A DNA stretch of 64,000 nucleotides from Lachnospiraceae bacterium (GTDB taxonomy: Bacteria > Bacillota > Clostridia > Lachnospirales > Lachnospiraceae), in NCBI GenBank assembly GCA_021770785.1, contig JAETQH010000015.1:1-64000 (forward strand). Reading direction: 5' to 3'. Every line of letters begins with the position of its first letter. Within the stretch, counting starts at the first letter, position 1. Shown one piece after another: positions 1 through 64,000 of this stretch. The position numbers and the translations under genes are program-made. The notes under the pieces were generated by a model. It saw only the letters and a list, made by a program, of their open reading frames with translations. It ran no database searches and was not told the origin of the DNA.

Positions 1-122
1 TTTAGCCAAACTGCACTGCCTATATCGCCATCTGCTACGTTGTCGTCGGTCAACGTAGCCACCGCTACGCCTCCCTCCTCCGCCTTGCAGAGTGACGATA
101 TATCCAGCACAGTTTAACTAAA
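1..122. repeat. Imperfect inverted repeat at window edge
   Basis: Positions 1-30 and 93-122 are inverted copies, identical at about 23 of 30 positions. The centre holds a small hairpin, CTACGTTG...CAACGTAG. The form recalls a small non-autonomous palindromic element. It may extend beyond the left edge of the window. No coding potential was recognised inside it. Confidence 0.5.
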
Positions 123-399
123 AATGAACGAGACAGTACACTAGTACAACAAATATTAAGAACAAGCATAAAGAAAGCCTTGCAAAGTACCCCGAACTAA
201 GGGAACGTATGCAGAGGTAATCAGCTACAACAAGAAGAACCTTGAGAGGAAGCTTCAGAACGAGAGCTGACAACATAGCAGACAACAAAGCAGAGTAAAA
301 CGGAGGGAAGAAGAAATTTAACGGAAATGAGATAAAAATGTGAGTATGATTGTGGTATGATATTAACGATACGAATCAGAATTTCATGAGGTAAAGACA
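123..399. other. Intergenic AT-rich stretch, possible decayed coding remnant
   Basis: No complete gene was found. Short coding-like stretches lie in two plus-strand frames: 128-217 includes NKHKESLAKYPELRERMQR followed by a stop, and 217-270 includes ISYNKKNLERKLQNES followed by a stop. They could be pieces of one eroded lysine/arginine-rich gene, but no family was recognised. The ribosome binding site of the next gene (GAGG) is at the right end. Confidence 0.25.
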
Positions 400-1071
400 A
401 TGGCTAGAGAAGTAAAGTGGACAAAGTATTTATGGCTGAGCCTGCTCTCATTCGGAGCATTTCTGCTTGAATATTTTTCAATATTTGTAATCGAATTAAT
501 GTTTCTACATGTAGATATATGGAACTATACAGCAAACCAAAGAAGTGTTCACTGTATCATAATGGCTTTTATGTGGGCAGTTGTTATTGCAATTTTACTG
601 TTTTTTTCTCAGAAGTATTTGCATTTTCCCTCAAGAGAAAAGAAAGAAGATAAGCTCTCTCTGAAGAATCGGATAATAACATTTGCTTGCTTAATTGGCT
701 GCAAAATTTTGACTTTTATTGATTGGCGTACTCTAAAAGTGGTTGGCGAAGCTCAAGGTAAAAATGTATATCAATTCTGCGCACAATATTTATACTATCT
801 ATTTGAAGTGATGCTTGTTCTTCTAATTATCATGTATGGGCAAAAAGCGCTTGAAACCTTATTGAAAAAAGAAAGCCCAATTCCTTTTGGCGGTATTATA
901 TTGGCTGTAACATGGGGAGCGTTTCATTTCGTGTCGAGAGGAGTAGGATTTGAAATATGGAATGGAATTTCTACTATAGTATTTTCTGTTCTTAGCGGTG
1001 TAATGTATTTAAGATTAAACAAGAAATGTTTGTATAGCTATCTTTTTATCGCTATAGGCTATTTACTATAA
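400..1071 (+). CDS. Multi-pass membrane protein, degenerate CPBP-like
   Basis: A 223-residue protein of unknown function with about six hydrophobic segments (roughly residues 10-35, 52-70, 90-108, 130-150, 165-180 and 185-222). The start has a GAGG ribosome site 8 bases upstream. The C-terminal part (GGIILAVTWGAFHF, then SVLSGVMYLRL) resembles the last half of CPBP/CAAX-type intramembrane protease folds, where an FxxxH-like motif follows glycine-rich helices. The paired glutamates of the family are not visible, so it is either a very divergent or an inactive member. Base composition is AT-richer than most genes in the window, which fits a recently acquired or accessory gene. It stands alone, with a short gap to the next gene. 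Confidence 0.6.
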   Translation: MAREVKWTKYLWLSLLSFGAFLLEYFSIFVIELMFLHVDIWNYTANQRSVHCIIMAFMWAVVIAILLFFSQKYLHFPSREKKEDKLSLKNRIITFACLIGCKILTFIDWRTLKVVGEAQGKNVYQFCAQYLYYLFEVMLVLLIIMYGQKALETLLKKESPIPFGGIILAVTWGAFHFVSRGVGFEIWNGISTIVFSVLSGVMYLRLNKKCLYSYLFIAIGYLL

Positions 1072-1259
1072 ATTCCGGTTCATCTAAATAGCCATAATTA
1101 TTATCACAACAAAATAAGCAACACAGCGCCAGAGCGTATAGAAAGATTTTAGAAAAACTTCACCATTTTCCACTTTTTTCGATATACGGACTGTGATACG
1201 CTAGTATCAGTTATTTTTATAAAATGGATGATTTTTACAGAAACGGAGTTATTTTACCC

Positions 1260-1910
1260 ATGGAAAAAAAAACAAATTTTAAAGCACTCTCCAGTAAGGC
1301 CAAAGTACAATATATCTGGGACTACTATAAGCTTCGTATCCTAGTAATCGTGCTTTGCACCGCTGCCGCCATTTCCCTGATTCATCACTATGTCACCTAC
1401 CGGGAACCGCTGTTAAACGTTCTTATGATTAACACCACGAACGGAACTATGACTACTGCCGATGGCTTTGATGAATTTTTAGACGCTTACGGTTACGACA
1501 AGGAGGAATATCCGGTATCCCTATACGGCGCTCTCTACATTCCCGAAGAAAAGGATGCGGCAGTTTCCGCTTATCAGGATTACGAGATTCTCGCCACCAT
1601 GATTGCCGGGGGGGAGGAGGATATCTTTTTCGGCAGAGGAGACGTATTCTTAGCTTATGCCGAACAGGGCGCATTTACGGACTTGTCTGACATCCTATCC
1701 GAAGAAACCTTTGAAAAATATAAAGACAGCATGATTTATTCCACAGACGACGGTGAACGCGATCCCTATCCCTGCGCCGTGGAAATTACTGACAATGAAT
1801 GGTTGAAAAAGAATGGATACTATGGCGGAAGCTGTTATTTTGGCATTTTCTTCCGTTCAGAAAAAACGGAAGTCACTTCCCAGTTTGCAGAATTCCTGCT
1901 GGCACAGTAG
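1260..1910 (+). CDS. Uncharacterised single-pass membrane-anchored protein
   Basis: No family with a known function was recognised. The start is placed at the ATG of MEKKTNFKALSSKAK, with GGAG about 11 bases upstream; an in-frame ATG at 1224 has no ribosome site. The predicted protein has 216 residues: a basic, tyrosine-rich cytoplasmic N-terminus with the pattern SSKAKVQYIWDYYKLR, one membrane segment at about residues 28-46, then an acidic extracellular domain. That domain contains a stretch (EILATMIAGGEEDIFFG) like the ligand-contact region of periplasmic binding folds. The layout of a short basic cytoplasmic N-terminus, one helix and a soluble outer domain suggests a surface-exposed sensor or accessory protein, but this is inference. 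It ends at a strong hairpin shared with the convergent amylase gene. Confidence 0.65.
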   Translation: MEKKTNFKALSSKAKVQYIWDYYKLRILVIVLCTAAAISLIHHYVTYREPLLNVLMINTTNGTMTTADGFDEFLDAYGYDKEEYPVSLYGALYIPEEKDAAVSAYQDYEILATMIAGGEEDIFFGRGDVFLAYAEQGAFTDLSDILSEETFEKYKDSMIYSTDDGERDPYPCAVEITDNEWLKKNGYYGGSCYFGIFFRSEKTEVTSQFAEFLLAQ

Positions 1911-1926
1911 CCACAGGCTTAAAACA

Positions 1927-1980
1927 GGGAATGTCAGAGCAGATTCCCTCCGGGTACCAATCTGCCCTGACATTCCCTTC
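1927..1980. terminator. Bidirectional hairpin terminator between convergent genes
   Basis: Arms at 1927-1945 and 1959-1977 pair over 19 bp with one mismatch. A T-rich stretch follows on the plus strand (TTCTGTTT) and a TGTTTT stretch on the minus strand. It lies between the ends of the upstream membrane-protein gene and the amylase gene. The arm sequence TCTGCCCTGACATTCC is repeated directly at about 2028-2043. Confidence 0.6.
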
Positions 1981-2049
1981 TGTTTATCGCGATTTCATAT
2001 AAATGCTGCAACCGATAAGGCTTTAGTCTGCCCTGACATTCCTTTCTGT

Positions 2050-3834
2050 TTATTGCAGCAGCACCACGGAATACTCCGGCAGCGTCAAAGTTCCTTCCTC
2101 TAGTTCAGCCGCCTTATTTCCCGTCAAAAGCATTCCTGCTAGGTTTGCCTCCACCCCTGCTTTTCCATTCAGTGTAAGTCCTGATACATCTACCGTCTGT
2201 GCCCTCTCCGATAAATTATATATCAGGCAGATTTCCGTCCCCTCATAGCTTTTCTTCACTACACAGATATCATCATTTGAAAGACTTTCCTCAAAATCAG
2301 CCTCCCCTCTGGCAATCTCCGGAAAACTGTTCCGCAGCTTAATGGTCTCCTTGACAAACTGATAAATGGAATTTCCGTCTTCCCTCTGCTCATCCAACGC
2401 TCCATATTTCATTTTCACAGAATCCATATCCAGCGGTCCATGACACATGCCCTCTGTTGAAGCATCCCCGCTCCAGTACATGGGCGCCCGCTTATTTTCG
2501 TCTTTCCCGGAGCCCTTCATTCCCAACTCTTCTCCATAATAGAGAAACGCGCTTCCCGACATCAGAAGATTCATCGCCTGGGCTATCTTCGTCTGATTCT
2601 CACTGTAATCCCCGGCATAATACCCTGCGCCCCTCGCCATATCATGGTTGGTGTAAAACGGCGCATCAATATAATTTTCATTATAAGCAGAAACCGTCTC
2701 CTGCACCCGCTCTAAAGCTTTCCCATAGGCTGCCGCAGAACCACCCTTCAATACCGACGCAATGATTCCTGTACTGTCCGCAAAATCAAAATCAAAACAG
2801 CTATCTATGCCGCTCTCATAGTATTTTGCATAAGTTTCCATATCATTCCAGACCTCCGCCACAATATAGGCGTCCTCCTTCTTCCCTTTCACCATGTCCG
2901 CAAACCAGGAAAGTACCTCCACATTGGCATCCACTTTTCCGCTATAATACTCCTTCGCCGCATCTAGCCGGAAACCGTCCACCCCCAGTTCTAACCAGAA
3001 ATCCACAATCTGCTCAAACTCGTCCCGTACTGCCTCATTTCCCAAATTCAAATCCGGCATTTCACTCCAGAACTGCGACTCATAATACCAGTCCGTCCCC
3101 TCTAACAGATTGTACCCGCTTCCCATCTCCTTTGAAAAATAGTAATAATCCACATAGGGACACTCCGTCAAATCCGGCTCCTCCCCCTCCGGCAGGGATT
3201 TTAAATATTCCTCCGCCGCCAAAAACCACGCATGCTCCGAAGAAGAATGGTTCATTACCAAATCAATAATGACATTTATCCCCCTCTTGTGGCATTCCTC
3301 CACCAGCACCTTAAAATCCTCCAAGGTCCCATATTCCTCGTCAATCTCACAATAATCCGTCACATCATACTTATGATAGGTGGCCGAGGGCATCACCGGC
3401 ATGAGCCAGATGCCATTACACCCCAAATCCGTATCCGTCCCCTCATCCCCGTCATTTATATAATCCAGCTTCTCCGTCAGCCCTTTCAAATCGCCGACAC
3501 CGTCTCCGTCGCTGTCATAAAAACTGTAGACAAAGACCTCATACCAGGTACGGTAATTGTCATCTATCACAGCGCTCTCCTTCGTATTCACCTGCTTCAT
3601 CAGTTCCGCTGCCGCAGGCTGCGCCGCCTCCTCCGCTCCACTGTTTCCCTCCGCATTTTCTTCCTTCCCGACAGCATTTGCACGGTCTGCTTCCTCTATT
3701 TCTGTACCCACATCCGCTCCCACGCTCCGGGAGTTTTCCACATTATCTCCCACATTCCCGGTTGTGTTTCCACATCCGGTACTGCTGATTATCAACGCAG
3801 CAGATAACATAGCTGCTATCAATTTTCGTTTCAT
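2050..3834 (-). CDS. Secreted GH13 alpha-amylase family lipoprotein
   Basis: A 594-residue glycoside hydrolase of family 13 that should cleave alpha-glucans outside the cell. The N-terminus is a lipoprotein signal (lipobox SSTGC, Cys21) followed by an acidic linker to about residue 85. The catalytic barrel is complete: a calcium-binding-like DSDGDGVGDLKGL near 107, conserved region I DLVMNH (191-196), nucleophile Asp291 in GVDGFRLDAA, acid/base Glu327 in IVAEVW, and the third carboxylate Asp398 in TNHD. The overall pattern is closest to oligo-1,6-glucosidase/neopullulanase-type or alpha-amylase subfamilies; exact specificity cannot be read. The start has an AAAGGAGG site. It lies downstream of the mal transporter genes but is separated from malG by a terminator and a palindromic element, so it probably has its own promoter. 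Its products would feed the neighbouring MalEFG importer. Confidence 0.9.
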   Translation of the reverse strand: MKRKLIAAMLSAALIISSTGCGNTTGNVGDNVENSRSVGADVGTEIEEADRANAVGKEENAEGNSGAEEAAQPAAAELMKQVNTKESAVIDDNYRTWYEVFVYSFYDSDGDGVGDLKGLTEKLDYINDGDEGTDTDLGCNGIWLMPVMPSATYHKYDVTDYCEIDEEYGTLEDFKVLVEECHKRGINVIIDLVMNHSSSEHAWFLAAEEYLKSLPEGEEPDLTECPYVDYYYFSKEMGSGYNLLEGTDWYYESQFWSEMPDLNLGNEAVRDEFEQIVDFWLELGVDGFRLDAAKEYYSGKVDANVEVLSWFADMVKGKKEDAYIVAEVWNDMETYAKYYESGIDSCFDFDFADSTGIIASVLKGGSAAAYGKALERVQETVSAYNENYIDAPFYTNHDMARGAGYYAGDYSENQTKIAQAMNLLMSGSAFLYYGEELGMKGSGKDENKRAPMYWSGDASTEGMCHGPLDMDSVKMKYGALDEQREDGNSIYQFVKETIKLRNSFPEIARGEADFEESLSNDDICVVKKSYEGTEICLIYNLSERAQTVDVSGLTLNGKAGVEANLAGMLLTGNKAAELEEGTLTLPEYSVVLLQ

Positions 3835-3892
3835 TGTTTGCCTCCTTTAGTTATTTATTCAAAATTTGTACAATGGTTTTCTGGCAAGTTAC

Positions 3893-4040
3893 GCCATGAA
3901 GGGCAGGAGGGGCGCTAAGACACGCTCTCGCTCCCGTAGCACCAACGGTGATGCTGAAACGCAGCGGATACTAGGCAAACTACCTCGCCAAGTACCGGCG
4001 TCTTTGGAAGGGTCTTTTCACCCCTCCTGCCCTTCATGGC
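3893..4040 (-). repeat. 148-bp palindromic element, copy 1
   Basis: Perfect 20-bp inverted arms at 3893-3912 and 4021-4040 enclose a core of about 108 bp. On the minus strand the core closely matches the core at 50619-50750 (for example AGACCCTTCCAA and CACCgTTGGTGCT). The arms are entirely different between the two copies while remaining perfectly self-complementary. It is located just upstream of the amylase gene. A transposition-derived or structured-RNA element are both possible. Confidence 0.75.
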
Positions 4041-4095
4041 TTAGTTTTCGGCAATAACTCCTCGTAGAAATTTACACACACAGTAGCTCACTCTC

Positions 4096-4290
4096 TTACT
4101 CAGACAATTTTGCTTCTAAAACCTTTCTACCGCACTTACGGTAATCTTCACGAGAAATTCGACCTGAAAAATGATATATTCCTGTCAAAAGGAAAAGAGC
4201 AGTTTCAACCTTTCCCAGTAACGACCTCATTCCCCAAAATTCTTTCACCGTACGCAGATTTTCCCCAACATATGTAAACTTCATCGCCAT
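4096..4290 (-). CDS. Possible small hypothetical protein
   Basis: A 64-residue frame in the otherwise empty interval between the palindromic element and malG. An AGAGGG stretch lies about 12 bases upstream of the start. The product (MAMKFTYVGENLRTVKEF...) matches no family I recognise. It has one weakly hydrophobic stretch (ALFLLTGIYHF) and a basic C-terminus. It could equally be chance, since the stretch just upstream contains degenerate repeats of CATACGTAAA type. No neighbour suggests a role. Low confidence. Confidence 0.2.
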   Translation of the reverse strand: MAMKFTYVGENLRTVKEFWGMRSLLGKVETALFLLTGIYHFSGRISREDYRKCGRKVLEAKLSE

Positions 4291-4493
4291 ATGCAGATTT
4301 CCCTCTCTGTACGTAAATTCTCCTCACCATACGTAAAATTTCCTACACCGTCCTATTCCTTCTCATAATGGTAGAAATCCGTCGGCAGCCAGGTGCCGGA
4401 CAAAAGAACTGCGGACGGCAGATTCTGCGGGGAGCAGCCTGCCCCCACCCCCCTCCGGCACCGTCCCCCCACAATTTCCCCCTCCATTATAAG

Positions 4494-4528
4494 AAAAAAA
4501 GGACAGAAATTCCAACAAATTCCTGCCC
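4494..4528 (-). terminator. Intrinsic terminator after malG
   Basis: On the minus strand GGGCAGGAATT pairs with AATTTCTGTCC (G-U pairs included), followed by a run of seven T. It ends the malQEFG transcript and separates it from the amylase gene. Confidence 0.75.
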
Positions 4529-4568
4529 TTCTTCCCTTCATTAAGTTATCCCGCGTACAACCGCCAAA

Positions 4569-5441
4569 TCACCCTTTGACCGCCCCGCTCATTCCCTCTA
4601 CGTAGAACTTCTGCGTAAACAGGAACAAAATCGCAATCGGAATAGATACCACAACAGCCCCCGCCGCAAAACAGGTATACCAGCTGTCAATGTACTCCTT
4701 CTCAAGCATCTTCCACAAACCGATAGACACGGTATAATACTGTGCATCCGCACGGCAGATAACCTTTGCAAAAATAAAGTCAATCCACGGTGACATGAAA
4801 GAAGTTAAAATCGTATACACAATAATCGGCTTACTGAGCGGCACGGTAATTTGAGTAAACACCTGCCATCTGGTCGCCCCGTCAATAATTGCTGCCTCGT
4901 CAAGCGCCTTTGGAACCGTATCAAAAAATCCCTTTGCCACATAAAACCCTGTTCCGGTTCCTGCGGAGAATACAATAATCAACGCCACACGAATCATGGA
5001 ACCATCTGCCAGATTTAATGCTTTTAAAATATAGTACACCGCAATCATGGACATAAAGGATGGGAACAATCCCAATATCATAGCAATATTCATAAAGGGT
5101 TTTCTCATCTTAAACCGCATTCTTGACATACAGTAAGCAACCGAAAGCACAAACACGGTAGAAATAATACAGGTAAAAATTGCTATCACAAAGGTGTTCA
5201 TAAACATTCTCGGAAAGTTTAAGATACTGGTATCTGTAAACAACCGGATGTAATTATCAAAGGTGTAGGTTTTCGGGAAAAAGCTGGTCACATAAGAACC
5301 TTTTTCCGCACGGAAACTGGTGAGTATTACCCAGAAAATCGGCAGCACCCAGATGAATGCAAGGATTGCCAGTAATACATGTATCAGTACATTTACAATT
5401 TTTTTACGGATTTTTGTTCCGGAACTAACTTGTTTACTCAT
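4569..5441 (-). CDS. malG: Maltose/maltodextrin ABC transporter permease MalG
   Basis: A 290-residue inner-membrane permease of the carbohydrate uptake type 1 family, with six predicted helices. The ATPase-coupling EAA loop is present (EAAIIDGATRWQVFTQITVP, about residues 195-214), as is the family-typical SKPIIVYTILTSFM. It works with MalF as the translocation channel for oligosaccharides delivered by the binding protein. Its start overlaps the malF stop by one base (TAATG), so the two are translationally coupled. The gene is the last of the malQ-malE-malF-malG unit and is followed by an intrinsic terminator. Substrate assignment to maltodextrins rests on the neighbours malQ and the amylase. 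Confidence 0.92.
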   Translation of the reverse strand: MSKQVSSGTKIRKKIVNVLIHVLLAILAFIWVLPIFWVILTSFRAEKGSYVTSFFPKTYTFDNYIRLFTDTSILNFPRMFMNTFVIAIFTCIISTVFVLSVAYCMSRMRFKMRKPFMNIAMILGLFPSFMSMIAVYYILKALNLADGSMIRVALIIVFSAGTGTGFYVAKGFFDTVPKALDEAAIIDGATRWQVFTQITVPLSKPIIVYTILTSFMSPWIDFIFAKVICRADAQYYTVSIGLWKMLEKEYIDSWYTCFAAGAVVVSIPIAILFLFTQKFYVEGMSGAVKG

Positions 5442-6814
5442 TACATAAATCCCTCCTCGTCTTTGTAGGATGTGGTATTACGATAGGTTACCAGAGCAAC
5501 AATGGCAAGGACAATGAATGTCATAATACCGATAACGGCACCTAAGTTATAGTAGTTCTTATCAACCGTCAGCTTATACAACCAGGTAACCAGCAAGTCG
5601 GTCTTTCCTGCCGTTGCATCCACCGGCGTCGGATTTCCTCCTGATAACAGGAAAATAACGTTGAAGTTATTGATATTTCCTGTAAACTGCGTAATCAGAT
5701 ACGGAGTCATAACAAAGAACATATATGGTAATGTAATCTTTACGAAAGTCTGTACTGCATTAGCGCCGTCAATTTTTGCTGCCTCATAAAGTTCACCCGG
5801 AATATTCTGTAAAATACCGGTTACCTGAAGCAGTGTGTAAGGAATACCTACCCAGAGGTTGATGACAATAACGGTAACTCTCGCCCAGGTGGCATTAGAA
5901 AAGAACGGCAATGCCGTATCAATAATGCCGTATTTCAATAATAAGGTGTTTACAATACCTGTCTGCTGCAACATACTTCTCATAATAAGAAGGGATACGA
6001 ACTGCGGTACTGCGATGGAAAGCACGAAACAAAATCTCCAGAACCCTTTTGCCTTTGTCTCCTTCCGGTTGATAATGATTGCTAAAATCATACCGAAAAC
6101 ATAGTTTAAAGCAGTTGCAAAAATTGCCCAGATCAAGGTCCATCCCAATACGGAATAGAACTGCTTTCCGATACTGTCGCCAAAGTTTAAGATTTTTTTG
6201 AAGTTTGCAAGCCCTACCCAGTCAAACAATACCAGATGTTCATTTACTTTACTATAGTTCGTAAATGCCATGGAGATATTGTAAATCAACGGCAGAACTG
6301 TAAAAATCAAAATTCCCATGATTGGAAGCGCCAATAAGAATTTATGTAAATTTTGATTGAACAAACTCTTGAAGTCTTCTTTAAAGCTGTTTAAATGTTT
6401 GCCCTGTTTTGCCAGGACTTCTGATTTGTAAGAACTCTTTACTGCTTCTCTCCAGACAATAATGAAGAAAAATGTCAGGTAAAGAGTTGCTACACCATAG
6501 AGGAGTATCAACTGTGACTGATCCCCTGCGGTATATTCATAAATACTTTTTTTCTCATTCCATACTTTTTCCTGCTCTCTCCATCCAAGGGACGGAAGCA
6601 TTGACAAATTATAAATTCCGGAAGTTACCATGAACCAGATATAAGCGACTTCAATCGCCAAGAACATGATACCTTTTCCAATCTGCTTATGTGCAATATT
6701 ACCCAAGCCCATAATGAGCAGGGAAATTTTGGTTATGATATTCCCTTTGGTCACCGCATTTGTAACGGTATAGGGTGTCGGAAATTCGTTTACTTTTTTA
6801 CCAGCCTTTTTCAC
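5441..6814 (-). CDS. malF: Maltose/maltodextrin ABC transporter permease MalF
   Basis: A 457-residue permease. It is longer than typical Gram-positive sugar permeases because of an N-terminal segment with extra hydrophobic stretches (about residues 25-60 and 100-120), a layout seen in MalF-type proteins of Lachnospiraceae. The C-terminal BPD_transp_1 domain contains the coupling loop EAAKIDGANAVQTFVKITLP. It pairs with MalG to form the channel. Position between malE and malG and the one-base stop/start overlap with malG support one transcript. No cognate ATPase gene follows, so the pair probably uses a shared MsmX/MsmK-type ATPase encoded elsewhere (established for several Firmicute sugar importers; inference here). 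Confidence 0.92.
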   Translation of the reverse strand: MKKAGKKVNEFPTPYTVTNAVTKGNIITKISLLIMGLGNIAHKQIGKGIMFLAIEVAYIWFMVTSGIYNLSMLPSLGWREQEKVWNEKKSIYEYTAGDQSQLILLYGVATLYLTFFFIIVWREAVKSSYKSEVLAKQGKHLNSFKEDFKSLFNQNLHKFLLALPIMGILIFTVLPLIYNISMAFTNYSKVNEHLVLFDWVGLANFKKILNFGDSIGKQFYSVLGWTLIWAIFATALNYVFGMILAIIINRKETKAKGFWRFCFVLSIAVPQFVSLLIMRSMLQQTGIVNTLLLKYGIIDTALPFFSNATWARVTVIVINLWVGIPYTLLQVTGILQNIPGELYEAAKIDGANAVQTFVKITLPYMFFVMTPYLITQFTGNINNFNVIFLLSGGNPTPVDATAGKTDLLVTWLYKLTVDKNYYNLGAVIGIMTFIVLAIVALVTYRNTTSYKDEEGFM

Positions 6815-6915
6815 GTTATGGGCCTCCTTAATAACGTTTTAAGGACTTTCAGGGTGCCTTTTACGGCACCGCGAAAATCCATTGTGTATTTTTCTAATTC
6901 TCTAAAGAATACTGC

Positions 6916-8238
6916 TTACTGTGCAACGTCCGTGTTCATTGCTGTGTTCATTTCTTCTGTTTTCTCTGCAGCGTTGTCATGTGTAACTTCACCGGAGATA
7001 ATTGCATTTCCCATGTTCTCTGCCGGAGACCAGTAATTACCCATCTCACTTACTAACGGCTGCATGATAGAAGTATCTGTCATAACCTTTGTCACTGCTG
7101 CTGCGATTGGGTCATCTGCGATTTCAACATTAACGTTGGTAGGTAAGATGTTTCTCATCTCATAGTGAGCTTTCTGAGCATCCTCGCCTGCAAGATAAGC
7201 CGCTAAAGCCATCGCAATCTGCATGTTCTCTGCATTGGGGTTTACACCGATTGCTTTAGAACCCATGAAGGATTTTAACTGGCCTTCTGTTCCACCGATG
7301 TTAGCGGTTGGAAGTGCTGCAACACCGAAGTTATCGCCTAATGCTTCTTTTACGCTCTCTGCATCCCATGTACCGGAGAAGATTGCATTAACGCTGCCGT
7401 CACGTAAACCAGCCATACCGGAACCGTCTTTATCATTGATAAAGTTTGGATTTGCTGCTAAATCTACTAAATAATCAGTAGCTGCTACTGCTTTGTCACC
7501 GCTGAAATCAATACCTGCAGCTACGTCGGTACCGTCACCGAATAAGGTACAGCCGTTTGCTGCATAGAATGCCTGAATATACCATGAGTTGTTTAACGGG
7601 AAAGAAACTTTTCCTTTCTCTAACATGGTATCTAAGCTCTTGATGTCATCCTCTGAGAATACACTGGTGTCATAGAACATAAACCATGTATTAGAGGTGA
7701 ACGGGAATGCTACTACTGCATCGTTGTAAGTTACAGAAGCAATGATGGAGTCTGCGTTTGTGCTTGTTACATAATCTAAATAGCTTCCGCCTAACTCTGC
7801 AAGTCCGTTTGCTGCTACTAAATCAGGAATATGATCGTTTGCTAACATATATACATCAGCAGAACCCTCAACGTCCTGAGTTACAGTTGTTTTTGCATCA
7901 CCCTCAGCACATACGCCGTATGCAAAAGTGATATCCCAGTTTGGATGCGCCTCATTGAATGCGTCACACTGTGCAGATAACCAGCCTGTATCCTGGTCTT
8001 CCTGCGGGCTCCATACGGTAATGGTTCCTGCCCATGCCTCTTCCTCTGCTGCTCCCTCACCTGCTGCGTCAGGTGCCTCTGTGGAATCTACTGCTGCACC
8101 GTTGTCTGCTGCTGCATCGCTTCCTGCGTTTGTTCCTGCATCTGTTCCTGCATTACCACCTGCATTGTTTCCACAGCCTGCAATCATGCTTGCTGCCATT
8201 ACTGTAATAAGTAATAAAGATACTGCTTTCTTTTTCAT
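6916..8238 (-). CDS. malE: Maltodextrin-binding lipoprotein MalE
   Basis: Extracellular solute-binding protein of family 1, 440 residues from the chosen start. That start (MKKKAVSLLL) has a GGAGAGG site 5 bases upstream and gives a clear lipoprotein signal with lipobox MIAGC. A longer in-frame reading to 8382 would bury this signal and is rejected. After the cysteine comes an Ala/Gly/Asp/Glu-rich linker of about 45 residues, then the binding domain starting ITVWSPQEDQ, with the usual late segments MGSKAIGVN and AYLAGEDAQKAHYE. It captures oligosaccharides and delivers them to MalFG. It is preceded by a 14-bp perfect palindrome in the malQ-malE gap. The high expression expected of binding proteins fits the strong ribosome site. 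Confidence 0.92.
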   Translation of the reverse strand: MKKKAVSLLLITVMAASMIAGCGNNAGGNAGTDAGTNAGSDAAADNGAAVDSTEAPDAAGEGAAEEEAWAGTITVWSPQEDQDTGWLSAQCDAFNEAHPNWDITFAYGVCAEGDAKTTVTQDVEGSADVYMLANDHIPDLVAANGLAELGGSYLDYVTSTNADSIIASVTYNDAVVAFPFTSNTWFMFYDTSVFSEDDIKSLDTMLEKGKVSFPLNNSWYIQAFYAANGCTLFGDGTDVAAGIDFSGDKAVAATDYLVDLAANPNFINDKDGSGMAGLRDGSVNAIFSGTWDAESVKEALGDNFGVAALPTANIGGTEGQLKSFMGSKAIGVNPNAENMQIAMALAAYLAGEDAQKAHYEMRNILPTNVNVEIADDPIAAAVTKVMTDTSIMQPLVSEMGNYWSPAENMGNAIISGEVTHDNAAEKTEEMNTAMNTDVAQ

Positions 8239-8318
8239 TTTTCCTCTCCTTTTCTTTTTCCCTTGAAAGTTTCTATATAAAATGCCACGCATCTTATACC
8301 ATATGGAACAATTCGTTT

Positions 8319-8332
8319 GATACCCGGGTATC
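8319..8332. promoter_or_regulatory. 14-bp perfect palindrome between malQ and malE
   Basis: GATACCCGGGTATC is fully self-complementary and lies 81 bases upstream of the malE start, in the 121-bp gap after malQ. It could be an operator for a second regulator, or a processing/terminator-like site that adjusts malE expression relative to malQ. No T-run follows, so it is not a terminator. Function is inference. Confidence 0.4.
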
Positions 8333-8359
8333 TTTTTCGGCGGTGCCTCCCGGAGGATA

Positions 8360-9856
8360 TCACCTTCGATATACCGTGGCAAGGGTTCTAATCCATGCCC
8401 TGCGCTCCTCGCTCAAGCTGTCGGTTCCTACTCTCCAGCGCCAGTTATTTCCCACGGTGGAGGGTGCATTCATTCTCGCTTCATTTCCAAGCTTTAGCAA
8501 ATCCTGCATCTGAATGACCGCCACATCTGCAACGCTTGCATAGGCTGCCCTAATCAGAGCGTCCGGTATTTCTTCTTTATATTTGATATTCAAGTACTCA
8601 TACAGATAAGCAAGCTCATAATCTGTCTTATCCCTGAAATAACCAACAATAGTATCATTGTCATGGGTTCCTGCATACACCACAAGATTGCTGTCAGTGT
8701 AATTATGGGGCAAATGCTCGTTTGCAGTATCATCTCCAAAGGCAAACAACAGCACCTTAATTCCTGCCCATCCGGTTTTTGCCAAAAGCTTTCTGACTCC
8801 CGGCAGCGGCTGCTTCATTCCCAAATTTTCTACAATCACCTTGGTATCCTTCGCCGCTTTTTCCACCGCATCGGTAAATTTCCGTCCCGGCCCTTTGCTC
8901 CATTTTCCGTTTTTTCCGTTTTCGGCTTCACCTGGCACAGTATAATATTTTACGATGGCATTAAAATGATCTAACCGGATCACGTCACACATCTGCGCCT
9001 GCTTTGCCACACGTTTCTTCCACCAGAGAAAATCGTCCTGTTCCATCCGCTGCCAATGATAAATCGGACAGCCCCATTTCTGACCTTCCCCGGCAAGGGC
9101 ATCCGGCGGTGCGGCTGCCACACCATTAGGCGTTCCGTCTTCATTTAGAAGAAACAGCTCCCTGTTTGCCCAGACATCTGCACTGTCCGCCCCTATGTAA
9201 AACGGCATGTCACCAATCAGCTTAATGCCGCGGCTCTGTGCATATTCCTTGAGAAATCCCCACTGCTTAAAAAATTGATATTGGCAAAACTTGTAAAAAA
9301 GTATTTCATTCTTTAACCTTTGCCGGTATTCCTCCAATGCCTCGGGATATCTGTCACGCAACGGTATCTCCCAGCTCTGCCACTCTCTGTCGCCAAACTG
9401 TTCTTTCAGCGCCATATAAAGCCCATAATCCTCAAGCCACTCTTGTTCCGCTTCCTGAAATTGTAAAAATCCCAATTCCTCCCGGTCAAATCTGGCAAAT
9501 GCCATTTTAAGCACCTGGGAACGGTTCTCATAAATCATGGCATAGTCAATACCGTTTTCATCTTTTCCCCAGTGAAAGCTGCGGATTTCTTCTTCCTTTA
9601 GCAATCCCTGCTTCATCAGATGATCTAAGTCTATCAGATACGGGTTTCCCGCAAATGCTGAGTAGGACTGATAGGGGCTGTTTCCAAATCCGGTAGGTCC
9701 CACCGGAAGTATCTGCCAGTACCGCTGTTTTAAGTCCACCAGAAGGTCAATGAACTGGAACGCCGCATCTCCTAATGTACCTATTCCATATGAAGATGGT
9801 AAGCTCGTAATCGCCAGAAGAATTCCTGCTCCCCTGGTCAGTCTTTTTGTCTCCAA
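8360..9856 (-). CDS. malQ: 4-alpha-glucanotransferase (amylomaltase) MalQ
   Basis: Cytoplasmic GH77 enzyme that transfers maltodextrin segments and releases glucose during maltodextrin breakdown. The family hallmarks are present: GILLAITSLPSSYGIGTLG at the N-terminus, GDMPFYIGADSADVWAN, the nucleophile region IRLDHFNA, acid/base VIVENLG, and YAGTHDNDTIVGYF. Length (about 498 residues) is normal for the family. The start chosen is TTG at 9856, preceded by GGGGGA. An ATG at 9889 has no ribosome site and would lie only about 20 bases after the predicted transcription start. First gene of the mal unit, transcribed from the promoter at 9916-9944 with a LacI-type operator in its spacer. Confidence 0.93.
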   Translation of the reverse strand: METKRLTRGAGILLAITSLPSSYGIGTLGDAAFQFIDLLVDLKQRYWQILPVGPTGFGNSPYQSYSAFAGNPYLIDLDHLMKQGLLKEEEIRSFHWGKDENGIDYAMIYENRSQVLKMAFARFDREELGFLQFQEAEQEWLEDYGLYMALKEQFGDREWQSWEIPLRDRYPEALEEYRQRLKNEILFYKFCQYQFFKQWGFLKEYAQSRGIKLIGDMPFYIGADSADVWANRELFLLNEDGTPNGVAAAPPDALAGEGQKWGCPIYHWQRMEQDDFLWWKKRVAKQAQMCDVIRLDHFNAIVKYYTVPGEAENGKNGKWSKGPGRKFTDAVEKAAKDTKVIVENLGMKQPLPGVRKLLAKTGWAGIKVLLFAFGDDTANEHLPHNYTDSNLVVYAGTHDNDTIVGYFRDKTDYELAYLYEYLNIKYKEEIPDALIRAAYASVADVAVIQMQDLLKLGNEARMNAPSTVGNNWRWRVGTDSLSEERRAWIRTLATVYRR

Positions 9857-9915
9857 TTCCGTTCCCCCAGTTTGTTTCTGTTTTTGCATTTTCGCATTTT
9901 TTCGTATCTAAGATG

Positions 9916-9944
9916 ATTTTATAACTGAAAACGTTTTTTGTCAA
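9916..9944 (-). promoter_or_regulatory. malQ promoter with LacI-family operator
   Basis: On the minus strand TTGACA (9939-9944) and TAAAAT (9916-9921) are separated by 17 bases. The palindrome AAAACGTTTT (9928-9937) fills the spacer. A central CG palindrome is typical of LacI/GalR operators, and the divergent neighbour is a LacI-family gene. Confidence 0.8.
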
Positions 9945-10068
9945 CGAATTTGCAATTTTTGATATCGTTTTTGCCATTTTTAACGTTTTTCTTCGACCTT
10001 TTTTGTATAAATCAACAAGTGTTTTTTTGTTTTTTTTCGAAAAAAAAACGAATATTCGATTCCTCTCC

Positions 10069-10133
10069 TTGTAAAACCCACCTCTGTCCGTTATAATGAA
10101 GATAGTTTCGCACCCCGGAAGCGCGAAACTATC
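10069..10133 (+). promoter_or_regulatory. Promoter of the LacI-type regulator with start-site inverted repeat
   Basis: TTGTAA (10069-10074), 17-base spacer, TATAAT (10092-10097). Right after it, GATAGTTTCGC (10101-10111) and GCGAAACTATC (10123-10133) form a perfect 11-bp inverted repeat over the transcription start. This may be an autoregulatory operator or a 5' stem of the mRNA. Confidence 0.75.
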
Positions 10134-10181
10134 GCTACCCAAACGCAGCGATGAAACCATCTACTACAAAGGAATTTTTAT

Positions 10182-11234
10182 ATGGTTACGATTAAAGATA
10201 TTGCAACCCGCCTCGGTATATCCATCAGTACAGTCTCAAAGGGACTCAACGGCGCCAGCGACATCAGTGAGGATTTGCGGCAGTTAGTGCTTGACACTGC
10301 GGTGGAAATGGGTTATGCAACCAAGAAATCAAAAAAAGTAGAAAACCGGAAGCTGGCTGTTTTCATTGAAAATATGGAATATGAAACGCCGGATCAGTTC
10401 GGCTACGACATTGTATTGGGCTTTAAACAGAATGCTTTCCGCTACAAATGGGACGTTACTGTGATCCCTGTGACGCCGGCTTTTCAATTAGAAGAAAAAT
10501 ACGATACTTATCTGTTGAAAAACGGGTTCTGCGGCGCCTTTTTATTGGGCTTTGCCCTCCATGACGAATGGATGCGCCAGTTAAAAACCACCACCATGCC
10601 CACGGTTCTACTTGACAACTACATCAAAAAAAACCCCAACGTTTGTTATGTAGGAACAGACAACTACGAGGGCATCGACACTGCCGTAGACCACCTCTAC
10701 ACCTTAGGGCACAAGAAAATTGCATTTTTGAACGGTTCTCTCCACTCCATGGTGTCGGAAGAGCGGCAGGAGGCGTACTACGAGAGTATGCGCGCTCACG
10801 GGCTTGATATCATCGAAGAGCTGACCGCCTACGGCTACTACGTCGCCGACAGCGCAAAATACCATGTTCCCACCTTCTTAGGGGCAGGGGCAACTGCCAT
10901 TATCTGCGGCAACGATTTGATTGCCTCCGGCGTGATTACGGAGTGCCGGCTCCGGGGCTTCCGCATACCGGAAGACATCAGCGTCGTCGGTTTCGATGAC
11001 ATCCCCTTAGCGGCAACCTTAGATCCGCCCCTTACCACAATCCGGCAGGAGCGCAATGAATTGGGAAAATGTGCTTATGTATCCCTCAATTCCCTAGTGC
11101 ACCATATTCCTTTCTGCCGAACCCAGATACGGGCAAGATTAGTGGAACGGGAATCCACCACACGTTATCAGACGCCTGTCCGAAAAAAAGGAATTCCCGC
11201 CAAACCGGCTTCCGCTGCCGATACTTTAAAATAG
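10182..11234 (+). CDS. LacI-family transcriptional regulator, probable maltose regulator
   Basis: A 350-residue LacI/GalR regulator. The N-terminal helix-turn-helix is typical (TIKDIATRLGISISTVSKGLNG, residues 3-24), followed by the hinge region and a periplasmic-binding-like sensor domain, with late motifs CGNDLIASGV and ISVVGFDDIPLA. It is transcribed divergently from malQ and both promoters carry palindromes, so it probably represses or activates the mal genes according to sugar supply. An AAAGGA ribosome site precedes the ATG. The last 20 residues are a basic, proline-rich tail. The gene ends 9 bp before the end of a convergent MFS gene, with an intrinsic terminator overlapping that gene's 3' end. 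Confidence 0.9.
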   Translation: MVTIKDIATRLGISISTVSKGLNGASDISEDLRQLVLDTAVEMGYATKKSKKVENRKLAVFIENMEYETPDQFGYDIVLGFKQNAFRYKWDVTVIPVTPAFQLEEKYDTYLLKNGFCGAFLLGFALHDEWMRQLKTTTMPTVLLDNYIKKNPNVCYVGTDNYEGIDTAVDHLYTLGHKKIAFLNGSLHSMVSEERQEAYYESMRAHGLDIIEELTAYGYYVADSAKYHVPTFLGAGATAIICGNDLIASGVITECRLRGFRIPEDISVVGFDDIPLAATLDPPLTTIRQERNELGKCAYVSLNSLVHHIPFCRTQIRARLVERESTTRYQTPVRKKGIPAKPASAADTLK

Positions 11235-11243
11235 GCAACAGTT

Positions 11244-12482
11244 TTATGATTTGCTCCTTACCGCCTCATAGATGGGGCGGTTTTCTTTTGCCGGGAGGAC
11301 AATCATCACCACCATACAGAGCATACCGAAGGAGGAAATCAACACCACTCCCCTACGATAGGACATCCATTGCCCCATGCTTCCCGCCGCCAGCTGAAAT
11401 ATCACACAGCCGAAAGACATTGCCATATTAAAAAAGGCATTTACTCTGGCTCTCATATGCTCCGGCAGATAGCACTGCACGGCTGTTTCCCGGATTGTTG
11501 CACTGGAAATTCCAAGCGCCCCGCCGATAAAACGGTTCAGCAGCATCAACGGATAAGGCAGAAACAACAGTATGATATCCAACAGGTTGTAAACCGTATA
11601 GACCATTTTGGTAAAAGCATACCGTTTCTTTACCGGGATTTCTTTTCTGTACTGGAGCAGCCCGCCTAAGAAGCGCCCCACCATTTCCGCACTTTTTAAA
11701 AATCCAAGCATGGTCACCGTCAGATAGGGCATGGTCTGATAAAACGCCTGGGTTAAAATAGTTGTTCCCTCGGAAGTTCCCTGGGTAATGCTCATATAGG
11801 TATAAATATTACGGATTCCCTTTTCTTTTTTCAGATAAGCAAACCCTTCCCGGATATCCGCCCAATACCTCCGAAAGGTATAGCTTTCCTCCTGTTCCTT
11901 CCTTTTTTCCGCAATACCGCTCTCCACCACAACCGCTGCAAACGTAATTGCCGCCACAAGAAAAAATATTTCTCCCATGGATATCTTTTCATACAAAAAG
12001 GCTGCTATCGGGGACATGGCAATGGTGACAATGGGATAAATGGTGTTGCTGACAGAATAGCCCTTCTGCTCTAATCCCACAGGAATCAAATCCGGATACC
12101 ATGCGTTGTAGGCAAGCCGGTAGCAGACGGAAATCGTACCAATGACCAGCACAAACACCAGATACAGCCCATAGGAAAATTCATGTCTGCCTACATACCA
12201 GCCCATTGCCAGATATAAAACCGCCGTCAGAAGGTCCGAACCCACAATCCATTTTTTCTTGCCGCCCTTGTCGATAAACGGCGCAATCAATATGGAAATC
12301 AGCACATCCGGCAGCATTCCGCAAACAAGCACCAGCGCTGACAGCAGCGTAGAACCCGTCTCGTCAAACACCAGCAGGCTGATGGGCAGATTCATTGCTT
12401 CCCCTCCCACTGCCGTCAGTACGGTTGCAACGGTAATACGGGTGAATCCTGCGGTCCAAAGGGTTTGTTTTTTTGCGTTCAT
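11244..12482 (-). CDS. MFS transporter, MefA/enterobactin-exporter type
   Basis: A 412-residue major facilitator protein with about 12 hydrophobic segments. The N-terminus (WTAGFTRITVATVLTAVGGEAMNLPISLLVFDETGS) and the loop APFIDKGGKKKWIVG fit the MFS_3 group, which includes macrolide and siderophore exporters. The substrate cannot be inferred from sequence. The ATG follows AGAAGGAG by 6 bases. It is monocistronic, between a convergent regulator and an upstream XRE-TPR regulator gene on the same strand, from which it is separated by a terminator. A 14-bp palindrome (12559-12572) lies in its upstream region and may be its control site. Whether the XRE-TPR gene controls it is unknown. Confidence 0.8.
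   Translation of the reverse strand: MNAKKQTLWTAGFTRITVATVLTAVGGEAMNLPISLLVFDETGSTLLSALVLVCGMLPDVLISILIAPFIDKGGKKKWIVGSDLLTAVLYLAMGWYVGRHEFSYGLYLVFVLVIGTISVCYRLAYNAWYPDLIPVGLEQKGYSVSNTIYPIVTIAMSPIAAFLYEKISMGEIFFLVAAITFAAVVVESGIAEKRKEQEESYTFRRYWADIREGFAYLKKEKGIRNIYTYMSITQGTSEGTTILTQAFYQTMPYLTVTMLGFLKSAEMVGRFLGGLLQYRKEIPVKKRYAFTKMVYTVYNLLDIILLFLPYPLMLLNRFIGGALGISSATIRETAVQCYLPEHMRARVNAFFNMAMSFGCVIFQLAAGSMGQWMSYRRGVVLISSFGMLCMVVMIVLPAKENRPIYEAVRSKS
11260..11288 (+). terminator. Intrinsic terminator after the LacI-type regulator
   Basis: ACCGCC (11260-11265) pairs with GGCGGT (11276-11281), followed by TTTCTTTT. It lies inside the coding end of the convergent MFS gene. Confidence 0.7.
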
Positions 12483-12558
12483 GAGCTTCTCCTTCTATTA
12501 CATTTTCATTTTTTTATAAATTCATGACATATAAACGAACTTCATTTGTATTTCTCAG

Positions 12559-12572
12559 TAAGAATATTCTTA
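12559..12572. promoter_or_regulatory. 14-bp palindrome upstream of the MFS gene
   Basis: TAAGAATATTCTTA is perfectly self-complementary. It lies just downstream of a minus-strand TATAAT (about 12575-12580), where an operator would overlap the transcription start. No convincing -35 box was found. Confidence 0.4.
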
Positions 12573-12634
12573 TGACATTATAGTAATATTTCTTTAAAAA
12601 ACAGTAAAGCAGTTCTGTTTGAGAAAATCCAATA

Positions 12635-12657
12635 GAAAAAAGCGTGCTAACACACGC
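12635..12657 (-). terminator. Intrinsic terminator overlapping the XRE-TPR stop codon
   Basis: On the minus strand GCGTG pairs with CACGC around a 6-base loop, followed by six T. The stop codon of the XRE-TPR gene lies in the stem. Confidence 0.7.
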
Positions 12658-13960
12658 CTTTTTGTACTTTTAAGGAAATTTCCTTCTGAAATTCCAACGC
12701 TTTCTTATATTTTCTCTGTCTGGCGAACGCCTCCATCGCCACCTCTTTATACTGATAGAGGAAGCCAAAATTTCTCTCCTTCCGCAATGCCGCAAATAAT
12801 TCCTCCAGCACCGCTAAATATTCCGGATTCTCTAAAAATCCCGGCTCGCCCTCCATTTTCAGTTCCTTTAACATCAGCCTGTCCGCCTCTTCCGGCTGCG
12901 GTGTTTCCGCTAACTGTTTTTCCATCTTCACCATCAGCTCTTCCGCCGCCTCTCTGTTTCCCAGTCTGAGATTCAGCCGCGCCTTTTTATGCCAGAGCAG
13001 GAAATGCTCCTGCTGCACCTGTTCCAGATATTTTAGCGCAAGGTCATATTTCCCCAGTTCTAAGTAGGTAGCTCCCATATTATAATTCCAGTCGTCCGCT
13101 GTTTCCTCCCACCAGCCCGTATTTTGCAGGAGATGGCGCACCTTCTCATAATAGACAGTCATCATTTCTTCCATATTGACACAGGCGTAAGCCGTGGCAT
13201 TCATAAAGTAGTAATCTGCCAGAGCATAGACGTTGCCTTCCTCCAACGCCAGTGCCGTAAAACGCTGTTCCAGACGGTGTATCTCATTATATTCGTCCGC
13301 TGCACAATATCCGTAAATCAGGCTCCGCAGTCCCAGGGTATTATTCAGCCCCTCACTTGCCCGTTTCCGGTATACAAGCCCAGACTGCGGCTCATTTTCC
13401 AGTTCCGCCCTAATCAGGCAATAATAGGAAAACTGTCTGCCGTTCATATGCTCCTTTAATTCCTCTAAGACAGAAACATATTCGGAAATTTGTTTCCCGC
13501 CGGATACGCCTGCACTTCTGAATACGCACTCCATACCTAAAACCAGCAGCGTATCCAGCGCAAGGGGCGACCAGAGAAGCCTGTTTTCCCGCTGCCACAG
13601 CTTTTGGCAGACTTCCTCATTCTTCAAACCATAGGTCAGATTATAAATATAAGAATCCAGCAGGCTGCGGCTCTCCGCTAAAAATGCGTCCTCTCTCTCA
13701 TAGACAATGCCGAGCCTGGCAAAAAGCTGTTCCACTAAATTTTCATCCGGTTTTACCATGCCCCGCTCAATTTTACTTAAATAAGAAACTACGCAGATAC
13801 CGTAACAGACCTCCTTCTGCCCTTTCTTCTGGCGCAAACGCTCTAAACGAAGCAGGATTCCTGCCGGGCTAAACTCTGAATATACAACTCCGTTCTTAAA
13901 CAGTCCCATTGCCTTTTCTCTCTTCCGTTCATGATGTAATATACTTCTTTCTTCCATCAA
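12647..13960 (-). CDS. XRE-type helix-turn-helix regulator with TPR-like repeats
   Basis: Up to 437 residues. A divergent Cro/C1-type DNA-binding domain (about residues 33-90, GILLRLERLRQKKGQKEVCYG then VSYLSKIERGMVKPDENL) is followed by a long helical region with TPR-like pairs. This is the architecture of Rgg/PlcR/AimR-like regulators that often respond to peptides. The start is uncertain: TTG at 13960, ATG at 13957, or ATG at 13909 (MGLFKNG), of which the last lies closest to the conserved domain. No adjacent small peptide gene was found. It may control the downstream MFS gene, but a terminator separates them. The product has no membrane segment and should be cytoplasmic. Confidence 0.75.
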   Translation of the reverse strand: MMEERSILHHERKREKAMGLFKNGVVYSEFSPAGILLRLERLRQKKGQKEVCYGICVVSYLSKIERGMVKPDENLVEQLFARLGIVYEREDAFLAESRSLLDSYIYNLTYGLKNEEVCQKLWQRENRLLWSPLALDTLLVLGMECVFRSAGVSGGKQISEYVSVLEELKEHMNGRQFSYYCLIRAELENEPQSGLVYRKRASEGLNNTLGLRSLIYGYCAADEYNEIHRLEQRFTALALEEGNVYALADYYFMNATAYACVNMEEMMTVYYEKVRHLLQNTGWWEETADDWNYNMGATYLELGKYDLALKYLEQVQQEHFLLWHKKARLNLRLGNREAAEELMVKMEKQLAETPQPEEADRLMLKELKMEGEPGFLENPEYLAVLEELFAALRKERNFGFLYQYKEVAMEAFARQRKYKKALEFQKEISLKVQKGVC

Positions 13961-14168
13961 AGAATTTTTCTTTCATATTGATTCTATCAAATAGCCCATC
14001 TCTTTTTCTGCTGTCCGCTCCACTGACTGCTATTTCCTTGAAATATACTACCAAATAACATAATATATTAAAAGTGAAAACAGATACAAATTTTAAATCG
14101 AGGTAAAATTCCAATGCTAATTATAAGAAAATATGAAGAAACCGACTGGAAACCATAGTCAAAGATGC

Positions 14169-14208
14169 GTCAGGGCATTGGACGCCGGCTCTGCGAACAT
14201 GCCCTGAC
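14169..14208 (-). terminator. Hairpin after the first cation ATPase
   Basis: GTCAGGGCAT (14169-14178) and ATGCCCTGAC (14199-14208) are perfect inverted arms 22 bases from the stop codon of the ATPase. No strong T-run follows, so termination strength is unclear. The remaining stretch to 13961 is AT-rich and shows no gene. Confidence 0.45.
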
Positions 14209-14229
14209 TAAACGCCTGTAAAACCCGTT

Positions 14230-16836
14230 CTACTTTCTTCCCGCCAGCTCCTTCACCACACGCACCGCCTGTATCAGCAGTGTAGGCACAGCCGCTAACA
14301 GCACAATTTCTCCCAACTGTCCCAAGGTCATAACCTCCACCGCAAACAGCCCCCGCAGAAACGGCAGCATCGTCACCGCCGCCAACAGGAGTACTCCAAG
14401 ACAGAACGCCCCTAAGCTGTACCAGTTGCCAGAGAAACCGATTTTAAAAATGGAATGCCTGCTGCGACAGTTAAATCCATGGAACAGCCTTGCCAGCGTC
14501 AGGGTAGCAAACGCCATGGTGCTCGCCATAGCGGTACTGCTTTCCAGTCCCATATAAAACGCCGCCATGGTACAAACCGCAATCAGGGCTCCCTGCCAGA
14601 AAATTCGCCCCATAAATGCAGGCGTCAGAATTCCCTCCTTGGGATTTCTGGGCTTTTCTGACAGGATATCCCTCTCCATAGGCTCCATGCCGATGGCAAG
14701 CGCAGGGAGGGAATCCGTCAAAAGATTGATAAACAACAGGTGCACCGGGGCAAAAGGCACGGGCAGCGCCGCAATGGAGGTATAGAGCACCGCCATAATT
14801 CCCGCCATATTTCCCGAAAGCAGGAATAAAATCGCATTTCGGATATTTTTATAAACATTTCTGCCGTTTGCCACTGCCTTGATAATCGTGGCAAAATTAT
14901 CATCGGACAAAATCATGGAGGCTGCGTCCTTGGAAACCTCCGTTCCGGTAATTCCCATCGCCACGCCGATATCCGCTTTTTTCAACGCCGGAGCGTCATT
15001 TACCCCGTCTCCCGTCATGGAAACAATCGCCCCTCTTCTCTGGTGGCTCTCCACGATACGAATTTTATTTTCCGGGGAAACCCTGGCAAATACGGAAATA
15101 TTGCCGATAAGCTGATCTAATTCCTTATCGCTGATGGAGTCTAACTCCGTTCCCACCATGGCGATATCGCCCTCCCCGTAAATGCCAATCTGTTTTGCGA
15201 TGGCTGTGGCGGTGATTTTGTGGTCCCCGGTAATCATCACCGGACGGATTCCCGCTCTTTTCGCCGCCGCAACCGCATCCTTTGCCTCTTCCCTGGGAGG
15301 ATCTATCATTGCCGCTAAACCAATAAAAACAAAATCCTTTTCATTTTCCAGCGTCAGCTTCTCCCCCGGCTCTGGCTCCTTATAAGCAAAGGCAAGCACC
15401 CGAAGCCCCTGCTCGGAAAACCTGCGGTTCTGTTCCTCAATTTTTCCCATTTCCTCCGCCGTCATTTTCCGCAGGATGTCACCGTCCCGGACTGCCACCG
15501 TCCGCTTTAGCAAAACATCCACCGCCCCCTTGGTCAAAACCGTGGTTACCCCATGAAGCCGATAGGTGGTGCTCATCAACTTCCTATCAGAGTCAAAGGG
15601 CAGTTCCTCTAAACGCTGCATTTCTTCCCGGTAAAAATCATCATCTATCTTTACCTTTCGCACCATCTCAAGTAAAGCTGCCTCGGTGGGGTCGCCAATC
15701 ACCTTTCCCTCTTTGATTTGAGAATCATTGTTCAAAATTGCGTCATACATCAGATAGCGGTGCAACTGCTCTAAAGGCTCTAATTCTTCCGGGTTTAATA
15801 TCTCTCCGCCCACATAAATTTTCTGTACTGACATTTTATTCTGGGTCAGGGTTCCTGTCTTATCCGAACAGATTACCGACACACAACCTAAGGTTTCCAC
15901 CGCCTTTAAATCCTTGATAATCGCCTGCTCCTTCGCCATCTTCTGGGTTCCCATCGCCTGTACAATGGTGACAATGGAACTTAAGGCTTCAGGGATTGCC
16001 GCCACTGCCAGCGCCACCGCAAACATCATGGCGTCTAAAATCGCCATCTTACGGTAAATACTCAAAAGAAACACAATCAGGCAGATGCCTAAAATTACCA
16101 TGGCTAATTTTTTTCCGAAATCGTCTAAGGATTTCTGCAGCGGTGTCTTTTTCTCCTTCGTCTGGTTTAAAAGCTCTGCAATTCTTCCGATTTCCGTCTC
16201 CATGCCGATGGCAGTCACCACCGCCTCTGCCCTGCCGTAGGTTACAAGGCTGCCGGAATAAACCATATTTTTGCGGTCCCCTAACGCCTGCTCCCCCTCT
16301 AATGCCTCTTCCGTTTTATCTACATTCATCGCCTCCCCCGTCAGTGAACTTTCATTGACCTGTAGAGAGTGGCAGGCTAAAATTCTGCCATCCGCCGCCA
16401 CCAGGTCTCCCGCCTCTAATATCAGGATATCCCCAGATACCACCTCCGCCGCCGGAATCTCCGTCTTTTTCCCGTCCCGTAAAACCTTGGCATTAGGGGA
16501 CGACAACGCCTTTAAGCTGTCTAAGGATTTCTCCGCCTTCACGTACTGCAATGTTCCCAGCGCCGCATTTAACACCAGCACCACCAAAATCACCAATGTA
16601 CTTTCCAGATTGCCGGAAACAGCGGAAATCACCGCCGCCACAATTAATATCAATACCAGCACATCTAAAAACTGCTCCACGAATATCCGGGCAACGGATT
16701 TCTTCTCTTCCTCCTCCAGCTCATTTTTTCCGTAAGCCTCCCTCCGGGCAGCCACTTCCTCTTCCTTTAGCCCTCCTTCCCTGCTTTCCATCGCCTCCAA
16801 TACATCCTTCGCCTGCTTCTGATACCATTCCCTCAT
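14230..16836 (-). CDS. P2-type cation ATPase, probable Mn2+ exporter
   Basis: An 868-residue P-type ATPase of the Ca2+-ATPase-like (P2A) group. Visible are the N-terminal cation_ATPase_N region (GGLKEEEVAARREAYGKNEL), actuator motif TGEA (166-169), phosphorylation site DKTGTLT with Asp325, hinge TGDGVNDAP, and C-terminal helices. The ion-site helix M4 reads PEALS (282-286) instead of the PEGLP of calcium pumps; the glutamate is kept. The leader carries a yybP-ykoY riboswitch with terminator. In lactic acid bacteria such riboswitches activate Mn2+ export P-type ATPases when Mn2+ is high, so Mn2+ efflux is the favoured role (inference). The ribosome site is AGGGAGG. A second, differently specified ATPase lies upstream on the same strand. 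Confidence 0.9.
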   Translation of the reverse strand: MREWYQKQAKDVLEAMESREGGLKEEEVAARREAYGKNELEEEEKKSVARIFVEQFLDVLVLILIVAAVISAVSGNLESTLVILVVLVLNAALGTLQYVKAEKSLDSLKALSSPNAKVLRDGKKTEIPAAEVVSGDILILEAGDLVAADGRILACHSLQVNESSLTGEAMNVDKTEEALEGEQALGDRKNMVYSGSLVTYGRAEAVVTAIGMETEIGRIAELLNQTKEKKTPLQKSLDDFGKKLAMVILGICLIVFLLSIYRKMAILDAMMFAVALAVAAIPEALSSIVTIVQAMGTQKMAKEQAIIKDLKAVETLGCVSVICSDKTGTLTQNKMSVQKIYVGGEILNPEELEPLEQLHRYLMYDAILNNDSQIKEGKVIGDPTEAALLEMVRKVKIDDDFYREEMQRLEELPFDSDRKLMSTTYRLHGVTTVLTKGAVDVLLKRTVAVRDGDILRKMTAEEMGKIEEQNRRFSEQGLRVLAFAYKEPEPGEKLTLENEKDFVFIGLAAMIDPPREEAKDAVAAAKRAGIRPVMITGDHKITATAIAKQIGIYGEGDIAMVGTELDSISDKELDQLIGNISVFARVSPENKIRIVESHQRRGAIVSMTGDGVNDAPALKKADIGVAMGITGTEVSKDAASMILSDDNFATIIKAVANGRNVYKNIRNAILFLLSGNMAGIMAVLYTSIAALPVPFAPVHLLFINLLTDSLPALAIGMEPMERDILSEKPRNPKEGILTPAFMGRIFWQGALIAVCTMAAFYMGLESSTAMASTMAFATLTLARLFHGFNCRSRHSIFKIGFSGNWYSLGAFCLGVLLLAAVTMLPFLRGLFAVEVMTLGQLGEIVLLAAVPTLLIQAVRVVKELAGRK

Positions 16837-16917
16837 ACTGTTTCCTCCCTTTCATTTTGCAAAATGTTTAAAATAGCCGCCTATAAATTATGTCCCCTTT
16901 AGGCACGCCTCATAAGG

Positions 16918-17057
16918 TAAAAAAAGAGACTTCCGGCACAGAAAGGCATCCTTACCTTTACTGCGCCAAAAGTCTCATAACCAGCTACGTGGCAGATATC
17001 ACCAGATTTTTTCAAATCGCGTATGTTGATGATATCGTTTCTACTACTCCCCTTTGA
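16918..17057 (-). ncRNA. yybP-ykoY (Mn2+) riboswitch with terminator
   Basis: Minus-strand reading starts AAAGGGGAGTAG (17056 downwards), the conserved 5' strand of the yybP-ykoY aptamer. A stem GATATCA...TGGTGATATC and the 3' element ATGAGACTTTTGGC (16965-16978), whose CTTT can close P1 with AAAG, follow. The same GAGACTTTTGGC strand can instead pair with GCCGGAAGTCTC to form a strong terminator followed by seven T (16918-16976). Mutually exclusive aptamer and terminator indicate transcriptional control that turns on with ligand. The downstream gene is the P2-type ATPase. Assignment is by eye from the conserved core. Confidence 0.85.
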
Positions 17058-17157
17058 CTTCTATTTTTCTCTTAACGAAATCTGCTATTTTCGTTTTTTA
17101 TACTATAAAAAAGAACCCCTCTTCTGTCAATTTCTTTTTCCAATTCTTAGCACTTTC

Positions 17158-19806
17158 TTAATGCCACATCTTCTGTTCCTTTTTCCTTTCCGTCTCCGCA
17201 TATGCTTTCTGCTCTCCCTGCCTTTCTTTTGCTCCCTGCCCAGAACGCTCCCTCTGCGCTTTCTCCCCGGTAAAGGAAAGCAGTATCAAAATTTCATGTG
17301 CCAGCAGCGGCATAGAGGCAAGTACCAGCAGTTTCACCCATTCAAAGGCGTTTAGCCTGCAGGTTCCAAATAGTTCCACCAGAGCCGGAATTTCTGTCAC
17401 CAGCAGCTGAAGCCCAATCCCCACGGCAAAAGCCGTTATCATAAGGCGGTTTTCCAGATGGTTCATGCGAAACAGGGAAGTTTCCACATCCCGCATTCCG
17501 ATAGCATGAAACAGCTGCGACATTCCAAGTACTGTGAAAGCGTAAGTCTGGCAGCGGCTTAAAATGACAGGATCTCCAAGGATTTCCCGTATTCCCGCCA
17601 TGGTGACCGGAAGCTTTTCCTGTAGCAGCATTCCCACCGGAAGATGGAGAAACGCCGCCGTACTGATGATGGCAATTAAAATCCCGTAAAAGCAGGTGCA
17701 GCTCCAGCCCCCTCCCGCAAAAAGGCTTTCCTCTTTTCCCCGGGGCGGACGGTCCATATAGCTTTTATTTTCTTCCACATCCACCCCAAGGGCCAATGCC
17801 GGAAGAGAATCGGTAATCAGGTTAATCCATAAAATATGGCTGGATTTTAAGGGTGCCGCCAGCCCCAGCGCCACGGAAAACAGCATGGTAATAATTTCGC
17901 CAAAATTTGAGGAAAGCAAAAACAGGACGGATTTCCGAATATTCTCATAGATAGACCTTCCCTGGGCAATGGCTTTCGCAATGGTGGCAAAGTTGTCGTC
18001 CGTCAGCACAATGTCCGCTGCATTTTTTGCCACATCCGTTCCCGCCATTCCCATGGCAATTCCCACATCCGCCGATTTTAAGGAGGGCGCATCATTGACT
18101 CCATCCCCCGTCATAGCGGTAATCTCCCCGTTTTTCTTGCAGGCTTTCACAATGCGAACCTTATGCTCCGGAGATACATGGGCAAAGACCCTTAGGGACG
18201 GCAGTCTCGCCGCAAGCTCGTCATCGGAGAGCTGCAGCAGTTCTTCCCCTGAAATGCACTGCCGGATATCCGAGGCAATCCCCAGCTCCTTTGCAATGGC
18301 AAACGCCGTGTCCATCCGGTCTCCGGTAATCATTACCGTTTTCACCCCTGCCCGGTAAAATTCCCGCACCGCCTCCTTTGCCTCAGGACGGATAGGATCC
18401 GCCATACCCACCATGCCGAGAAACGTCAGACCGTTTTCTTCTAACCCGGCGGCATTTTCCCGCATTCCTAAGGCTAAAACTCTCAGGGCATTTCCCGTAA
18501 ACCCTGCCAGCGCTTTGTAAATCTCCTTTTTCCACTCCGGCGTTAAGGGCTGTTTCCTGCCGGAAAGCAGGATATACTGACACCGTTCGATAATCTCGTC
18601 CGGTGAACCTTTGGTATAGGATACCCTGTTTCCGCCCTCACTATGTAAGGTCGTCATCATTTTCCTATCGGAATCAAAAGCAATTTCCGCCTTTCTCGGC
18701 ATCCGCTTTTCTAATTTTTCCCGGCAAAGCCCCAGGGGCTCCGCCATAGAAAGCAGGGCTAACTCCGTAGGATCCCCCAGCCGCTCCCCGTCCTGGATGG
18801 AAGCGTCATTGCAGAGCACAAAACCCTGTAAAAAATGCCTGTCTCTCTCCTCTTCCAGCCGCTCCGGGGAAATCACCGCTCCGCCCGTATAACAGCTTGT
18901 CACCGTCATACGGTTCTGAGTCAACGTCCCGGTCTTGTCGGAACACACCACGCTGACGCAGCCTAGGGTTTCCACACTGGGCAGACGCTTCACAATGGTA
19001 TTGACCTTTACCATTCTCGACACACTTAAAGCTAACACCATGGTGACAATCGCCGGGAGCCCTTCCGGCACTGCCGCCACCGCTAAGGATATGGCAGTAA
19101 TGAGCATTTCGCCGATATCCCGTTTCTGCAGCACTGCAATGATAAACAACACGATACACAGAAAAATAGACACGGTGCTTAAAATTTTTCCCAAATCCGC
19201 CAGCCTTTTCTGCAACGGCGTCATCTCGGTTTTTGCGTTCTGTATCATCCGGGCAATTTTCCCGATTTCCGTATCCATGCCGATAGCGGTCACTACGCCC
19301 TCACCCCTTCCGTAGGTGACATTCGTGGTCATATATGCCTGATTTCTGTCCGTCACGTTTTTGGATACCGGAACGGATTCCCCCGTCAGCGCCGATTCCT
19401 CAATCTTTAAATTAACCGCAGAGGTAAGCCGTAAATCCGCCGGAACCTGCCGCCCCGCCTCTAAACAGACGATATCCCCCGGCACCAAATCTGCCGCCGG
19501 AATTTCCCGGATATGCTCCCCCTCCCGAATCAGGGCGTGGGGGCTTGTCATCTCTTTTAGCGCCTCTAGAGCCTTCTTGGCCTTTCCCTCCTGTATCACG
19601 CCCACCACGGCATTTAACGTAACCACCGCAAGGATAATCGCCATATCCCCGTATTCTTTCAATATCATGGAAATGACCGCCGCCGCAAATAAAATAAAAA
19701 TCAGCGGGTCATTCAGTTGTTCTATAAAACTGGCAGCTACCGATTTGCTCTCTTCGTTGTCCAATACATTTTTTCCCCGCTGCAGCGGTTCCTTCTGCTC
19801 CTGCAC
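17158..19806 (-). CDS. P2A-type calcium-transporting ATPase
   Basis: An 882-residue P-type ATPase with canonical calcium-pump features: actuator TGES (141-144), M4 PEGLP (247-251), phosphorylation motif DKTGTLT with Asp290, and TGDGVNDAP. These agree with Ca2+ export by the PMCA/SERCA-like bacterial pumps, although related bacterial enzymes also move Mn2+. The start is GTG with AAGGAGG 8 bases upstream. From this start the usual N-terminal regulatory helix region is shortened (MQEQKEPLQRGKNVLDNEESKSVAASF). The C-terminus has a long charged tail rich in Arg, Glu and Gln. It is preceded by a strong terminator-like hairpin at 19857-19909 that either ends the small HTH gene or attenuates this one. 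About 320 bp separate it from the Mn2+-riboswitch ATPase. Confidence 0.88.
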   Translation of the reverse strand: MQEQKEPLQRGKNVLDNEESKSVAASFIEQLNDPLIFILFAAAVISMILKEYGDMAIILAVVTLNAVVGVIQEGKAKKALEALKEMTSPHALIREGEHIREIPAADLVPGDIVCLEAGRQVPADLRLTSAVNLKIEESALTGESVPVSKNVTDRNQAYMTTNVTYGRGEGVVTAIGMDTEIGKIARMIQNAKTEMTPLQKRLADLGKILSTVSIFLCIVLFIIAVLQKRDIGEMLITAISLAVAAVPEGLPAIVTMVLALSVSRMVKVNTIVKRLPSVETLGCVSVVCSDKTGTLTQNRMTVTSCYTGGAVISPERLEEERDRHFLQGFVLCNDASIQDGERLGDPTELALLSMAEPLGLCREKLEKRMPRKAEIAFDSDRKMMTTLHSEGGNRVSYTKGSPDEIIERCQYILLSGRKQPLTPEWKKEIYKALAGFTGNALRVLALGMRENAAGLEENGLTFLGMVGMADPIRPEAKEAVREFYRAGVKTVMITGDRMDTAFAIAKELGIASDIRQCISGEELLQLSDDELAARLPSLRVFAHVSPEHKVRIVKACKKNGEITAMTGDGVNDAPSLKSADVGIAMGMAGTDVAKNAADIVLTDDNFATIAKAIAQGRSIYENIRKSVLFLLSSNFGEIITMLFSVALGLAAPLKSSHILWINLITDSLPALALGVDVEENKSYMDRPPRGKEESLFAGGGWSCTCFYGILIAIISTAAFLHLPVGMLLQEKLPVTMAGIREILGDPVILSRCQTYAFTVLGMSQLFHAIGMRDVETSLFRMNHLENRLMITAFAVGIGLQLLVTEIPALVELFGTCRLNAFEWVKLLVLASMPLLAHEILILLSFTGEKAQRERSGQGAKERQGEQKAYAETERKKEQKMWH

Positions 19807-19856
19807 CTGTTTTTCCTCCTTTTTTCACGGGCAGGGAATGTTTTATATGATACGTA

Positions 19857-19909
19857 CAAAAAGCGCCTGCCCTCATAAGATTGTTTATCCTATCTTATGA
19901 GGACAGGCA
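19857..19909 (-). terminator. Strong hairpin terminator or attenuator before the second ATPase
   Basis: On the minus strand GCCTGTCCTCATAAGAT pairs with ATCTTATGAGGGCAGGC (17 bp, one G-T pair), followed by GCTTTTTG. It lies 91 bases after the end of the truncated HTH gene and about 50 bases before the GTG of the calcium-type ATPase. A symmetrical TTTACACTAACGTGTAAA lies just upstream (about 19942-19959), a possible operator. Confidence 0.7.
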
Positions 19910-19999
19910 GAAGTTTAGAACATGGAACGTTCATTCCTTTTTACACGTTAGTGTAAAGACTACAATTCTACAAACCGGAAGTTTGTGTTTATTTATATT

Positions 20000-20179
20000 T
20001 CACAGTTCTAAATTTATGAGCAATGGAAAACATTCTGTGGATAGCGTCCCCCTCCGGGTCGTATCCAGCTCCCATTTTGATACGGTTTGACGGCTGATAT
20101 TTATTTTTTCAGCCAGATTTTCCTGTGTCATATCTCCTCTGAGATGTCTTAAGAACTGTAAATTTTTCCCGAAACTCAT
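20000..20179 (-). pseudogene. Truncated XRE-type HTH regulator
   Basis: A 59-residue frame starting MSFGKNLQFLRHLRGDMTQ, with AAGGAG 9 bases upstream. Residues 1-37 are an almost perfect XRE/Cro helix-turn-helix (TQENLAEKINISRQTVSKWE). After KWE the sequence degenerates into RRGTLSTECFPLL and a stop. In full-length relatives the helix-turn-helix is followed by a 'YPEMEKLL..LC..F' type stretch. In the +1 frame the DNA reads DPEGDAIHRMFSIAHKF, a closer match, so a small deletion/frameshift probably broke the gene. It may still encode a DNA-binding miniprotein. It lies between the calcium-type ATPase and the divergent MarR-MATE operon. Confidence 0.5.
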
Positions 20180-20372
20180 AGAATATTCTCCTTCTGTTTT
20201 TTATGCCCTGCCACATGATCAGTATAGTAGTTTTCTCAACAAGAAGCAACCAATCTATAGGCGCTATTTTTCTGAATCGCGCAACTTCAAAGTGCAGAGA
20301 ATATTTTTACCAACAGTTGAAGTATACCGCAAGCTCTCTGTGCCTTGATGGTTTTTTGTTTACATTCCTTTA

Positions 20373-20441
20373 TTGACAACTTTCCTCACTCGTCCTATAA
20401 TTCAATTAGTCTGATTTCAGACTGTACGAAATCAGACTAAT
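20373..20441 (+). promoter_or_regulatory. marR-MATE promoter and operator
   Basis: TTGACA (20373-20378), 17-base spacer, TATAAT (20396-20401). A perfect inverted repeat ATTAGTCTGATTTC (20405-20418) / GAAATCAGACTAAT (20428-20441) covers the start site. This is an ideal position for autorepression by the MarR protein encoded next. Confidence 0.85.
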
Positions 20442-20491
20442 ACAATATTTTACCGTGCATTCCGCATATACCAGAAAAGGAGCAGTTACCC

Positions 20492-20941
20492 ATGAAAAAT
20501 CAATCCAACAAAAATTACCAGGACTTTTGCTGCCTCGATAAAGAAACCGGGGGTATTTACTATGATTTACAAAAAAGCACCGGGCTGTCCGACGGAGAAT
20601 TCTGGTGCATGATGGCTGTCCGTTTTTATAACTGCAGTTATCCTCATGAAATCTGCACGTCCATGTGCATGAGCAAGCAGACCGTCCACTCTGCCCTGAA
20701 ACAGTTAGCGAATAAAGAATTTATCACCTTAGTCACCCACGAAACCAACCTGCGCATGAAACAGATCGTCTTTACCGAAAAAGGCTCTCTCTTCCTTGAA
20801 GAACACTTAGTTCCCATCGCAAATGTGGAGCGGGCTGCCTGGGCAGGGCTTACGTTAGAAGAACAGGAGGATTTACTGCGCCTTACCGCAAAGCTGAACC
20901 GGCTGTTCCGGGTCCAAACCGACAATTTTTTACAGAAATGA
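20492..20941 (+). CDS. MarR-family transcriptional regulator
   Basis: A 149-residue winged-helix regulator of the MarR family. The DNA-binding region is ICTSMCMSKQTVHSALKQLANKEFITLV (about residues 52-80), and the wing contains NLRMKQIVFTEKG, the usual MarR beta-hairpin and 'LTEKG' motif. AAAGGAG precedes the start. The gene lies directly upstream of a MATE exporter (13 bp gap), and a 14-bp-arm palindrome sits on the shared promoter. It most likely represses its own operon and is released by a toxic ligand exported by the MATE protein. Three cysteines near the N-terminal half could allow redox sensing, but this is speculation. Confidence 0.88.
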   Translation: MKNQSNKNYQDFCCLDKETGGIYYDLQKSTGLSDGEFWCMMAVRFYNCSYPHEICTSMCMSKQTVHSALKQLANKEFITLVTHETNLRMKQIVFTEKGSLFLEEHLVPIANVERAAWAGLTLEEQEDLLRLTAKLNRLFRVQTDNFLQK

Positions 20942-20953
20942 GGTATTTTACTT

Positions 20954-22285
20954 ATGAGAATCCAATTATCCGACCATTTTACTTACCGCAAGCTGCTGCG
21001 CTTTGTACTTTCCCCTGTTTTGATGATGATATTTACTTCCCTTTACAGTATCATAGACGGTTTTTTCATCTCCAATTATGTGGGAAAAACCCCTTTTGCT
21101 GCCGTCAATCTGATTATGCCCGTCACCATGGGCGTGGGTGCCATCGGCTTTATGGTGGGCACCGGAGGCAGCGCCATTGTATCGAAAACCTTAGGGGAAG
21201 GAAAGCGGGAACTGGCAAACTCTTATTTTTCCATGATGATTTATGGAGCTATTTTGCTATCCCTTGTATTATCCGTCCTCTGCTTTATCTTCACCCCGCA
21301 GATTTGCACTGTTTTAGGGGCACAGGGAGAATTGCACCGCAACTGTGTCATTTACGGCAGGATTTTATTCCTCGCCGAAACCGCCTTTGTACTTCAATAT
21401 GCTTTCCAGAGTTTTTTTGTGGCGGCGGAAAAGCCCGGACTGACCTTAAAAATATCCGTTGCCGCCGGGCTGACAAATGCTGTGCTCGATTTTTTATTTA
21501 TTGTGGTATTCCGCTGGGGAATCGCCGGTGCCGCTGCCGCTACGGCTTTGGGGCAGGTGGTGGGTGGTATCCTGCCGCTGCTTTATTTTTCCCGGAAAAA
21601 TCCCAGCCTCCTGCGGCTGGTAAAAGCGCCCTTAGATGCTAAAATTTTAAAACAAACCTGCTTTAACGGCTCTTCGGAGATGGTGACAAACCTCTCTTCC
21701 TCCATCGTAAATATTTTATATAATTTTCAGCTCATGCAAATTGCCGGGGAAAACGGTGTTGCCGCCTACGGTGTGATTATGTATGCCAATTTCCTCTTTA
21801 TGGCAGTGTTTTTCGGGTACTCCATCGGCAGCGCTCCTGTTATCAGTTTCCACTATGGGGCGGGCAGCGGCGGCGAACTGAAAAACCTGTTCCGCAAAAG
21901 TCTGGTTCTTGTTGGGCTTTCCGGCATCATCATGACTTTTGCCTCTGAAATTTTTGCTTCGCCTCTGGTAAAAATTTTTGCCGGATACGATGCAGACTTG
22001 TATGCTATGACAGTGCGGGGGTTTCAGCTCTATTGCTTTTCTTTCCTGCTGATGGGAATCAATGTATTTGCCTCCGCCTTTTTCACCGCCTTAGGCAACG
22101 GCGGAGTTTCCGCCGCAATCTCTTTCCTGCGTACTTTTTTATTACAGATTGCGGCAGTTATCCTATTGCCGGTATTTTTAGGAATTGACGGTATCTGGCT
22201 TGCCGTTGTAGCGGCAGAATTTCTGACGCTGATAATCACTGTCCTGTTCTTTGCGAAAAATGCGAAGAAATATCACTATGCTTAA
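20954..22285 (+). CDS. MATE-family multidrug exporter
   Basis: A 443-residue, 12-helix transporter of the multidrug and toxin extrusion family. The N-terminus has the family pattern SPVLMMIFTSLYSIIDGFFISNYVG, followed by GVGAIGFMVGTGGSAIVSKTLGEGK, and the second half repeats it (GYSIGSAPVISFHYGAGSGGELKNLFRKS). It sits in the DinF/NorM-like group common in Firmicutes and should export drugs or metabolites using Na+ or H+. It is the second gene of the MarR operon and presumably induced through it. The 3' end faces the GNAT gene with a short gap and no clear terminator. Confidence 0.88.
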   Translation: MRIQLSDHFTYRKLLRFVLSPVLMMIFTSLYSIIDGFFISNYVGKTPFAAVNLIMPVTMGVGAIGFMVGTGGSAIVSKTLGEGKRELANSYFSMMIYGAILLSLVLSVLCFIFTPQICTVLGAQGELHRNCVIYGRILFLAETAFVLQYAFQSFFVAAEKPGLTLKISVAAGLTNAVLDFLFIVVFRWGIAGAAAATALGQVVGGILPLLYFSRKNPSLLRLVKAPLDAKILKQTCFNGSSEMVTNLSSSIVNILYNFQLMQIAGENGVAAYGVIMYANFLFMAVFFGYSIGSAPVISFHYGAGSGGELKNLFRKSLVLVGLSGIIMTFASEIFASPLVKIFAGYDADLYAMTVRGFQLYCFSFLLMGINVFASAFFTALGNGGVSAAISFLRTFLLQIAAVILLPVFLGIDGIWLAVVAAEFLTLIITVLFFAKNAKKYHYA

Positions 22286-22306
22286 AACTAAAAAAATCAG
22301 ATAGAT

Positions 22307-22753
22307 TCACAACCATTTGGTTTTCAAAATAAGATTATCCGCATTTTTGTAATGAAGTTTTCCATAAAATTTTTCGTGCATCTCATCATTTACCGCTTGG
22401 AGCTGTACCATTGCAGCTCCAAGCTTTTTCACATTTTTCTCTAATTCCAAAAGGAACTCTGTTCCGATGCCCTGCTGCTGGCTGTCTTTCTCAATGATTA
22501 TCTCCACTAAATCATATGCCGTCAAATCATCATACTGTTCCATATAGCCCATGGCAAACCCAATAGGCGTTTCTCCCCTTTCAAGCACCAAACAATAGGA
22601 ATCCTCCCTGCTCCATACCTGATGAATCCGTTTATAAGTAGTATCTCTTGTCCACTCGCCCTCTTCTTTTGTATTATAATAATCTATGTACAATGGGATT
22701 ACTTTCTCAATATCCTCCTCTGTCATCGCTCTGCATTTTCTTTTATCTTTCAT
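22307..22753 (-). CDS. GNAT-family N-acetyltransferase
   Basis: A 148-residue GCN5-related acetyltransferase. The acetyl-CoA binding motif A is QQQGIGTEFLLELEKNVKKLG (about residues 92-112), preceded by beta-4 YDLVEIIIEKDSQ, and the C-terminal FYGKLHYKN is the usual motif B region. The acceptor is unknown; the family includes amino-group acetylation of antibiotics, peptides and small metabolites. The ATG follows AAGGAG by about 10 bases. It is a single gene, convergent with the MATE exporter, and its 5' region faces the ibrA promoter. Confidence 0.82.
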   Translation of the reverse strand: MKDKRKCRAMTEEDIEKVIPLYIDYYNTKEEGEWTRDTTYKRIHQVWSREDSYCLVLERGETPIGFAMGYMEQYDDLTAYDLVEIIIEKDSQQQGIGTEFLLELEKNVKKLGAAMVQLQAVNDEMHEKFYGKLHYKNADNLILKTKWL

Positions 22754-22898
22754 TTCATTTTTCTCCTTAACCTTTTAATAACGCCATAAACACAGCGCAT
22801 CCCTGACATTGTATCATATTTCCTCCATCTCAGGAATAATCTATCTGCTTCTGCTCACTTCCCGCTGCCTTATTCCCACCGCCTTACCGCAAATTTAG

Positions 22899-22927
22899 TT
22901 GTATTTTGTCGAAAAATATGGTAAAAT
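22899..22927 (+). promoter_or_regulatory. ibrAB promoter
   Basis: TTGTAT (22899-22904), 17-base spacer, TAAAAT (22922-22927), located about 40 bases before the ibrA start. Confidence 0.65.
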
Positions 22928-22966
22928 TTGGTAAATTATTCCAATTTATCAGTGTAGGTGAGGACT

Positions 22967-24289
22967 TTGAAACGCGAATATTTATCAAAAAATGTTTTTG
23001 AGGCACTGCAGGAACGTTTTCATTTCTTGTTTAACGAATTTGACAATATCTTTATTTCTTTTTCCGGCGGAAAGGACAGCGGTCTGCTCTTAAATCTTCT
23101 TTTGGATTTTCGGAAAAAATACTACCCCAACAAAACCATTGGTGTTTTTCATCAGGATTTTGAAGCGCAGTACAGTGTGACAACGGAATATATAGAAAAA
23201 ACCTTTTCCCGGTTGGAAAAGGAAGAAAATGTGGAGCTTTACTGGGTCTGTCTACCCATAGCGACAAGAACTGCCCTAAGCAGCTATGAAATGTACTGGT
23301 ATCCATGGGATGATACAAAGGAGGAAATCTGGGTCCGTCCCATGCCAAAACATCCCTACGTCATTCATTTGGAAAACAACCCCATCACCACCTATCATTA
23401 CAAAATGCACCAGGAGGATCTGGCGAAGCAGTTTGGCAGGTGGTATCGTCTTTCCCATAAAAATAAGAAAACTGTCTGCCTGCTGGGTATGCGCTCTGAC
23501 GAATCTTTACAGCGTTACAGCGGAATTCTGAATAAAAAGTACGGTTACAAGGATACCTGCTGGATCAGCAATCAATTCAAGGATGTGTGGTGTGCCTCCC
23601 CCCTTTACGACTGGTCCACCGGGGACGTGTGGCACGCAAACTACAGCTTTGGATATGAATACAATCGTCTTTATGACCTGTACTATATGGCAGGCTTAAA
23701 ACCGGACCAGATGCGGGTTGCCTCTCCCTTCAACGACTATGCCAAGGACAGCCTGAATCTCTACCGTGTCATCGACCCGAAAATCTGGGTCAAGCTGGTG
23801 GGGCGGGTACAGGGTGCAAACTTCACTGCAATTTACGCCCGGACAAAGGCGATGGGCTATAAGAATCTGACGCTGCCGGAGGGGCATACCTGGGAATCCT
23901 ATACCCATTTCCTGCTTTCCACACTGCCCCCGCGGCTGCGAAACAATTATATCCAGAAATTCAAATCCTCCATCCGGTTCTGGCACAATGTGGGTGGCGG
24001 TTTAGAGGAAGATACCATAAAAGAGTTGGAGGACCATGGGTACGCCATTGCGCGCAACGGCGTGTCCAATTACACTCTGATGAAGCGATCCCGCATTATT
24101 TTCCTTGGGAAAATTCCCGACAATACGGACGATATTAAGACCTCTAAGGATATCCCCAGTTGGAAACGCATGTGCTTCTGCATTTTAAAAAACGACCATA
24201 TCTGCCGTTTTATGGGCTTTGGAATCACCAGGGAACAGCAGAAAAACATTAACTTTTTAAAAGAAAAATACAGCAAAGTAGGTGAGTAA
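22967..24289 (+). CDS. ibrA: IbrA-like PAPS-reductase-family protein (DUF3440)
   Basis: About 440 residues. An N-terminal PP-loop ATPase domain of the PAPS reductase type (ISFSGGKDSGLLLNLLLDF, loop at residues 33-38; later CLLGMRSDES) is followed by the DUF3440 region (SPLYDWSTGDVWHAN, ASPFNDYAKDSLNLYRVIDP, RVQGANFTAIYA). This matches IbrA, known in E. coli with IbrB as an activator of prophage-borne eib genes; the biochemical reaction is not established. The start used is TTG at 22967, with AGGTGAGG just upstream, giving MKREYLSKNVFEA; an in-frame GTG at 22958 is the alternative. The ibrB gene follows after two bases, so the two are one unit. No phage genes are visible around it. Confidence 0.85.
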   Translation: MKREYLSKNVFEALQERFHFLFNEFDNIFISFSGGKDSGLLLNLLLDFRKKYYPNKTIGVFHQDFEAQYSVTTEYIEKTFSRLEKEENVELYWVCLPIATRTALSSYEMYWYPWDDTKEEIWVRPMPKHPYVIHLENNPITTYHYKMHQEDLAKQFGRWYRLSHKNKKTVCLLGMRSDESLQRYSGILNKKYGYKDTCWISNQFKDVWCASPLYDWSTGDVWHANYSFGYEYNRLYDLYYMAGLKPDQMRVASPFNDYAKDSLNLYRVIDPKIWVKLVGRVQGANFTAIYARTKAMGYKNLTLPEGHTWESYTHFLLSTLPPRLRNNYIQKFKSSIRFWHNVGGGLEEDTIKELEDHGYAIARNGVSNYTLMKRSRIIFLGKIPDNTDDIKTSKDIPSWKRMCFCILKNDHICRFMGFGITREQQKNINFLKEKYSKVGE

Positions 24290-24291
24290 TT

Positions 24292-24855
24292 ATGTCATTT
24301 ATCAGTCCCGTATATCATGTAATTTCCGTCCCCATTGAAAAAATAGAGCCAAACACCTATAACCCAAACTCTGTGGCACCACCGGAATTAAAACTGCTCT
24401 ATGACAGTATCAAGGAGGACGGTTATACCATGCCGATTGTCTGCTATTATGATTCAGAGCGGGATTCCTACATTATTGTAGACGGTTTCCACCGCTACCG
24501 CATTATGTTAGACTATCCCGATATTTATGAGCGGGAGGGCGGAAAACTTCCGGTCTCCGTCATTGACAAGCCCATCGACTGCCGGATGGCAAGTACCATA
24601 AGGCACAACCGGGCAAGAGGCTCCCATGATGTGGATTTGATGAGCAACATTATCAAGGAACTCCATGAGCTGGGACGCTCCGATGCATGGATTTCAAAGC
24701 ACCTGGGTATGGATAGGGACGAGATTCTGCGTTTGAAGCAAATTACCGGGCTTGCCTCCCTCTTCCGTGATGTGGAATTCGGACAGGCGTGGCGTGCCGT
24801 GGAGGAAAAATTGGACGATTATGATACATCAGAACTGTCGGATGAGATAGATTAA
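24292..24855 (+). CDS. ibrB: IbrB-like ParB/Srx-fold protein
   Basis: A 187-residue ParB-type N-terminal domain protein. Visible are the ParB start motif IEKIEPNTYNPNSVAPPELKLL, the nucleotide-binding-type loop VDGFHRYRI (about residues 63-71, the GxxR box), and TIRHNRARGSHDVDLMSNII (the NR..x..E-like box III), followed by a helix-turn-helix-like segment SDAWISKHLGMDRDEILRLKQ. It starts 2 bases after the ibrA stop with GGTGAG upstream, so translation is coupled. In E. coli IbrA and IbrB act together as regulators. Whether this copy controls transcription or modifies nucleic acid is unknown. A hairpin follows the stop at 24881-24911. Confidence 0.85.
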   Translation: MSFISPVYHVISVPIEKIEPNTYNPNSVAPPELKLLYDSIKEDGYTMPIVCYYDSERDSYIIVDGFHRYRIMLDYPDIYEREGGKLPVSVIDKPIDCRMASTIRHNRARGSHDVDLMSNIIKELHELGRSDAWISKHLGMDRDEILRLKQITGLASLFRDVEFGQAWRAVEEKLDDYDTSELSDEID

Positions 24856-24880
24856 TCACGTAACATCAGAAAAATACTCC

Positions 24881-24911
24881 GGCGTTGTCGCTGCGAAAAA
24901 GGGACAACGCC
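24881..24911 (+). terminator. Hairpin after ibrB
   Basis: GGCGTTGTC (24881-24889) and GACAACGCC (24903-24911) form a perfect 9-bp stem. No T-run follows, so it may be a weak or Rho-assisted terminator. The sequence on to 24993 shows no gene. Confidence 0.4.
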
Positions 24912-24993
24912 ATTAATGGAGGTCTGCATAGCATTTGCCGGTACTTTCGCTGGATTATTTGCGAAACACTATTTGAAGGCCTGAACATTTACA

Positions 24994-25021
24994 ACAAAAA
25001 AAAAGAGCTACCATCAGCTCT
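24994..25021 (-). terminator. Intrinsic terminator after the tRNA pair
   Basis: On the minus strand AGAGCTgatggtAGCTCT is followed by ten T. It lies 16 bases downstream of tRNA-Leu and ends the two-tRNA transcript. Confidence 0.85.
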
Positions 25022-25036
25022 CCTCAAAATCTAAAA

Positions 25037-25120
25037 TGCCGGCGACCGGAATCGAACCGGTACTGTATTTCTACAACAGGATTTTAAGTCCTGCGCGTCT
25101 GCCAGTTCCGCCACGCCGGC
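25037..25120 (-). tRNA. tRNA-Leu (UAA)
   Basis: An 84-nt class II tRNA. The acceptor stem GCCGGCG/CGCCGGC closes. The anticodon loop CTTAAAA lies in stem CAGGA/TCCTG, giving anticodon UAA. A long variable arm and the T-loop GGTTCGATTCC are present. The 3' CCA is not encoded and must be added by the cca product also in this window. Confidence 0.97.
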
Positions 25121-25223
25121 ACTTATGTAATTAAAAATACTGCCTCCTATGTTCAAACGCCTGACGGTTCTCCCCTTCACTCACAAGCTGCAGAAGAATT
25201 AGTTCCTACCGGACAGTATTTCA

Positions 25224-25305
25224 TGGGCAGAGGTGGATTCGAACCACCGAAGCAATTTGCAGCAGATTTACAGTCTGTCCCCTTTGGCCACTCGGGAATC
25301 TGCCC
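25224..25305 (-). tRNA. tRNA-Tyr (GUA)
   Basis: An 82-nt class II tRNA with acceptor stem GGGCAGA/TCTGCCC, anticodon loop CTGTAAA (anticodon GUA), a variable arm CTGCAAATTGC, and T-arm GTGGTTCGAATCCAC. CCA is not encoded. First of a two-tRNA unit with tRNA-Leu. About 100 bp between the two hold no gene. Confidence 0.97.
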
Positions 25306-25334
25306 ATTCATCAGGAATATCCTGACAAGAATTG

Positions 25335-25363
25335 ATTATAACACAGTCTCTTTCATTGTGCAA
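25335..25363 (-). promoter_or_regulatory. tRNA-Tyr/tRNA-Leu promoter
   Basis: On the minus strand TTGCAC (25358-25363), 17-base spacer, TATAAT (25335-25340), about 30 bases upstream of tRNA-Tyr. Confidence 0.85.
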
Positions 25364-25371
25364 GCATTTTT

Positions 25372-26514
25372 TTATCCCAGCAATACCTTGCTACAGTACT
25401 CAAGCACCTCTTCCACTGCCTGCTTATTTTCCCGGTAAAACACCCGGTTATTTTCTTTTTCCAACTCCACCAGACCGCACGCATACAAGGCACTCATATG
25501 ATGGGAAATCGTAGCGGTGGTAAGCCCCATATGTCTGGCAAGTTCACTGCCGTAGGCACTTTTGTCCCGGATATAGGATAAAATTTCAAATTTGCTTTTG
25601 TCACCTAACACCTTTAGCACCTCCGCCGCATAGCTTTCCATCTCTTTATCGGATTTTTCCCCCTGATGCAGAGGAGTGACTCCTATAACAAAAAGCAGCC
25701 CGGTACAAAGAATATCGCATTTATTACAACTCCCATCCTCTTCTATCTGGCGCCCAAACGCCACCGTATTGGCAGCAATCAATGCAGGCCAGACTTCATA
25801 ACCATGCTCATTGTCTTCCATATTCAATTGAAATTCCTTTCGGATGTAATCAAAAAAACTTTGGTTTTCTAACTTTTTCTCCCAAAAATCGTAAAAAATT
25901 TCAAGTTCGGGCGCAATTTCCTCTTCAAACTGCCTAAGAAACCTCTCTCCCTTTTCTAACAATGCAAACAATTTTTCCCGGTGCTCTTCCCTGTTCCAAA
26001 AGATATCCTGCAGCAGCACTTTCGTTTCGTCCGGCAGATTCATCTTTAAAATCCGCTTCATTACCTCCCCTGGGGTTTTATCCGGTTCCCTTTTCATATC
26101 GTAAATCTGGCAGCCAAAATGCTGCACTATCTCCCCAAACCGGATACAATATTCTTCCTCGGAAATCCCTTCTATCTCTGTCTTTACTTCCCCGGCATCC
26201 TTTCCCATAAAATGTACCATATTAGAAATGAGAAGGATAAAATCCGCCAGAGGCTCCTCGGCGTCTTCCACTCCCTCATTCCTGTCTTTAAAATAAAACT
26301 CGATATCCTTTTTCGCTCTGCGAAATGCTTTCTGTGCCTCTTTTTCAATCTTTTTCAGTAAACGAAAGATACGGGAAATTGCTTTTGCACAATCCTCATA
26401 CTTTGCCAACAGACTTTTTTCTGTCTCTGCACAAGTTTTCTCATTTGCCAGTAAAGAGAATAACTGGTATATCTCTGATAAATAATCAAGCTCTTTTTTG
26501 ATTACCGCCCGCAT
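25372..26514 (-). CDS. ArsR-type HTH regulator with long helical N-terminal domain
   Basis: A 380-residue protein. The last 80 residues are an ArsR winged helix (EVLKVLGDKSKFEILSYIRDKSAYGSELARHMGLTTATISHHMSALYACGLVELEKENNRVFYRENKQ). The first 290 residues are a charged, mostly helical domain without a recognised family and with a CNKC-like cysteine pair (about residues 253-256). ArsR proteins usually repress until a metal or other ligand binds; here the N-terminal domain may be the sensor. It lies 23 bp downstream of an MFS gene on the same strand, and an 18-bp palindrome flanks their promoter, so it probably controls the MFS gene. The Ile/Thr-rich recognition helix is intact. Confidence 0.8.
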   Translation of the reverse strand: MRAVIKKELDYLSEIYQLFSLLANEKTCAETEKSLLAKYEDCAKAISRIFRLLKKIEKEAQKAFRRAKKDIEFYFKDRNEGVEDAEEPLADFILLISNMVHFMGKDAGEVKTEIEGISEEEYCIRFGEIVQHFGCQIYDMKREPDKTPGEVMKRILKMNLPDETKVLLQDIFWNREEHREKLFALLEKGERFLRQFEEEIAPELEIFYDFWEKKLENQSFFDYIRKEFQLNMEDNEHGYEVWPALIAANTVAFGRQIEEDGSCNKCDILCTGLLFVIGVTPLHQGEKSDKEMESYAAEVLKVLGDKSKFEILSYIRDKSAYGSELARHMGLTTATISHHMSALYACGLVELEKENNRVFYRENKQAVEEVLEYCSKVLLG

Positions 26515-26537
26515 ATATCTGCCTTTCTATGACGGAG

Positions 26538-27785
26538 CTACTCTAAACGGACTTTCCGCACTCCAACATAACTAAATAATACCACAAGAAGCATTCCGCT
26601 GACTATAAAAATCTGCACCACGCTGAACTTCGATGCCAGACCACTGATAAGGAAGGAAGTAACCGGCATTGCCGCTGTGGCAGAGGCATTAAAAATCGCC
26701 CCCACTCTGGCAAGGTACTCCTGCCGTACCGCCTTCATAAACTGTACACTTAACACCCCGCTTACAATGCTGACACTAATGCCTATCAAAAAGCTCACCA
26801 CTCCCGCCAGAAGATATACCGCCCATGGAAGCTGTTTCAGGCAGCTGCCTAACGTATATGCCATACAGCTGATACCGATAACTACTCCGCCTGTAATGAC
26901 GTTGGCTCTGACCGAAAAGTTCTCATTTAACTTCGGAAAAATAAGGGAACCCGCCAGCATTCCCAGTGTCAGCAGAACAGACATGACACTGAGCATTTCA
27001 CTGCCCTGTCCCATAACCTCATATGCCAACGGAGTCTGTAAAGCGTTCAACGGAACTACCGCCGCATTAACAGCGACCCCCAGAAGGCAGAAATTACGGA
27101 CTACAGGAACCTCTTTTAAATATTTCGCGCCTTCCGCAAGCTCCTTTTTATAAACTCCAAAATTCAGCCTTTCTCTTCGAGACTCCCTTCCATTTATCCG
27201 GATAAAACTGCGTATAAATGCCGAACCAAAAAAAGATACTGCATCAATAAAAATTGCCACCCAGATTCCAAATATGCCGATAATCACACCTGCCGCTCCC
27301 ATTCCAAGAAGCTGAACCACTGTGGAAACCGTGTTGCTTAAGGAAGTACCGTACTCATAGTATTTTTCTTCCAACAGCTTCGGGACCAATGCCATGCCTG
27401 CCGGCAGGGAAAATGCTTCTACGGTGGAATTAAGGAGAGTAAATGCCACCAGAATCCATGGCGTCACGTTTCCGGTAAGGTACAATGCCACCAAACCGGC
27501 TGTAATAATGCCCCGGATACAGTCTGTCACCACCATGACCTTCTTTTTGTCCATCCCCTCCACCAGCACTCCTGCAAAAGGCTGTAGCAATACCGTAGGC
27601 AGATTATTGATGCCAAAAATAACAGCTGCCCATGCTGCGCTTCCCGTAATCTGGTAAACCAGCCATTCAAAGGCAATCACATCCACCGAATCCCCGAAGC
27701 GGTTAACCATATTGGAAAGCATCAGCTTTACATATTCTTTCTGGGTAAAGACCTCCCGATACCCGGTTTTTCCTGTCTCTTCCAT
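26538..27785 (-). CDS. MFS transporter
   Basis: A 415-residue, 12-helix major facilitator protein of the MFS_3-type exporter group (FTQKEYVKLMLSNMVNRFGDSVDVIAFEWLVYQITGS; loop AGVLVEGMDKKKVMVVTDCIRG between helices 2 and 3). The family includes macrolide and other drug exporters; substrate unknown. It starts after AAAGGAG and is followed 23 bp later by the ArsR-type regulator, forming a two-gene unit. The promoter and palindrome at 27858-27913 lie directly upstream. This is the second MFS_3-type gene in the window next to a regulator (the first is at 11244). Confidence 0.82.
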   Translation of the reverse strand: MEETGKTGYREVFTQKEYVKLMLSNMVNRFGDSVDVIAFEWLVYQITGSAAWAAVIFGINNLPTVLLQPFAGVLVEGMDKKKVMVVTDCIRGIITAGLVALYLTGNVTPWILVAFTLLNSTVEAFSLPAGMALVPKLLEEKYYEYGTSLSNTVSTVVQLLGMGAAGVIIGIFGIWVAIFIDAVSFFGSAFIRSFIRINGRESRRERLNFGVYKKELAEGAKYLKEVPVVRNFCLLGVAVNAAVVPLNALQTPLAYEVMGQGSEMLSVMSVLLTLGMLAGSLIFPKLNENFSVRANVITGGVVIGISCMAYTLGSCLKQLPWAVYLLAGVVSFLIGISVSIVSGVLSVQFMKAVRQEYLARVGAIFNASATAAMPVTSFLISGLASKFSVVQIFIVSGMLLVVLFSYVGVRKVRLE

Positions 27786-27857
27786 TATGCTTCTCCTTTT
27801 CTTTCGTATGTTTATTAGATGTTTATGAAGTTATTATCAGATATATATCTTATATAT

Positions 27858-27913
27858 TTTATACCAGATTGTTAGATATATGTCAAGCATATAGCATTAG
27901 ATTGCAATCTAAT
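27858..27913 (-). promoter_or_regulatory. MFS-arsR promoter and palindromic operator
   Basis: On the minus strand TTGACA (27881-27886), 17-base spacer, TATAAA (27858-27863). Just upstream of the -35 box lies the perfect palindrome ATTAGATTGCAATCTAAT (27896-27913). The arrangement fits binding by the ArsR-type regulator of this unit. Confidence 0.75.
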
Positions 27914-28077
27914 ATGTAACGGGATTAAAAATGCAGGTTGACTTTACATGTCAATCGGATGCCCAGTAACCAAATCAGACAATATTTGGCAACATTTAGC
28001 AACCTTTTACAAAAAAAGGTACATTTTTTCAATCTAAAATACTATAATAAAGATATCATTATCATGTGGAGGTTTCT

Positions 28078-29973
28078 ATGGTCAGTATCGACGATATCTC
28101 ATACGCCTTTAAAAATTATTTTTCCAATTTTATAAACAGTATTTCTTTAGATGAGAAACTACTTGCGCCCGCGCCAAAAGAGGAGTGGATTCGCCGTCTG
28201 CAGGATTGTGCCCGCTTCCAGGCAAGTGTCCGCCAGGAGGACCAGCATATGATTCATTCATTAAATACACTTTTAACAGAGCAGTCTGACACCCTCACCG
28301 CTGCCCACTATGACACTATTTTAAAATACTGTCGGAAGTTATATTATGCAAACTCCAACGAGCCGCCTATCCTTTTGGATTTGGCGCAGAAATTAATTCC
28401 CCATTATGAAAGATTAGATGACACGGAAAATCTGCTTTTTCTCTACTGCTGCGCCGGATACGCTTCCTCCCAGCTTTCCCGCATTGACAGCGGAAACGTC
28501 AGAAAGCTTTCCTCTTATTATTACAAAAAAGTCATCTCCTACCGGGACGAAATTGATACCTTCCAAAATCCCGTAAGCCGCGACTATATTTTTATTGCCT
28601 ACAACAATCTAATCCGTATCGGACCGCGGGCCGGCTGGCTTACCTTAGAAGAATCCTATTCCCTGTGTCAGGAATTATATTCTATCCGGTGTCAGAAAAA
28701 ATTCCGGCAGTTCGACAAGAGCAATCCAAGAATTCCAAGCCTTTGTAAGAAAGCCATTGACGGTTTTCTTAACAACGATTGCCTTGCCGATTTAGAAGGT
28801 TTCTCTTTCACCGAAAATATGCACCAGTTTTGTATCACCCTATCCAAAAAACGCTTTGAAGAGGACAGGACGAAAGCAAAATCCTTTTATCACTGCCCCG
28901 CCTCCACTGTTTTCCAATACTATAAGATTCTGGCTGAGGAAGGCAGTATCTCCTGGGAAGAAGCCTGTGAGATATTAGACGATTACTATTTCAAAAAAGA
29001 GAAGCTGCTCTCCGAAGAAATTGACTTTGATCACCTGACTTTTTACGTGGATTTTGCCATGCTTTTAATCTCCTTTTTGAACAAAACCTCTCTGCCTGCC
29101 TCAAAAAAGAAAGCAAAAATAGTACAGTACCGCCTTCTTTTAAAAAATTTTCTGTCTAACTGCCAGACTGTATTAGAGCGTTATACCTTATGTGAAGGAC
29201 TGTATTTTGCCACCTTCCATCCCTTAATTTTAGAAACTTTTGAGAACCCGGTGGAGAAAACCAATTTCATTATTGATTCTGTGGTTTCCAGTCATCTGCC
29301 TACCATGACCCATTCTGTCATGGTATCCTACTTAGCAGAGGCCATCCTCAAGCATGTTTTTTTGTACTGTCCAGAGATATTAATTACTCCCAAATCACAC
29401 ATGACACTTGACGAACTGCTTACAAAACAACCCCAGGTTACCGACTACGCCGTACAAGCTGCCCTGCTGCATGATATTGGAAAAAACGGCATCGTACCTG
29501 TTATCATGACCCAGCACCGCAATCTGACCGATTACGAATACAGTCTTCTTAAAATGCACCCCCAAAAGGGCGCTGACTATCTGTCCGACAGGGATTTTAT
29601 CGTCTACCGGGACATCGCTCTAGGACACCACAAATCCTATGACGGAAAACGGGGCTATCCGGTAGACTTTGATAATGTACACTCCCCCTACCGTCCCATC
29701 ATTGACCTAATTCACATCTGCGACTGCATAGATGCCGCCACCGACTACCTGAGCCGGAACTATAATCGTGTCAAATCCTTTGCTACGGTGATGGAGGAAT
29801 TAGAGGCAGAAAAGGGAACGGAATACAATCCCGTTCTGGTGGATTTGATTTTAGAACATGACGATCTGTACCGGGAGCTCCGGTTCTTAGTCGAACAGAA
29901 GCGGGAGGATATCTACTATGATGTGTATCTCACCTTTGCAAATAAACACGTTGCCAATATGGAGCACCTCTGA
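28078..29973 (+). CDS. HD-GYP domain protein with novel N-terminal region
   Basis: About 631 residues from the ATG with GGAGG 6 bases upstream (an upstream GTG at 28066 lacks a site). The C-terminal third holds an HD domain of the HD-GYP class: ALLHDIGKNG, KMHPQKGADYL, ALGHHKSYDGKRGYP and HICDCIDAATD. Such domains hydrolyse cyclic dinucleotides, classically c-di-GMP to GMP. The GYP box is DGKRGYP, one residue longer than the usual DGxGYP, and HHE is replaced by HHK, so activity or substrate may differ. The first 400 residues are helical and TPR-like with no recognised input domain, and the protein has no membrane segment. It is a single gene; another HD-GYP and a GGDEF gene are also in the window. 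Confidence 0.85.
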   Translation: MVSIDDISYAFKNYFSNFINSISLDEKLLAPAPKEEWIRRLQDCARFQASVRQEDQHMIHSLNTLLTEQSDTLTAAHYDTILKYCRKLYYANSNEPPILLDLAQKLIPHYERLDDTENLLFLYCCAGYASSQLSRIDSGNVRKLSSYYYKKVISYRDEIDTFQNPVSRDYIFIAYNNLIRIGPRAGWLTLEESYSLCQELYSIRCQKKFRQFDKSNPRIPSLCKKAIDGFLNNDCLADLEGFSFTENMHQFCITLSKKRFEEDRTKAKSFYHCPASTVFQYYKILAEEGSISWEEACEILDDYYFKKEKLLSEEIDFDHLTFYVDFAMLLISFLNKTSLPASKKKAKIVQYRLLLKNFLSNCQTVLERYTLCEGLYFATFHPLILETFENPVEKTNFIIDSVVSSHLPTMTHSVMVSYLAEAILKHVFLYCPEILITPKSHMTLDELLTKQPQVTDYAVQAALLHDIGKNGIVPVIMTQHRNLTDYEYSLLKMHPQKGADYLSDRDFIVYRDIALGHHKSYDGKRGYPVDFDNVHSPYRPIIDLIHICDCIDAATDYLSRNYNRVKSFATVMEELEAEKGTEYNPVLVDLILEHDDLYRELRFLVEQKREDIYYDVYLTFANKHVANMEHL

Positions 29974-30186
29974 CCCACCTCTGGACCAATAGGAAGCAGA
30001 ATTTCGTCCTGATAGGTTTCCTGCTCTACGATATACTGAATCCGGTATTTTCGTATTTTCTGTACTGATTTCTGCCGTATGCCGCTATTTCTTCCGTTCC
30101 GATCTTTTCTAAGACGGTGTCCCTACACGCCCCGCCCTTCTATAGCGTCCCGCCTGTTTTATATCATAGGACAGGAATAGCGCTAA
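29974..30186. other. Intergenic, no gene seen
   Basis: The stretch after the HD-GYP gene has no plausible open frame with a ribosome site. It is AT-rich, with a C-rich run near 30125-30140. No terminator with a T-run was recognised for the HD-GYP gene. Confidence 0.4.
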
Positions 30187-30340
30187 GACAAAAAAACAGC
30201 AGCCCTTCCGGACTGCTGTTTTAGGAGAAGGTATTTTTACTATGGGGTATAGCAAAAACTATATATAATGTATTGGGGGGTTTTACAGGTATTATAATAC
30301 CACCTTCTCCCGAATAAGTGTGCACAAACTTCACAATTTT
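30187..30340 (-). ncRNA. Structured RNA-like element, copy A, with terminator
   Basis: Read on the minus strand: conserved flank (GTGAAGTTTGTGCACAC), stem strand GGGAGAAGG, small palindrome GGTATTATAATACC, hairpin TATAGTTTTTGCTATA, closing strand CCTTCTCC, then a terminator AACAGCAGTCC ggaa GGGCTGCTGTT followed by seven T. Positions 30221-30299 are identical to 30591-30669. The closing stem plus internal hairpins suggest a three-way-junction RNA of about 100-120 nt. No known family was recognised. It lies downstream of ftsH. Confidence 0.55.
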
Positions 30341-30443
30341 TGTTATTACTTTCTGGTAAATATGCACAATACTTGTATACAAGACCTGGCTTCCCCCGAA
30401 ACGCCACATTCCCCGCAAGTCTCTTTACTCTATGGGCGCGGCG

Positions 30444-30520
30444 CAGCCTTCATACCTTTCGGCTCCACACAGCCTCATACCTTCCGGCTCCACACAGCCT
30501 TATACCTTTCGGCTGCATGG
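30444..30520. repeat. Three tandem 25-26 bp repeats
   Basis: Units begin at 30444, 30470 and 30495 with consensus CAGCCTCATACCTTTCGGCTCCACA. Each contains AGCC...GGCT, able to form a tiny hairpin. They lie between the two copies of the structured element. No coding frame or CRISPR-like spacer pattern is present. Confidence 0.75.
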
Positions 30521-30555
30521 TATTTCCCATAGAAATTTGCGTGCCAAACGAGAGG

Positions 30556-30710
30556 GACAAAAAAACAACAACCATCGCTGGCTGCTGTTTTTAGGAGAAG
30601 GTATTTTTACTATGGGGTATAGCAAAAACTATATATAATGTATTGGGGGGTTTTACAGGTATTATAATATCACCTTCTCCCGGATAAGTGTGCACAAACT
30701 TCACAATTTT
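30556..30710 (-). ncRNA. Structured RNA-like element, copy B, with terminator
   Basis: This copy is nearer ftsH and nearly identical to copy A over 120 bp (two substitutions outside the terminator). Its terminator stem differs in sequence but still folds: AACAGCAGCC pairs with GGTTGTTGTT using two G-U pairs, then eight T. Conservation of folding despite sequence change supports a functional terminator. It begins about 75 bases after the ftsH stop codon, so it could be the end of the ftsH mRNA or an independent small RNA. Confidence 0.55.
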
Positions 30711-30784
30711 ATCTCTTCCAAACTGTGCATTTTGTACAGTACTTTTTTCTCTTGCATACAAGTCTGAAAGAAAAACTGCACAAC

Positions 30785-32608
30785 TTACGCTTCAAATAAT
30801 GCCTCAAACTCTTTCTGCCCGATTTTTTCCTTTTCTAACAGCAGGCCGGCACAGGCATCCAGCACGCCCCTGTTTTCCATAATCATGGCTTTTGCCTTGG
30901 CATAGCAGTCATCAATGATACGCTTTACCTCCTGGTCAATGGCAGTTGCCACGCCCTCACTGTAGCCTCTGGTGTGGGCAAGGTCACGTCCGATAAACAC
31001 TTCGTCATCATCATTATCATAGCAAATCAGACCTACGTTATCTGACATACCATACCGTGTCACCATGGCTTTCGCCAGCTTCGTCGCCTGCTTAATATCC
31101 TGGGAGGCTCCCGTGGTAATATCGTCAAATACCAGCTCCTCCGCCACACGTCCGCCTAAGGAGACGATAATATCCTGCAGCATCTTGCCCTTAGTGTTAA
31201 ACATTTCATCCTTTTCCGGCAGAGGCATGGTGTAGCCCGCTGCGCCATTTCCCGTAGGAATAATGGAAACGGTATATACCGGTCCCACATCCGGCAACAG
31301 ATGAAACAAAATCGCATGGCCGGACTCATGAAAAGCTGTAATCCGTTTTTCCTTCTCGGAAATGATACGGCTCTTCTTCTCTGCGCCGATACCCACTTTA
31401 ACAAAGGATTTCTTAATATCCCCCTGGGTCAGGAAAGCTCTGTTCTCCCTCGCCGCCACAATAGCTGCTTCGTTTAAAAGGTTCTCCAAATCCGCTCCGG
31501 TAAATCCGGCTGTGGTCTGTGCCACCTCTTTTAAATCCACATCATCCCCTAAAGGCTTATTTTTTGCATGGACATGGAGGATTTCCTCCCTGCCGCCCAC
31601 ATCGGGGCGTCCCACATAAACCTTACGGTCAAAACGGCCGGGGCGCATAATGGCCGGGTCGAGGATATCCACACGGTTGGTTGCCGCCATCACGATAATG
31701 CCCTCGTTAATACCAAAGCCGTCCATCTCCACTAACATCTGATTTAAAGTCTGCTCGCGCTCGTCATGACCGCCGCCCATACCGGTTCCGCGGCGTCTTG
31801 CCACAGCATCAATCTCATCAATGAATACAATACAGGGGGCATTCTTTTTCGCTTCTTCAAACAAATCCCTGACACGGGAAGCTCCCACACCCACGAACAT
31901 TTCCACAAAGTCAGAACCGGAAATGCTAAAGAAGGGCACACCTGCCTCTCCTGCGATTGCCTTTGCCAGAAGGGTTTTACCTGTTCCCGGAGGTCCTACC
32001 AAAAGCACTCCCTTGGGGATTCTTGCCCCTAACTTGGTGTATTTTCTGGGTTCCTTTAAAAAATCTACGATTTCCTCTAACTCTTCTTTTTCCTCTTTCA
32101 GCCCCGCCACCTTTTCAAAGGTCACACGTTTTTCCGGATCATCTGCCATCATTTTTGCACGGCTCTTGCCGAAGTTCATCATTTTGCTGCCGCCGCCGGA
32201 ATTTGCAGCTGCCTGATTGGTCATAATGATAAAGAAAATAAACATGGCGGCAAAAATAATCAGATAAGGCAGCAGTGTCAGAAGCCAGCTTTCCTCCGGC
32301 GGGCTCTGCACGGTATAGTTCTTAACTCCCTGCTCCCGCATATAGCTTTCCACCTCTGCCACGTCGGACACATAGAGCACCTGGGTGCTCCCGTCGTTGA
32401 ACAAAATCTGGAGGCTACCCGTAGGCACTTCCCTGTTGGGCACCACATGAACCTGCGCCACCTCACCGCTCTCGATGGCTTCTTCAAACTGGGCCCTGGT
32501 GTAATTGTTGGTTGCCGAATTGCCGTCTAACCAATACCAGATTGCAACCACCGCCAAAATTAATATGAGATAAATTCCAAATCCTCTAAAACTACTTCTT
32601 CTATTCAC
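30785..32608 (-). CDS. ftsH: ATP-dependent zinc metalloprotease FtsH
   Basis: A 607-residue membrane-anchored AAA+ protease that degrades misfolded membrane and short-lived regulatory proteins. Two membrane segments (about 9-27 and 108-130) enclose the extracellular FtsH_ext domain. Walker A GPPGTGKT is at 205-212, Walker B VFIDEID at 261-267, the second region of homology runs from 309 to 328, and the zinc motif HESGH is at 427-431. The start is GTG with AAGGAG upstream and overlaps the hpt stop region by 8 bases. The order spoIIE-tilS-hpt-ftsH is the classical Firmicute arrangement. Two structured RNA-like elements follow the gene. Confidence 0.97.
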
Positions 32609-33152
32609 TTGCTTCTCCTTCTTCGTCCTCTATTTCCACAAATCCAATATATGGCAGATTACGATATTTCTGGTCATAATCTAAACCGTAACCCACGACA
32701 AACTCATCGGGAATCTCAAATCCCACATAATCCACGGCAACCTGCACCACACGGCGTTCCGGTTTGTCTAGCAGGGTACACAGCTTCAGACTCTTTGGAT
32801 TTCTTGTTTTCAAATTCTGCAGCAAATAACTTAAAGTCCTTCCGGAATCAATGATATCCTCAATGACTAACACATTTTTTCCCTCGATACTGGTGGATAA
32901 ATCCTGTACGATTTTCACCACGCCGCTTGAGGAAGTACCTGATCCATAGCTGGAAACGGACATAAATTCAATTTCCACCGGGGAAGTGATACGCTTTGCC
33001 AGCTCACAGGTAAAAAATACGGAGCCCTTCAAAATACAAATCAGACATATCGGCTCGTCACCGTATTCTGCACTAATCTGCGCTCCCAATTCCTTAATTC
33101 TCGCTTCAATTTTTTCCTCCGAAAGATGAACATTAATCTGTTTAATCTTCAT
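32601..33152 (-). CDS. hpt: Hypoxanthine phosphoribosyltransferase
   Basis: A 183-residue purine salvage enzyme that converts hypoxanthine (and guanine) with PRPP to IMP/GMP in the cytoplasm. The PRPP-binding motif VLVIEDIIDSGRT is at about 94-106, and the flexible-loop region SVSSYGSGTSSSG precedes it. The C-terminal YVGFEIPDEFVVGYGLDY is diagnostic for HPRT. It overlaps the tilS end by 11 bases (start with GGAGG inside tilS) and the ftsH start by 8, forming a tightly coupled tilS-hpt-ftsH unit. In Bacillus the protein also cooperates with TilS at the ftsH promoter; this is not tested here. Confidence 0.96.
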   Translation of the reverse strand: MKIKQINVHLSEEKIEARIKELGAQISAEYGDEPICLICILKGSVFFTCELAKRITSPVEIEFMSVSSYGSGTSSSGVVKIVQDLSTSIEGKNVLVIEDIIDSGRTLSYLLQNLKTRNPKSLKLCTLLDKPERRVVQVAVDYVGFEIPDEFVVGYGLDYDQKYRNLPYIGFVEIEDEEGEASE

Positions 33153-34659
33153 GATAATTTCCTCCGACCGCCTGTACTTCTAATATTTTTTTCGTCTGCT
33201 GACTGATTCTGTAATCTGCGCTGATGCGCCCTCCGATGACCCATAACACATGGGCTTCCTGCGCAAAAAGCCAGATATTATCCCGGCACTCCCGGGGAAT
33301 CTTTTCATTTACAAAATATTCTTTTAATTTTTTCTTATGCCCCTGTAAATCCACCGTCAGATAATCTCCCGGCTGTCTCCTTCGTATCTGCAAGTTACCT
33401 TTTATCTTATCATAATTCAGCCATTTCGTATACTTTTTTTTGTAAATTTCACCAATTTCCGGCTTCGTCTCCAAAATACGGAAATGCAGTTCTCCCTCCG
33501 GCAGTGAAATGCAGATTTCCTCCCCCGCCTCTAACCGCTGCCATTCGGCTTCGCCCAGACGGTATTCCCGGGGAAGCTGTGCCATGTGATTTTGCAGCCT
33601 GTCTGCAGCATTAGACTGCACTCCCTCTTTTCGAAGGCGGACGCCCTCATAAACCCTCTCTGCCCTCACACCGTAAGGCAAATCCAGGCTCCGCCCCACC
33701 TGCTTTTGAAATAAAAACCGCACCTCCTCCACATGCACAAATCCGATGTCCCTGCTGCTGTCGGAAACCTCTGCAAGGATACGGTGGATCATTTCATCTT
33801 GTAAAAATTCCGGATACGTCTCAAATTTTTCTGAAGCAATGACGACCGTTCCGCCGGGCTCCTTTTTATTTCCTCCCGTTTTTCTCTCCGGCGTTTCCCT
33901 GACACAGCATTCCCGTATTGCCTCCTCTGCCTGCCGCGCCAGATAGTCCGCAACCTGCCGCAGCATTCCCGCACTGCGGTTCATATGGGAAACCGCCCGC
34001 TCATTTATTTCGGAAAGCTCCGGCAGGATGTTGTGGCGGATACGATTTCTGCTGTAATCCGTGTCTGCATTGGTGGAATCCTCCCGGTATTCCTGCCCGA
34101 TGCCGTTAAGATAGCTTTCGATCTCCCGCCGCTGGACATTTAGAAGCGGACGGATAAGCTCTGCTCCCTCCATCAGGGGACGCTTCGCCCGCATTCCCGC
34201 AAGCCCCACAATGCCGCTGCCCCGTATCATCTGAAACAGCAGGGTTTCCGCATTGTCGTCCGCATGGTGGGCTAACGCCACTCTGACGGTTCTTTTTTCT
34301 TCCTTTCTTTTTTCGATTTCTTTCCGGTAACATTCATAGCGCTTGATTCTTGCCGCCTCTTCTAACCCTAAACCCTTTTCCTTTGCATAGGAGGGCACGT
34401 CCACGGCATAGATGTGGCAGGGCACATGAAAACTGTCACACAATGTCCGAACAAAGGCAGCGTCCCCGCGGCTCTCTTCTCCCCGGATCCCGTGCTCCAC
34501 ATGCACAGCCTCTAAGGTAAAATCCATTTTCTTTTGTATTTCCAATAAAAGGCGCAGCAGGCACACAGAGTCCGCTCCCCCGGAAACCCCCGCAATCACG
34601 CAGTCACCCTGCGCAATCAACTTTTCCGCCTTTATCCACTCGATCACTTGCTCTGTCAT
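33142..34659 (-). CDS. tilS: tRNA(Ile)-lysidine synthase TilS
   Basis: A 505-residue enzyme that modifies C34 of tRNA-Ile2 to lysidine so that it reads AUA. The PP-loop SGGADS is at 26-31, followed by HVEHGIRG and the conserved ALAHHADDNAETLLFQMIRGSGI. The C-terminal TilS domain contains DYLTVDLQGHKKKLKEYFVNEKIPRE. It is essential in nearly all bacteria. The ATG follows directly on the stop codon of spoIIE (TAAATG), and the 3' end overlaps hpt, so it sits within the sporulation/stress cluster. Confidence 0.96.
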   Translation of the reverse strand: MTEQVIEWIKAEKLIAQGDCVIAGVSGGADSVCLLRLLLEIQKKMDFTLEAVHVEHGIRGEESRGDAAFVRTLCDSFHVPCHIYAVDVPSYAKEKGLGLEEAARIKRYECYRKEIEKRKEEKRTVRVALAHHADDNAETLLFQMIRGSGIVGLAGMRAKRPLMEGAELIRPLLNVQRREIESYLNGIGQEYREDSTNADTDYSRNRIRHNILPELSEINERAVSHMNRSAGMLRQVADYLARQAEEAIRECCVRETPERKTGGNKKEPGGTVVIASEKFETYPEFLQDEMIHRILAEVSDSSRDIGFVHVEEVRFLFQKQVGRSLDLPYGVRAERVYEGVRLRKEGVQSNAADRLQNHMAQLPREYRLGEAEWQRLEAGEEICISLPEGELHFRILETKPEIGEIYKKKYTKWLNYDKIKGNLQIRRRQPGDYLTVDLQGHKKKLKEYFVNEKIPRECRDNIWLFAQEAHVLWVIGGRISADYRISQQTKKILEVQAVGGNYHED

Positions 34660-36501
34660 TTATTTTTCCCAGATACAGGCAGTAAGCACCGTCATATCAT
34701 CCGCCGCTTTTCCTCCCGTAAAAAGCATGACCCGTTCCATAATCCGCTTGGCTAATATGCCCGGATTGTTGGTTTCTATACTTTCTATGATTTCCTGCAT
34801 CGTTTCCTCCGGTTTTGGTACATGTAGATATTCTAACACACCATCTGTCACCATGACAACAAAATCCCCGTTTTCTAACTGCCTGCTCTCATTCTGGATT
34901 TCGAACTGGGTTTCCACCCCCACCGGAAGGCTGGAGGAGGTGATACATTCCACCTCCTTTTCCCTTTTGATGAAGGTGGCAGCCGCACCGATTTTATAAA
35001 AATCCGCCCTGCCTGTATACAAGTTCACCTTGCATAAATCCACCGTGGAGTACAAATCGCTGTCCCCCCTCATCACCATCGCCGAATTCATCATACGAAT
35101 GGCAGTCTCCACGGAAAACCCCGCCTCTAAGAAACGTTCCAGCAAATCCAGCACCATTTCGCTCTCCTTGCAGGCTGTGCTGCCGGAACCCATACCGTCA
35201 GACAGCCCCAGCAGCAGTTCTCCCCGCTCTAACTCCAGGAAGGAAAAATTATCCCCGGAAATCTGCGCCCCGTCCTTTTTCATCCGGGCAATCCCCTGCA
35301 CATTACGGTATAAGGTATCCTCGTAGAGCACAAAATCCGTCGGCTCCTTAGAGATAAAGGTCTTGGTGTCAGCGGGAAGCCTCATTTTTTTCTCCAGAGC
35401 ATGTCCCACCGCAGCCGCAAAGGTTTTCATGGAAATACAGCCTCCCATGCGGCTCTTTAGGGTAGCCTCTAATTTTAATTTTCCCTCCACCGTCTCCACC
35501 AGATGGATATTTTCCACCACAATGCCGTGTTCCTTGGCACGGTAGCGGATTTCCGCTATTTTATTCCGCTCCTGGCGGTCTAGCACTTTTTCCTCTCTGG
35601 CGCAATCCTTCATAATATACGCCATAGCATCTAACTGCTCCGCAATCACCTGACGGTTTTCTAAAAGACGGTTATACCACGCCCGGTTTAAATTGGCACG
35701 CTCAAACACATGCACAGCCTCCTCTACCATATCCCTGCTTTTGGGGCAGTACCGGCTCAGTTCCTGCTCCTGCGCCTCGTCCGGCGCCCCCACATGCCAG
35801 ATGGAGGAAATCATTCCCGAAAGAATCCCATAGAGAGGGGTGGCATCCCGCTCCCAACAGAGGGCACAGGACTCGCAGGAAGCACACATTTTTCCCGTCA
35901 GTTCATTTTGTATCTGCCCCAATTCCTCCGCCGTATACTGGCTCTTTTTCTGGCTCATGGTGTAAAAAATATGGGAAAGCCCCTGAAAGGACTCTGCATA
36001 ATTCATCAGCCGCTCCCCATTTCCCCGCTCTGTCTTTTCCTCGGGAATGGTTTCCGGCGGTCGGTACTCCATCACCCCGTGCAGAATGCGGTTCAGCAAA
36101 ATCACCGCACCGAAAATAAAGACCGCCTCTAAAAACACCGCAGCCGTAGCAGGCTGGTTCTTCCATTCCAACAGACTGCCGCAAAAAGACAGGATTAAGG
36201 TGGACACTGCCGCCAAAGCTCCCGCTAAAATTGCCGGACAGCCCTCGTTGGCCCATTCCACCAGCCGGATTGCCCCCGCTGTTACCAGTAAAATCACTCC
36301 ATATTTTACCGCCGCCGTAAGGGGCATGAAAAACAACATGCCTATGTACATAAATCCCAGCAGCATAAAACCGCTCATATGCTCTAAATACAATGCGGCA
36401 AAATACGCCGGGACCAGCGGATAACACCCCATAACACTCCCCCCGCAGACAAAGCTTCCCAATATGCCAAGTATCATTTGTTTTGCGTTTGTTTTCTTCA
36501 T
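34660..36501 (-). CDS. spoIIE: SpoIIE-type membrane phosphatase
   Basis: About 613 residues from the start with GAAGGAG 8 bases upstream (an upstream in-frame ATG at 36534 is rejected). Five to six hydrophobic segments span about residues 10-140, then a linker region, then a PP2C-type serine phosphatase domain: GISMKTF-like core, LSDGMGSGSTACKESE, STVDLCKVNLYTG, and the metal-site VTDGV near the C-terminus. In Bacillus SpoIIE dephosphorylates SpoIIAA to activate sigma-F in the forespore. This protein is shorter than the 827-residue Bacillus form, with a reduced membrane part, as usual in Clostridia. It starts the spoIIE-tilS-hpt-ftsH unit. Confidence 0.93.
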   Translation of the reverse strand: MKKTNAKQMILGILGSFVCGGSVMGCYPLVPAYFAALYLEHMSGFMLLGFMYIGMLFFMPLTAAVKYGVILLVTAGAIRLVEWANEGCPAILAGALAAVSTLILSFCGSLLEWKNQPATAAVFLEAVFIFGAVILLNRILHGVMEYRPPETIPEEKTERGNGERLMNYAESFQGLSHIFYTMSQKKSQYTAEELGQIQNELTGKMCASCESCALCWERDATPLYGILSGMISSIWHVGAPDEAQEQELSRYCPKSRDMVEEAVHVFERANLNRAWYNRLLENRQVIAEQLDAMAYIMKDCAREEKVLDRQERNKIAEIRYRAKEHGIVVENIHLVETVEGKLKLEATLKSRMGGCISMKTFAAAVGHALEKKMRLPADTKTFISKEPTDFVLYEDTLYRNVQGIARMKKDGAQISGDNFSFLELERGELLLGLSDGMGSGSTACKESEMVLDLLERFLEAGFSVETAIRMMNSAMVMRGDSDLYSTVDLCKVNLYTGRADFYKIGAAATFIKREKEVECITSSSLPVGVETQFEIQNESRQLENGDFVVMVTDGVLEYLHVPKPEETMQEIIESIETNNPGILAKRIMERVMLFTGGKAADDMTVLTACIWEK

Positions 36502-36537
36502 GACTTCTCTCCTTCTTTCTATTTTAGACTTCACCTT

Positions 36538-36585
36538 GCAACAGTTCAGATATCCCAGGGTACAAAGGGGTATCTGAACTGCTGC
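36538..36585. repeat. Inverted repeat upstream of spoIIE
   Basis: Arms of about 19 bp (36538-36556 and 36567-36585) pair with two G-T type mismatches. It is in the divergent spoIIE / aldo-keto reductase gap. It shares GGGGTATCTGAA with the hairpin at 62875-62911. No T-run, so not an obvious terminator. Confidence 0.55.
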
Positions 36586-36797
36586 AGCGAACCCTATTAT
36601 AGGAGTCCCGGAAAAAAATCTTTGTCAAAGCAGGGACGGCTTTTCAAAAACTTTTCGCCAAAAATCCTTTTTCTATGTCTTTTTGAAGGAGGTAAAATTA
36701 TTTCACCTTTTTTAAGAATTTGATACTGTTTTTCTCCTCTGTTTCATGTTAAGGTAAATACAGAAACCACAGGAAAAATACAAAAAGGAGAAGTGAC

Positions 36798-37790
36798 ATG
36801 TCTTACACAGCAAGCAACACCCGTTATGACACCATGGAATATCCCCGTTGCGGCGACAGCGGATTAAAGCTTCCACTGGTATCCTTAGGCCTATGGCACA
36901 ATTTCGGGGACACCAACGATTATGAAAACATGAAGGCAATGTGCCGCACCGCTTTCGACTGCGGCATCACCCATTTTGACCTGGCAAACAACTATGGGCC
37001 GCCCTACGGCAGCGCCGAGAAAAACTTTGGGAAAATCTTAAAGGAAGAACTGATGCCCTACCGGGATGAACTGATTATCAGCACCAAGGCAGGCTACGAT
37101 ATGTGGGAAGGCCCTTACGGCAACTGGGGCAGCCGCAAGTACTTAACGGCAAGCTTAGACCAGAGCTTAACACGCTTAGGGCTTGATTATGTAGATATTT
37201 TTTACCATCACCGCATGGACCCGGAGACGCCTTTAGAAGAAACCATGGGCGCCTTAGCCTCCATCGTGGCAAGCGGCAAGGCTCTTTATGTGGGACTTTC
37301 CAATTATGACGGAACCACCCTCATCCGGGCAGCGGCCATCTTAAAGGAGTTAAAGTGTCCCTTTATCATCAACCAGAACCGTTACTCCATTTTTGACCGC
37401 ACCATAGAGCAGAACGGTTTAAAAGAAACAGCCCTTGCGCTAAAGAAAGGCATTATCGCCTTTTCCCCTCTGGCACAGGGCATGCTGACAAACCGATATA
37501 TTGACGGCATTCCCGCCGACAGCCGTATCGCAAAGGACGGACGCTACTTAACAGAAAACGCCCTGACCTCGGAAAAGCTCTCCCAGATTAAAGCATTAAA
37601 CGATCTTGCCGCAGAGCGGGGACAAACCTTAGCCGAGATGGCGTTAAGCTGGGTGTTAAAGGATAGCGCCGTCACCAGCGTCTTAATCGGCGCCTCCAAA
37701 CCGGAACAAATCTTAGATAACGTTAAAATCATCGGACACACCTCTTTCTCGAAAGAAGAGCTGCAAAAAATCGACGGCATTGTCCGTTAA
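36798..37790 (+). CDS. Aldo/keto reductase (YghZ/YhdN type)
   Basis: A 330-residue NAD(P)H-dependent oxidoreductase with the aldo-keto barrel. The catalytic residues are Asp61 and Tyr66 (FDLANNYG), Lys97 (ISTKAG) and His137/His138 (FYHHRMD); the cofactor-binding end has SVLIGASKPEQILDN. The pattern PYGSAEKNFGKIL and the opening MEYPRCGDSGLKLPLVSLGLW match the YghZ-like group annotated as L-glyceraldehyde 3-phosphate reductase, which detoxifies aldehydes. An AAAAGGAG site precedes the ATG. It is encoded divergently from spoIIE and is convergent with a MATE gene. The pair interrupts the otherwise conserved divIC-spoIIE neighbourhood. Confidence 0.93.
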   Translation: MSYTASNTRYDTMEYPRCGDSGLKLPLVSLGLWHNFGDTNDYENMKAMCRTAFDCGITHFDLANNYGPPYGSAEKNFGKILKEELMPYRDELIISTKAGYDMWEGPYGNWGSRKYLTASLDQSLTRLGLDYVDIFYHHRMDPETPLEETMGALASIVASGKALYVGLSNYDGTTLIRAAAILKELKCPFIINQNRYSIFDRTIEQNGLKETALALKKGIIAFSPLAQGMLTNRYIDGIPADSRIAKDGRYLTENALTSEKLSQIKALNDLAAERGQTLAEMALSWVLKDSAVTSVLIGASKPEQILDNVKIIGHTSFSKEELQKIDGIVR

Positions 37791-37812
37791 TGTACCGGCA
37801 CTACGCTTTCCG

Positions 37813-39165
37813 CTATATTTTGATTTGCGTCCATTTTCCCGCTCTAAAACGGGTGGACGCAAAGAGAAAGCGGGATACCTGGTCAAACAAAACTCCCATC
37901 CATATTCCCACAATCCCCCATCCTAACACATAACCGCAGACATAGGAGCCTAAGGTACGGATTACCGTTACACTGATGGTAGATGCAACTGCGGTGTAAA
38001 GGGTATCTCCCGCTCCTCTTAAGCAGCCCATGTAAATCACCTGGGAAATCTGGAAAATCACAACCAGAATAATCACGTGCATGATGCTGACGCCGATTTC
38101 TATAATCTCCTCTTCCTCAAAGAACAGCCGGTAAAGCCCTCTTGCCCCGAAAAAATAAATCAATGTCAAAACTACTGCAATCCCTGCCCCAAGCCTCCGG
38201 CAGGTCTTTCCGTATGCTTTTGCCATCTCCTGATCCCCTTTTCCAAGGCTAAAACCAATCAAAGCCACCGCAGCAGCCTGCAGCCCGTCCCCAAAGGAAA
38301 AGGACAGGGACATAATGTTCATTCCCACCTGGTGCGCCGCCATGGCGTTAGTTCCCTGATGGGCTGCCATCACCGCCGTCATCATAAAGCCAACCCGCAT
38401 TAAAATCTGCTCAAAAAAGACACTGTAGCCCACCTTAAACAGATTTTTCAGCGCCTCGCCTAAAGGCTTTAATTTCCGCTCCATGATATAGGGAATACTG
38501 ATAAAACCGTCCTTTTTAAAAATTGAACCGATACTCATGATACAGCCCATCACTGTTCCAAGCACCGTTGCAATCGCCGCCCCCCGGATCCCAAGCGCCG
38601 GAAAGCCTAAGTGGCCGCCTATCAAAAGATAGTTTGCTGCAATATTTACAACGCTTGAGGTCAGGTTGGTGGTCATGGTAATTCTGGTATTCCCTGCACC
38701 GCGCTGCGCCGCATTGATGGCCATCAGTATCACATTAAAAATCATACCTCCCATGATAATACGGAAATAAATCACCGCCGCCTCATGAGTGTCCGCCGTG
38801 GAGCCGCAGAGGTCAATCATCCAGTCGGCTCCCGCCACAAAGGCGCTGCTGATTACCAGCGTTCCCACAAGAACCATGCAAAGTGCGGTCAGCAGAAGCA
38901 CATTTGCCCTGTCCCGGTTTCCCTCGCCCTTCCGCCTTGCCACCAGTGCGGAAAGCGCCACGTTTGTTGCAATAAAAAACGCCATACCCACAAATTTGGG
39001 CTGGGTCGTCAAACCAACGGCTGCTACTGCCTCTGCACCAATGCTGCTTACCATAAAGGAGTCCACCAACCCCGCAAATGCGATAAAGAAAGACTCCAGA
39101 ATGGACGGCCATGCCATGTTCACTGCCGTTTTTAATATTTGATTGTCATATGTATTTCTTTTCAT
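37813..39165 (-). CDS. MATE-family efflux transporter
   Basis: About 450 residues and 12 helices. The start is placed at MKRNTYDNQIL, with GGTGGG 9 bases upstream; in-frame ATGs a few codons earlier are possible. Family motifs include PSILESFFIAFAGLVDSFMVSSIG and QPKFVGMAFFIATNVALSALVARRKGEG, with the repeat-half counterpart MGCLRGAGDTLYTAVAS. It should export drugs or metabolites with Na+ or H+; substrate unknown. It is not closely similar to the MATE protein at 20954. It is convergent with the aldo-keto reductase and lies about 40 bp after divIC, separating divIC from spoIIE. Confidence 0.88.
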   Translation of the reverse strand: MKRNTYDNQILKTAVNMAWPSILESFFIAFAGLVDSFMVSSIGAEAVAAVGLTTQPKFVGMAFFIATNVALSALVARRKGEGNRDRANVLLLTALCMVLVGTLVISSAFVAGADWMIDLCGSTADTHEAAVIYFRIIMGGMIFNVILMAINAAQRGAGNTRITMTTNLTSSVVNIAANYLLIGGHLGFPALGIRGAAIATVLGTVMGCIMSIGSIFKKDGFISIPYIMERKLKPLGEALKNLFKVGYSVFFEQILMRVGFMMTAVMAAHQGTNAMAAHQVGMNIMSLSFSFGDGLQAAAVALIGFSLGKGDQEMAKAYGKTCRRLGAGIAVVLTLIYFFGARGLYRLFFEEEEIIEIGVSIMHVIILVVIFQISQVIYMGCLRGAGDTLYTAVASTISVTVIRTLGSYVCGYVLGWGIVGIWMGVLFDQVSRFLFASTRFRAGKWTQIKI

Positions 39166-39209
39166 TTTCATCATCCCACCGACAGAAGCCCTCATCGGCG
39201 CCATATCAT

Positions 39210-39512
39210 TTACTTTGTCTCCTTAAAGATAATCTCATCATCGTAAGCAAGCCCCAGTTTACTCTTCGCTGTATCTTCCACATACTGCTGGGACTTGGTA
39301 TAGGCTTCGTAATCCTCTAATTCTTCCGCCCTCTTCTGTTCCTCTTCTAACTGCTGCTCTAAGGCTGCCTGCTTCTCCTGATAGGTCTTATCCTTCTGGT
39401 AAATCTGGGCAATCTGAAGGGACATTACCGCCACAAATGCAACAACAATGATACCAATACACAGTTTCCCCGCACGATTATTATCTTTTCTCCGACGTCT
39501 TGCACCTGCCAT
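39210..39512 (-). CDS. divIC: Septum formation initiator DivIC/FtsB-like
   Basis: A 100-residue bitopic protein: basic cytoplasmic N-terminus (MAGARRRRKDNN), one membrane segment at about 17-36, then a coiled coil rich in Glu/Gln (QEKQAALEQQLEEEQKRAEELEDYEAYTKSQQYVEDTAKSKLG). The conserved 'YVEDTAKSKLGL' end matches DivIC/FtsB, which links FtsL to the division machinery. Placement next to yabP-yabQ is the conserved Firmicute order. The gap to yabQ is 16 bp. Confidence 0.92.
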   Translation of the reverse strand: MAGARRRRKDNNRAGKLCIGIIVVAFVAVMSLQIAQIYQKDKTYQEKQAALEQQLEEEQKRAEELEDYEAYTKSQQYVEDTAKSKLGLAYDDEIIFKETK

Positions 39513-39528
39513 AAGTTTCTCCCTTCTC

Positions 39529-39981
39529 TCATAGTTTACATAAACCCATTTTAACCGCTTGCCATACTTTTTTCAATCGTTTTATCAAAAAAACGGTAAA
39601 TTTCTTTCCAAGTTTCACCGGAGGCCCCAAAACCGTACCGAATAATTTTCCCAGTATCCCGCCAAGCTTGCCAAACAGGAACACATTCACCCTAATCAGC
39701 AGGCGGCTTAAAGTTACATAATAAAGAAGCATGCCGATGACAATGCCCCCAAAGGCAAAGCCCCGCACCATGCCGTCGTTTTCCCGGTAAAGCAGCACAA
39801 AGACCGCCGCTGTGCAAAACAGCCAGTACAAAAAATCTTCTATGCCAATCCAGAGATTTCCATGGGGCACCATCCGCCGGAAAATCCGCAGCACATCATA
39901 TGCCAGAAACAGCACTGTCCCTACCAATATGGAGGTTCCTAAGAATACCGCCTCCTGTCCGATGGTCTCACTGACACTCAT
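39529..39981 (-). CDS. yabQ: Spore cortex biosynthesis protein YabQ
   Basis: A 150-residue integral membrane protein with four predicted helices and the family opening QEAVFLGTSILVGTVLFLAYDVLRIFRR. In Bacillus YabQ localises to the forespore outer membrane and is required for cortex formation. The C-terminal third is basic and longer than the helical core. Its start overlaps the yabP stop by one base (TAATG), so translation is coupled. The expected mother-cell sigma-E promoter cannot be assigned by eye. Confidence 0.92.
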   Translation of the reverse strand: MSVSETIGQEAVFLGTSILVGTVLFLAYDVLRIFRRMVPHGNLWIGIEDFLYWLFCTAAVFVLLYRENDGMVRGFAFGGIVIGMLLYYVTLSRLLIRVNVFLFGKLGGILGKLFGTVLGPPVKLGKKFTVFLIKRLKKVWQAVKMGLCKL

Positions 39982-40271
39982 TATTTAAACAACCTTCCTA
40001 AGAAAGACTCCGCCTGCTTTCCTGCATTCTTCACCTCAGAATAAGTTAAGCTGTCAATCCTGCCCTCAATATCAATCTCGCCCTTCTCTAAGCTCAGCCT
40101 GTTTACATGAAGGTCATGTCCCTTTATCAAAAGCATTCCCATCTCCGTCTCTAAGAGGATTTCCGCCACATCAAAGGACAGTACATCCACCACGCCGGAA
40201 AAAGCACCGCTGCTGCGGTTCACCAAAAGCACCTTGTGGGATTTTGCTACACTGCTGTTTCTCTCATCCAT
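39981..40271 (-). CDS. yabP: Sporulation protein YabP
   Basis: A 96-residue protein of the YabP/YqfC family: VLLVNRSSGAFSGVVDVLSFDVAEILLETEMGMLLIKGHDLHVNRLSLEKGEIDIEGRIDSLTYSE. It is expressed in the mother cell with YabQ in Bacillus; its molecular role is not settled. GGAGGG lies 8 bases upstream of the start. It couples to yabQ by a one-base overlap. Confidence 0.93.
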   Translation of the reverse strand: MDERNSSVAKSHKVLLVNRSSGAFSGVVDVLSFDVAEILLETEMGMLLIKGHDLHVNRLSLEKGEIDIEGRIDSLTYSEVKNAGKQAESFLGRLFK

Positions 40272-40351
40272 TCTGATACCCTCCTGTTGTTCTTTCGTAC
40301 GAGGACTTCTCTTCGTACTATTTTTTTAAATATATTAGGAGGGTATTCCAT

Positions 40352-40594
40352 TTATGCTATATATTCAAATAAATCTTTTGCCTCGTCCTTTTTCGTGGTA
40401 TCCTGGATGTCTAACACCCGCACCTTTACCGCCTTTGTACCGAAGGCAATCTCAATGATATCGCCCACCTTCACATTGACCGAAGCCTTCGCCGGTTTGC
40501 CGTTTACCATCACACGCCCTGCATCACATGCCTCGTTTGCCACGGTGCGGCGCTTAATGAGCCGGGATACCTTTAAAAATTTGTCTAATCTCAT
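40352..40594 (-). CDS. S4-domain RNA-binding protein (RqcP/YabO-type)
   Basis: An 80-residue S4 domain (MRLDKFLKVSRLIKRRTVANEACDAGRVMVNGKPAKASVNVKVGDIIEI). The start is chosen at the ATG with AGAGG 9 bases upstream; upstream in-frame ATGs lack a site and precede the conserved domain. RqcP/YabO binds the 50S subunit and helps RqcH add alanine tails during ribosome quality control (established in Bacillus). Its place between hup and yabP is the standard cluster order. The upstream region has three 15-bp repeats. Confidence 0.92.
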   Translation of the reverse strand: MRLDKFLKVSRLIKRRTVANEACDAGRVMVNGKPAKASVNVKVGDIIEIAFGTKAVKVRVLDIQDTTKKDEAKDLFEYIA

Positions 40595-40657
40595 CTTGTC
40601 ATACCTCTTCCTGTTCTGCATATACATAGAAATATAAAACCAAAGGATACTTTGCAT

Positions 40658-40701
40658 ACTGCCGTATATAATACTGCCATATATAATACTGCCATATATA
40701 G
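40658..40701. repeat. Three tandem 15-bp repeats
   Basis: ACTGCCATATATAAT-type units start at 40658, 40673 and 40688. On the minus strand they provide repeated TATTAT boxes upstream of the S4 gene. This could be a promoter region multiplied by slippage. Confidence 0.65.
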
Positions 40702-40732
40702 AAAAAGCGGACTCCGTTAGACGAAATCCGCT
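40701..40732 (-). terminator. Intrinsic terminator after hup
   Basis: On the minus strand AGCGGA pairs with TCCGCT around a 15-base loop, followed by TTTTC. It lies 19 bases after the hup stop. Confidence 0.7.
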
Positions 40733-40750
40733 CTGGCAACTCCATGAAAA

Positions 40751-41026
40751 CTATGCGTTAATCATATCCTTTAATGCTTTACCTGCTTTGAATTTAGGAG
40801 CTTTAGATGCCGGGATAACCATCTCTTTGCCGCTCTGTGGGTTTCTTCCGGTTCTCTCTGCTCTCTCAGCTACTTCGAATGTACCGAATCCTACCAACTG
40901 GATTTTCTCGCCTTTTTTTAATTCCTCAGCAACAACATCTGTAAAAGCTTTTAATGCTGCCTCTGCGTCTTTTTTGCTTAACTCAGTTTTTTCAGCCATA
41001 GCTGCAACTAATTCTGCTTTGTTCAT
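40751..41026 (-). CDS. hup: HU-family DNA-binding protein
   Basis: A 91-residue HU/HBsu nucleoid protein, full family length (MNKAELVAAMAEKTELSKKDAEAALKAFTDVVAEEL, then GFGTFEVAERAERTGRNPQSGKEM, the DNA-binding arm). It bends and packs DNA non-specifically. GGAGGA precedes the ATG. It is flanked by terminators on both sides, so it is a single-gene unit at the head of the hup-yabO-yabP-yabQ-divIC cluster. Confidence 0.97.
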   Translation of the reverse strand: MNKAELVAAMAEKTELSKKDAEAALKAFTDVVAEELKKGEKIQLVGFGTFEVAERAERTGRNPQSGKEMVIPASKAPKFKAGKALKDMINA

Positions 41027-41125
41027 GTCAAAAATTCCTCCTCTGGATTTTCACAATAAATTTGAATTTGGTTCTTCAATAAACCTACTTCATTATTTAT
41101 ACTTGTTTTTGTCTCCTTTGTCAAG

Positions 41126-41156
41126 AAAAATCCCCATTTTTAGGGGATTTTTCTTT
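41126..41156 (-). terminator. Intrinsic terminator after phosphoglucomutase
   Basis: AAAAATCCCC and GGGGATTTTT pair around a 7-base loop, then CTTTCTTC on the plus strand and a weak T-run on the minus strand. Located between the phosphoglucomutase end and the hup start. Confidence 0.75.
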
Positions 41157-41182
41157 CTTCCAGCTGCTATCCGGAACAATTC

Positions 41183-42916
41183 TTATAACATCTTGTCAAT
41201 CATGGCATGAACGGCTGCAGATAAGTCTTTCGATTTCTGCTCTGCATCCTCTAAGGACGTGCCTTTTACGCCCAGATAGAATTTTACCTTCGGTTCTGTG
41301 CCGGAGGGTCTGACGCAGACCCATGCCCCGTCGTTCATCTCATAGTAAAGCACGTTAGAGGATGGAAGTCCGGTAGGTTTCACCTCTCCGGTTGCCGCAT
41401 CTGTGACAGTGTCGTTCTTGTAGTCACGGACTGCCGTCACTTTGTATGCACCGATTTCTGCCGGAGCATTCTCTCTTAAGGTATTCATAATTTCCTGAAT
41501 CTTTGCCAGCCCCTCAATGCCCTTTAAGGTGATGGAGGTTACATCATCCTTGTAGTAGCCGTATTTCTCATACATGGCAAGCATTGCGTCCCAGAGCGTC
41601 ATGTCTTTTGTCTTATAGTAAGCCGCTGCCTCACATAAGGTCATGGAAGCAACGATGGCATCCTTATCCCTCGCATAGGTTCCGGTCAGGCAGCCGTAGC
41701 TTTCCTCCATACCGAACAGATAAGTTCCTTTGCCGGTCTTTTCAAACTCTAAAATCTTCTGTCCGATAAACTTAAATCCGGTGAGCACCTCCACCAATTC
41801 AATGCCATAGTATTCCGCAATGGCATCCGCCATATTCGTGGAAACGATGGAACGGATAAATGCGCCGTCCTCCGGCAGACCGAAAAGCTCTTTTCTCTGT
41901 CCGATGACATAATCACCAATCAGGCAGCCGGACATATTTCCGGTAAGACTGTGGTATTCTCCGGTTTTTGAATCCTTTACATAAACGCCAAGACGGTCTG
42001 CGTCCGGATCTGTGGCAAGGAGCAAATCTGCGTCCACCTTTTTGCCCAAGGCAAGTCCTAACTCAAATGCCTCTGCCGCCTCCGGGTTCGGATAACTGAC
42101 AGTGGGGAACTCCCCGTCGGGAAGCTCCTGCTCCGGCACCACATAAACATTCTGGAAACCGAGCTCCTTTAACACGCGGCGTACCGGAATATTTCCGGTT
42201 CCGTGCAACGGGCTGTAGACAATCTTCATCTCTGCTCCCACCTTGTCAATGCAGTCCTGATGAAGCACTAATTTTTTCAGCTCCGCAATATACGGATCGT
42301 CGATATCTGCGCCAATCACCTGATATAAGCCTGCTGCCTTTGCCTCCTCTAAAGGCATAGTCTTTACCGTAGCGTAATCGGTTACTTTCTTTACCTCGTC
42401 CATAATTCCGGTATCATGGGGCGGAGTAATCTGCGCGCCGTCCTCCCAGTATACCTTATAGCCGTTGTACTCCGGCGGGTTGTGGCTTGCGGTAATGTTG
42501 ATACCTGCGATACAGCCTAATTTACGTACAGCGTAGGAAAGCTCCGGTGTCGGTCGTAAGCTCTCAAAAACATATGCCTTAATACCGTTTGCTGCCAGGC
42601 AGAGAGCCGCTTCATCCGCAAACTCCGGTGACATTCTTCTGGAATCGTATGCAATGGCAACGCCCTTCTGCTGTCCGTTTACATTGCAGATATAGTTTGC
42701 CAGTCCCTGAGTCGCCTTGCGGACGGTGTAGATGTTCATACGGTTGGTTCCCGCTCCGATAACTCCCCTCAGTCCGGCGGTACCAAACTCAAGATCCATG
42801 TAGAAACGTTCCTCGATTTCCTTTTCGTCCCCCGCAATGCCCTCAAGTTCTGCTCTGGTTGCCTCGTCAAAATACGGATTTGAAAGCCATGCTTCATAAT
42901 TTTCTTTGTATCCCAT
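41183..42916 (-). CDS. Alpha-phosphoglucomutase
   Basis: About 577 residues; interconverts glucose-1-phosphate and glucose-6-phosphate. The start is set at MGYKENYEAW, 10 bases after AGGAGG; the ATG of MELMGYK lies too close to that site. Family signatures: GTAGLRGVIGAGTNRMN, the active serine loop TASHNPPEYNGYK, metal loop DPDADRLG, sugar loop GMEESYGCL, and phosphate loop RPSGTEPK. The length and signatures match the PgcA-type Firmicute enzymes rather than the shorter MrsA/GlmM group. It links starch breakdown in the mal region to glycolysis and to envelope sugar synthesis. Confidence 0.95.
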   Translation of the reverse strand: MGYKENYEAWLSNPYFDEATRAELEGIAGDEKEIEERFYMDLEFGTAGLRGVIGAGTNRMNIYTVRKATQGLANYICNVNGQQKGVAIAYDSRRMSPEFADEAALCLAANGIKAYVFESLRPTPELSYAVRKLGCIAGINITASHNPPEYNGYKVYWEDGAQITPPHDTGIMDEVKKVTDYATVKTMPLEEAKAAGLYQVIGADIDDPYIAELKKLVLHQDCIDKVGAEMKIVYSPLHGTGNIPVRRVLKELGFQNVYVVPEQELPDGEFPTVSYPNPEAAEAFELGLALGKKVDADLLLATDPDADRLGVYVKDSKTGEYHSLTGNMSGCLIGDYVIGQRKELFGLPEDGAFIRSIVSTNMADAIAEYYGIELVEVLTGFKFIGQKILEFEKTGKGTYLFGMEESYGCLTGTYARDKDAIVASMTLCEAAAYYKTKDMTLWDAMLAMYEKYGYYKDDVTSITLKGIEGLAKIQEIMNTLRENAPAEIGAYKVTAVRDYKNDTVTDAATGEVKPTGLPSSNVLYYEMNDGAWVCVRPSGTEPKVKFYLGVKGTSLEDAEQKSKDLSAAVHAMIDKML

Positions 42917-43042
42917 AAGTTCCATTCCTCCTATATTTTTTATATCTTTATATTATCTTTGCTGCGCGCATTTTTCAAGTACTATTTCTGCTGCCGGAGC
43001 CAATCACATTACTGTCGGCTCCGTATCAGCCCTTCCGGTAAC

Positions 43043-44464
43043 CTAGTCGCTTTCTCCGGTAAGCAGCTTTAAGAGCTCTGACAGCGTAGACAAATAATCC
43101 GTGCTGCTGTCCGAAGATGAACCGGTGCTGCTGTCTGTTCCGGAGTTTCCGCTGCTGTTACCTGTCCCGGAAGTTCCGGTACTGCTGTCTGTTCCGGTAC
43201 TTGTCCCGGCGCTGTCGGTACTGCCGGAGGTATGGCTGCCTGCAAGGGAGCCCGCTTGAGAACCCGCAAGCGTACCGGCCTCGGAACCGTCCGAGCCGGA
43301 ATTTTCCGTATCTGTCCGGGTTTCACTCTCCTGTTCCGTTATCTCCGTGTTCTCCGAGGATACCGTTTCCTCCGAAGCAGGTAAATCCTCTCCCGACAGC
43401 CCAATCACAATGGTAGCTTCTTCGGAGTTGACAAACAGCTTCTTGCTGTAGGTATCATAGCCCTCCGCCGTCACTGTCAGGGTATGTACGCCGTACTGCA
43501 GCGGCAGCGGCTCACTGTAGTCCATCACTTCCCCGTCAATCTGCAGGATAGCGCCCTCCACGTCCACTGCAAAGAGAATATTTCCGATTTTCGGTCCTTC
43601 TCCCTTTAATTCATCTAAGTCCAGTTTTTCCTTTTTGCCGCTTTCAATAGTGATTTCCGTACTTCCGCCATAGCCGTTATTTGCCACCGTCACCGTGTAG
43701 TTTCCCTCCGGCACCTCTATGGTCATATCCGGCGTGATTTCCGTAAAAATTTTTCTGCCTATCTGAATGAAGCTTCCTTCAAAAAGCTCTGTATTTTTCA
43801 GTACCAGCTCCCCATGGCCTGTGGTGACTGCTACGGAAATCAGCTCTTTTCCCACGCCTACTAAGCGAATCGTATCTAACTCCGTCAAATCCGACAACGT
43901 CCTCACATTGCCGTCCGCATAGATAAACAGGTCTTCATCATAAGAATAGTTTTGCCCGGCTACCCTGAAAATCCCCCGTTCCTCGTCCACGGAATAGCTG
44001 GTGACGTCCGGGTACTCCCACACTTCATCGGAAAGCTGCACCTCCATCACCTTTCCCTGATAATCCTTTTCCCGAACGGAAATCACCCTGCCGGGTTCAT
44101 AGTTCACCACAGCGGAACGGTTTCCATATTTGTCCAAAAAACGGGTTGCCAGAGTGTAATGGTACAGGTATTCTTTTCCGGAGGCTAACTGCTCTAACAC
44201 AAGCGTTTCCTTGCTCATGTCATTGCTTACAATCAGGAACTGGTCACTGCCTAAATCGGCTGCGTGCTCTGCATTTTCTGTATCTGCATTCTCTACCGCT
44301 TCTCCTGCGTCCGCAGCAATTTCCGTTTCCTCAAGCTCTGCTGTGCTCTCCTGATTGGGATTATAATACTGCCCTGTAACCACCGCCCCTTTCCCGCTGC
44401 CGCATGCTGCAAGAAGGGTGGTGGAAAGAAGGGCAGCAAGAATGACTGCCTTTTTTTTCTTCAA
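43043..44464 (-). CDS. PEGA-domain lipoprotein with Ser/Gly/Thr-rich tail
   Basis: A 473-residue lipoprotein (lipobox LLAAC, Cys21). The start is TTG with AGGTGG just upstream; no ATG is available. After an acidic linker come beta-rich repeats, including two PEGA-like modules (VPEGNYTVTVANNGYGGSTEITIESGKKEKLDLDEL; LQYGVHTLTVTAEGYDTYSKKLFV). PEGA modules are thought to mediate surface carbohydrate or protein contacts. From about residue 365 the tail is extremely rich in Ser, Gly, Thr and Asp, ending in DYLSTLSELLKLLTGESD. Role unknown; probably an envelope protein. It follows the cotS-like gene on the same strand with a 66-bp gap. Confidence 0.75.
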   Translation of the reverse strand: MKKKKAVILAALLSTTLLAACGSGKGAVVTGQYYNPNQESTAELEETEIAADAGEAVENADTENAEHAADLGSDQFLIVSNDMSKETLVLEQLASGKEYLYHYTLATRFLDKYGNRSAVVNYEPGRVISVREKDYQGKVMEVQLSDEVWEYPDVTSYSVDEERGIFRVAGQNYSYDEDLFIYADGNVRTLSDLTELDTIRLVGVGKELISVAVTTGHGELVLKNTELFEGSFIQIGRKIFTEITPDMTIEVPEGNYTVTVANNGYGGSTEITIESGKKEKLDLDELKGEGPKIGNILFAVDVEGAILQIDGEVMDYSEPLPLQYGVHTLTVTAEGYDTYSKKLFVNSEEATIVIGLSGEDLPASEETVSSENTEITEQESETRTDTENSGSDGSEAGTLAGSQAGSLAGSHTSGSTDSAGTSTGTDSSTGTSGTGNSSGNSGTDSSTGSSSDSSTDYLSTLSELLKLLTGESD

Positions 44465-44530
44465 ACTACCACCTGCTTTTTCTTCTGAATCTGTTCTTCT
44501 TCAAGTTTCTCTCATTATACATGATTTTTT

Positions 44531-45508
44531 TCAGGCAGTAAAGTGAAAGAGCATTAAGAGGAACTGCTCTCTGGCATCCTCCTGGGCGATCACCTTCTCC
44601 AGTTTCTCAATGTTCCTGCCGGAAAGCCATGCCTTATGGGAATTATAATAGCGGTTGGCTATCTTCCAGAATTTCTCCGGATAGGCAAGGTAAAGGTAGA
44701 GGTACCGCAACTCCTGGGGGGAAAGCTTACGGATACCGTCATAGGCTCTTATCATATCCATGCCAAGCCCCGTATTCCAATTATTTTTTTCCAGCATTTT
44801 CCGCAAAAAATTAGCAAGGTCGCTGACCCTCACATGATAAGAAAAGCAGTCAAAATTCACTATCACCGTCCCCTGTCTGGCAAAAATCACGTTGTGCTGG
44901 TTGAAATCCCCATGGCAGAACCCAAAATTCCGCTCCTCCGGCTCAATTTCCCGCAGCAGCTCCGTCACTTCCTCCGCCTTTCTCATAAATCCTGTATACT
45001 GCCCTGCAAACATCATTTCAAATTCGTTTTTCTTCTTCTTGGCATGTACATAGTTCCGCACCTTCCGCAGCTCCCGGTTATGCTTTTCATAGAGCTGCAG
45101 CAGGGAATCCGGCGCCTCCTTCACAAATTCCGGCACCTCTCCCCCGTAGCCCTCCGACACGTTATGTAAACACGCAAGGCAGCGCACCGCCTCTAACATA
45201 TCCTCCCTTTTTTTCGTATCGCACTCCGCTCCCGTAAACAAATCCGTCAGGATATACTTTGTCTCATCCTCGTCCACCGCAACGGGACTGCCCTCCTTTG
45301 TCCGGGTTACCGTGGGAATCAACAGCCCCTGCCCCCTCAGGTAATCAGACATTTCCGCTAAAAACTCCGCTCTTTCCTTCGAACCTCTATATTCCCGCAA
45401 AACCTTCTGCCCCTGATTTGTATCAGAATGATAACTTTCCCTGCCCTTCGAAATTCCGTTTATCGAAAGGTCATACTGTTCTAATATCTGTTCCGGACGA
45501 TTATACAT
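44531..45508 (-). CDS. CotS-family spore coat protein / kinase-like
   Basis: About 325 residues from MYNRPEQILEQYDLS, preceded by GGAGGGG 6 bases upstream; an upstream ATG at 45547 is rejected. The protein has an aminoglycoside phosphotransferase-like fold with the catalytic loop CHGDFNQHNV and metal loop VNFDCFSYHVRVSDLANF, as in the CotS/YutH family of spore coat proteins. In Bacillus CotS is an inner coat component; kinase activity has not been shown for most members. The ribosome site lies in a strong hairpin with the end of the cca gene. It probably forms a unit with cca and the GGDEF gene. Confidence 0.85.
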   Translation of the reverse strand: MYNRPEQILEQYDLSINGISKGRESYHSDTNQGQKVLREYRGSKERAEFLAEMSDYLRGQGLLIPTVTRTKEGSPVAVDEDETKYILTDLFTGAECDTKKREDMLEAVRCLACLHNVSEGYGGEVPEFVKEAPDSLLQLYEKHNRELRKVRNYVHAKKKKNEFEMMFAGQYTGFMRKAEEVTELLREIEPEERNFGFCHGDFNQHNVIFARQGTVIVNFDCFSYHVRVSDLANFLRKMLEKNNWNTGLGMDMIRAYDGIRKLSPQELRYLYLYLAYPEKFWKIANRYYNSHKAWLSGRNIEKLEKVIAQEDAREQFLLMLFHFTA

Positions 45509-45512
45509 AAGG

Positions 45513-45575
45513 AACCCCTCCAATATGATGATTCCACGGCTTTCCACCGTGTCTATTCATCATATGAGAGGGGTT
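45513..45575 (-). promoter_or_regulatory. Hairpin sequestering the cotS-like ribosome site
   Basis: Arms 45513-45530 and 45558-45575 pair over about 17 bp (AACCCCTC with GAGGGGTT and ATATGATG with CATCATAT), enclosing a second small stem CCACGG/CCGTG. The ribosome site GGAGGGG of the cotS-like gene lies in the stem. Its partner overlaps the cca stop. A ribosome finishing cca could open it, coupling the two genes. Confidence 0.6.
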
Positions 45576-46900
45576 CTCAAATTATGAACCAGTTTCAGTA
45601 AATTCTCCTTTGTATTCAGCTCCGGCTGTTCTAATACCTCGTCCAACAGCAGCTTTAACATCTCCCCGATTTCTTTTCCCGGCTTCATGCCTGCCGCAAT
45701 CAAATCACTGCCTGTAACGGCAAGCTGCTTTACGGTAAAGCACTGCTGCTTTTCCATAATTTCCCGATAAACCGCTTCATAGCAATCAATATACGCCGTT
45801 TTTTCTTCCCGTTTATAACTACTCTGGGCTGCCACGTCCGCCCGCTTCACCGCGAATAAACCGGGATAACGCTCTGCGCCAACGCGGTTCAGCGCCCGCC
45901 GCACCGCCCCAGGGCTTAGCTTTGGGTTATCATCATGCCAGCGGACTAAGGCGCATACCTTACCTATGGTATCATTGTCAAATTTCAGCCGCCGCAGAAT
46001 TGCCCGGGTCATCTCACTGCCCCTCACCGGGTGATTATAAAAATGGTCGCAGCCCGCTTCATCCACGCTGCGGCAGAGAGGTTTCGCCACATCATGGAAC
46101 AGCATGGCAAGCCGCAGCACCTTGTCCGCCGGAATCTCCGTTAAAGCTTTTATGGTATGCTCCCCCACCGTATAACAGTGGTGGGGATTGTTCTGCACCG
46201 TCTCCATCATGGCATCAAACTCCGGCAGAAATATCTTCGTCAGCCCCGTCTCATAAGCAGCCCTGATTTCCTCCGGGTGGTCAGAAGTCAGCAGCTTCAC
46301 CAGTTCCACCTGGATGCGCTCTGCACTGACTTTCGCAATGTTAGGCGCCAGCTCAGGGACCGCCTGCCTTGTAGCATCCTCCATGGTAAAACCCAGCTGT
46401 GCCGAAAAGCGCACTGCCCGAAGCATCCGAAGGGCATCCTCGGAAAAACGTTCCTTTGCACAGCCCACGCAGCGGATGATTCCACGTTTTAAATCTCCTG
46501 CGCCGTCAAAGGCATCCACCAGCCCGTTTTCCTCATTATATGCCATGGCATTGATGGTAAAATCCCGCCGCTTTAAATCCTCTAACAAGTTTGAGGTAAA
46601 CAGCACCTCCTTCGGGTGCCTTGCGTCCTCATATTCCCCGTCGATGCGGTAGGTGGTCACTTCAAAGCCCTCCTGTCCTAGCATCACCGTCACTGTTCCA
46701 TGGGAAATGCCTGTATCAATGGTGTGCTGGAAGAGTTCCTTTACCTGCTGCGGCTTTGCGGAAGTGGTGATATCCCAGTCCCCGGGTGTCCTCCCCAGCA
46801 TGGTGTCCCTCACGCATCCTCCCACGGCATAGGCTTCGTATCCGTGGTTTTCCAGAGTATTTATGATGGCAGTTACTTTTTCCGGCAAAATCATTTTCAT
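45560..46900 (-). CDS. cca: CCA tRNA nucleotidyltransferase
   Basis: A 446-residue class II nucleotidyltransferase that adds or repairs the CCA end of tRNAs. Catalytic motif AVGGCVRDTMLGRTPGDWDITT (DxD at 41 and 43), RRDFTINAMAY, and the primer-binding SEDALRMLRAVRFSAQLGF are present. An HD domain follows (LRLAMLFHDVAKP...FYNHPVRGSEM), common in Firmicute versions. Its start overlaps the stop of the GGDEF gene by four bases (ATGA). Both tRNA genes in the window lack an encoded CCA, so this enzyme is needed for them. Confidence 0.95.
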   Translation of the reverse strand: MKMILPEKVTAIINTLENHGYEAYAVGGCVRDTMLGRTPGDWDITTSAKPQQVKELFQHTIDTGISHGTVTVMLGQEGFEVTTYRIDGEYEDARHPKEVLFTSNLLEDLKRRDFTINAMAYNEENGLVDAFDGAGDLKRGIIRCVGCAKERFSEDALRMLRAVRFSAQLGFTMEDATRQAVPELAPNIAKVSAERIQVELVKLLTSDHPEEIRAAYETGLTKIFLPEFDAMMETVQNNPHHCYTVGEHTIKALTEIPADKVLRLAMLFHDVAKPLCRSVDEAGCDHFYNHPVRGSEMTRAILRRLKFDNDTIGKVCALVRWHDDNPKLSPGAVRRALNRVGAERYPGLFAVKRADVAAQSSYKREEKTAYIDCYEAVYREIMEKQQCFTVKQLAVTGSDLIAAGMKPGKEIGEMLKLLLDEVLEQPELNTKENLLKLVHNLRTPLI

Positions 46901-49900
46901 ATCCGATAGTTTCCTTTAGTCGATGTTTTTATGGTATAAAGCAGGTCGTCCGCCTGTTTTATCATCGCATTAATTTCCTCCTCGTCCCTGATGTATTCCT
47001 TTGCCACAATTCCGATGGAACAAGAAATCCGCTGCTGCTGCGGAATGCAAACCGCCTCTCCCAAGCTCTCCGCAATCTCCTTTTCAAAGCCCTCTGCCTC
47101 TGCAATCATGGTATAAATCTGCTTTGCCCATTGCTCTAAAGAGGCTTTCTTTGCCGTATAGAAAACGATGATAAACTCGTCACCGCCATAACGGCAGACA
47201 AACCCTCTGTCCCGGCTTAATTCCTTGAAAATCTCCGCCATCTTTATCAGTATCAAATCACCCACATCATGTCCGAAGGTATCATTATAATGCTTAAAGT
47301 TATCCAGATCAATAAACATCAAGCCCAGCTCCGGCTTTTTCCTGCCCTGTTCAAATTCTCCTAACAAGGAATTTAACTTCCGGTAAAAGCCCTCTCTGTT
47401 GTAAATTCCCGTAAGCTGGTCTGTCACTGCCGAGAGGTACAGCTTGGTGTTCATCTCATATATTTTATCATAAGCATCGATTCGATTCAAAGAATACTTT
47501 ACCTCACGGAAAAGCATCCGGTACATATTCAGGTCTTCTTCATTTAACATATACCTGTCAATAGAAGAATGCCAGTTATCCTTCATCCGCACATAGGTGA
47601 TGAGGAAACTCTCCAGCTTTTCATTATTGAAAAAGGGCACCGCCACCATGGAGCAGACATCATCCTCGCCAAACAGGGACACCACATCCTGATGATCCGC
47701 GTAGTTGCTGCTGATTTTAGAAATGACAAAACCTCCCATATTATGCTTGAAGGATCTTTCTAACTGTTCGAGTGCCTGACCGTTCATCTCTTTTCCGGTA
47801 TTGTTAAAAAGCACCTGAGGTTTCCGGTCTATGTAGCGCACATAGAGGGCGCAGTCCACATTAAAGTGGTTGAGGAAGTTTTTCACCACAGTCTCCACCA
47901 TATTCTTCGCACTGCCGCCTGTCTCGTCAATCAGATTCTGCCATGCGGAAATAAAATCAAACTGCTCTTTCTGCCTCTTATAGGCAAGCACCATACTTTC
48001 CTGCCACAGCAGCTCATCTAAAGCCTGTTTTTCAATTTTTCCGGATTTTCTCTCCACCGGAGGAAGCTTTTTAATAATCTCCTCCTTAAAGCTGTTAAAA
48101 GTAGCGTGGCGGGATTCTTCATACTGATCTAACACCGCCTTTTCACCCTGATAGAGTTCTTCCTTCCCCAATGCCTGAAAGCACTCCATTCTGCTTTTGT
48201 GAAATAGCTTCTGACTGAAAAACTGGTTGCCCTCGCAGCCCTTAAAGTACTTCTCTGCTTTTTCGTAAAGCTCCGCCGCCGCTTCGTCATCGCCTTCATA
48301 ATGGGCTAACAACGCCCTTGAAAAAGTATAAAGGAACATATCGTCATCAATTTTCGCATAGTCGTGCACCACTCCGATATCCCCGTTATCCAGCTTCTCC
48401 TTTTTCAGGACATAGTTTAAGAACTGACGGCAGTTATCAAGATATTTCTCACAGTTAAATTGTTTCCCCTGAAGAATGCTGACTAATGCCAAAAGCCCAT
48501 ATAGTTTGGACAAATTGCAGACCCTTAGGCTATTGAGTTTTAACTTTTCCACCACCTTCATGCACCATGTCAGGCAGTCCTCCGCCTCACTGAATTCTCC
48601 GCACATAATGCAGCTCAATGCGATATTGTACTGTACCTCCGCAATCTCTTCTGATTTATGGAGCCGGTAGAAGCGCCGGACCGCCTCGTCATAATACTCT
48701 TTTGCCAGTTCATTTTCTCCCATGGCACAGAGATTATAGCCGGCACCCGAATAAATCCTTCCTCCCTCCACCGTCTCCTTATTCCGCATGGCCTCGTAAG
48801 TGCGGAACAGGTAAAACAACGCTATCTCATACATTCCGTTGGTGGCGGCTATCATGATATTTTTCTGGTAAGCCGCATTGATCAGCTTTTCATTGCCGAT
48901 TTTTTTCGCCAGCTTAATTCCCTTACTGAAATTCAGCGGCAGTTCCCCCGAACGATACGCCTTCACCAGATTCTCCGGTCTGTTATCATAGGCATAAATG
49001 TAAATATATGCCAGATGATTTAAAAGATTTCGCTTCATCAGCTTTTCAATCAGCCGGTCACTGACCTTCACTTCCTGCGCACAGAAAAAGATATTATACC
49101 ATCCGGACATCTGTATCTGCGTTTCCATCATCTCCGCCTTTAAAATACAGTCCTCATCCTCTAACTTTTTTGCTGTCTCCAACGCCTTTTTATCATAGCT
49201 TAACGCCTCCGGCAGTTTTCCCTGGTACATATAGGCAATGGCTACAAGGTAGTCCTGCTCAAAACGGCACTCTAATTCCTTTCCCGGCAGATGGATTTTT
49301 TCCAAATCTTCACAGATTTCCAGCGCCTTAGAAATATCCTGCACCAGAATAGAAACCTCCATCAAAAGCAGCATCAGATTATATTTGATTTCGTTCTCCA
49401 CTTCCAGATTATCAAACTTTATCCGGTGTTCAATATCCCGCAGCAGATAAAATGCCTGTTCAAAATCCATAAGGGCAACAATCCGGGCGATTTTATCAAA
49501 AGTCTCCTGGTTGACTTTCACCCCGCCCTCTTTCTTCTCCAGAAGAGATTTCTTTTTCTGACTCACATTGCCGATATGATAGCTTCGCCCCTCATCATCT
49601 AATTTCTGGCAGATAGAATCCCACTCCCATTTCAGAAATTCCGGTATCACCGATGTCTCATTCACCCCAAGTAAAATTCCGATATTGGGATTCTCCCCGG
49701 AAATCAGGCGGTTAGTCAGCACCATCGTACTCCTGCTGGCAAACTGGAAATTATTCAGCGCCACAGCCACCGGGCATTTCTCCGCCAACCGCAGCAGCAT
49801 CTGCTCTAAGGCACTTGCCATACGCTCCTGCTCATACTCCACTTCGCCCAACAATATCGTATCTTCTCTTCGATACGCTTCATTACGGAAATAATTCAAA

Positions 49901-50202
49901 ATCACAGGCCGGTGCAGATAATAAACATCACATTCCTCTAAAAAATCCTCAAAATTTCCTTTCCTGTACCTGCGGAACATATCACAGATAATCGAAATAT
50001 ACGGCTCGTAAGCCCCTGCTATCGCCCCGCCGGAAAACTCATATACCGCAAAATAAATATCTGTCCTCTCCTTCGCCCGCTCCGCCGCCTCTAAATGCTC
50101 CATGGAGACCTCTCCCCTGTGACATACCAGAAAACTGTTATTCTCCACACTTCCCAGCCCCTCCAGCATCTGCCCTATCACGCCATTATAATATTTTTCC
50201 AT
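46897..50202 (-). CDS. Degenerate ATPase-TPR-GAF-GGDEF protein
   Basis: A 1101-residue cytoplasmic signalling protein. The first 215 residues resemble a STAND/AAA_16-type ATPase without a P-loop (Walker-B-like VALNNFQFASRS at about 152-163). About 240-700 are TPR-like helical pairs, about 785-935 a GAF-like domain, and the C-terminus a GGDEF domain with RYGGDEF near 1004-1010. An active-site motif GGDEF suggests diguanylate cyclase activity; the product-inhibition I-site RxxD is not present at the usual position (RDRG instead). No membrane segment. It overlaps cca by four bases. Input signal unknown; the layout resembles LuxR-MalT-type sensors fused to c-di-GMP output. Confidence 0.85.
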   Translation of the reverse strand: MEKYYNGVIGQMLEGLGSVENNSFLVCHRGEVSMEHLEAAERAKERTDIYFAVYEFSGGAIAGAYEPYISIICDMFRRYRKGNFEDFLEECDVYYLHRPVILNYFRNEAYRREDTILLGEVEYEQERMASALEQMLLRLAEKCPVAVALNNFQFASRSTMVLTNRLISGENPNIGILLGVNETSVIPEFLKWEWDSICQKLDDEGRSYHIGNVSQKKKSLLEKKEGGVKVNQETFDKIARIVALMDFEQAFYLLRDIEHRIKFDNLEVENEIKYNLMLLLMEVSILVQDISKALEICEDLEKIHLPGKELECRFEQDYLVAIAYMYQGKLPEALSYDKKALETAKKLEDEDCILKAEMMETQIQMSGWYNIFFCAQEVKVSDRLIEKLMKRNLLNHLAYIYIYAYDNRPENLVKAYRSGELPLNFSKGIKLAKKIGNEKLINAAYQKNIMIAATNGMYEIALFYLFRTYEAMRNKETVEGGRIYSGAGYNLCAMGENELAKEYYDEAVRRFYRLHKSEEIAEVQYNIALSCIMCGEFSEAEDCLTWCMKVVEKLKLNSLRVCNLSKLYGLLALVSILQGKQFNCEKYLDNCRQFLNYVLKKEKLDNGDIGVVHDYAKIDDDMFLYTFSRALLAHYEGDDEAAAELYEKAEKYFKGCEGNQFFSQKLFHKSRMECFQALGKEELYQGEKAVLDQYEESRHATFNSFKEEIIKKLPPVERKSGKIEKQALDELLWQESMVLAYKRQKEQFDFISAWQNLIDETGGSAKNMVETVVKNFLNHFNVDCALYVRYIDRKPQVLFNNTGKEMNGQALEQLERSFKHNMGGFVISKISSNYADHQDVVSLFGEDDVCSMVAVPFFNNEKLESFLITYVRMKDNWHSSIDRYMLNEEDLNMYRMLFREVKYSLNRIDAYDKIYEMNTKLYLSAVTDQLTGIYNREGFYRKLNSLLGEFEQGRKKPELGLMFIDLDNFKHYNDTFGHDVGDLILIKMAEIFKELSRDRGFVCRYGGDEFIIVFYTAKKASLEQWAKQIYTMIAEAEGFEKEIAESLGEAVCIPQQQRISCSIGIVAKEYIRDEEEINAMIKQADDLLYTIKTSTKGNYRI

Positions 50203-50363
50203 CGTCTTTCCCCCTTAAACATAAAACGCTACCGGAAACGTTCCCATCCGCCCATAAAAATTTTTTGTCCCAACCTTAAGCCCTTATATCAACCCACTCC
50301 ACAGCAGCCTCATATAAAACCTCAAGTTCCACTTCTCCATTCAAAAATACTTTCCTATAAAAA

Positions 50364-50608
50364 CCAGCACCTTCCACCTTTCAAGAATACCCTACAAATT
50401 CTTATTCGATTTATTCCCAGCACCGACAATAAACAGCCGTAAAGCCAGCACCTTCCGCTCTTCAAGAATACCACACAAATTCTCATTCGATTTATTCCCA
50501 GCGCCGACGATAAACAGTCGTAACCAGCCAGCACCTTACACTCTTCAAGAATACCCTACAAATTCTTATTCGATTTATTATCAGAGCCGTCGATAAACAG
50601 CCGTGAAA
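50364..50608. repeat. Three tandem 81-83 bp repeats
   Basis: Units start at 50364, 50445 and 50528 (phase CCAGCACC). All contain CAAATTCTTATTCGATTTAT or close variants, then AGCACCGAC.ATAAACAG.CGT. Copies differ by about 10-15 percent. The third unit runs into the palindromic element. No open frame is shared by the units. The flank 50203-50363 shows no gene. Confidence 0.8.
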
Positions 50609-50769
50609 AGCAGAGGTGGTCTGACAGACCCTTCCAAGGATGCCGGTGCTTAGCGAGGTATTTTCAGACGTGCCTGCACGTTTTGCTTAGCATCCGCTGC
50701 GCTCCAACATCACCATTGGTGCTGCGGGAGCGGGAGCGTGTCTGACAGAGCACCTCTGCTTTTCACGGC
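50600..50769 (+). repeat. 170-bp palindromic element, copy 2
   Basis: Perfect 19-bp arms GCCGTGAAAAGCAGAGGTG (50600-50618) and its complement (50751-50769). The core matches the minus-strand core of the element at 3893-4040, except for a 20-bp extra palindromic piece (CAGACGTGCCTGCACGTTTT, about 50664-50683). It lies downstream of proS and directly after the tandem repeats. Confidence 0.8.
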
Positions 50770-50807
50770 GTCCCATCCCGCACCACATAATAAATCAAAC
50801 AAAAATT

Positions 50808-52247
50808 TTAATACGCCTTCCCCCAGTACACCAACTTATGCGCCGCCTTCCCACAGCAGACACAAGTCTCCGCAATCCTCTCCTGGTCAGAAAACGGCAT
50901 ACACCGTGACGTTACCGCCAGCTCTTCCTTAATCTTATCCTCACATGCCTGTTCTCCGCACCACATACCGCGGATAAAGCCCGGTTTCTCCACCGCAATT
51001 TTCTTAAACTCCTCATAATCATGGGCATCCCAGATATGGGCATCCCGATGTGCCTTTGCACGCTCAAACATATCCTTCTGAATCGCCTCTAATAATCCCG
51101 GAATCTTCGTCTCTAACTCTTCTAACGCTACTTCCGTCTTCTCCCTGGTGTCACGACGCACCACCACGCATTTTCCTGCGACAATGTCCTTTGGTCCAAG
51201 CTCCACACGAACCGGAATGCCGCGCATCTCCTGCTCGGAGAATTTCCAGCCCGGGCTCTTGTCGGAATCATCTAATTTGGCACGACAGACCTTGCCGATA
51301 CGCTCACATACTTCCCTTGCAGTATCTAATACGCCCTCCTTCTGCTGCTGCACCGGAATCACCATCACCTGTACCGGAGCGATTTTCGGCGGCAGTACCA
51401 GACCGGAATCATCACCGTGAACCATGATGATAGCGCCGATCAGACGTGTGGTCATTCCCCATGAGGTCTGATAAACATACTGTAATTTATTGTCTCTGTC
51501 TGTATACTGGATTCCAAAGGCTTTTGCAAAACCGTTGCCGAAGTTGTGACTGGTGCCGGACTGCAATGCCTTTCCGTCGTGCATCAGCGCTTCAATGGTA
51601 TAGGTTGCCTCCGCTCCTGCAAATTTTTCCTTCTCCGTTTTCTGTCCACGGATGACAGGCATTGCCAGCACTTCCTCGCAGAAATCCGCATAAAGATTCA
51701 ACATCTGTACCGTTCTCTCTTCCGCCTCTTCTGCGGTGGCGTGGGCGGTATGACCCTCCTGCCATAAAAATTCTCTGGAACGTAAGAAAGGGCGTGTCTC
51801 CTTCTCCCATCTTACCACAGAGCACCACTGGTTATAAACCTTCGGCAAATCCCGGTAAGACTGTACAATATCCTTATAAAAATCACAGAACAAGGTCTCG
51901 GAGGTCGGTCTGACGCAGAGACGCTCCTGCAATTCGTTTAAGCCGCCATGAGTCACCCATGCCACCTCCGGTGCAAACCCTTCCACATGGTCTTTCTCTT
52001 TTTCCAAAAGGCTCTCCGGGATAAACATCGGCATGTATACATTCTCCACTCCGGTTTCCTTAAAACGGCGGTCTAACTCGTTCTGGATATTTTCCCAGAT
52101 GGCATAACCGGCCGGACGGATAATCATACATCCTTTTACTGAGGAATAGGTAATCAGCTCTGCTTTTTTTACAACGTCTGTATACCACTGGGCAAAATCC
52201 TCTTCCATGGAGGTAATCGCCTCTACCAATTTCTTGTCCTTTGCCAT
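50808..52247 (-). CDS. proS: Prolyl-tRNA synthetase, archaeal/eukaryotic type
   Basis: A 479-residue class II aminoacyl-tRNA synthetase. It lacks the large editing insertion of the bacterial type and has the C-terminal zinc-like domain ([17 protein letters not shown]...[10 protein letters not shown], ending in the conserved KLVYWGKAY). Motif 2 [26 protein letters not shown] and motif 3 VMVHGDD region are intact. This type (ProS type 3) is common in Clostridia. It charges tRNA-Pro in the cytoplasm. The ATG follows AAGGAG. The tail ends about 39 bp before a palindromic element. No T-box leader was recognised upstream. Confidence 0.95.
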
Positions 52248-52331
52248 AACTTTCTATTCTCCTTAACTTCTAACTGCTTTTCTGCCCCATTCTCCGCTGT
52301 AAATAGATGCAAAAATGCCTTACTTTTTATT

Positions 52332-52985
52332 CTATGATAAATAGTAAGGCTTGTCAATTTCAAACTCCAGTTTCTTTCGGGTAACCGGATGTTTAAATCC
52401 TATTTTATAAGAGCAAAGCGCCAAAGCTCTTCCTGACGGAGCAATATTTTCCTTAAAATTGTACTTTTTATCCCCCACAATAGCAAAACCTGCATGGGAA
52501 AGCTGTACCCTAATTTGATGATGACGCCCGGTTTCTAACTTAATGTTTAACACGGCGTTTTTTCCGTTTTCCTCTAAAACCTCATAGGAAAGGACGGCAC
52601 GCTTCGCCTCCGGTGTCCCCTTGTCCACCACCTCTGAGGCGTTGCTCTTTCCGTTCCGCAGCAGATAATCTTCTAAAATCCCCTTTTTCTGCGGCGGCAC
52701 ACCGTCTGTCATGGCATAGTAATATTTATCCGCCACCTTTGCCACAATCTGGCGGCTCAAATCCGCAGCCACCTCTTTCGTCTTTGCGAAGACCATCACT
52801 CCCTCCACGGGTTGGTCAAGCCGGTGTACCACACCGATATAGGGGGACTCTCCCTTCCCTGCCCGGTAATTTTTCAAGAGGCTCTCCATATCCGCCTGCC
52901 CCAGCCGCTTTGTCTGGGTCGCCACCCCGGCGGGCTTTCTGCAGACTAAGACTGCTTCGTCCTCATATAAGATTTCCAACTTCAT
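52332..52985 (-). CDS. RluA-family pseudouridine synthase
   Basis: A 217-residue RNA pseudouridine synthase without an S4 domain. The catalytic motif is GVVHRLDQPVEGVMVFAKT (Asp of HRLDQP), followed by YYAMTDGVPP, LETGRHHQIRVQLSHAGFAIVGDKKY and the C-terminal CSYKIGFKHPVTRKKLEFE. The length and the missing S4 domain place it in the RluA-like group that modifies rRNA or tRNA. It starts after AGAGG. It lies downstream of a two-component system on the same strand. The target cannot be assigned. Confidence 0.9.
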   Translation of the reverse strand: MKLEILYEDEAVLVCRKPAGVATQTKRLGQADMESLLKNYRAGKGESPYIGVVHRLDQPVEGVMVFAKTKEVAADLSRQIVAKVADKYYYAMTDGVPPQKKGILEDYLLRNGKSNASEVVDKGTPEAKRAVLSYEVLEENGKNAVLNIKLETGRHHQIRVQLSHAGFAIVGDKKYNFKENIAPSGRALALCSYKIGFKHPVTRKKLEFEIDKPYYLS

Positions 52986-52996
52986 AACTATTTCCT

Positions 52997-53090
52997 CTTT
53001 ACAATTTAAAACGATAGCCTACGCCCCACAATGGTAAAACCATTTGGCAATTTACTATAATTTAAATCGATAGCCTACGCCCCAAATGGT
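52997..53090. repeat. Duplicated 3' end of the response regulator gene
   Basis: TGGGGCGTAGGCTATCG followed by TTTAAA-type sequence appears both as the coding end of the response regulator (53055-53090) and again about 50 bp downstream (about 52998-53030). Between them CCATTTGG and CCAAATGG form an inverted repeat. Looks like a short local duplication of the gene end. Confidence 0.7.
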
Positions 53091-53744
53091 TTCGATATAC
53101 TGCGGTTTATTGGTGTTCATCTCCACCTTCTCACGGATTTTTTTGATATGCACTGTCACGGTGGCAATATCGCCGATGGATTCCATATCCCAGATTTCCC
53201 GGAACAGTTCTTCCTTGGTAAACACATGGTTCGGGTTCTCCGCAAGGAAAGTCAGCAAATCAAATTCCTTGGTGGTAAACTGTTTTTCTTCTCCGTTTAC
53301 CCAGACGCGCCTTGCGGTCTTGTCAATCTTAATCCCGCGGATTTCGATAATATCATTTTCCACCATGTTGCTGCCAATCAACCTTTCATAGCGGGCAAGA
53401 TGCGCCTTTACCCTCGCCACCAGTTCGCTAGGGGAAAAGGGCTTTGTAATATAGTCATCTGCACCTAAGCCTAAGCCGCGGATTTTATCAATATCATCTT
53501 TTTTGGCAGAAACCATCAGTATGGGTGTATTTTTTTCTTCCCTAATCTGGCGGCAGATTTCAAAGCCGTCGATACCCGGCAGCATCAAGTCCAGAATATA
53601 CATATCAAACTCTTCGGAGAGTGCACGTTTTAACCCCACCGTACCGTCGCTCTCTGTCTCCACCTCAAAGCCGCTGAGTTCTAAGTAATCCTTCTCTAAC
53701 TCTGCAATTGCCACCTCGTCCTCAATTATTAACACTTTACTCAT
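53055..53744 (-). CDS. OmpR-family response regulator
   Basis: A 229-residue response regulator from MSKVLIIEDE (AAGGAGG 6 bases upstream). Receiver domain with acidic pocket Glu8-Asp9, phospho-acceptor Asp52 (YILDLMLP), and the conserved lysine in VSAKK; then a winged-helix DNA-binding domain (KQFTTKEFDLLTFLAENPNHVFTKEELFREIWD...VTVHIKKIREKVE...YIETIWGVGYRFKL). It is the partner of the histidine kinase encoded upstream on the same strand (88 bp gap). Target genes unknown. Confidence 0.95.
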   Translation of the reverse strand: MSKVLIIEDEVAIAELEKDYLELSGFEVETESDGTVGLKRALSEEFDMYILDLMLPGIDGFEICRQIREEKNTPILMVSAKKDDIDKIRGLGLGADDYITKPFSPSELVARVKAHLARYERLIGSNMVENDIIEIRGIKIDKTARRVWVNGEEKQFTTKEFDLLTFLAENPNHVFTKEELFREIWDMESIGDIATVTVHIKKIREKVEMNTNKPQYIETIWGVGYRFKL

Positions 53745-53831
53745 TTTTTCCTCCTTCTTAACCATACCTTTCCTTCCGTCTGCAAATACAAACCGCAGCC
53801 TTTTTATTTAGAAAAAATTGTAGTCCTGTTT

Positions 53832-55316
53832 TTAACCCACTACCTCCTGGTATTTCCGGATGACAAAATACATCACTGTTCCAATCCCTTCTTTGCTGGT
53901 CGCCCAGATTTTTCCGCCATGGTCCTCAATAATCTTCTTTACAATAGAAAGACCAATTCCGCTGCCTCCAGTGGCTGAATTTCTCGAAGCGTCCGCCCGG
54001 TAAAAACGGTCAAAAATATAAGGCAAATCCCTTGCCGCAATTCCTCTGCCGTTATCCTCAATTTCTACCTGGATAAAATCGCCCACATCTTTAATACGGA
54101 TATTGAGAAATCCCTTCTGCTTGTCTAAATACTTGACAGAGTTTCCGACAATATTATTGATGACACGTTTCAGCTGCTCCGGGTCTGCAATAATTTGCAC
54201 ATCCTCGTCCACATAATTAAAGTAACCTAAACCGATATTTTTCGCCTCTAAGTCCAATCCTAATTCTTCCACGCAATCCATAAAATAATCGGTGACATTA
54301 ATTTTCGCAAAATTATAGGGAATACGGTTCGTGTCAATTTTAGAATAAAGGGTCAGCTCATTGATGAGGGTGTCCATCTCATTGGCTTTACTGTAAATGG
54401 TCCTGATATATTTATCCCTCTTTTCCGGCGTGTCGGCAACGCCGTCTATCAGCCCCTCCGCATAACCCTTCACTGCCGTAATCGGTGTTTTTAAATCGTG
54501 AGCGATGTTGCTGATTAAGGTTTTATTTTCCTTTTCCCCCTCTATCTTTTCTTCAATGTTATTTTTCAAATGCTGGCGCATTTCCTCAAAGCTGCGGCAA
54601 AGCTCCCCGATTTCATCATCATTTTCCACCTCAATGGTAAAATCCAGATTTCCTTCCTTGATGTTCTGGGCAGCCGCCTGCAATTTTTTAATGGGATTCA
54701 TCATGCTGGCATAAATCCATACCGTCAGCATACAGGCTGTCAGCACCAGTATCAACAGCACGGCAATGATAATGTCCACCGCCAGGCTTTTCAGCTCCGG
54801 CACCGTCTCCTCTAACACCGTCACAATAAAGGCGCTTCCTTCGCTTTTATCAGGAAAAGTAAAATCCACCTGCTTTAACAGCGCCTGTTCTTCCCCGTCA
54901 ATGTAGGTTCCGGAATAAGCGTTATCTGTGGTATCTCCATAGTCCGGAAGTCTGGTTAGGATAGCGCTTCCCGCATCTCTTCCAATATAAACAAAAGCAT
55001 TGTCCTTGCGAACCACCAGATAGGAGCTTTTTTCCTCCAACGCCGCATTTGTCTGCTCTAAATACTCGGTGTCCTCTAGCTGCTCCGGATGTTTTTTCGC
55101 CACCTCCTTCAGCTGCTCGAAGGAGTCTTTAGTAAAGCGGTGTAAAAGCTGTGTGGAATTGGAAAAATAATTGTAGTTGCTCTCTACAATCCCATAGGTC
55201 TGTTCAATTGCTTTTAACTGTATCTTCTGAAGGCTGAAAAGAACCAGAACGGACAGCAGGATTGGTACAAATATAATAATGCAAAAAGAAATAATAATCT
55301 TATTCTTAAACTTCAT
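53832..55316 (-). CDS. Membrane sensor histidine kinase
   Basis: A 494-residue kinase from MKFKNKIIIS. It has two membrane segments (about residues 7-28 and 181-203) enclosing an extracellular sensor domain of about 150 residues, then HAMP, HisKA with phospho-acceptor His273 (NIAHDLKTPITAVKGY), and HATPase with N box NNIVGNSVKYL, G1 DNGRGI and G2 GGSGIGLSIVK. The stimulus is unknown. The extracellular domain matches no named sensor that I recognise. An extended -10 box and a leader hairpin precede it. It forms a two-component system with the response regulator at 53055. Confidence 0.94.
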   Translation of the reverse strand: MKFKNKIIISFCIIIFVPILLSVLVLFSLQKIQLKAIEQTYGIVESNYNYFSNSTQLLHRFTKDSFEQLKEVAKKHPEQLEDTEYLEQTNAALEEKSSYLVVRKDNAFVYIGRDAGSAILTRLPDYGDTTDNAYSGTYIDGEEQALLKQVDFTFPDKSEGSAFIVTVLEETVPELKSLAVDIIIAVLLILVLTACMLTVWIYASMMNPIKKLQAAAQNIKEGNLDFTIEVENDDEIGELCRSFEEMRQHLKNNIEEKIEGEKENKTLISNIAHDLKTPITAVKGYAEGLIDGVADTPEKRDKYIRTIYSKANEMDTLINELTLYSKIDTNRIPYNFAKINVTDYFMDCVEELGLDLEAKNIGLGYFNYVDEDVQIIADPEQLKRVINNIVGNSVKYLDKQKGFLNIRIKDVGDFIQVEIEDNGRGIAARDLPYIFDRFYRADASRNSATGGSGIGLSIVKKIIEDHGGKIWATSKEGIGTVMYFVIRKYQEVVG

Positions 55317-55363
55317 TTCCTGTTCCTTTCCCAAACAAAGCCGGCCTGCTTTTTAACATAACA

Positions 55364-55434
55364 AAAGAGGCAAACCTGCATGTAAGCCAGCCTCTTTCCT
55401 GCATATCAGGTCTGTCCTAGAGACTATTATAGCA
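55364..55434 (-). promoter_or_regulatory. Kinase promoter and leader hairpin
   Basis: Extended -10 box TGCTATAAT (55426-55434, minus strand). Downstream the leader can form AAAGAGGC (55390-55397) paired with GCCTCTTT (55364-55371), followed by TGTTATG. This is a candidate attenuator in front of the histidine kinase. No -35 box was seen. Confidence 0.5.
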
Positions 55435-55578
55435 TGAAACAACGGAAATCCCATTTATTTTGTGTAAAATTATCTAAAATTTTTGTGAAGCGGCGGCAAT
55501 TTTTGTTTCTTGCAATGCTTATCCATTATGTTATAGTATAAATATACTCAAAAAACTTTTTAGGGAAGGAGTACAGTC

Positions 55579-56121
55579 ATGCCATTACCACAGGGAAAAA
55601 TTTATACAACCGATGATATCTACGCCCTGCCGGACGGAGAACGGGCGGAACTGGTGGACGGACAAATCTACTACATGGCACCGCCGAGCCGAAAACACCA
55701 GCGCATTTCCGGGGAACTATTTACCATTATCAACAACTACATCAAATCAAAAGCTGGCTCCTGCGAGCCGTACATTGCTCCATTTGCTGTATTTTTAAAC
55801 GGAGACGATAAAAACTATGTCGAACCGGATATAAGCGTTATCTGTGACAAAGCAAAACTTACAGACAAGGGCTGTCTGGGTGCACCAGACTGGATTATAG
55901 AAGTAGTGTCTCCCGGCAGCCGCCGGATGGACTACAGCATAAAGCTATTCAAATACCGCTCTGCCGGCGTCCGGGAATACTGGATTGTAGACCCGGAAAA
56001 GAACCGCATCACCGTGTACAATCTGGAGCATGAGGATATGAATGAGTACACTTTTACCGATACCGTGAAAGCCGGCATATACCCGGATTTATCCATTAGC
56101 TTCGACCATCTGAACTTCTAA
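55579..56121 (+). CDS. Uma2/DUF820-family PD-(D/E)XK nuclease-like protein
   Basis: A 180-residue Uma2-family protein. Family features are the opening YTTDDIYALPDGERAELVDGQIYYMAPPS, the catalytic-type YVEPDISVICD, APDWIIEVVSPGSRRMDYSIKLFKYRSAGVREYWIVDPE. The EVVSP...K and D/E-X-K-like residues are kept, so the nuclease fold is probably intact. Biological role of the family is not established; members are very abundant in cyanobacteria and scattered in Firmicutes. GGAAGGAG precedes the ATG. It is a single gene flanked by a terminator. Its GC-poor promoter gap is shared with the divergent kinase gene. Confidence 0.85.
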   Translation: MPLPQGKIYTTDDIYALPDGERAELVDGQIYYMAPPSRKHQRISGELFTIINNYIKSKAGSCEPYIAPFAVFLNGDDKNYVEPDISVICDKAKLTDKGCLGAPDWIIEVVSPGSRRMDYSIKLFKYRSAGVREYWIVDPEKNRITVYNLEHEDMNEYTFTDTVKAGIYPDLSISFDHLNF

Positions 56122-56129
56122 GTTCTTCT

Positions 56130-56180
56130 CCCCAGAGGTTGTCAGGTTCTTCGCCCCGGAGGTTCTCTGGGGCATTTCTT
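56130..56180 (+). terminator. Terminator after the Uma2 gene
   Basis: CCCCAGAG (56130-56137) pairs with CTCTGGGG (56165-56172), followed by CATTTCTTC. Eight bp of stem, 9 bases after the stop codon. Confidence 0.6.
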
Positions 56181-56211
56181 CGCCTTAAGTCCCAACTCTC
56201 TTCAAGATATC

Positions 56212-56268
56212 CGCAAGAAAACGCAGCCGCTTACAGTGCCCTCTTTCCCGGCGCTGCAGCGGCTGTAT
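56212..56268 (-). terminator. Terminator after metK
   Basis: On the minus strand CAGCCGCT and AGCGGCTG form a stem around a long GC-rich loop, followed by CGTTTTCTTG. Lies just after the metK stop. Confidence 0.6.
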
Positions 56269-56280
56269 ATCATCTACTGC

Positions 56281-57462
56281 TTATAAGTACTTTTTCAAAA
56301 TCTCCACCTTATCGGTAGCCTCCCACGGGAGGTTTAAATCGGTGCGTCCGAAGTGTCCGTAAGCTGCGGTTTCACGGTAAATCGGGCGTCTCAAATCTAA
56401 CATTTTGATAATGCCTGCCGGACGCAGGTCAAAGTTTTCACGGATGATATCCACTAACTTCTCAGAAGAAATCTTTCCCGTACCAAAGGTGTCCACCGTA
56501 ATGGAAGTCGGCTGTGCCACGCCGATGGCATAGGATAACTGGATTTCACATTTCTCTGCCAGACCTGCCGCAACAATGTTTTTTGCCACATAGCGTGCTG
56601 CGTAAGTCGCGGAACGGTCCACCTTGGTACAGTCTTTTCCTGAGAAAGCTCCGCCGCCGTGACGGGCATATCCGCCATAGGTATCTACGATAATTTTACG
56701 TCCGGTAAGACCTGCGTCTCCGTGAGGACCCCCGATAACAAAACGTCCGGTGGGGTTGATGAAAAATTTTGTCCCTGCATCCACCATCTCCTTAGGAAGG
56801 ACGGGGTCAAATACATATTTTTTGATATCTGCATGAATCTGCTCCTGGGTTACATCCTCGTCATGCTGTGTGGATAGTACCACTGCCTCAAGGCGCACCG
56901 GCTTATCGTTTTCGTCATATTCCACAGAAACCTGTGTTTTTCCGTCCGGTCTTAAATAGCTTAAGGTACCGTCCTTTCTCACCCTGGCAAGCTGTAACGC
57001 CAGCTTGTGCGCCAGAGAAATCGGATATGGCATAAGCTCCGGCGTCTCATTGGTAGCATAGCCGAACATCATTCCCTGATCACCTGCTCCGGTGTCAAGG
57101 TCATCCGTTAAGGCACCCTCTTTTGCCTCTAATGCTTTATCAACGCCCATGGCGATATCCGGAGACTGTTTATCTAACGCCACCATAACAGCGCAGGTAT
57201 TCCCGTCAAAGCCTGTTTTTGCGTCATCATAACCGATTTCGTTTACGGTCTTGCGGACGATTGCCGGTACATCTAACTGTGCCTTTGTGGTAATCTCTCC
57301 GGTCACTAAGATAAATCCGGTACAGCTTGCTGTCTCGCAGGCTACACGGCTCATAGGGTCCTCCTCCAGACAGGCATCTAAAATCGCGTCGGAAATAGCA
57401 TCGCAGACTTTGTCCGGATGGCCTTCTGTTACAGATTCCGAGGTAAATAATCTTTTTTCCAT
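56281..57462 (-). CDS. metK: S-adenosylmethionine synthetase
   Basis: A 393-residue enzyme making S-adenosylmethionine from ATP and methionine. Signatures: [33 protein letters not shown], and [19 protein letters not shown]. The start is the ATG with AAAGGAG 7 bases upstream; a longer reading to 57573 is rejected because it would cross the SAM-riboswitch expression platform. The riboswitch at 57597-57757 shuts off transcription when SAM is plentiful, giving feedback control. The gene is followed by its own terminator. Confidence 0.97.
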
Positions 57463-57543
57463 GTTTTTACTCCTTTGCATTTGTAAATTGGCCTTTCCCC
57501 TTATTACCAAAAAAATCGAGCAGGACAGCGTTTCCCCGCTCAC

Positions 57544-57595
57544 CGTGCAGTCCGTGCGCCGTTTCTGCGGCATATTACCGCGGCACGGGTCTGCA
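57544..57595 (-). promoter_or_regulatory. Extra hairpin between SAM terminator and metK
   Basis: GTGCAGTCCGTGC (57544-57556) pairs with the GCACGGGTCTGCAC end (about 57582-57595), with two mismatches, immediately after the riboswitch terminator. It does not include the metK ribosome site. It may stabilise the mRNA or act as an additional control layer. Confidence 0.4.
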
Positions 57596-57596
57596 C

Positions 57597-57757
57597 AAAA
57601 AAATCCACTTGCGAAAACAAGTGGAAATGACAGTTCTAAACTATAATCAAATCCTCTTATTGTTCGAACTTTTCTCTTTGCTCGCTCAGGCTGGCACCTT
57701 CCCTAAGGGGTTGCCGTGACTTCACAGATCCTTTGTATCTCCATCACTCTGAATAAG
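57597..57757 (-). ncRNA. SAM-I (S-box) riboswitch with terminator
   Basis: On the minus strand the aptamer runs 57757 to 57654: P1 CTTATTCAGAG...AATAAGAG, the conserved CACGGCAACCCC and AAGGTGCCA, and the CTGAGCGAGCAAAGAG end. The expression platform follows: hairpin CCACTTG TTTTC GCAAGTGG with seven T (57597-57624). Controls metK; ligand binding should favour the terminator. Assigned by eye from the S-box core. Confidence 0.95.
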
Positions 57758-57799
57758 AAAATTTAGCCAACTTATGAAATTTTTTATGGTACAGGTTAT

Positions 57800-57828
57800 A
57801 AGATACACTCTTTTCTTCTGTCTGTCAA
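57800..57828 (-). promoter_or_regulatory. metK promoter
   Basis: On the minus strand TTGACA (57823-57828), 17-base spacer, TATCTT (57800-57805), about 40 bases upstream of the SAM riboswitch. Confidence 0.75.
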
Positions 57829-57920
57829 GGTCTTTTCTTCTCTTTATTCTTGACTTTCTAGTACCAAGAAACTATACTGATGTTATAAATGCTTACTAAC
57901 TACGCAGAATGGGGTTTTTT

Positions 57921-59003
57921 ATGAAAAAAGTAAATCTTAATTATCTTAAGGCCGGCATGGTAACTGCCGACGCAATTAAAGCTAAAAATGGACAGACGAT
58001 TATGGAAAAGGGAGTTACGTTAGACCGCCAGTCCATCCTACGTCTTTCTTTTTATAATATCACTGACGTATACGTGGAAGGCGAACCGGAAAAAGAAACG
58101 GACGCCGGACAAAAACATAACTTTACTCCCAGTTACTCCCAGAAGGTCAAATCTTCCCAACAGTTTCAGACATTTCAGTTTGACCACTCAGTTGCATTAA
58201 ATTTCATTAAGAATAATTTTGAAAACTATGTCTTCCATAACCAGCCGTTAGACATCTACGGCTTATTAAAACAAACCACTGTGCTGTTTGATTCCTGTAA
58301 GACATCATTAGATTTATTCGACATGTTAAACAATATGCGTTCCTACGATGACACCACCTATGCCCATTCCCTGAATGTAGCTTTAATCTGCCGCCGTCTC
58401 GGGAAATGGCTCAAGGTGGATGCGGCATCTTTAGATACCCTGACACTGTGCGGTTTGCTTCATGACATCGGCAAATTGCGGATACCGGAGGAGATTTTGA
58501 ATAAACCAGGCTCCTATACCGACGAAGAATTTGATTTAGTGAAAAAACATACCCAGTACGGTTACGACCTGTTAAGGGATCTACCCCTTGACCCCCATAT
58601 CAAGGCTTCCGCCCTGCTTCACCATGAGCGCTGCGACGGCTCCGGTTATCCGACAGGCGTTTCCGAGGATATTGATACCTACGCCTTAGTGGTTGCCATC
58701 GCCGATGTCTACGATGCCATGACGGCCGCCCGTCCGCACCGGCCGCCCCTCTGTCCCTTCCAGGTAATTTCCCTGTTTGAGAAAGACGGCTTACAGAAAT
58801 ATAATCCGAAATTTATTCTGACTTTTTTAAAGCATATTGCACAGACTTATCAGAATAACCGTATTATCTTAAGTGACGGCAGAAGCGCCACGATTGTGAT
58901 GTTAAACCAGAACAGCCTTTCCAAACCGATTATCCGGTTTGATGACGGAGAATGTCTTGACTTATATACCACAAGCGATTTACATATCCAGTCGGTATTA
59001 TAA
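57921..59003 (+). CDS. HD-GYP domain phosphodiesterase
   Basis: About 360 residues. An N-terminal region of about 50 residues (KVNLNYLKAGMVTADAI...) is typical of HD-GYP proteins of this length. The HD-GYP domain is canonical: LLHDIGK (HD at 181-182), LKKHT-like VKKHTQYGYDLL, ALLHHERCDGSGYP (HHE at 234-236, GYP complete), and IADVYDAMTA. It should hydrolyse c-di-GMP or a related cyclic dinucleotide in the cytoplasm. The start is set at the second ATG (MKKVNLN); the ATG at 57909 lacks a site. It is a single gene, transcribed away from metK, ending at a strong bidirectional terminator. Confidence 0.9.
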   Translation: MKKVNLNYLKAGMVTADAIKAKNGQTIMEKGVTLDRQSILRLSFYNITDVYVEGEPEKETDAGQKHNFTPSYSQKVKSSQQFQTFQFDHSVALNFIKNNFENYVFHNQPLDIYGLLKQTTVLFDSCKTSLDLFDMLNNMRSYDDTTYAHSLNVALICRRLGKWLKVDAASLDTLTLCGLLHDIGKLRIPEEILNKPGSYTDEEFDLVKKHTQYGYDLLRDLPLDPHIKASALLHHERCDGSGYPTGVSEDIDTYALVVAIADVYDAMTAARPHRPPLCPFQVISLFEKDGLQKYNPKFILTFLKHIAQTYQNNRIILSDGRSATIVMLNQNSLSKPIIRFDDGECLDLYTTSDLHIQSVL

Positions 59004-59045
59004 TTACAGCCGTTCTTTCTTGAAATCGAAAGTCCCGTAAAACTA

Positions 59046-59098
59046 AAAAAACCTGAGAATATCACGCTTATCATCTGCATATATTCTCAGGTTTTTTC
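59046..59098. terminator. Bidirectional terminator between HD-GYP gene and murA
   Basis: CCTGAGAATAT (59052-59062) pairs perfectly with ATATTCTCAGG (59081-59091); T6 follows on the plus strand and A6 precedes it, so it works in both directions. Confidence 0.9.
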
Positions 59099-59181
59099 AA
59101 TTCTGTTCTATGGAAAATTTCCCGGACAACATTTAACCATGCTATCCGTGAAACACTGCGCTGTATCTGTAAAACACTAAA

Positions 59182-60474
59182 TTAGGATACCTTCAGCGAA
59201 AACTTCTGGATATCTTTCTCCGTGCTCACCTTTTCAATCAATGCTCCCAGAGAAGCCAGTTTTTTCTCGAATTCTTCATAGCCACGCTCAATATAATAGA
59301 TATCATCCACCACAGTAATGCCCTCCCCGGAAAGCCCGGCAATGACTAAGGCCGCCCCCGCACGCAAATCCGGTGCATTGACCCTTGCTCCGGTGTAATT
59401 TTCAATACCGCTGATAATGGCAATATTGCTCTCCACCTTAATATTGGCTCCCATACGTGCCAACTCACCCACATATTTGAAACGGTTCTCAAAAATGCTC
59501 TCGGTCACCGTACTTGTTCCCTCGGAAATTCCAAGGACAACTGCCATCTGAGGCTGCATATCGGTGGGAAATCCCGGATACGGCAGCGTTGTCACCTGGG
59601 TATGGTGCATGGGCTTTGAGGACACCACACGGACAGCGTCATCAAATTCCTCCACCTCACAGCCGATTTCCAAAAGTTTGGCACTGATTGCCTCTAAATG
59701 CTTGGGAATGACATTTTTTACGGTTACGTCACCTTTCGTAGCCGCAGCAGCCAGCATAAAGGTTCCCGCCTCAATCTGGTCCGGAATCACGGAATACTCG
59801 GTCTTATGCAGCCGCTCCACGCCCACAATACGAATCACATCAGTTCCTGCGCCACGGATATTAGCACCCATGCTGTTTAAAAAGTTTGCGGTATCTACCA
59901 CATGGGGCTCCTTTGCCGCATTTTCAATAATAGTTTTCCCCTCCGCTAAGGCTGCCGCCATCATGATGTTGATGGTCGCTCCGACAGATACCTTATCCAG
60001 ATAAATATGGGTTCCCTTTAAACGCTCTGCCGTTGCCACCACCATGCCGTGACGGATATCCACCGTAGCACCCAAAGCCCGGAAGCCCTTCAAATGCAAA
60101 TCAAAGGGACGGCTTCCGATATCGCACCCGCCGGGAAGCGCTACCTCCGCATGTTTATATTTTCCAAGCAATGCCCCCAGCAGATAGTAGGATGCACGAA
60201 TCTTGCGGATATATTCGTTATCCACCACAAAATTCTGAATAAAAGAGCCATTCATTTTCACGGTATGGGAATCCACCCGGTCTACCTTTGCCCCTATGCT
60301 CTGTATTGCATTTAACAACACATTGATGTCCCTGACATTGGGAATATTTTCTATTGTAACGGTTTCATCGGTCATGACTGCCGCAGAGATAATTGCCAAT
60401 GCTGCATTTTTTGCACCGCCGATTTCCACTTCACCCACTAAAGGATTACCACCCTTAATCACATACTGTTCCAT
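59182..60474 (-). CDS. murA: UDP-N-acetylglucosamine 1-carboxyvinyltransferase MurA
   Basis: A 430-residue enzyme of the first committed step of peptidoglycan synthesis (PEP transfer to UDP-GlcNAc). The active-site cysteine Cys117 is in ALPGGCDIGSRP, so fosfomycin sensitivity is expected from sequence. The N-terminal IGGAKNAALAIISA and C-terminal GYEEFEKKLASLGA are typical. Length is normal. It is separated from the M23 gene upstream on the same strand by about 115 bp of AT-rich sequence and ends at a bidirectional terminator. Confidence 0.97.
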   Translation of the reverse strand: MEQYVIKGGNPLVGEVEIGGAKNAALAIISAAVMTDETVTIENIPNVRDINVLLNAIQSIGAKVDRVDSHTVKMNGSFIQNFVVDNEYIRKIRASYYLLGALLGKYKHAEVALPGGCDIGSRPFDLHLKGFRALGATVDIRHGMVVATAERLKGTHIYLDKVSVGATINIMMAAALAEGKTIIENAAKEPHVVDTANFLNSMGANIRGAGTDVIRIVGVERLHKTEYSVIPDQIEAGTFMLAAAATKGDVTVKNVIPKHLEAISAKLLEIGCEVEEFDDAVRVVSSKPMHHTQVTTLPYPGFPTDMQPQMAVVLGISEGTSTVTESIFENRFKYVGELARMGANIKVESNIAIISGIENYTGARVNAPDLRAGAALVIAGLSGEGITVVDDIYYIERGYEEFEKKLASLGALIEKVSTEKDIQKFSLKVS

Positions 60475-60589
60475 ATCACACCTCTATGAACACTTTCATA
60501 CAAATACATAATTATAGTAACTATTATGCGCATCTGTCAAGCAATTATATCACATATTGCAATTCTTTGTAAATAAACATATCTTTCCA

Positions 60590-62296
60590 TTAATTACTGA
60601 TGTATTTCAATGGATTTACCGCTGCACCATTGATGTAAATTTCAAAATGCACGTGAGGCCCCGTAGAACGCCCGGTATTTCCGCTTAGGGCAATGGGCTC
60701 TCCCTGCTCCACCTTCTGCCCTACCTTTACTAACAGTTTACTGTTATGGGCGTATCTGGTCATTCTGCCATCCGGATGGCTGATAACCACATTGTTGCCG
60801 TAACCTCCATTGTAGGATGCCTGAATTACTGTTCCGCCACAGGAAGCAAATACGGTGGTTCCCGTCGGACATGCCCAGTCAACTCCTTTGTGCATACGTC
60901 CCCATCTGCGGCCAAAGCCGGAGGTGAACCTGCCTCCGCTGATGGGTTTAATGTAGGTGGGCGGTATGATGGTTCCCCGCTCAATCACTGCCGCCTCCGA
61001 CGGTGTCATCACTCTCTGCTGTACCATCTCACGGCTGATTTCCATACCGTTTTCGTACACCACCACATCATTTCTCTCCCGGTGTCCTGTCCGCCCCTCT
61101 TCTAAAACCACTTCCTTCGTGGTATACCAGGAATCATTTTCAATAATGACCGGCTCTTCCGTATAATCCTCTTCGTAAACTTCTCCCATGGTGATTCGTA
61201 TTTTCAAATCCGGCTCCGGTACGGCAATCACCAGCTCCTGCCCGTCCCTGATGATGGCATCTGCGTCCTCCATCCCATTTAACGCCATAATGGACGCCAC
61301 TGTCGTATTGTTGTCTAAAGCGATAACGGAAAGACAGTCACCACTCTCCACTACATATATTTTATTCGATTCTTTTTCTTTTGTTACTTCAACAACTTCT
61401 TCGTCAATGTTATCAATTTCCTCCGCAGAAACATAGTTCTCATAAATCTCCACCTGCTCCACAAATTCCATGTCAAGGACTCCGGTCTGGTAAGAAGCTT
61501 CTGTTTCCTCCCCCGGCTCCTCTGCCATAGCTGCCGCTAACTGCATACCTGTCACAGCGGTAACTCCGGCGCTAAGTTTTCCCGCCTGCTGTCCGTCTGC
61601 GGCAGACACGTTTTTTCCTGCTGCGGCAGTTGCACCGGCAAATCTCTTTTCTCCCTCTGCGGCAATTTCCTCAGACACCTCTTCTTCCCCTGTGGCAGAA
61701 ACTCCCCGTGACATGCTTTTGTCCTCTGCAGAAGCCGCCGCAGACATCTCTCCCGCCGCAGTAGAAGTCCCCACAAGCTGTGCCTGCATCACACCGCTGA
61801 TATGGGAAACGTCTGCCCCAAGCTCTGTAGTGTAAGCCTCTCCGCCCTCCGCCTTATTCTTCACCTTATTCAGGAACGTGCTCACTTCTTCCAAAGAGCG
61901 GAAGTTTCCCCGGTAATCATCAATGGCTACCGTATAAACCCGCTCGCCGGAGGATATCACCTTGCTCTTTAGGGACTGTTTTACTGCCTCCTTTAACTCC
62001 GTCTCCCGCAGCAGTCCCACAAAAAGCTTTCTTTCAGTATCTGCATTCCAGTCGAAATCCATACATAATTTTTCATCTGTTTCTGACGCTAACTCCCGCC
62101 TGGCGGCGCAGATTGTCCCTTTTACATCTACCTTCCCTGAAGTGTATCCCACAAGCTGTCCGTCTATGCGTACACTCTGATACGGCTGTCCAAGGCTGAC
62201 TTCCTGTGAAACGGAAGCCGCCGCCAATACCAACAGCAAAATTCCTGCCGACGCAGCACCTGCTGCCGCCTTTCCCGAAAATGTTATCTTCTGCAT
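60590..62296 (-). CDS. M23 peptidoglycan endopeptidase with LysM and G5 domains
   Basis: A 568-residue surface or secreted protein with an N-terminal membrane anchor (about 10-30). The middle region has a low-complexity Ala/Glu/Gly stretch (about 165-270), then a LysM domain (313-358, YVVESGDCLSVIALDNNTTV), a G5-like domain (about 385-444) and a LytM/M23 peptidase at the C-terminus. Zinc ligands are His469, Asp473 (HKGVDW) and His550 (PHVHFE). It likely cleaves peptide cross-links during growth or division. It overlaps aroK by one base (TAATG), so both are coupled. Confidence 0.92.
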   Translation of the reverse strand: MQKITFSGKAAAGAASAGILLLVLAAASVSQEVSLGQPYQSVRIDGQLVGYTSGKVDVKGTICAARRELASETDEKLCMDFDWNADTERKLFVGLLRETELKEAVKQSLKSKVISSGERVYTVAIDDYRGNFRSLEEVSTFLNKVKNKAEGGEAYTTELGADVSHISGVMQAQLVGTSTAAGEMSAAASAEDKSMSRGVSATGEEEVSEEIAAEGEKRFAGATAAAGKNVSAADGQQAGKLSAGVTAVTGMQLAAAMAEEPGEETEASYQTGVLDMEFVEQVEIYENYVSAEEIDNIDEEVVEVTKEKESNKIYVVESGDCLSVIALDNNTTVASIMALNGMEDADAIIRDGQELVIAVPEPDLKIRITMGEVYEEDYTEEPVIIENDSWYTTKEVVLEEGRTGHRERNDVVVYENGMEISREMVQQRVMTPSEAAVIERGTIIPPTYIKPISGGRFTSGFGRRWGRMHKGVDWACPTGTTVFASCGGTVIQASYNGGYGNNVVISHPDGRMTRYAHNSKLLVKVGQKVEQGEPIALSGNTGRSTGPHVHFEIYINGAAVNPLKYISN

Positions 62297-62802
62297 TAAA
62301 ATTTATCCTTCAACTCCAATATTTTTTCAATGGTCTGTTCCACATTCAGCTGATTTTCATCCACGATAAAATCAGCATATTTCTCGTATAACGGTACCCG
62401 TTCCTCATAGAGCCCCCGCAAATCCTGCCCATCCTTTAGTACCACGCCTCTTCCCCGGATGTCGCTCAAACGTTTCTCCAAGGTGTCATAAGGCAATTTC
62501 AGATAAATAACGTTTCCTATTTCTTTTAAATGATTCATGGCCTCCGTGCCGTATACCACACTGCCTCCGGTGGCAATCACCGCCCGTTCCGCCAATATAC
62601 CGCTGTTGATACGGTTCTCCACCTCAATGAAGCCCTCCGTCCCCACCTCGGCAATAATTTCATGCAATAGCTTTTTTTCCTTCTCCTGTATTACTAAATC
62701 CGCATCGATAAACCGGTATCCCAGTACCTTTGCAAGAACTACGCCGACGGTGCTCTTACCCACTCCCGGCATTCCAATCAGTACAATATTACTTTTTTTC
62801 AC
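62296..62802 (-). CDS. aroK: Shikimate kinase
   Basis: A 168-residue P-loop kinase phosphorylating shikimate for aromatic amino acid synthesis. Walker A GMPGVGKS (about residues 9-16), the DADLVIQEKE shikimate-binding region, and ATGGSVV are present. The start is GTG at 62802, preceded by GGGAGAG; a much longer reading to 62994 is rejected because it overlaps the upstream lipoprotein gene and adds a basic non-homologous tail. The stop overlaps the M23 start by one base. Confidence 0.94.
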   Translation of the reverse strand: MKKSNIVLIGMPGVGKSTVGVVLAKVLGYRFIDADLVIQEKEKKLLHEIIAEVGTEGFIEVENRINSGILAERAVIATGGSVVYGTEAMNHLKEIGNVIYLKLPYDTLEKRLSDIRGRGVVLKDGQDLRGLYEERVPLYEKYADFIVDENQLNVEQTIEKILELKDKF

Positions 62803-62874
62803 AAAAATCTCTCCCGTCCATCCTAACACCAGATTTTTCCTGTATTTTCCTATCTCACAGAATCGGAAAAAGGC

Positions 62875-62911
62875 ATCTGAACTATTTTCCCGAAAATAAT
62901 TCAGATACCCC
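62875..62911 (-). terminator. Hairpin after the PrsA-like gene
   Basis: ATCTGAACTATTTTC (62875-62889) and GAAAATAATTCAGAT (62892-62906) pair with one mismatch around a two-base loop. On the minus strand it is followed by GCCTTTTTCC. It lies 7 bases after the stop of the lipoprotein gene. Shares GGGGTATCTGAA with the repeat at 36538. Confidence 0.65.
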
Positions 62912-62917
62912 GCATTT

Positions 62918-63982
62918 TTACTGTAATTCTGTTGCGTTTTCCGTAGCCTCAACCGTTTCCGTACTCTCTTCCACCGTCGTAAAGAGATTGTCAAAGCTGA
63001 CAGTTTTCCATACTTTCTCGTCTAATTTCCATTCGTCTGACTCTTTAAAGCCCTCTAACGTCTCCTCATAGAAATCGTCCTGACGCGCTGAAATGATGGT
63101 TTGACGTGTGTTTTCGGTCGCCTCTTCGTCCAGTTCCGAATCGATACGTGCAACAAAATATCCGTTCTCCGTTTCAACCGCTCCTGTGGTTTCTCCCTCC
63201 TTGAGGTCTTTGATAGCAGCAAACAAATCCTCGTCCGTGCCTTCTCCGTCCTGAGTGAAAGTAGCAGTATTTACGTTATATCCATATGCCTCTGCGGCAT
63301 CCTCTAAGCTCTCTGTCTTTATGGCTTCTGCAAATTCTTCTGCTTTTTCTTTTACTGCTGTTGCCGCATCCTCAGCGTTCTCAGTACTTTCAGTGGAGTC
63401 CACGCCTACCACTCCTGTCATACTGCTCTCGGAAAATGCCACATAGCTGTAACTGCTGGTCTTTGCCTCTTCGTCACTGACCTCGGTATCCGCTCCTGCC
63501 ACAATGGCGTCCCGCATTTTACTCTGAATGGTGGTCAATGTGAGATATTCCTCGATGATTTCTTTAGTTGCCCCAAGGGCTTCAATGGCATCCTGGCTGT
63601 TGTCGCTCATAAACGTTTCCGCCGCCGCTGTGATTGCCGCCTTTTCCTCATCACTTACACTGATTCCGTAATCTCCCATATGAAGCTGCAGTGTGTACAT
63701 CTCCTGTATGGAAGTAATGGCGTCCTCCTTAAAGCTTTCCTCCATGGTGGTACCGCTCTGATACATATCGCTTGTCCATACGGTATCTCCAAAGAGCTGC
63801 CGGTAAAAATCATCTGCATTTGCCTGCTGCAATCTCACCGCAAAATTGGCAACACCTAACTTCACCGGTTCTCCGTTTAATGTGGCTACGGTCTTATCTT
63901 TATCTACTCCGCCGCACCCTGCTAAGAGGGATACTGCTGTTATCATACTTACAAAAAGTGCTGTGATTCTTTTTAATCTCAT
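62918..63982 (-). CDS. PrsA/SurA-like foldase lipoprotein
   Basis: A 354-residue extracytoplasmic lipoprotein from MRLKRITALF (AGGAGG 5 bases upstream), lipobox SLLAGC. An N-terminal SurA-like helical chaperone region (about residues 30-180) is followed by a divergent parvulin-type region starting SSYSYVAFSES. The usual parvulin active-site motifs are not clear, so it may act as a chaperone only. It is the first gene in this window of a unit leading to aroK and the M23 peptidase, and is followed by a hairpin. The C-terminal tail is acidic. Confidence 0.82.
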   Translation of the reverse strand: MRLKRITALFVSMITAVSLLAGCGGVDKDKTVATLNGEPVKLGVANFAVRLQQANADDFYRQLFGDTVWTSDMYQSGTTMEESFKEDAITSIQEMYTLQLHMGDYGISVSDEEKAAITAAAETFMSDNSQDAIEALGATKEIIEEYLTLTTIQSKMRDAIVAGADTEVSDEEAKTSSYSYVAFSESSMTGVVGVDSTESTENAEDAATAVKEKAEEFAEAIKTESLEDAAEAYGYNVNTATFTQDGEGTDEDLFAAIKDLKEGETTGAVETENGYFVARIDSELDEEATENTRQTIISARQDDFYEETLEGFKESDEWKLDEKVWKTVSFDNLFTTVEESTETVEATENATELQ

Positions 63983-64000
63983 ATGTTCCTCCTGCAATCC

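Follow-up and report, generated by a model that had tools for sequence, protein, structure and literature searches.

In low-GC Gram-positive bacteria, contact with Shine-Dalgarno sequences is an established role of C-rich motifs (PMC4132741 and PMC9410917). The closest known systems are small RNAs (sRNAs) of Listeria, Staphylococcus, and Bacillus. LhrC1-5 of Listeria is a multicopy sRNA that impedes the translation of a target; it has three redundant CU-rich sites, located in a stem-loop, a single-stranded stretch, and the terminator, and requires a conserved promoter region upstream (PMC4132741). RsaE/RoxS of Staphylococcus and Bacillus is conserved between Firmicutes genera (PMC4409812) and pairs with targets through a UCCC motif (PMC4132741). 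IsrR of Staphylococcus is 174 nt long and has two Fur boxes (PMC9410917). Among RNAs of gut Clostridiales, Clostridiales-1 RNA (RF01699) has been reported (PMC2864571). The terms ftsH, Roseburia, and Lachnospir- are absent from the main texts of PMC8040213 and PMC2864571. No sRNA described in Lachnospiraceae such as Roseburia, Blautia, or Agathobacter rectalis was found in the literature searched.

In this work, we analyzed a window of 64,000 nucleotides from a Lachnospiraceae genome (the whole stretch introduced above). Downstream of ftsH (30785-32608, minus strand; Pfam Peptidase_M41 and FtsH_ext), it contains two copies of what is almost certainly a real RNA gene under selection. The gene product is probably a trans-acting, multicopy, C-rich antisense sRNA that has its own promoter and blocks translation at Shine-Dalgarno sites. 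This reading draws on sequence evidence, namely, the homologues, the conservation of promoter and terminator, the RNA core compared with its surroundings, and the predicted accessibility of the C-rich segments.

A sequence-only reading of this DNA had proposed two copies of about 155 bp after ftsH, 370 bp apart, and we found the same start spacing of 370. The identity claimed for 30221-30299 and 30591-30669 also holds, with a slightly longer exact match of 81 bp (30219-30299 and 30589-30669). The longer copies share 89% (156 nt, ungapped) to 94% (blastn, 154 nt) identity. The minus strand proposed for the RNA was borne out by folding: compared with dinucleotide shuffles, copies 1 and 2 have z-scores of -5.97 and -6.89 on the minus strand (0 of 200 shuffles as good) and much weaker ones of -2.78 and -0.83 on the plus strand. 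A third copy is located on another contig of the same genome (G000:C139:2968-3121, 83% by blastn), where it sits after a sigma-factor gene. Because ftsH is the usual upstream neighbor of the copies, the pair in the window probably arose by recent tandem duplication at the apparently ancestral site of the sRNA gene. The region between the two copies also contains a tandem array with 2.8 copies of a 25-bp unit (CAGCCTCATACCTTTCGGCTCCACA; 30444-30514).

Across 193 aligned copies, the order of elements from 5' to 3' is box I, box II, spacer, extended -10, RNA core, A-tract, and terminator. The predicted RNA starts with GUAAAACCCCCCAAUACAU, followed by a hairpin with CCCC in the loop, AAUACCUUCUCC, and an intrinsic terminator. 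On the minus strand of the window, copy 1 has box II (TTGTGAAGTTTGTGCACACTT) at 30316-30336, with a core at 30316-30328 delimited by conservation over aligned copies, and an extended -10 (TGGTATTATAAT) at 30291-30302, placed by its fixed spacing to box II and to a conserved G. The predicted sRNA of about 97 nt lies at 30190-30286, its 5' end being placed from the -10 and the start of conservation; the covariance model R2, whose seed includes both window copies, matches 30190-30287 with 108.5 bits. Within this RNA are the 5' C-run CCCCCC (C-rich motif 1, 30275-30280), the central hairpin with CCCC in its loop (C-rich motif 2, 30233-30259), and the anti-Shine-Dalgarno-like ACCTTCTCC (C-rich motif 3, 30224-30232), with predicted unpaired probabilities that average 0.96, 0.99 (loop), and 0.86 over the family. 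The intrinsic terminator is at 30189-30222, based on a terminator scan and its location in the sequence.

Copy 2, also on the minus strand, has a box I region (TACTGTACAAAATGCACA) at 30720-30742, with approximate ends read from the sequence; box I is degenerate in copy 1. Box II (30686-30706), the extended -10 TGATATTATAAT (30661-30672), and motif 3, again ACCTTCTCC (30594-30602), were placed from the aligned copies. The predicted sRNA is about 98 nt (30559-30656; R2, 104.6 bits, 30559-30657), with motif 1 at 30645-30650 as located in the sequence and the hairpin of motif 2 at 30603-30629 as located in the sequence and in a 20-sequence alignment. The intrinsic terminator (30558-30592) comes from the predicted fold and is absent from the terminator scan. 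A terminator had been claimed for each copy, and both stems do pair in the predicted folds, with the simple scan listing that of copy 1 only. The copy 2 terminator is unlike that of copy 1 in sequence and keeps its pairing with G-U pairs.

The boundaries of the RNA differ from those first proposed. The entire 155-bp element had been taken as RNA, whereas the RNA as predicted here has a length of about 97 nt (30286-30190 and 30656-30559). GGAGAAGG, previously assigned to the 5' arm inside the RNA, lies between box II and the -10, and hence upstream of the predicted RNA start. It is found at 30303-30310 in copy 1, within the promoter spacer (0.26 bits) and outside the predicted RNA, and at 30673-30680 in copy 2 as located in the sequence. 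The supposed second internal hairpin GGTATTATAATACC (GGUAUUAUAAUACC) is the -10 element. As for the closing stem GGAGAAGG/CCTTCTCC, the complementarity exists in both window copies but is not conserved. A closed multi-stem RNA was ruled out on 187 copies, among which full (8 of 8) complementarity was found in four, two of them the window copies. The conserved feature is mainly the sequence of C-rich segments that are predicted to be unpaired, not a closed multi-stem structure. The claim that no protein frame is shared stood in part: one minus-strand frame spans both copies (30221-30418 and 30591-30761), but the lengths of the homologues break it. A small protein gene was rejected, with an ATG before CCTTCTCC in 9 of 172 copies and core lengths falling in all three frames (111, 37, and 22 of 170).

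Conservation along the gene is uneven. Over the 193 copies, the RNA core (GUAAAACCCCCCAAUACAUUAUAUAG UUUUUGCUAYACCCCAUA... AAUACCUUCUCC) has 1.77 bits over 62 columns, and the values per column are 1.72 bits for the box II core TTTGTGCACACTT, 1.39 for the extended -10 TGNTATTATAAT, and 1.06 for box I (A..TGCACAAAAA). The promoter spacer is variable at 0.26 bits, and the spacer, terminator loop, and flanks together span 0.16-0.26 bits; the terminator varies in both stem and loop, with 0.16 bits in the loop. The distance from box II to the -10 (TATTAT) is 16 nt in 166 of the 193 copies, and that from the -10 to the conserved G, which we took as the RNA start, is 7 nt in 175. For 116 of these copies, retrieval used a pattern requiring AATACCTTCTCC together with part of the hairpin; box II and the -10 are outside the pattern. 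Motif 3 is therefore invariant by construction in those 116, and conservation was recounted on the other 77, which are mostly from one genus. The recount gave 1.75 bits for the box II core, 1.65 for the -10, 1.81 for the RNA core, and 0.38 for the spacer, with the 16-nt spacing in 77/77 and the 7-nt spacing in 74/77. Among the non-pattern copies that hold all columns of AATACCTTCTCC, 74 of 75 have it.

A sigma-70 scan of the window found no site with a -35 at the sRNA promoter, which fits activation from box II. Since a conserved upstream box replaces a recognizable -35, control by an activator is probable. Inspection by eye against the consensus sites of Rex, GlnR/TnrA, CRP, CcpA, Spo0A, WalR/PhoP, and CiaR revealed none that agrees with box II in sequence and spacing together; box II is not known to resemble any operator. 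A palindrome in box II was not supported by mutual information. When eight genomes were searched with the promoter pattern, allowing up to two mismatches, 18 of the 21 matches were sRNA copies with zero or one mismatch, and these cover 18 of the 19 sRNA copies known there. The three matches elsewhere have two mismatches each, and a reversed-pattern control gave six matches. A 14-base form of the box had 17 matches in 35 genomes, some of which are sRNA copies, and no clear regulon emerged. We tentatively consider that the promoter element may be private, being almost exclusive to the sRNA copies, and that the RNA may be an order-wide C-rich riboregulator of Lachnospirales, as a counterpart of RsaE/RoxS or IsrR. 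If true, one regulator would address the genome chiefly through the sRNA. The apparently dedicated promoter box is a route to its regulator.

Gene neighborhoods were compared in two sets of copies that overlap in a few genomes. Among 125 copies from named genomes, 99 lie immediately behind ftsH on the same strand, and the remaining copies follow a sigma-factor gene (2), other genes (14), or a contig end (10). Among 77 copies from sampled genomes, the corresponding counts are 39 for ftsH, 13 for the sigma-factor gene, 24 for other genes, and 1 for a contig end. The ftsH label is from Pfam, as are those of ThiC, the alpha-amylase-family protein, and the sigma factor, for each of which one member was assigned; the labels rest also on a plasmid-labelled record of Agathobacter rectalis (spoIIE-tilS-hpt-ftsH). 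The name sigH for the sigma-factor gene is our own reading.

The frequent position behind ftsH would also be expected if the RNA were the 3' end of the ftsH mRNA, possibly released as a 3'-UTR sRNA, in which GGAGAAGG could close a stem in the window copies. In line with this, the scan found no minus-strand terminator between ftsH and copy 2, although the scan also missed copy 2's own terminator and the stretch does fold (-23.2 kcal/mol). Furthermore, complementarity to CCTTCTCC at no fewer than seven of eight positions occurs in 19 of 181 distinct spacers, where shuffling predicts about 3; when column composition is kept, the count is 19 of 166, with about 8 expected. We read this excess as the result of a purine-rich spacer and shared ancestry, which do not fully explain it. 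However, a conserved box and -10 at fixed spacing separate ftsH from the RNA, the spacer varies in other respects, and copies without ftsH (15 behind the sigma-factor gene and 38 behind other genes, of 202) keep both the promoter and the RNA. An origin from the ftsH transcript is thus unlikely.

Downstream genes vary among the copies and are often convergent. An alpha-amylase-family gene comes next on the same strand in 73 of the 125 named copies (63 behind ftsH and 10 others), as might be expected of a cis-acting leader or attenuator that uses the terminator as an off switch for the downstream gene. This explanation is very improbable given that there is no fixed same-strand downstream gene. 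The gene next to the window copies is convergent (28066-29973, plus strand; from the ORF list), and among the 155 closest downstream ORFs with 120 aa or more, 34 lie on the other strand. Moreover, copies behind the sigma-factor gene precede various other genes, thiC included, and some genomes have tandem copies. A free-standing sRNA gene accommodates these arrangements. Elsewhere in the window, a SAM (S-box) riboswitch was found on the minus strand (57654-57759, 67.3 bits). The plus strand at 22958-24855 encodes a PAPS-reductase/DUF3440 protein and, after it, a ParB_N-like protein (24.3 bits, where the cut-off is 26.3), with two tRNA genes nearby at 25037-25305; the 22958-24855 region may be part of an integrated mobile element.

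The homologues anticipated by the sequence-only reading were recovered by blastn, pattern, and model searches. With blastn, the element was found in 41 of 60 relatives, many of whose genomes are incomplete; these include 35 of 36 genomes of its own genus when its own genome is counted. Applying nhmmer to the fetched loci gave 77 distinct copies: 69 from 35 genus genomes, and 8 from six genomes that belong to other families. These 35 genomes have one (11 genomes), two (15), three (8), or four (1) copies. A DNA pattern search found at least 119 stretches in named genomes; the taxa among the matches listed include Lachnospiraceae, Roseburia, Blautia, Eubacterium, Butyrivibrio, Enterocloster, Lachnoclostridium, and others, with a few labelled Oscillospiraceae or Eubacteriaceae. 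The model R1, which describes sequence without structure and was built from 76 sequences, matches 253 of 393 sampled genomes of Lachnospirales, covering its own family and nine others, some weakly (E near 1e-5). Among those listed, at least 20 genomes of its own family have no R1 match, and the search filters lose weak matches. In a class-wide sample, R1 matches 23 of 393 genomes, with 22 belonging to its own order. The sole match outside the order (G755, weak and partial, E 6.8e-5) lacks a promoter, a C-run, and ACCTTCTC, and appears to be a chance match. The highest number of sRNA-model matches in one genome, among the matches listed, is six (G367). A member of the same family as the window's genome (L273:1950-2160, in G086) keeps the promoter box, the -10, the C-run, and the CACCC loop and has lost CCUUCUCC/CCTTCTCC; it is possibly a decayed or shortened variant.

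For 45 pairs of paralogues, each pair from a single genome of the genus, mean identity is 96% for the RNA core, 71% for the terminator, 68% for the upstream boxes, and 52% for the spacer. Because the core is kept while the other parts diverge, these sequences indicate that selection acts on the RNA. The same divergence, down to 52-71% outside the core, bears on the idea of a non-coding mobile repeat (MITE-like) without cellular function. Such a repeat could account for the presence of more than one copy (two to four) in 24 of the 35 genomes of the genus that have the sRNA, but most copies retain the position behind ftsH, phage records gave no match to the sRNA, and the sole plasmid-labelled record with a match (Agathobacter rectalis; Lachnospirales, Lachnospiraceae) has the same ftsH context. 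We regard this idea as scarcely credible. One contig in a virus collection carries an sRNA copy (L195).

A test for a fold and a U-run could be applied to the terminators of 184 copies and was passed by 173, with 118 different 5' stems; seven copies were too short for this test. By eye, most of the 11 copies that failed still have a stem and U-run, and L150-5561 does not. The structure was evaluated on alignment A2, which contains 20 sequences chosen from the 76 (own genus and near relatives) with a structure specified by hand; this structure was read from one member sequence, and the percentage paired is therefore biased towards it. The compensatory changes reported earlier between the two window terminators have a counterpart here, as 7 of 11 terminator pairs have changes on both sides. 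For the whole structure, 0 of 500 shuffles reach the observed covariation values. In the central hairpin, no pair changed on both sides and 8 of 11 pairs never vary, so covariation speaks neither for nor against that hairpin. RNAalifold predicted no pairs on the 76-sequence alignment A1, in which terminators of unequal length are misaligned.

The C-rich motifs are predicted to be exposed. Their mean unpaired probabilities are 0.96, 0.99, and 0.86 for motifs 1, 2, and 3, compared with 0.54 elsewhere before the terminator (172 distinct RNAs; 170 for the loop C-run of motif 2), and values above 0.7 were obtained in 99%, 99%, and 81% of the RNAs, respectively. In distant families, the central hairpin is altered or gone, and the C-runs and AAUACCUUCUC are mostly retained, which suggests turnover of structure around fixed motifs. 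A possible 5' hairpin (GUGAAAA/UUUUCAC) surrounds the C-run in L074 (by folding) and in L263 and L264 (by reading), and could be an alternative display of the same motif. In L072, L074, L263, and L264, C-runs are beside or inside differing possible hairpins (GUGAAAA/UUUUCAC and GCAGCAAA/UUUGCUGC).

From these patterns, we infer transcription, an activator, antisense pairing, and translational repression. In the proposed mechanism, each copy would be a free-standing gene on the minus strand that produces a trans-acting sRNA of about 97 nt from its own promoter after ftsH, and the transcript would end at its own intrinsic terminator. An activator bound to the conserved upstream box, at a fixed distance from the extended -10, would probably switch the promoter on. 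The RNA would then display three unpaired C-rich segments, namely, the 5' CCCCCC, ACCCC in the hairpin loop, and CCUUCUCC in the linker. Base pairing of these segments with the G-rich Shine-Dalgarno sequences in target mRNAs would block translation. CCUUCUCC is able to pair with GGAGAAGG and, via a G-U pair, with GGAGGAGG, a strong Shine-Dalgarno sequence. Translational repression in trans is favored because contacts between C-rich motifs and Shine-Dalgarno sequences are known.

Target searches gave no candidates beyond expectation. For the 48 start regions of the window, the duplex energy was -15.33 kcal/mol, compared with -15.28 kcal/mol for a reversed-sRNA control. In the own genome, near-complements (up to one mismatch) of 12 motif-3 bases numbered 70, fewer than the 96 of the control; 30 of these 70 places had loci for an ORF check, which gave no convincing target. 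When 35 genomes were searched for the 14-base complement of motif 2, the exact matches were the sRNA genes themselves. In addition, the AU-rich intervals of the core show almost the same degree of conservation as the C-runs. This conservation is beyond what Shine-Dalgarno pairing alone demands and counts against the mechanism, as does the family member L273 without CCUUCUCC. The AU-rich stretches, the lack of targets from these searches, and the several copies in many genus genomes would all suit an RNA that acts mainly by binding protein, as a sponge or structural RNA, rather than on mRNAs. However, the central hairpin is altered or lost in distant families where the C-runs and AAUACCUUCUC mostly persist, and we consider protein binding as the main function improbable. 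Pairing with Shine-Dalgarno sequences remains our preferred explanation.

Roseburia, Blautia, and Agathobacter rectalis, all Lachnospiraceae, are among the abundant commensals of the gut. An sRNA gene with a fixed promoter that is conserved through much of the order and amplified in the genus of the window is an entry to post-transcriptional control there, as the gene is findable by its sequence and can be deleted, and its targets can be mapped. No known family had been recognized for the RNA in the sequence-only reading, and this agrees with Rfam 15 (4,227 families): no family reached its gathering score at the element, and the window matches were the SAM riboswitch and tRNAs elsewhere only. 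The best sub-threshold match at the element was PsrR1, with 26.0 bits against a cut-off of 42. Similarly, 18 related loci had no Rfam match at the sRNA. An earlier description of the sRNA family was not found in the literature searched, which has partial coverage, so that the RNA is undescribed as far as Rfam and this literature extend. Clostridiales-1 RNA (RF01699) is below its gathering score in the window and the 18 related loci. A Clostridiales-3 RNA (RF02942, 179 bits) is encoded on the minus strand at L117:1077-1339, in the same 8-kb locus as an sRNA copy.

Rfam holds models of LhrC and RsaE. Neither LhrC nor RsaE/RoxS has a sequence match to the sRNA through Rfam. LhrC1-5 and the sRNA have in common multiple copies, three C- or CU-rich sites, and a conserved upstream promoter region; they differ in that LhrC uses the motif UCCC and the regulator LisR, whereas the motifs of the sRNA are CCCCCC, ACCCC, and CCUUCUCC. 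IsrR is longer (174 nt, compared with about 97 nt), and no Fur box was recognized by eye at the sRNA. The features of C-rich trans-acting sRNAs of Firmicutes that were found at this locus are an own promoter and terminator and C-rich motifs that are predicted to be exposed. By analogy, the best explanation is that the sRNA works like LhrC, RsaE/RoxS, or IsrR while fitting no Rfam model. The sRNA family is new, and its functional kind, the C-rich trans-acting sRNA of Firmicutes, is known.
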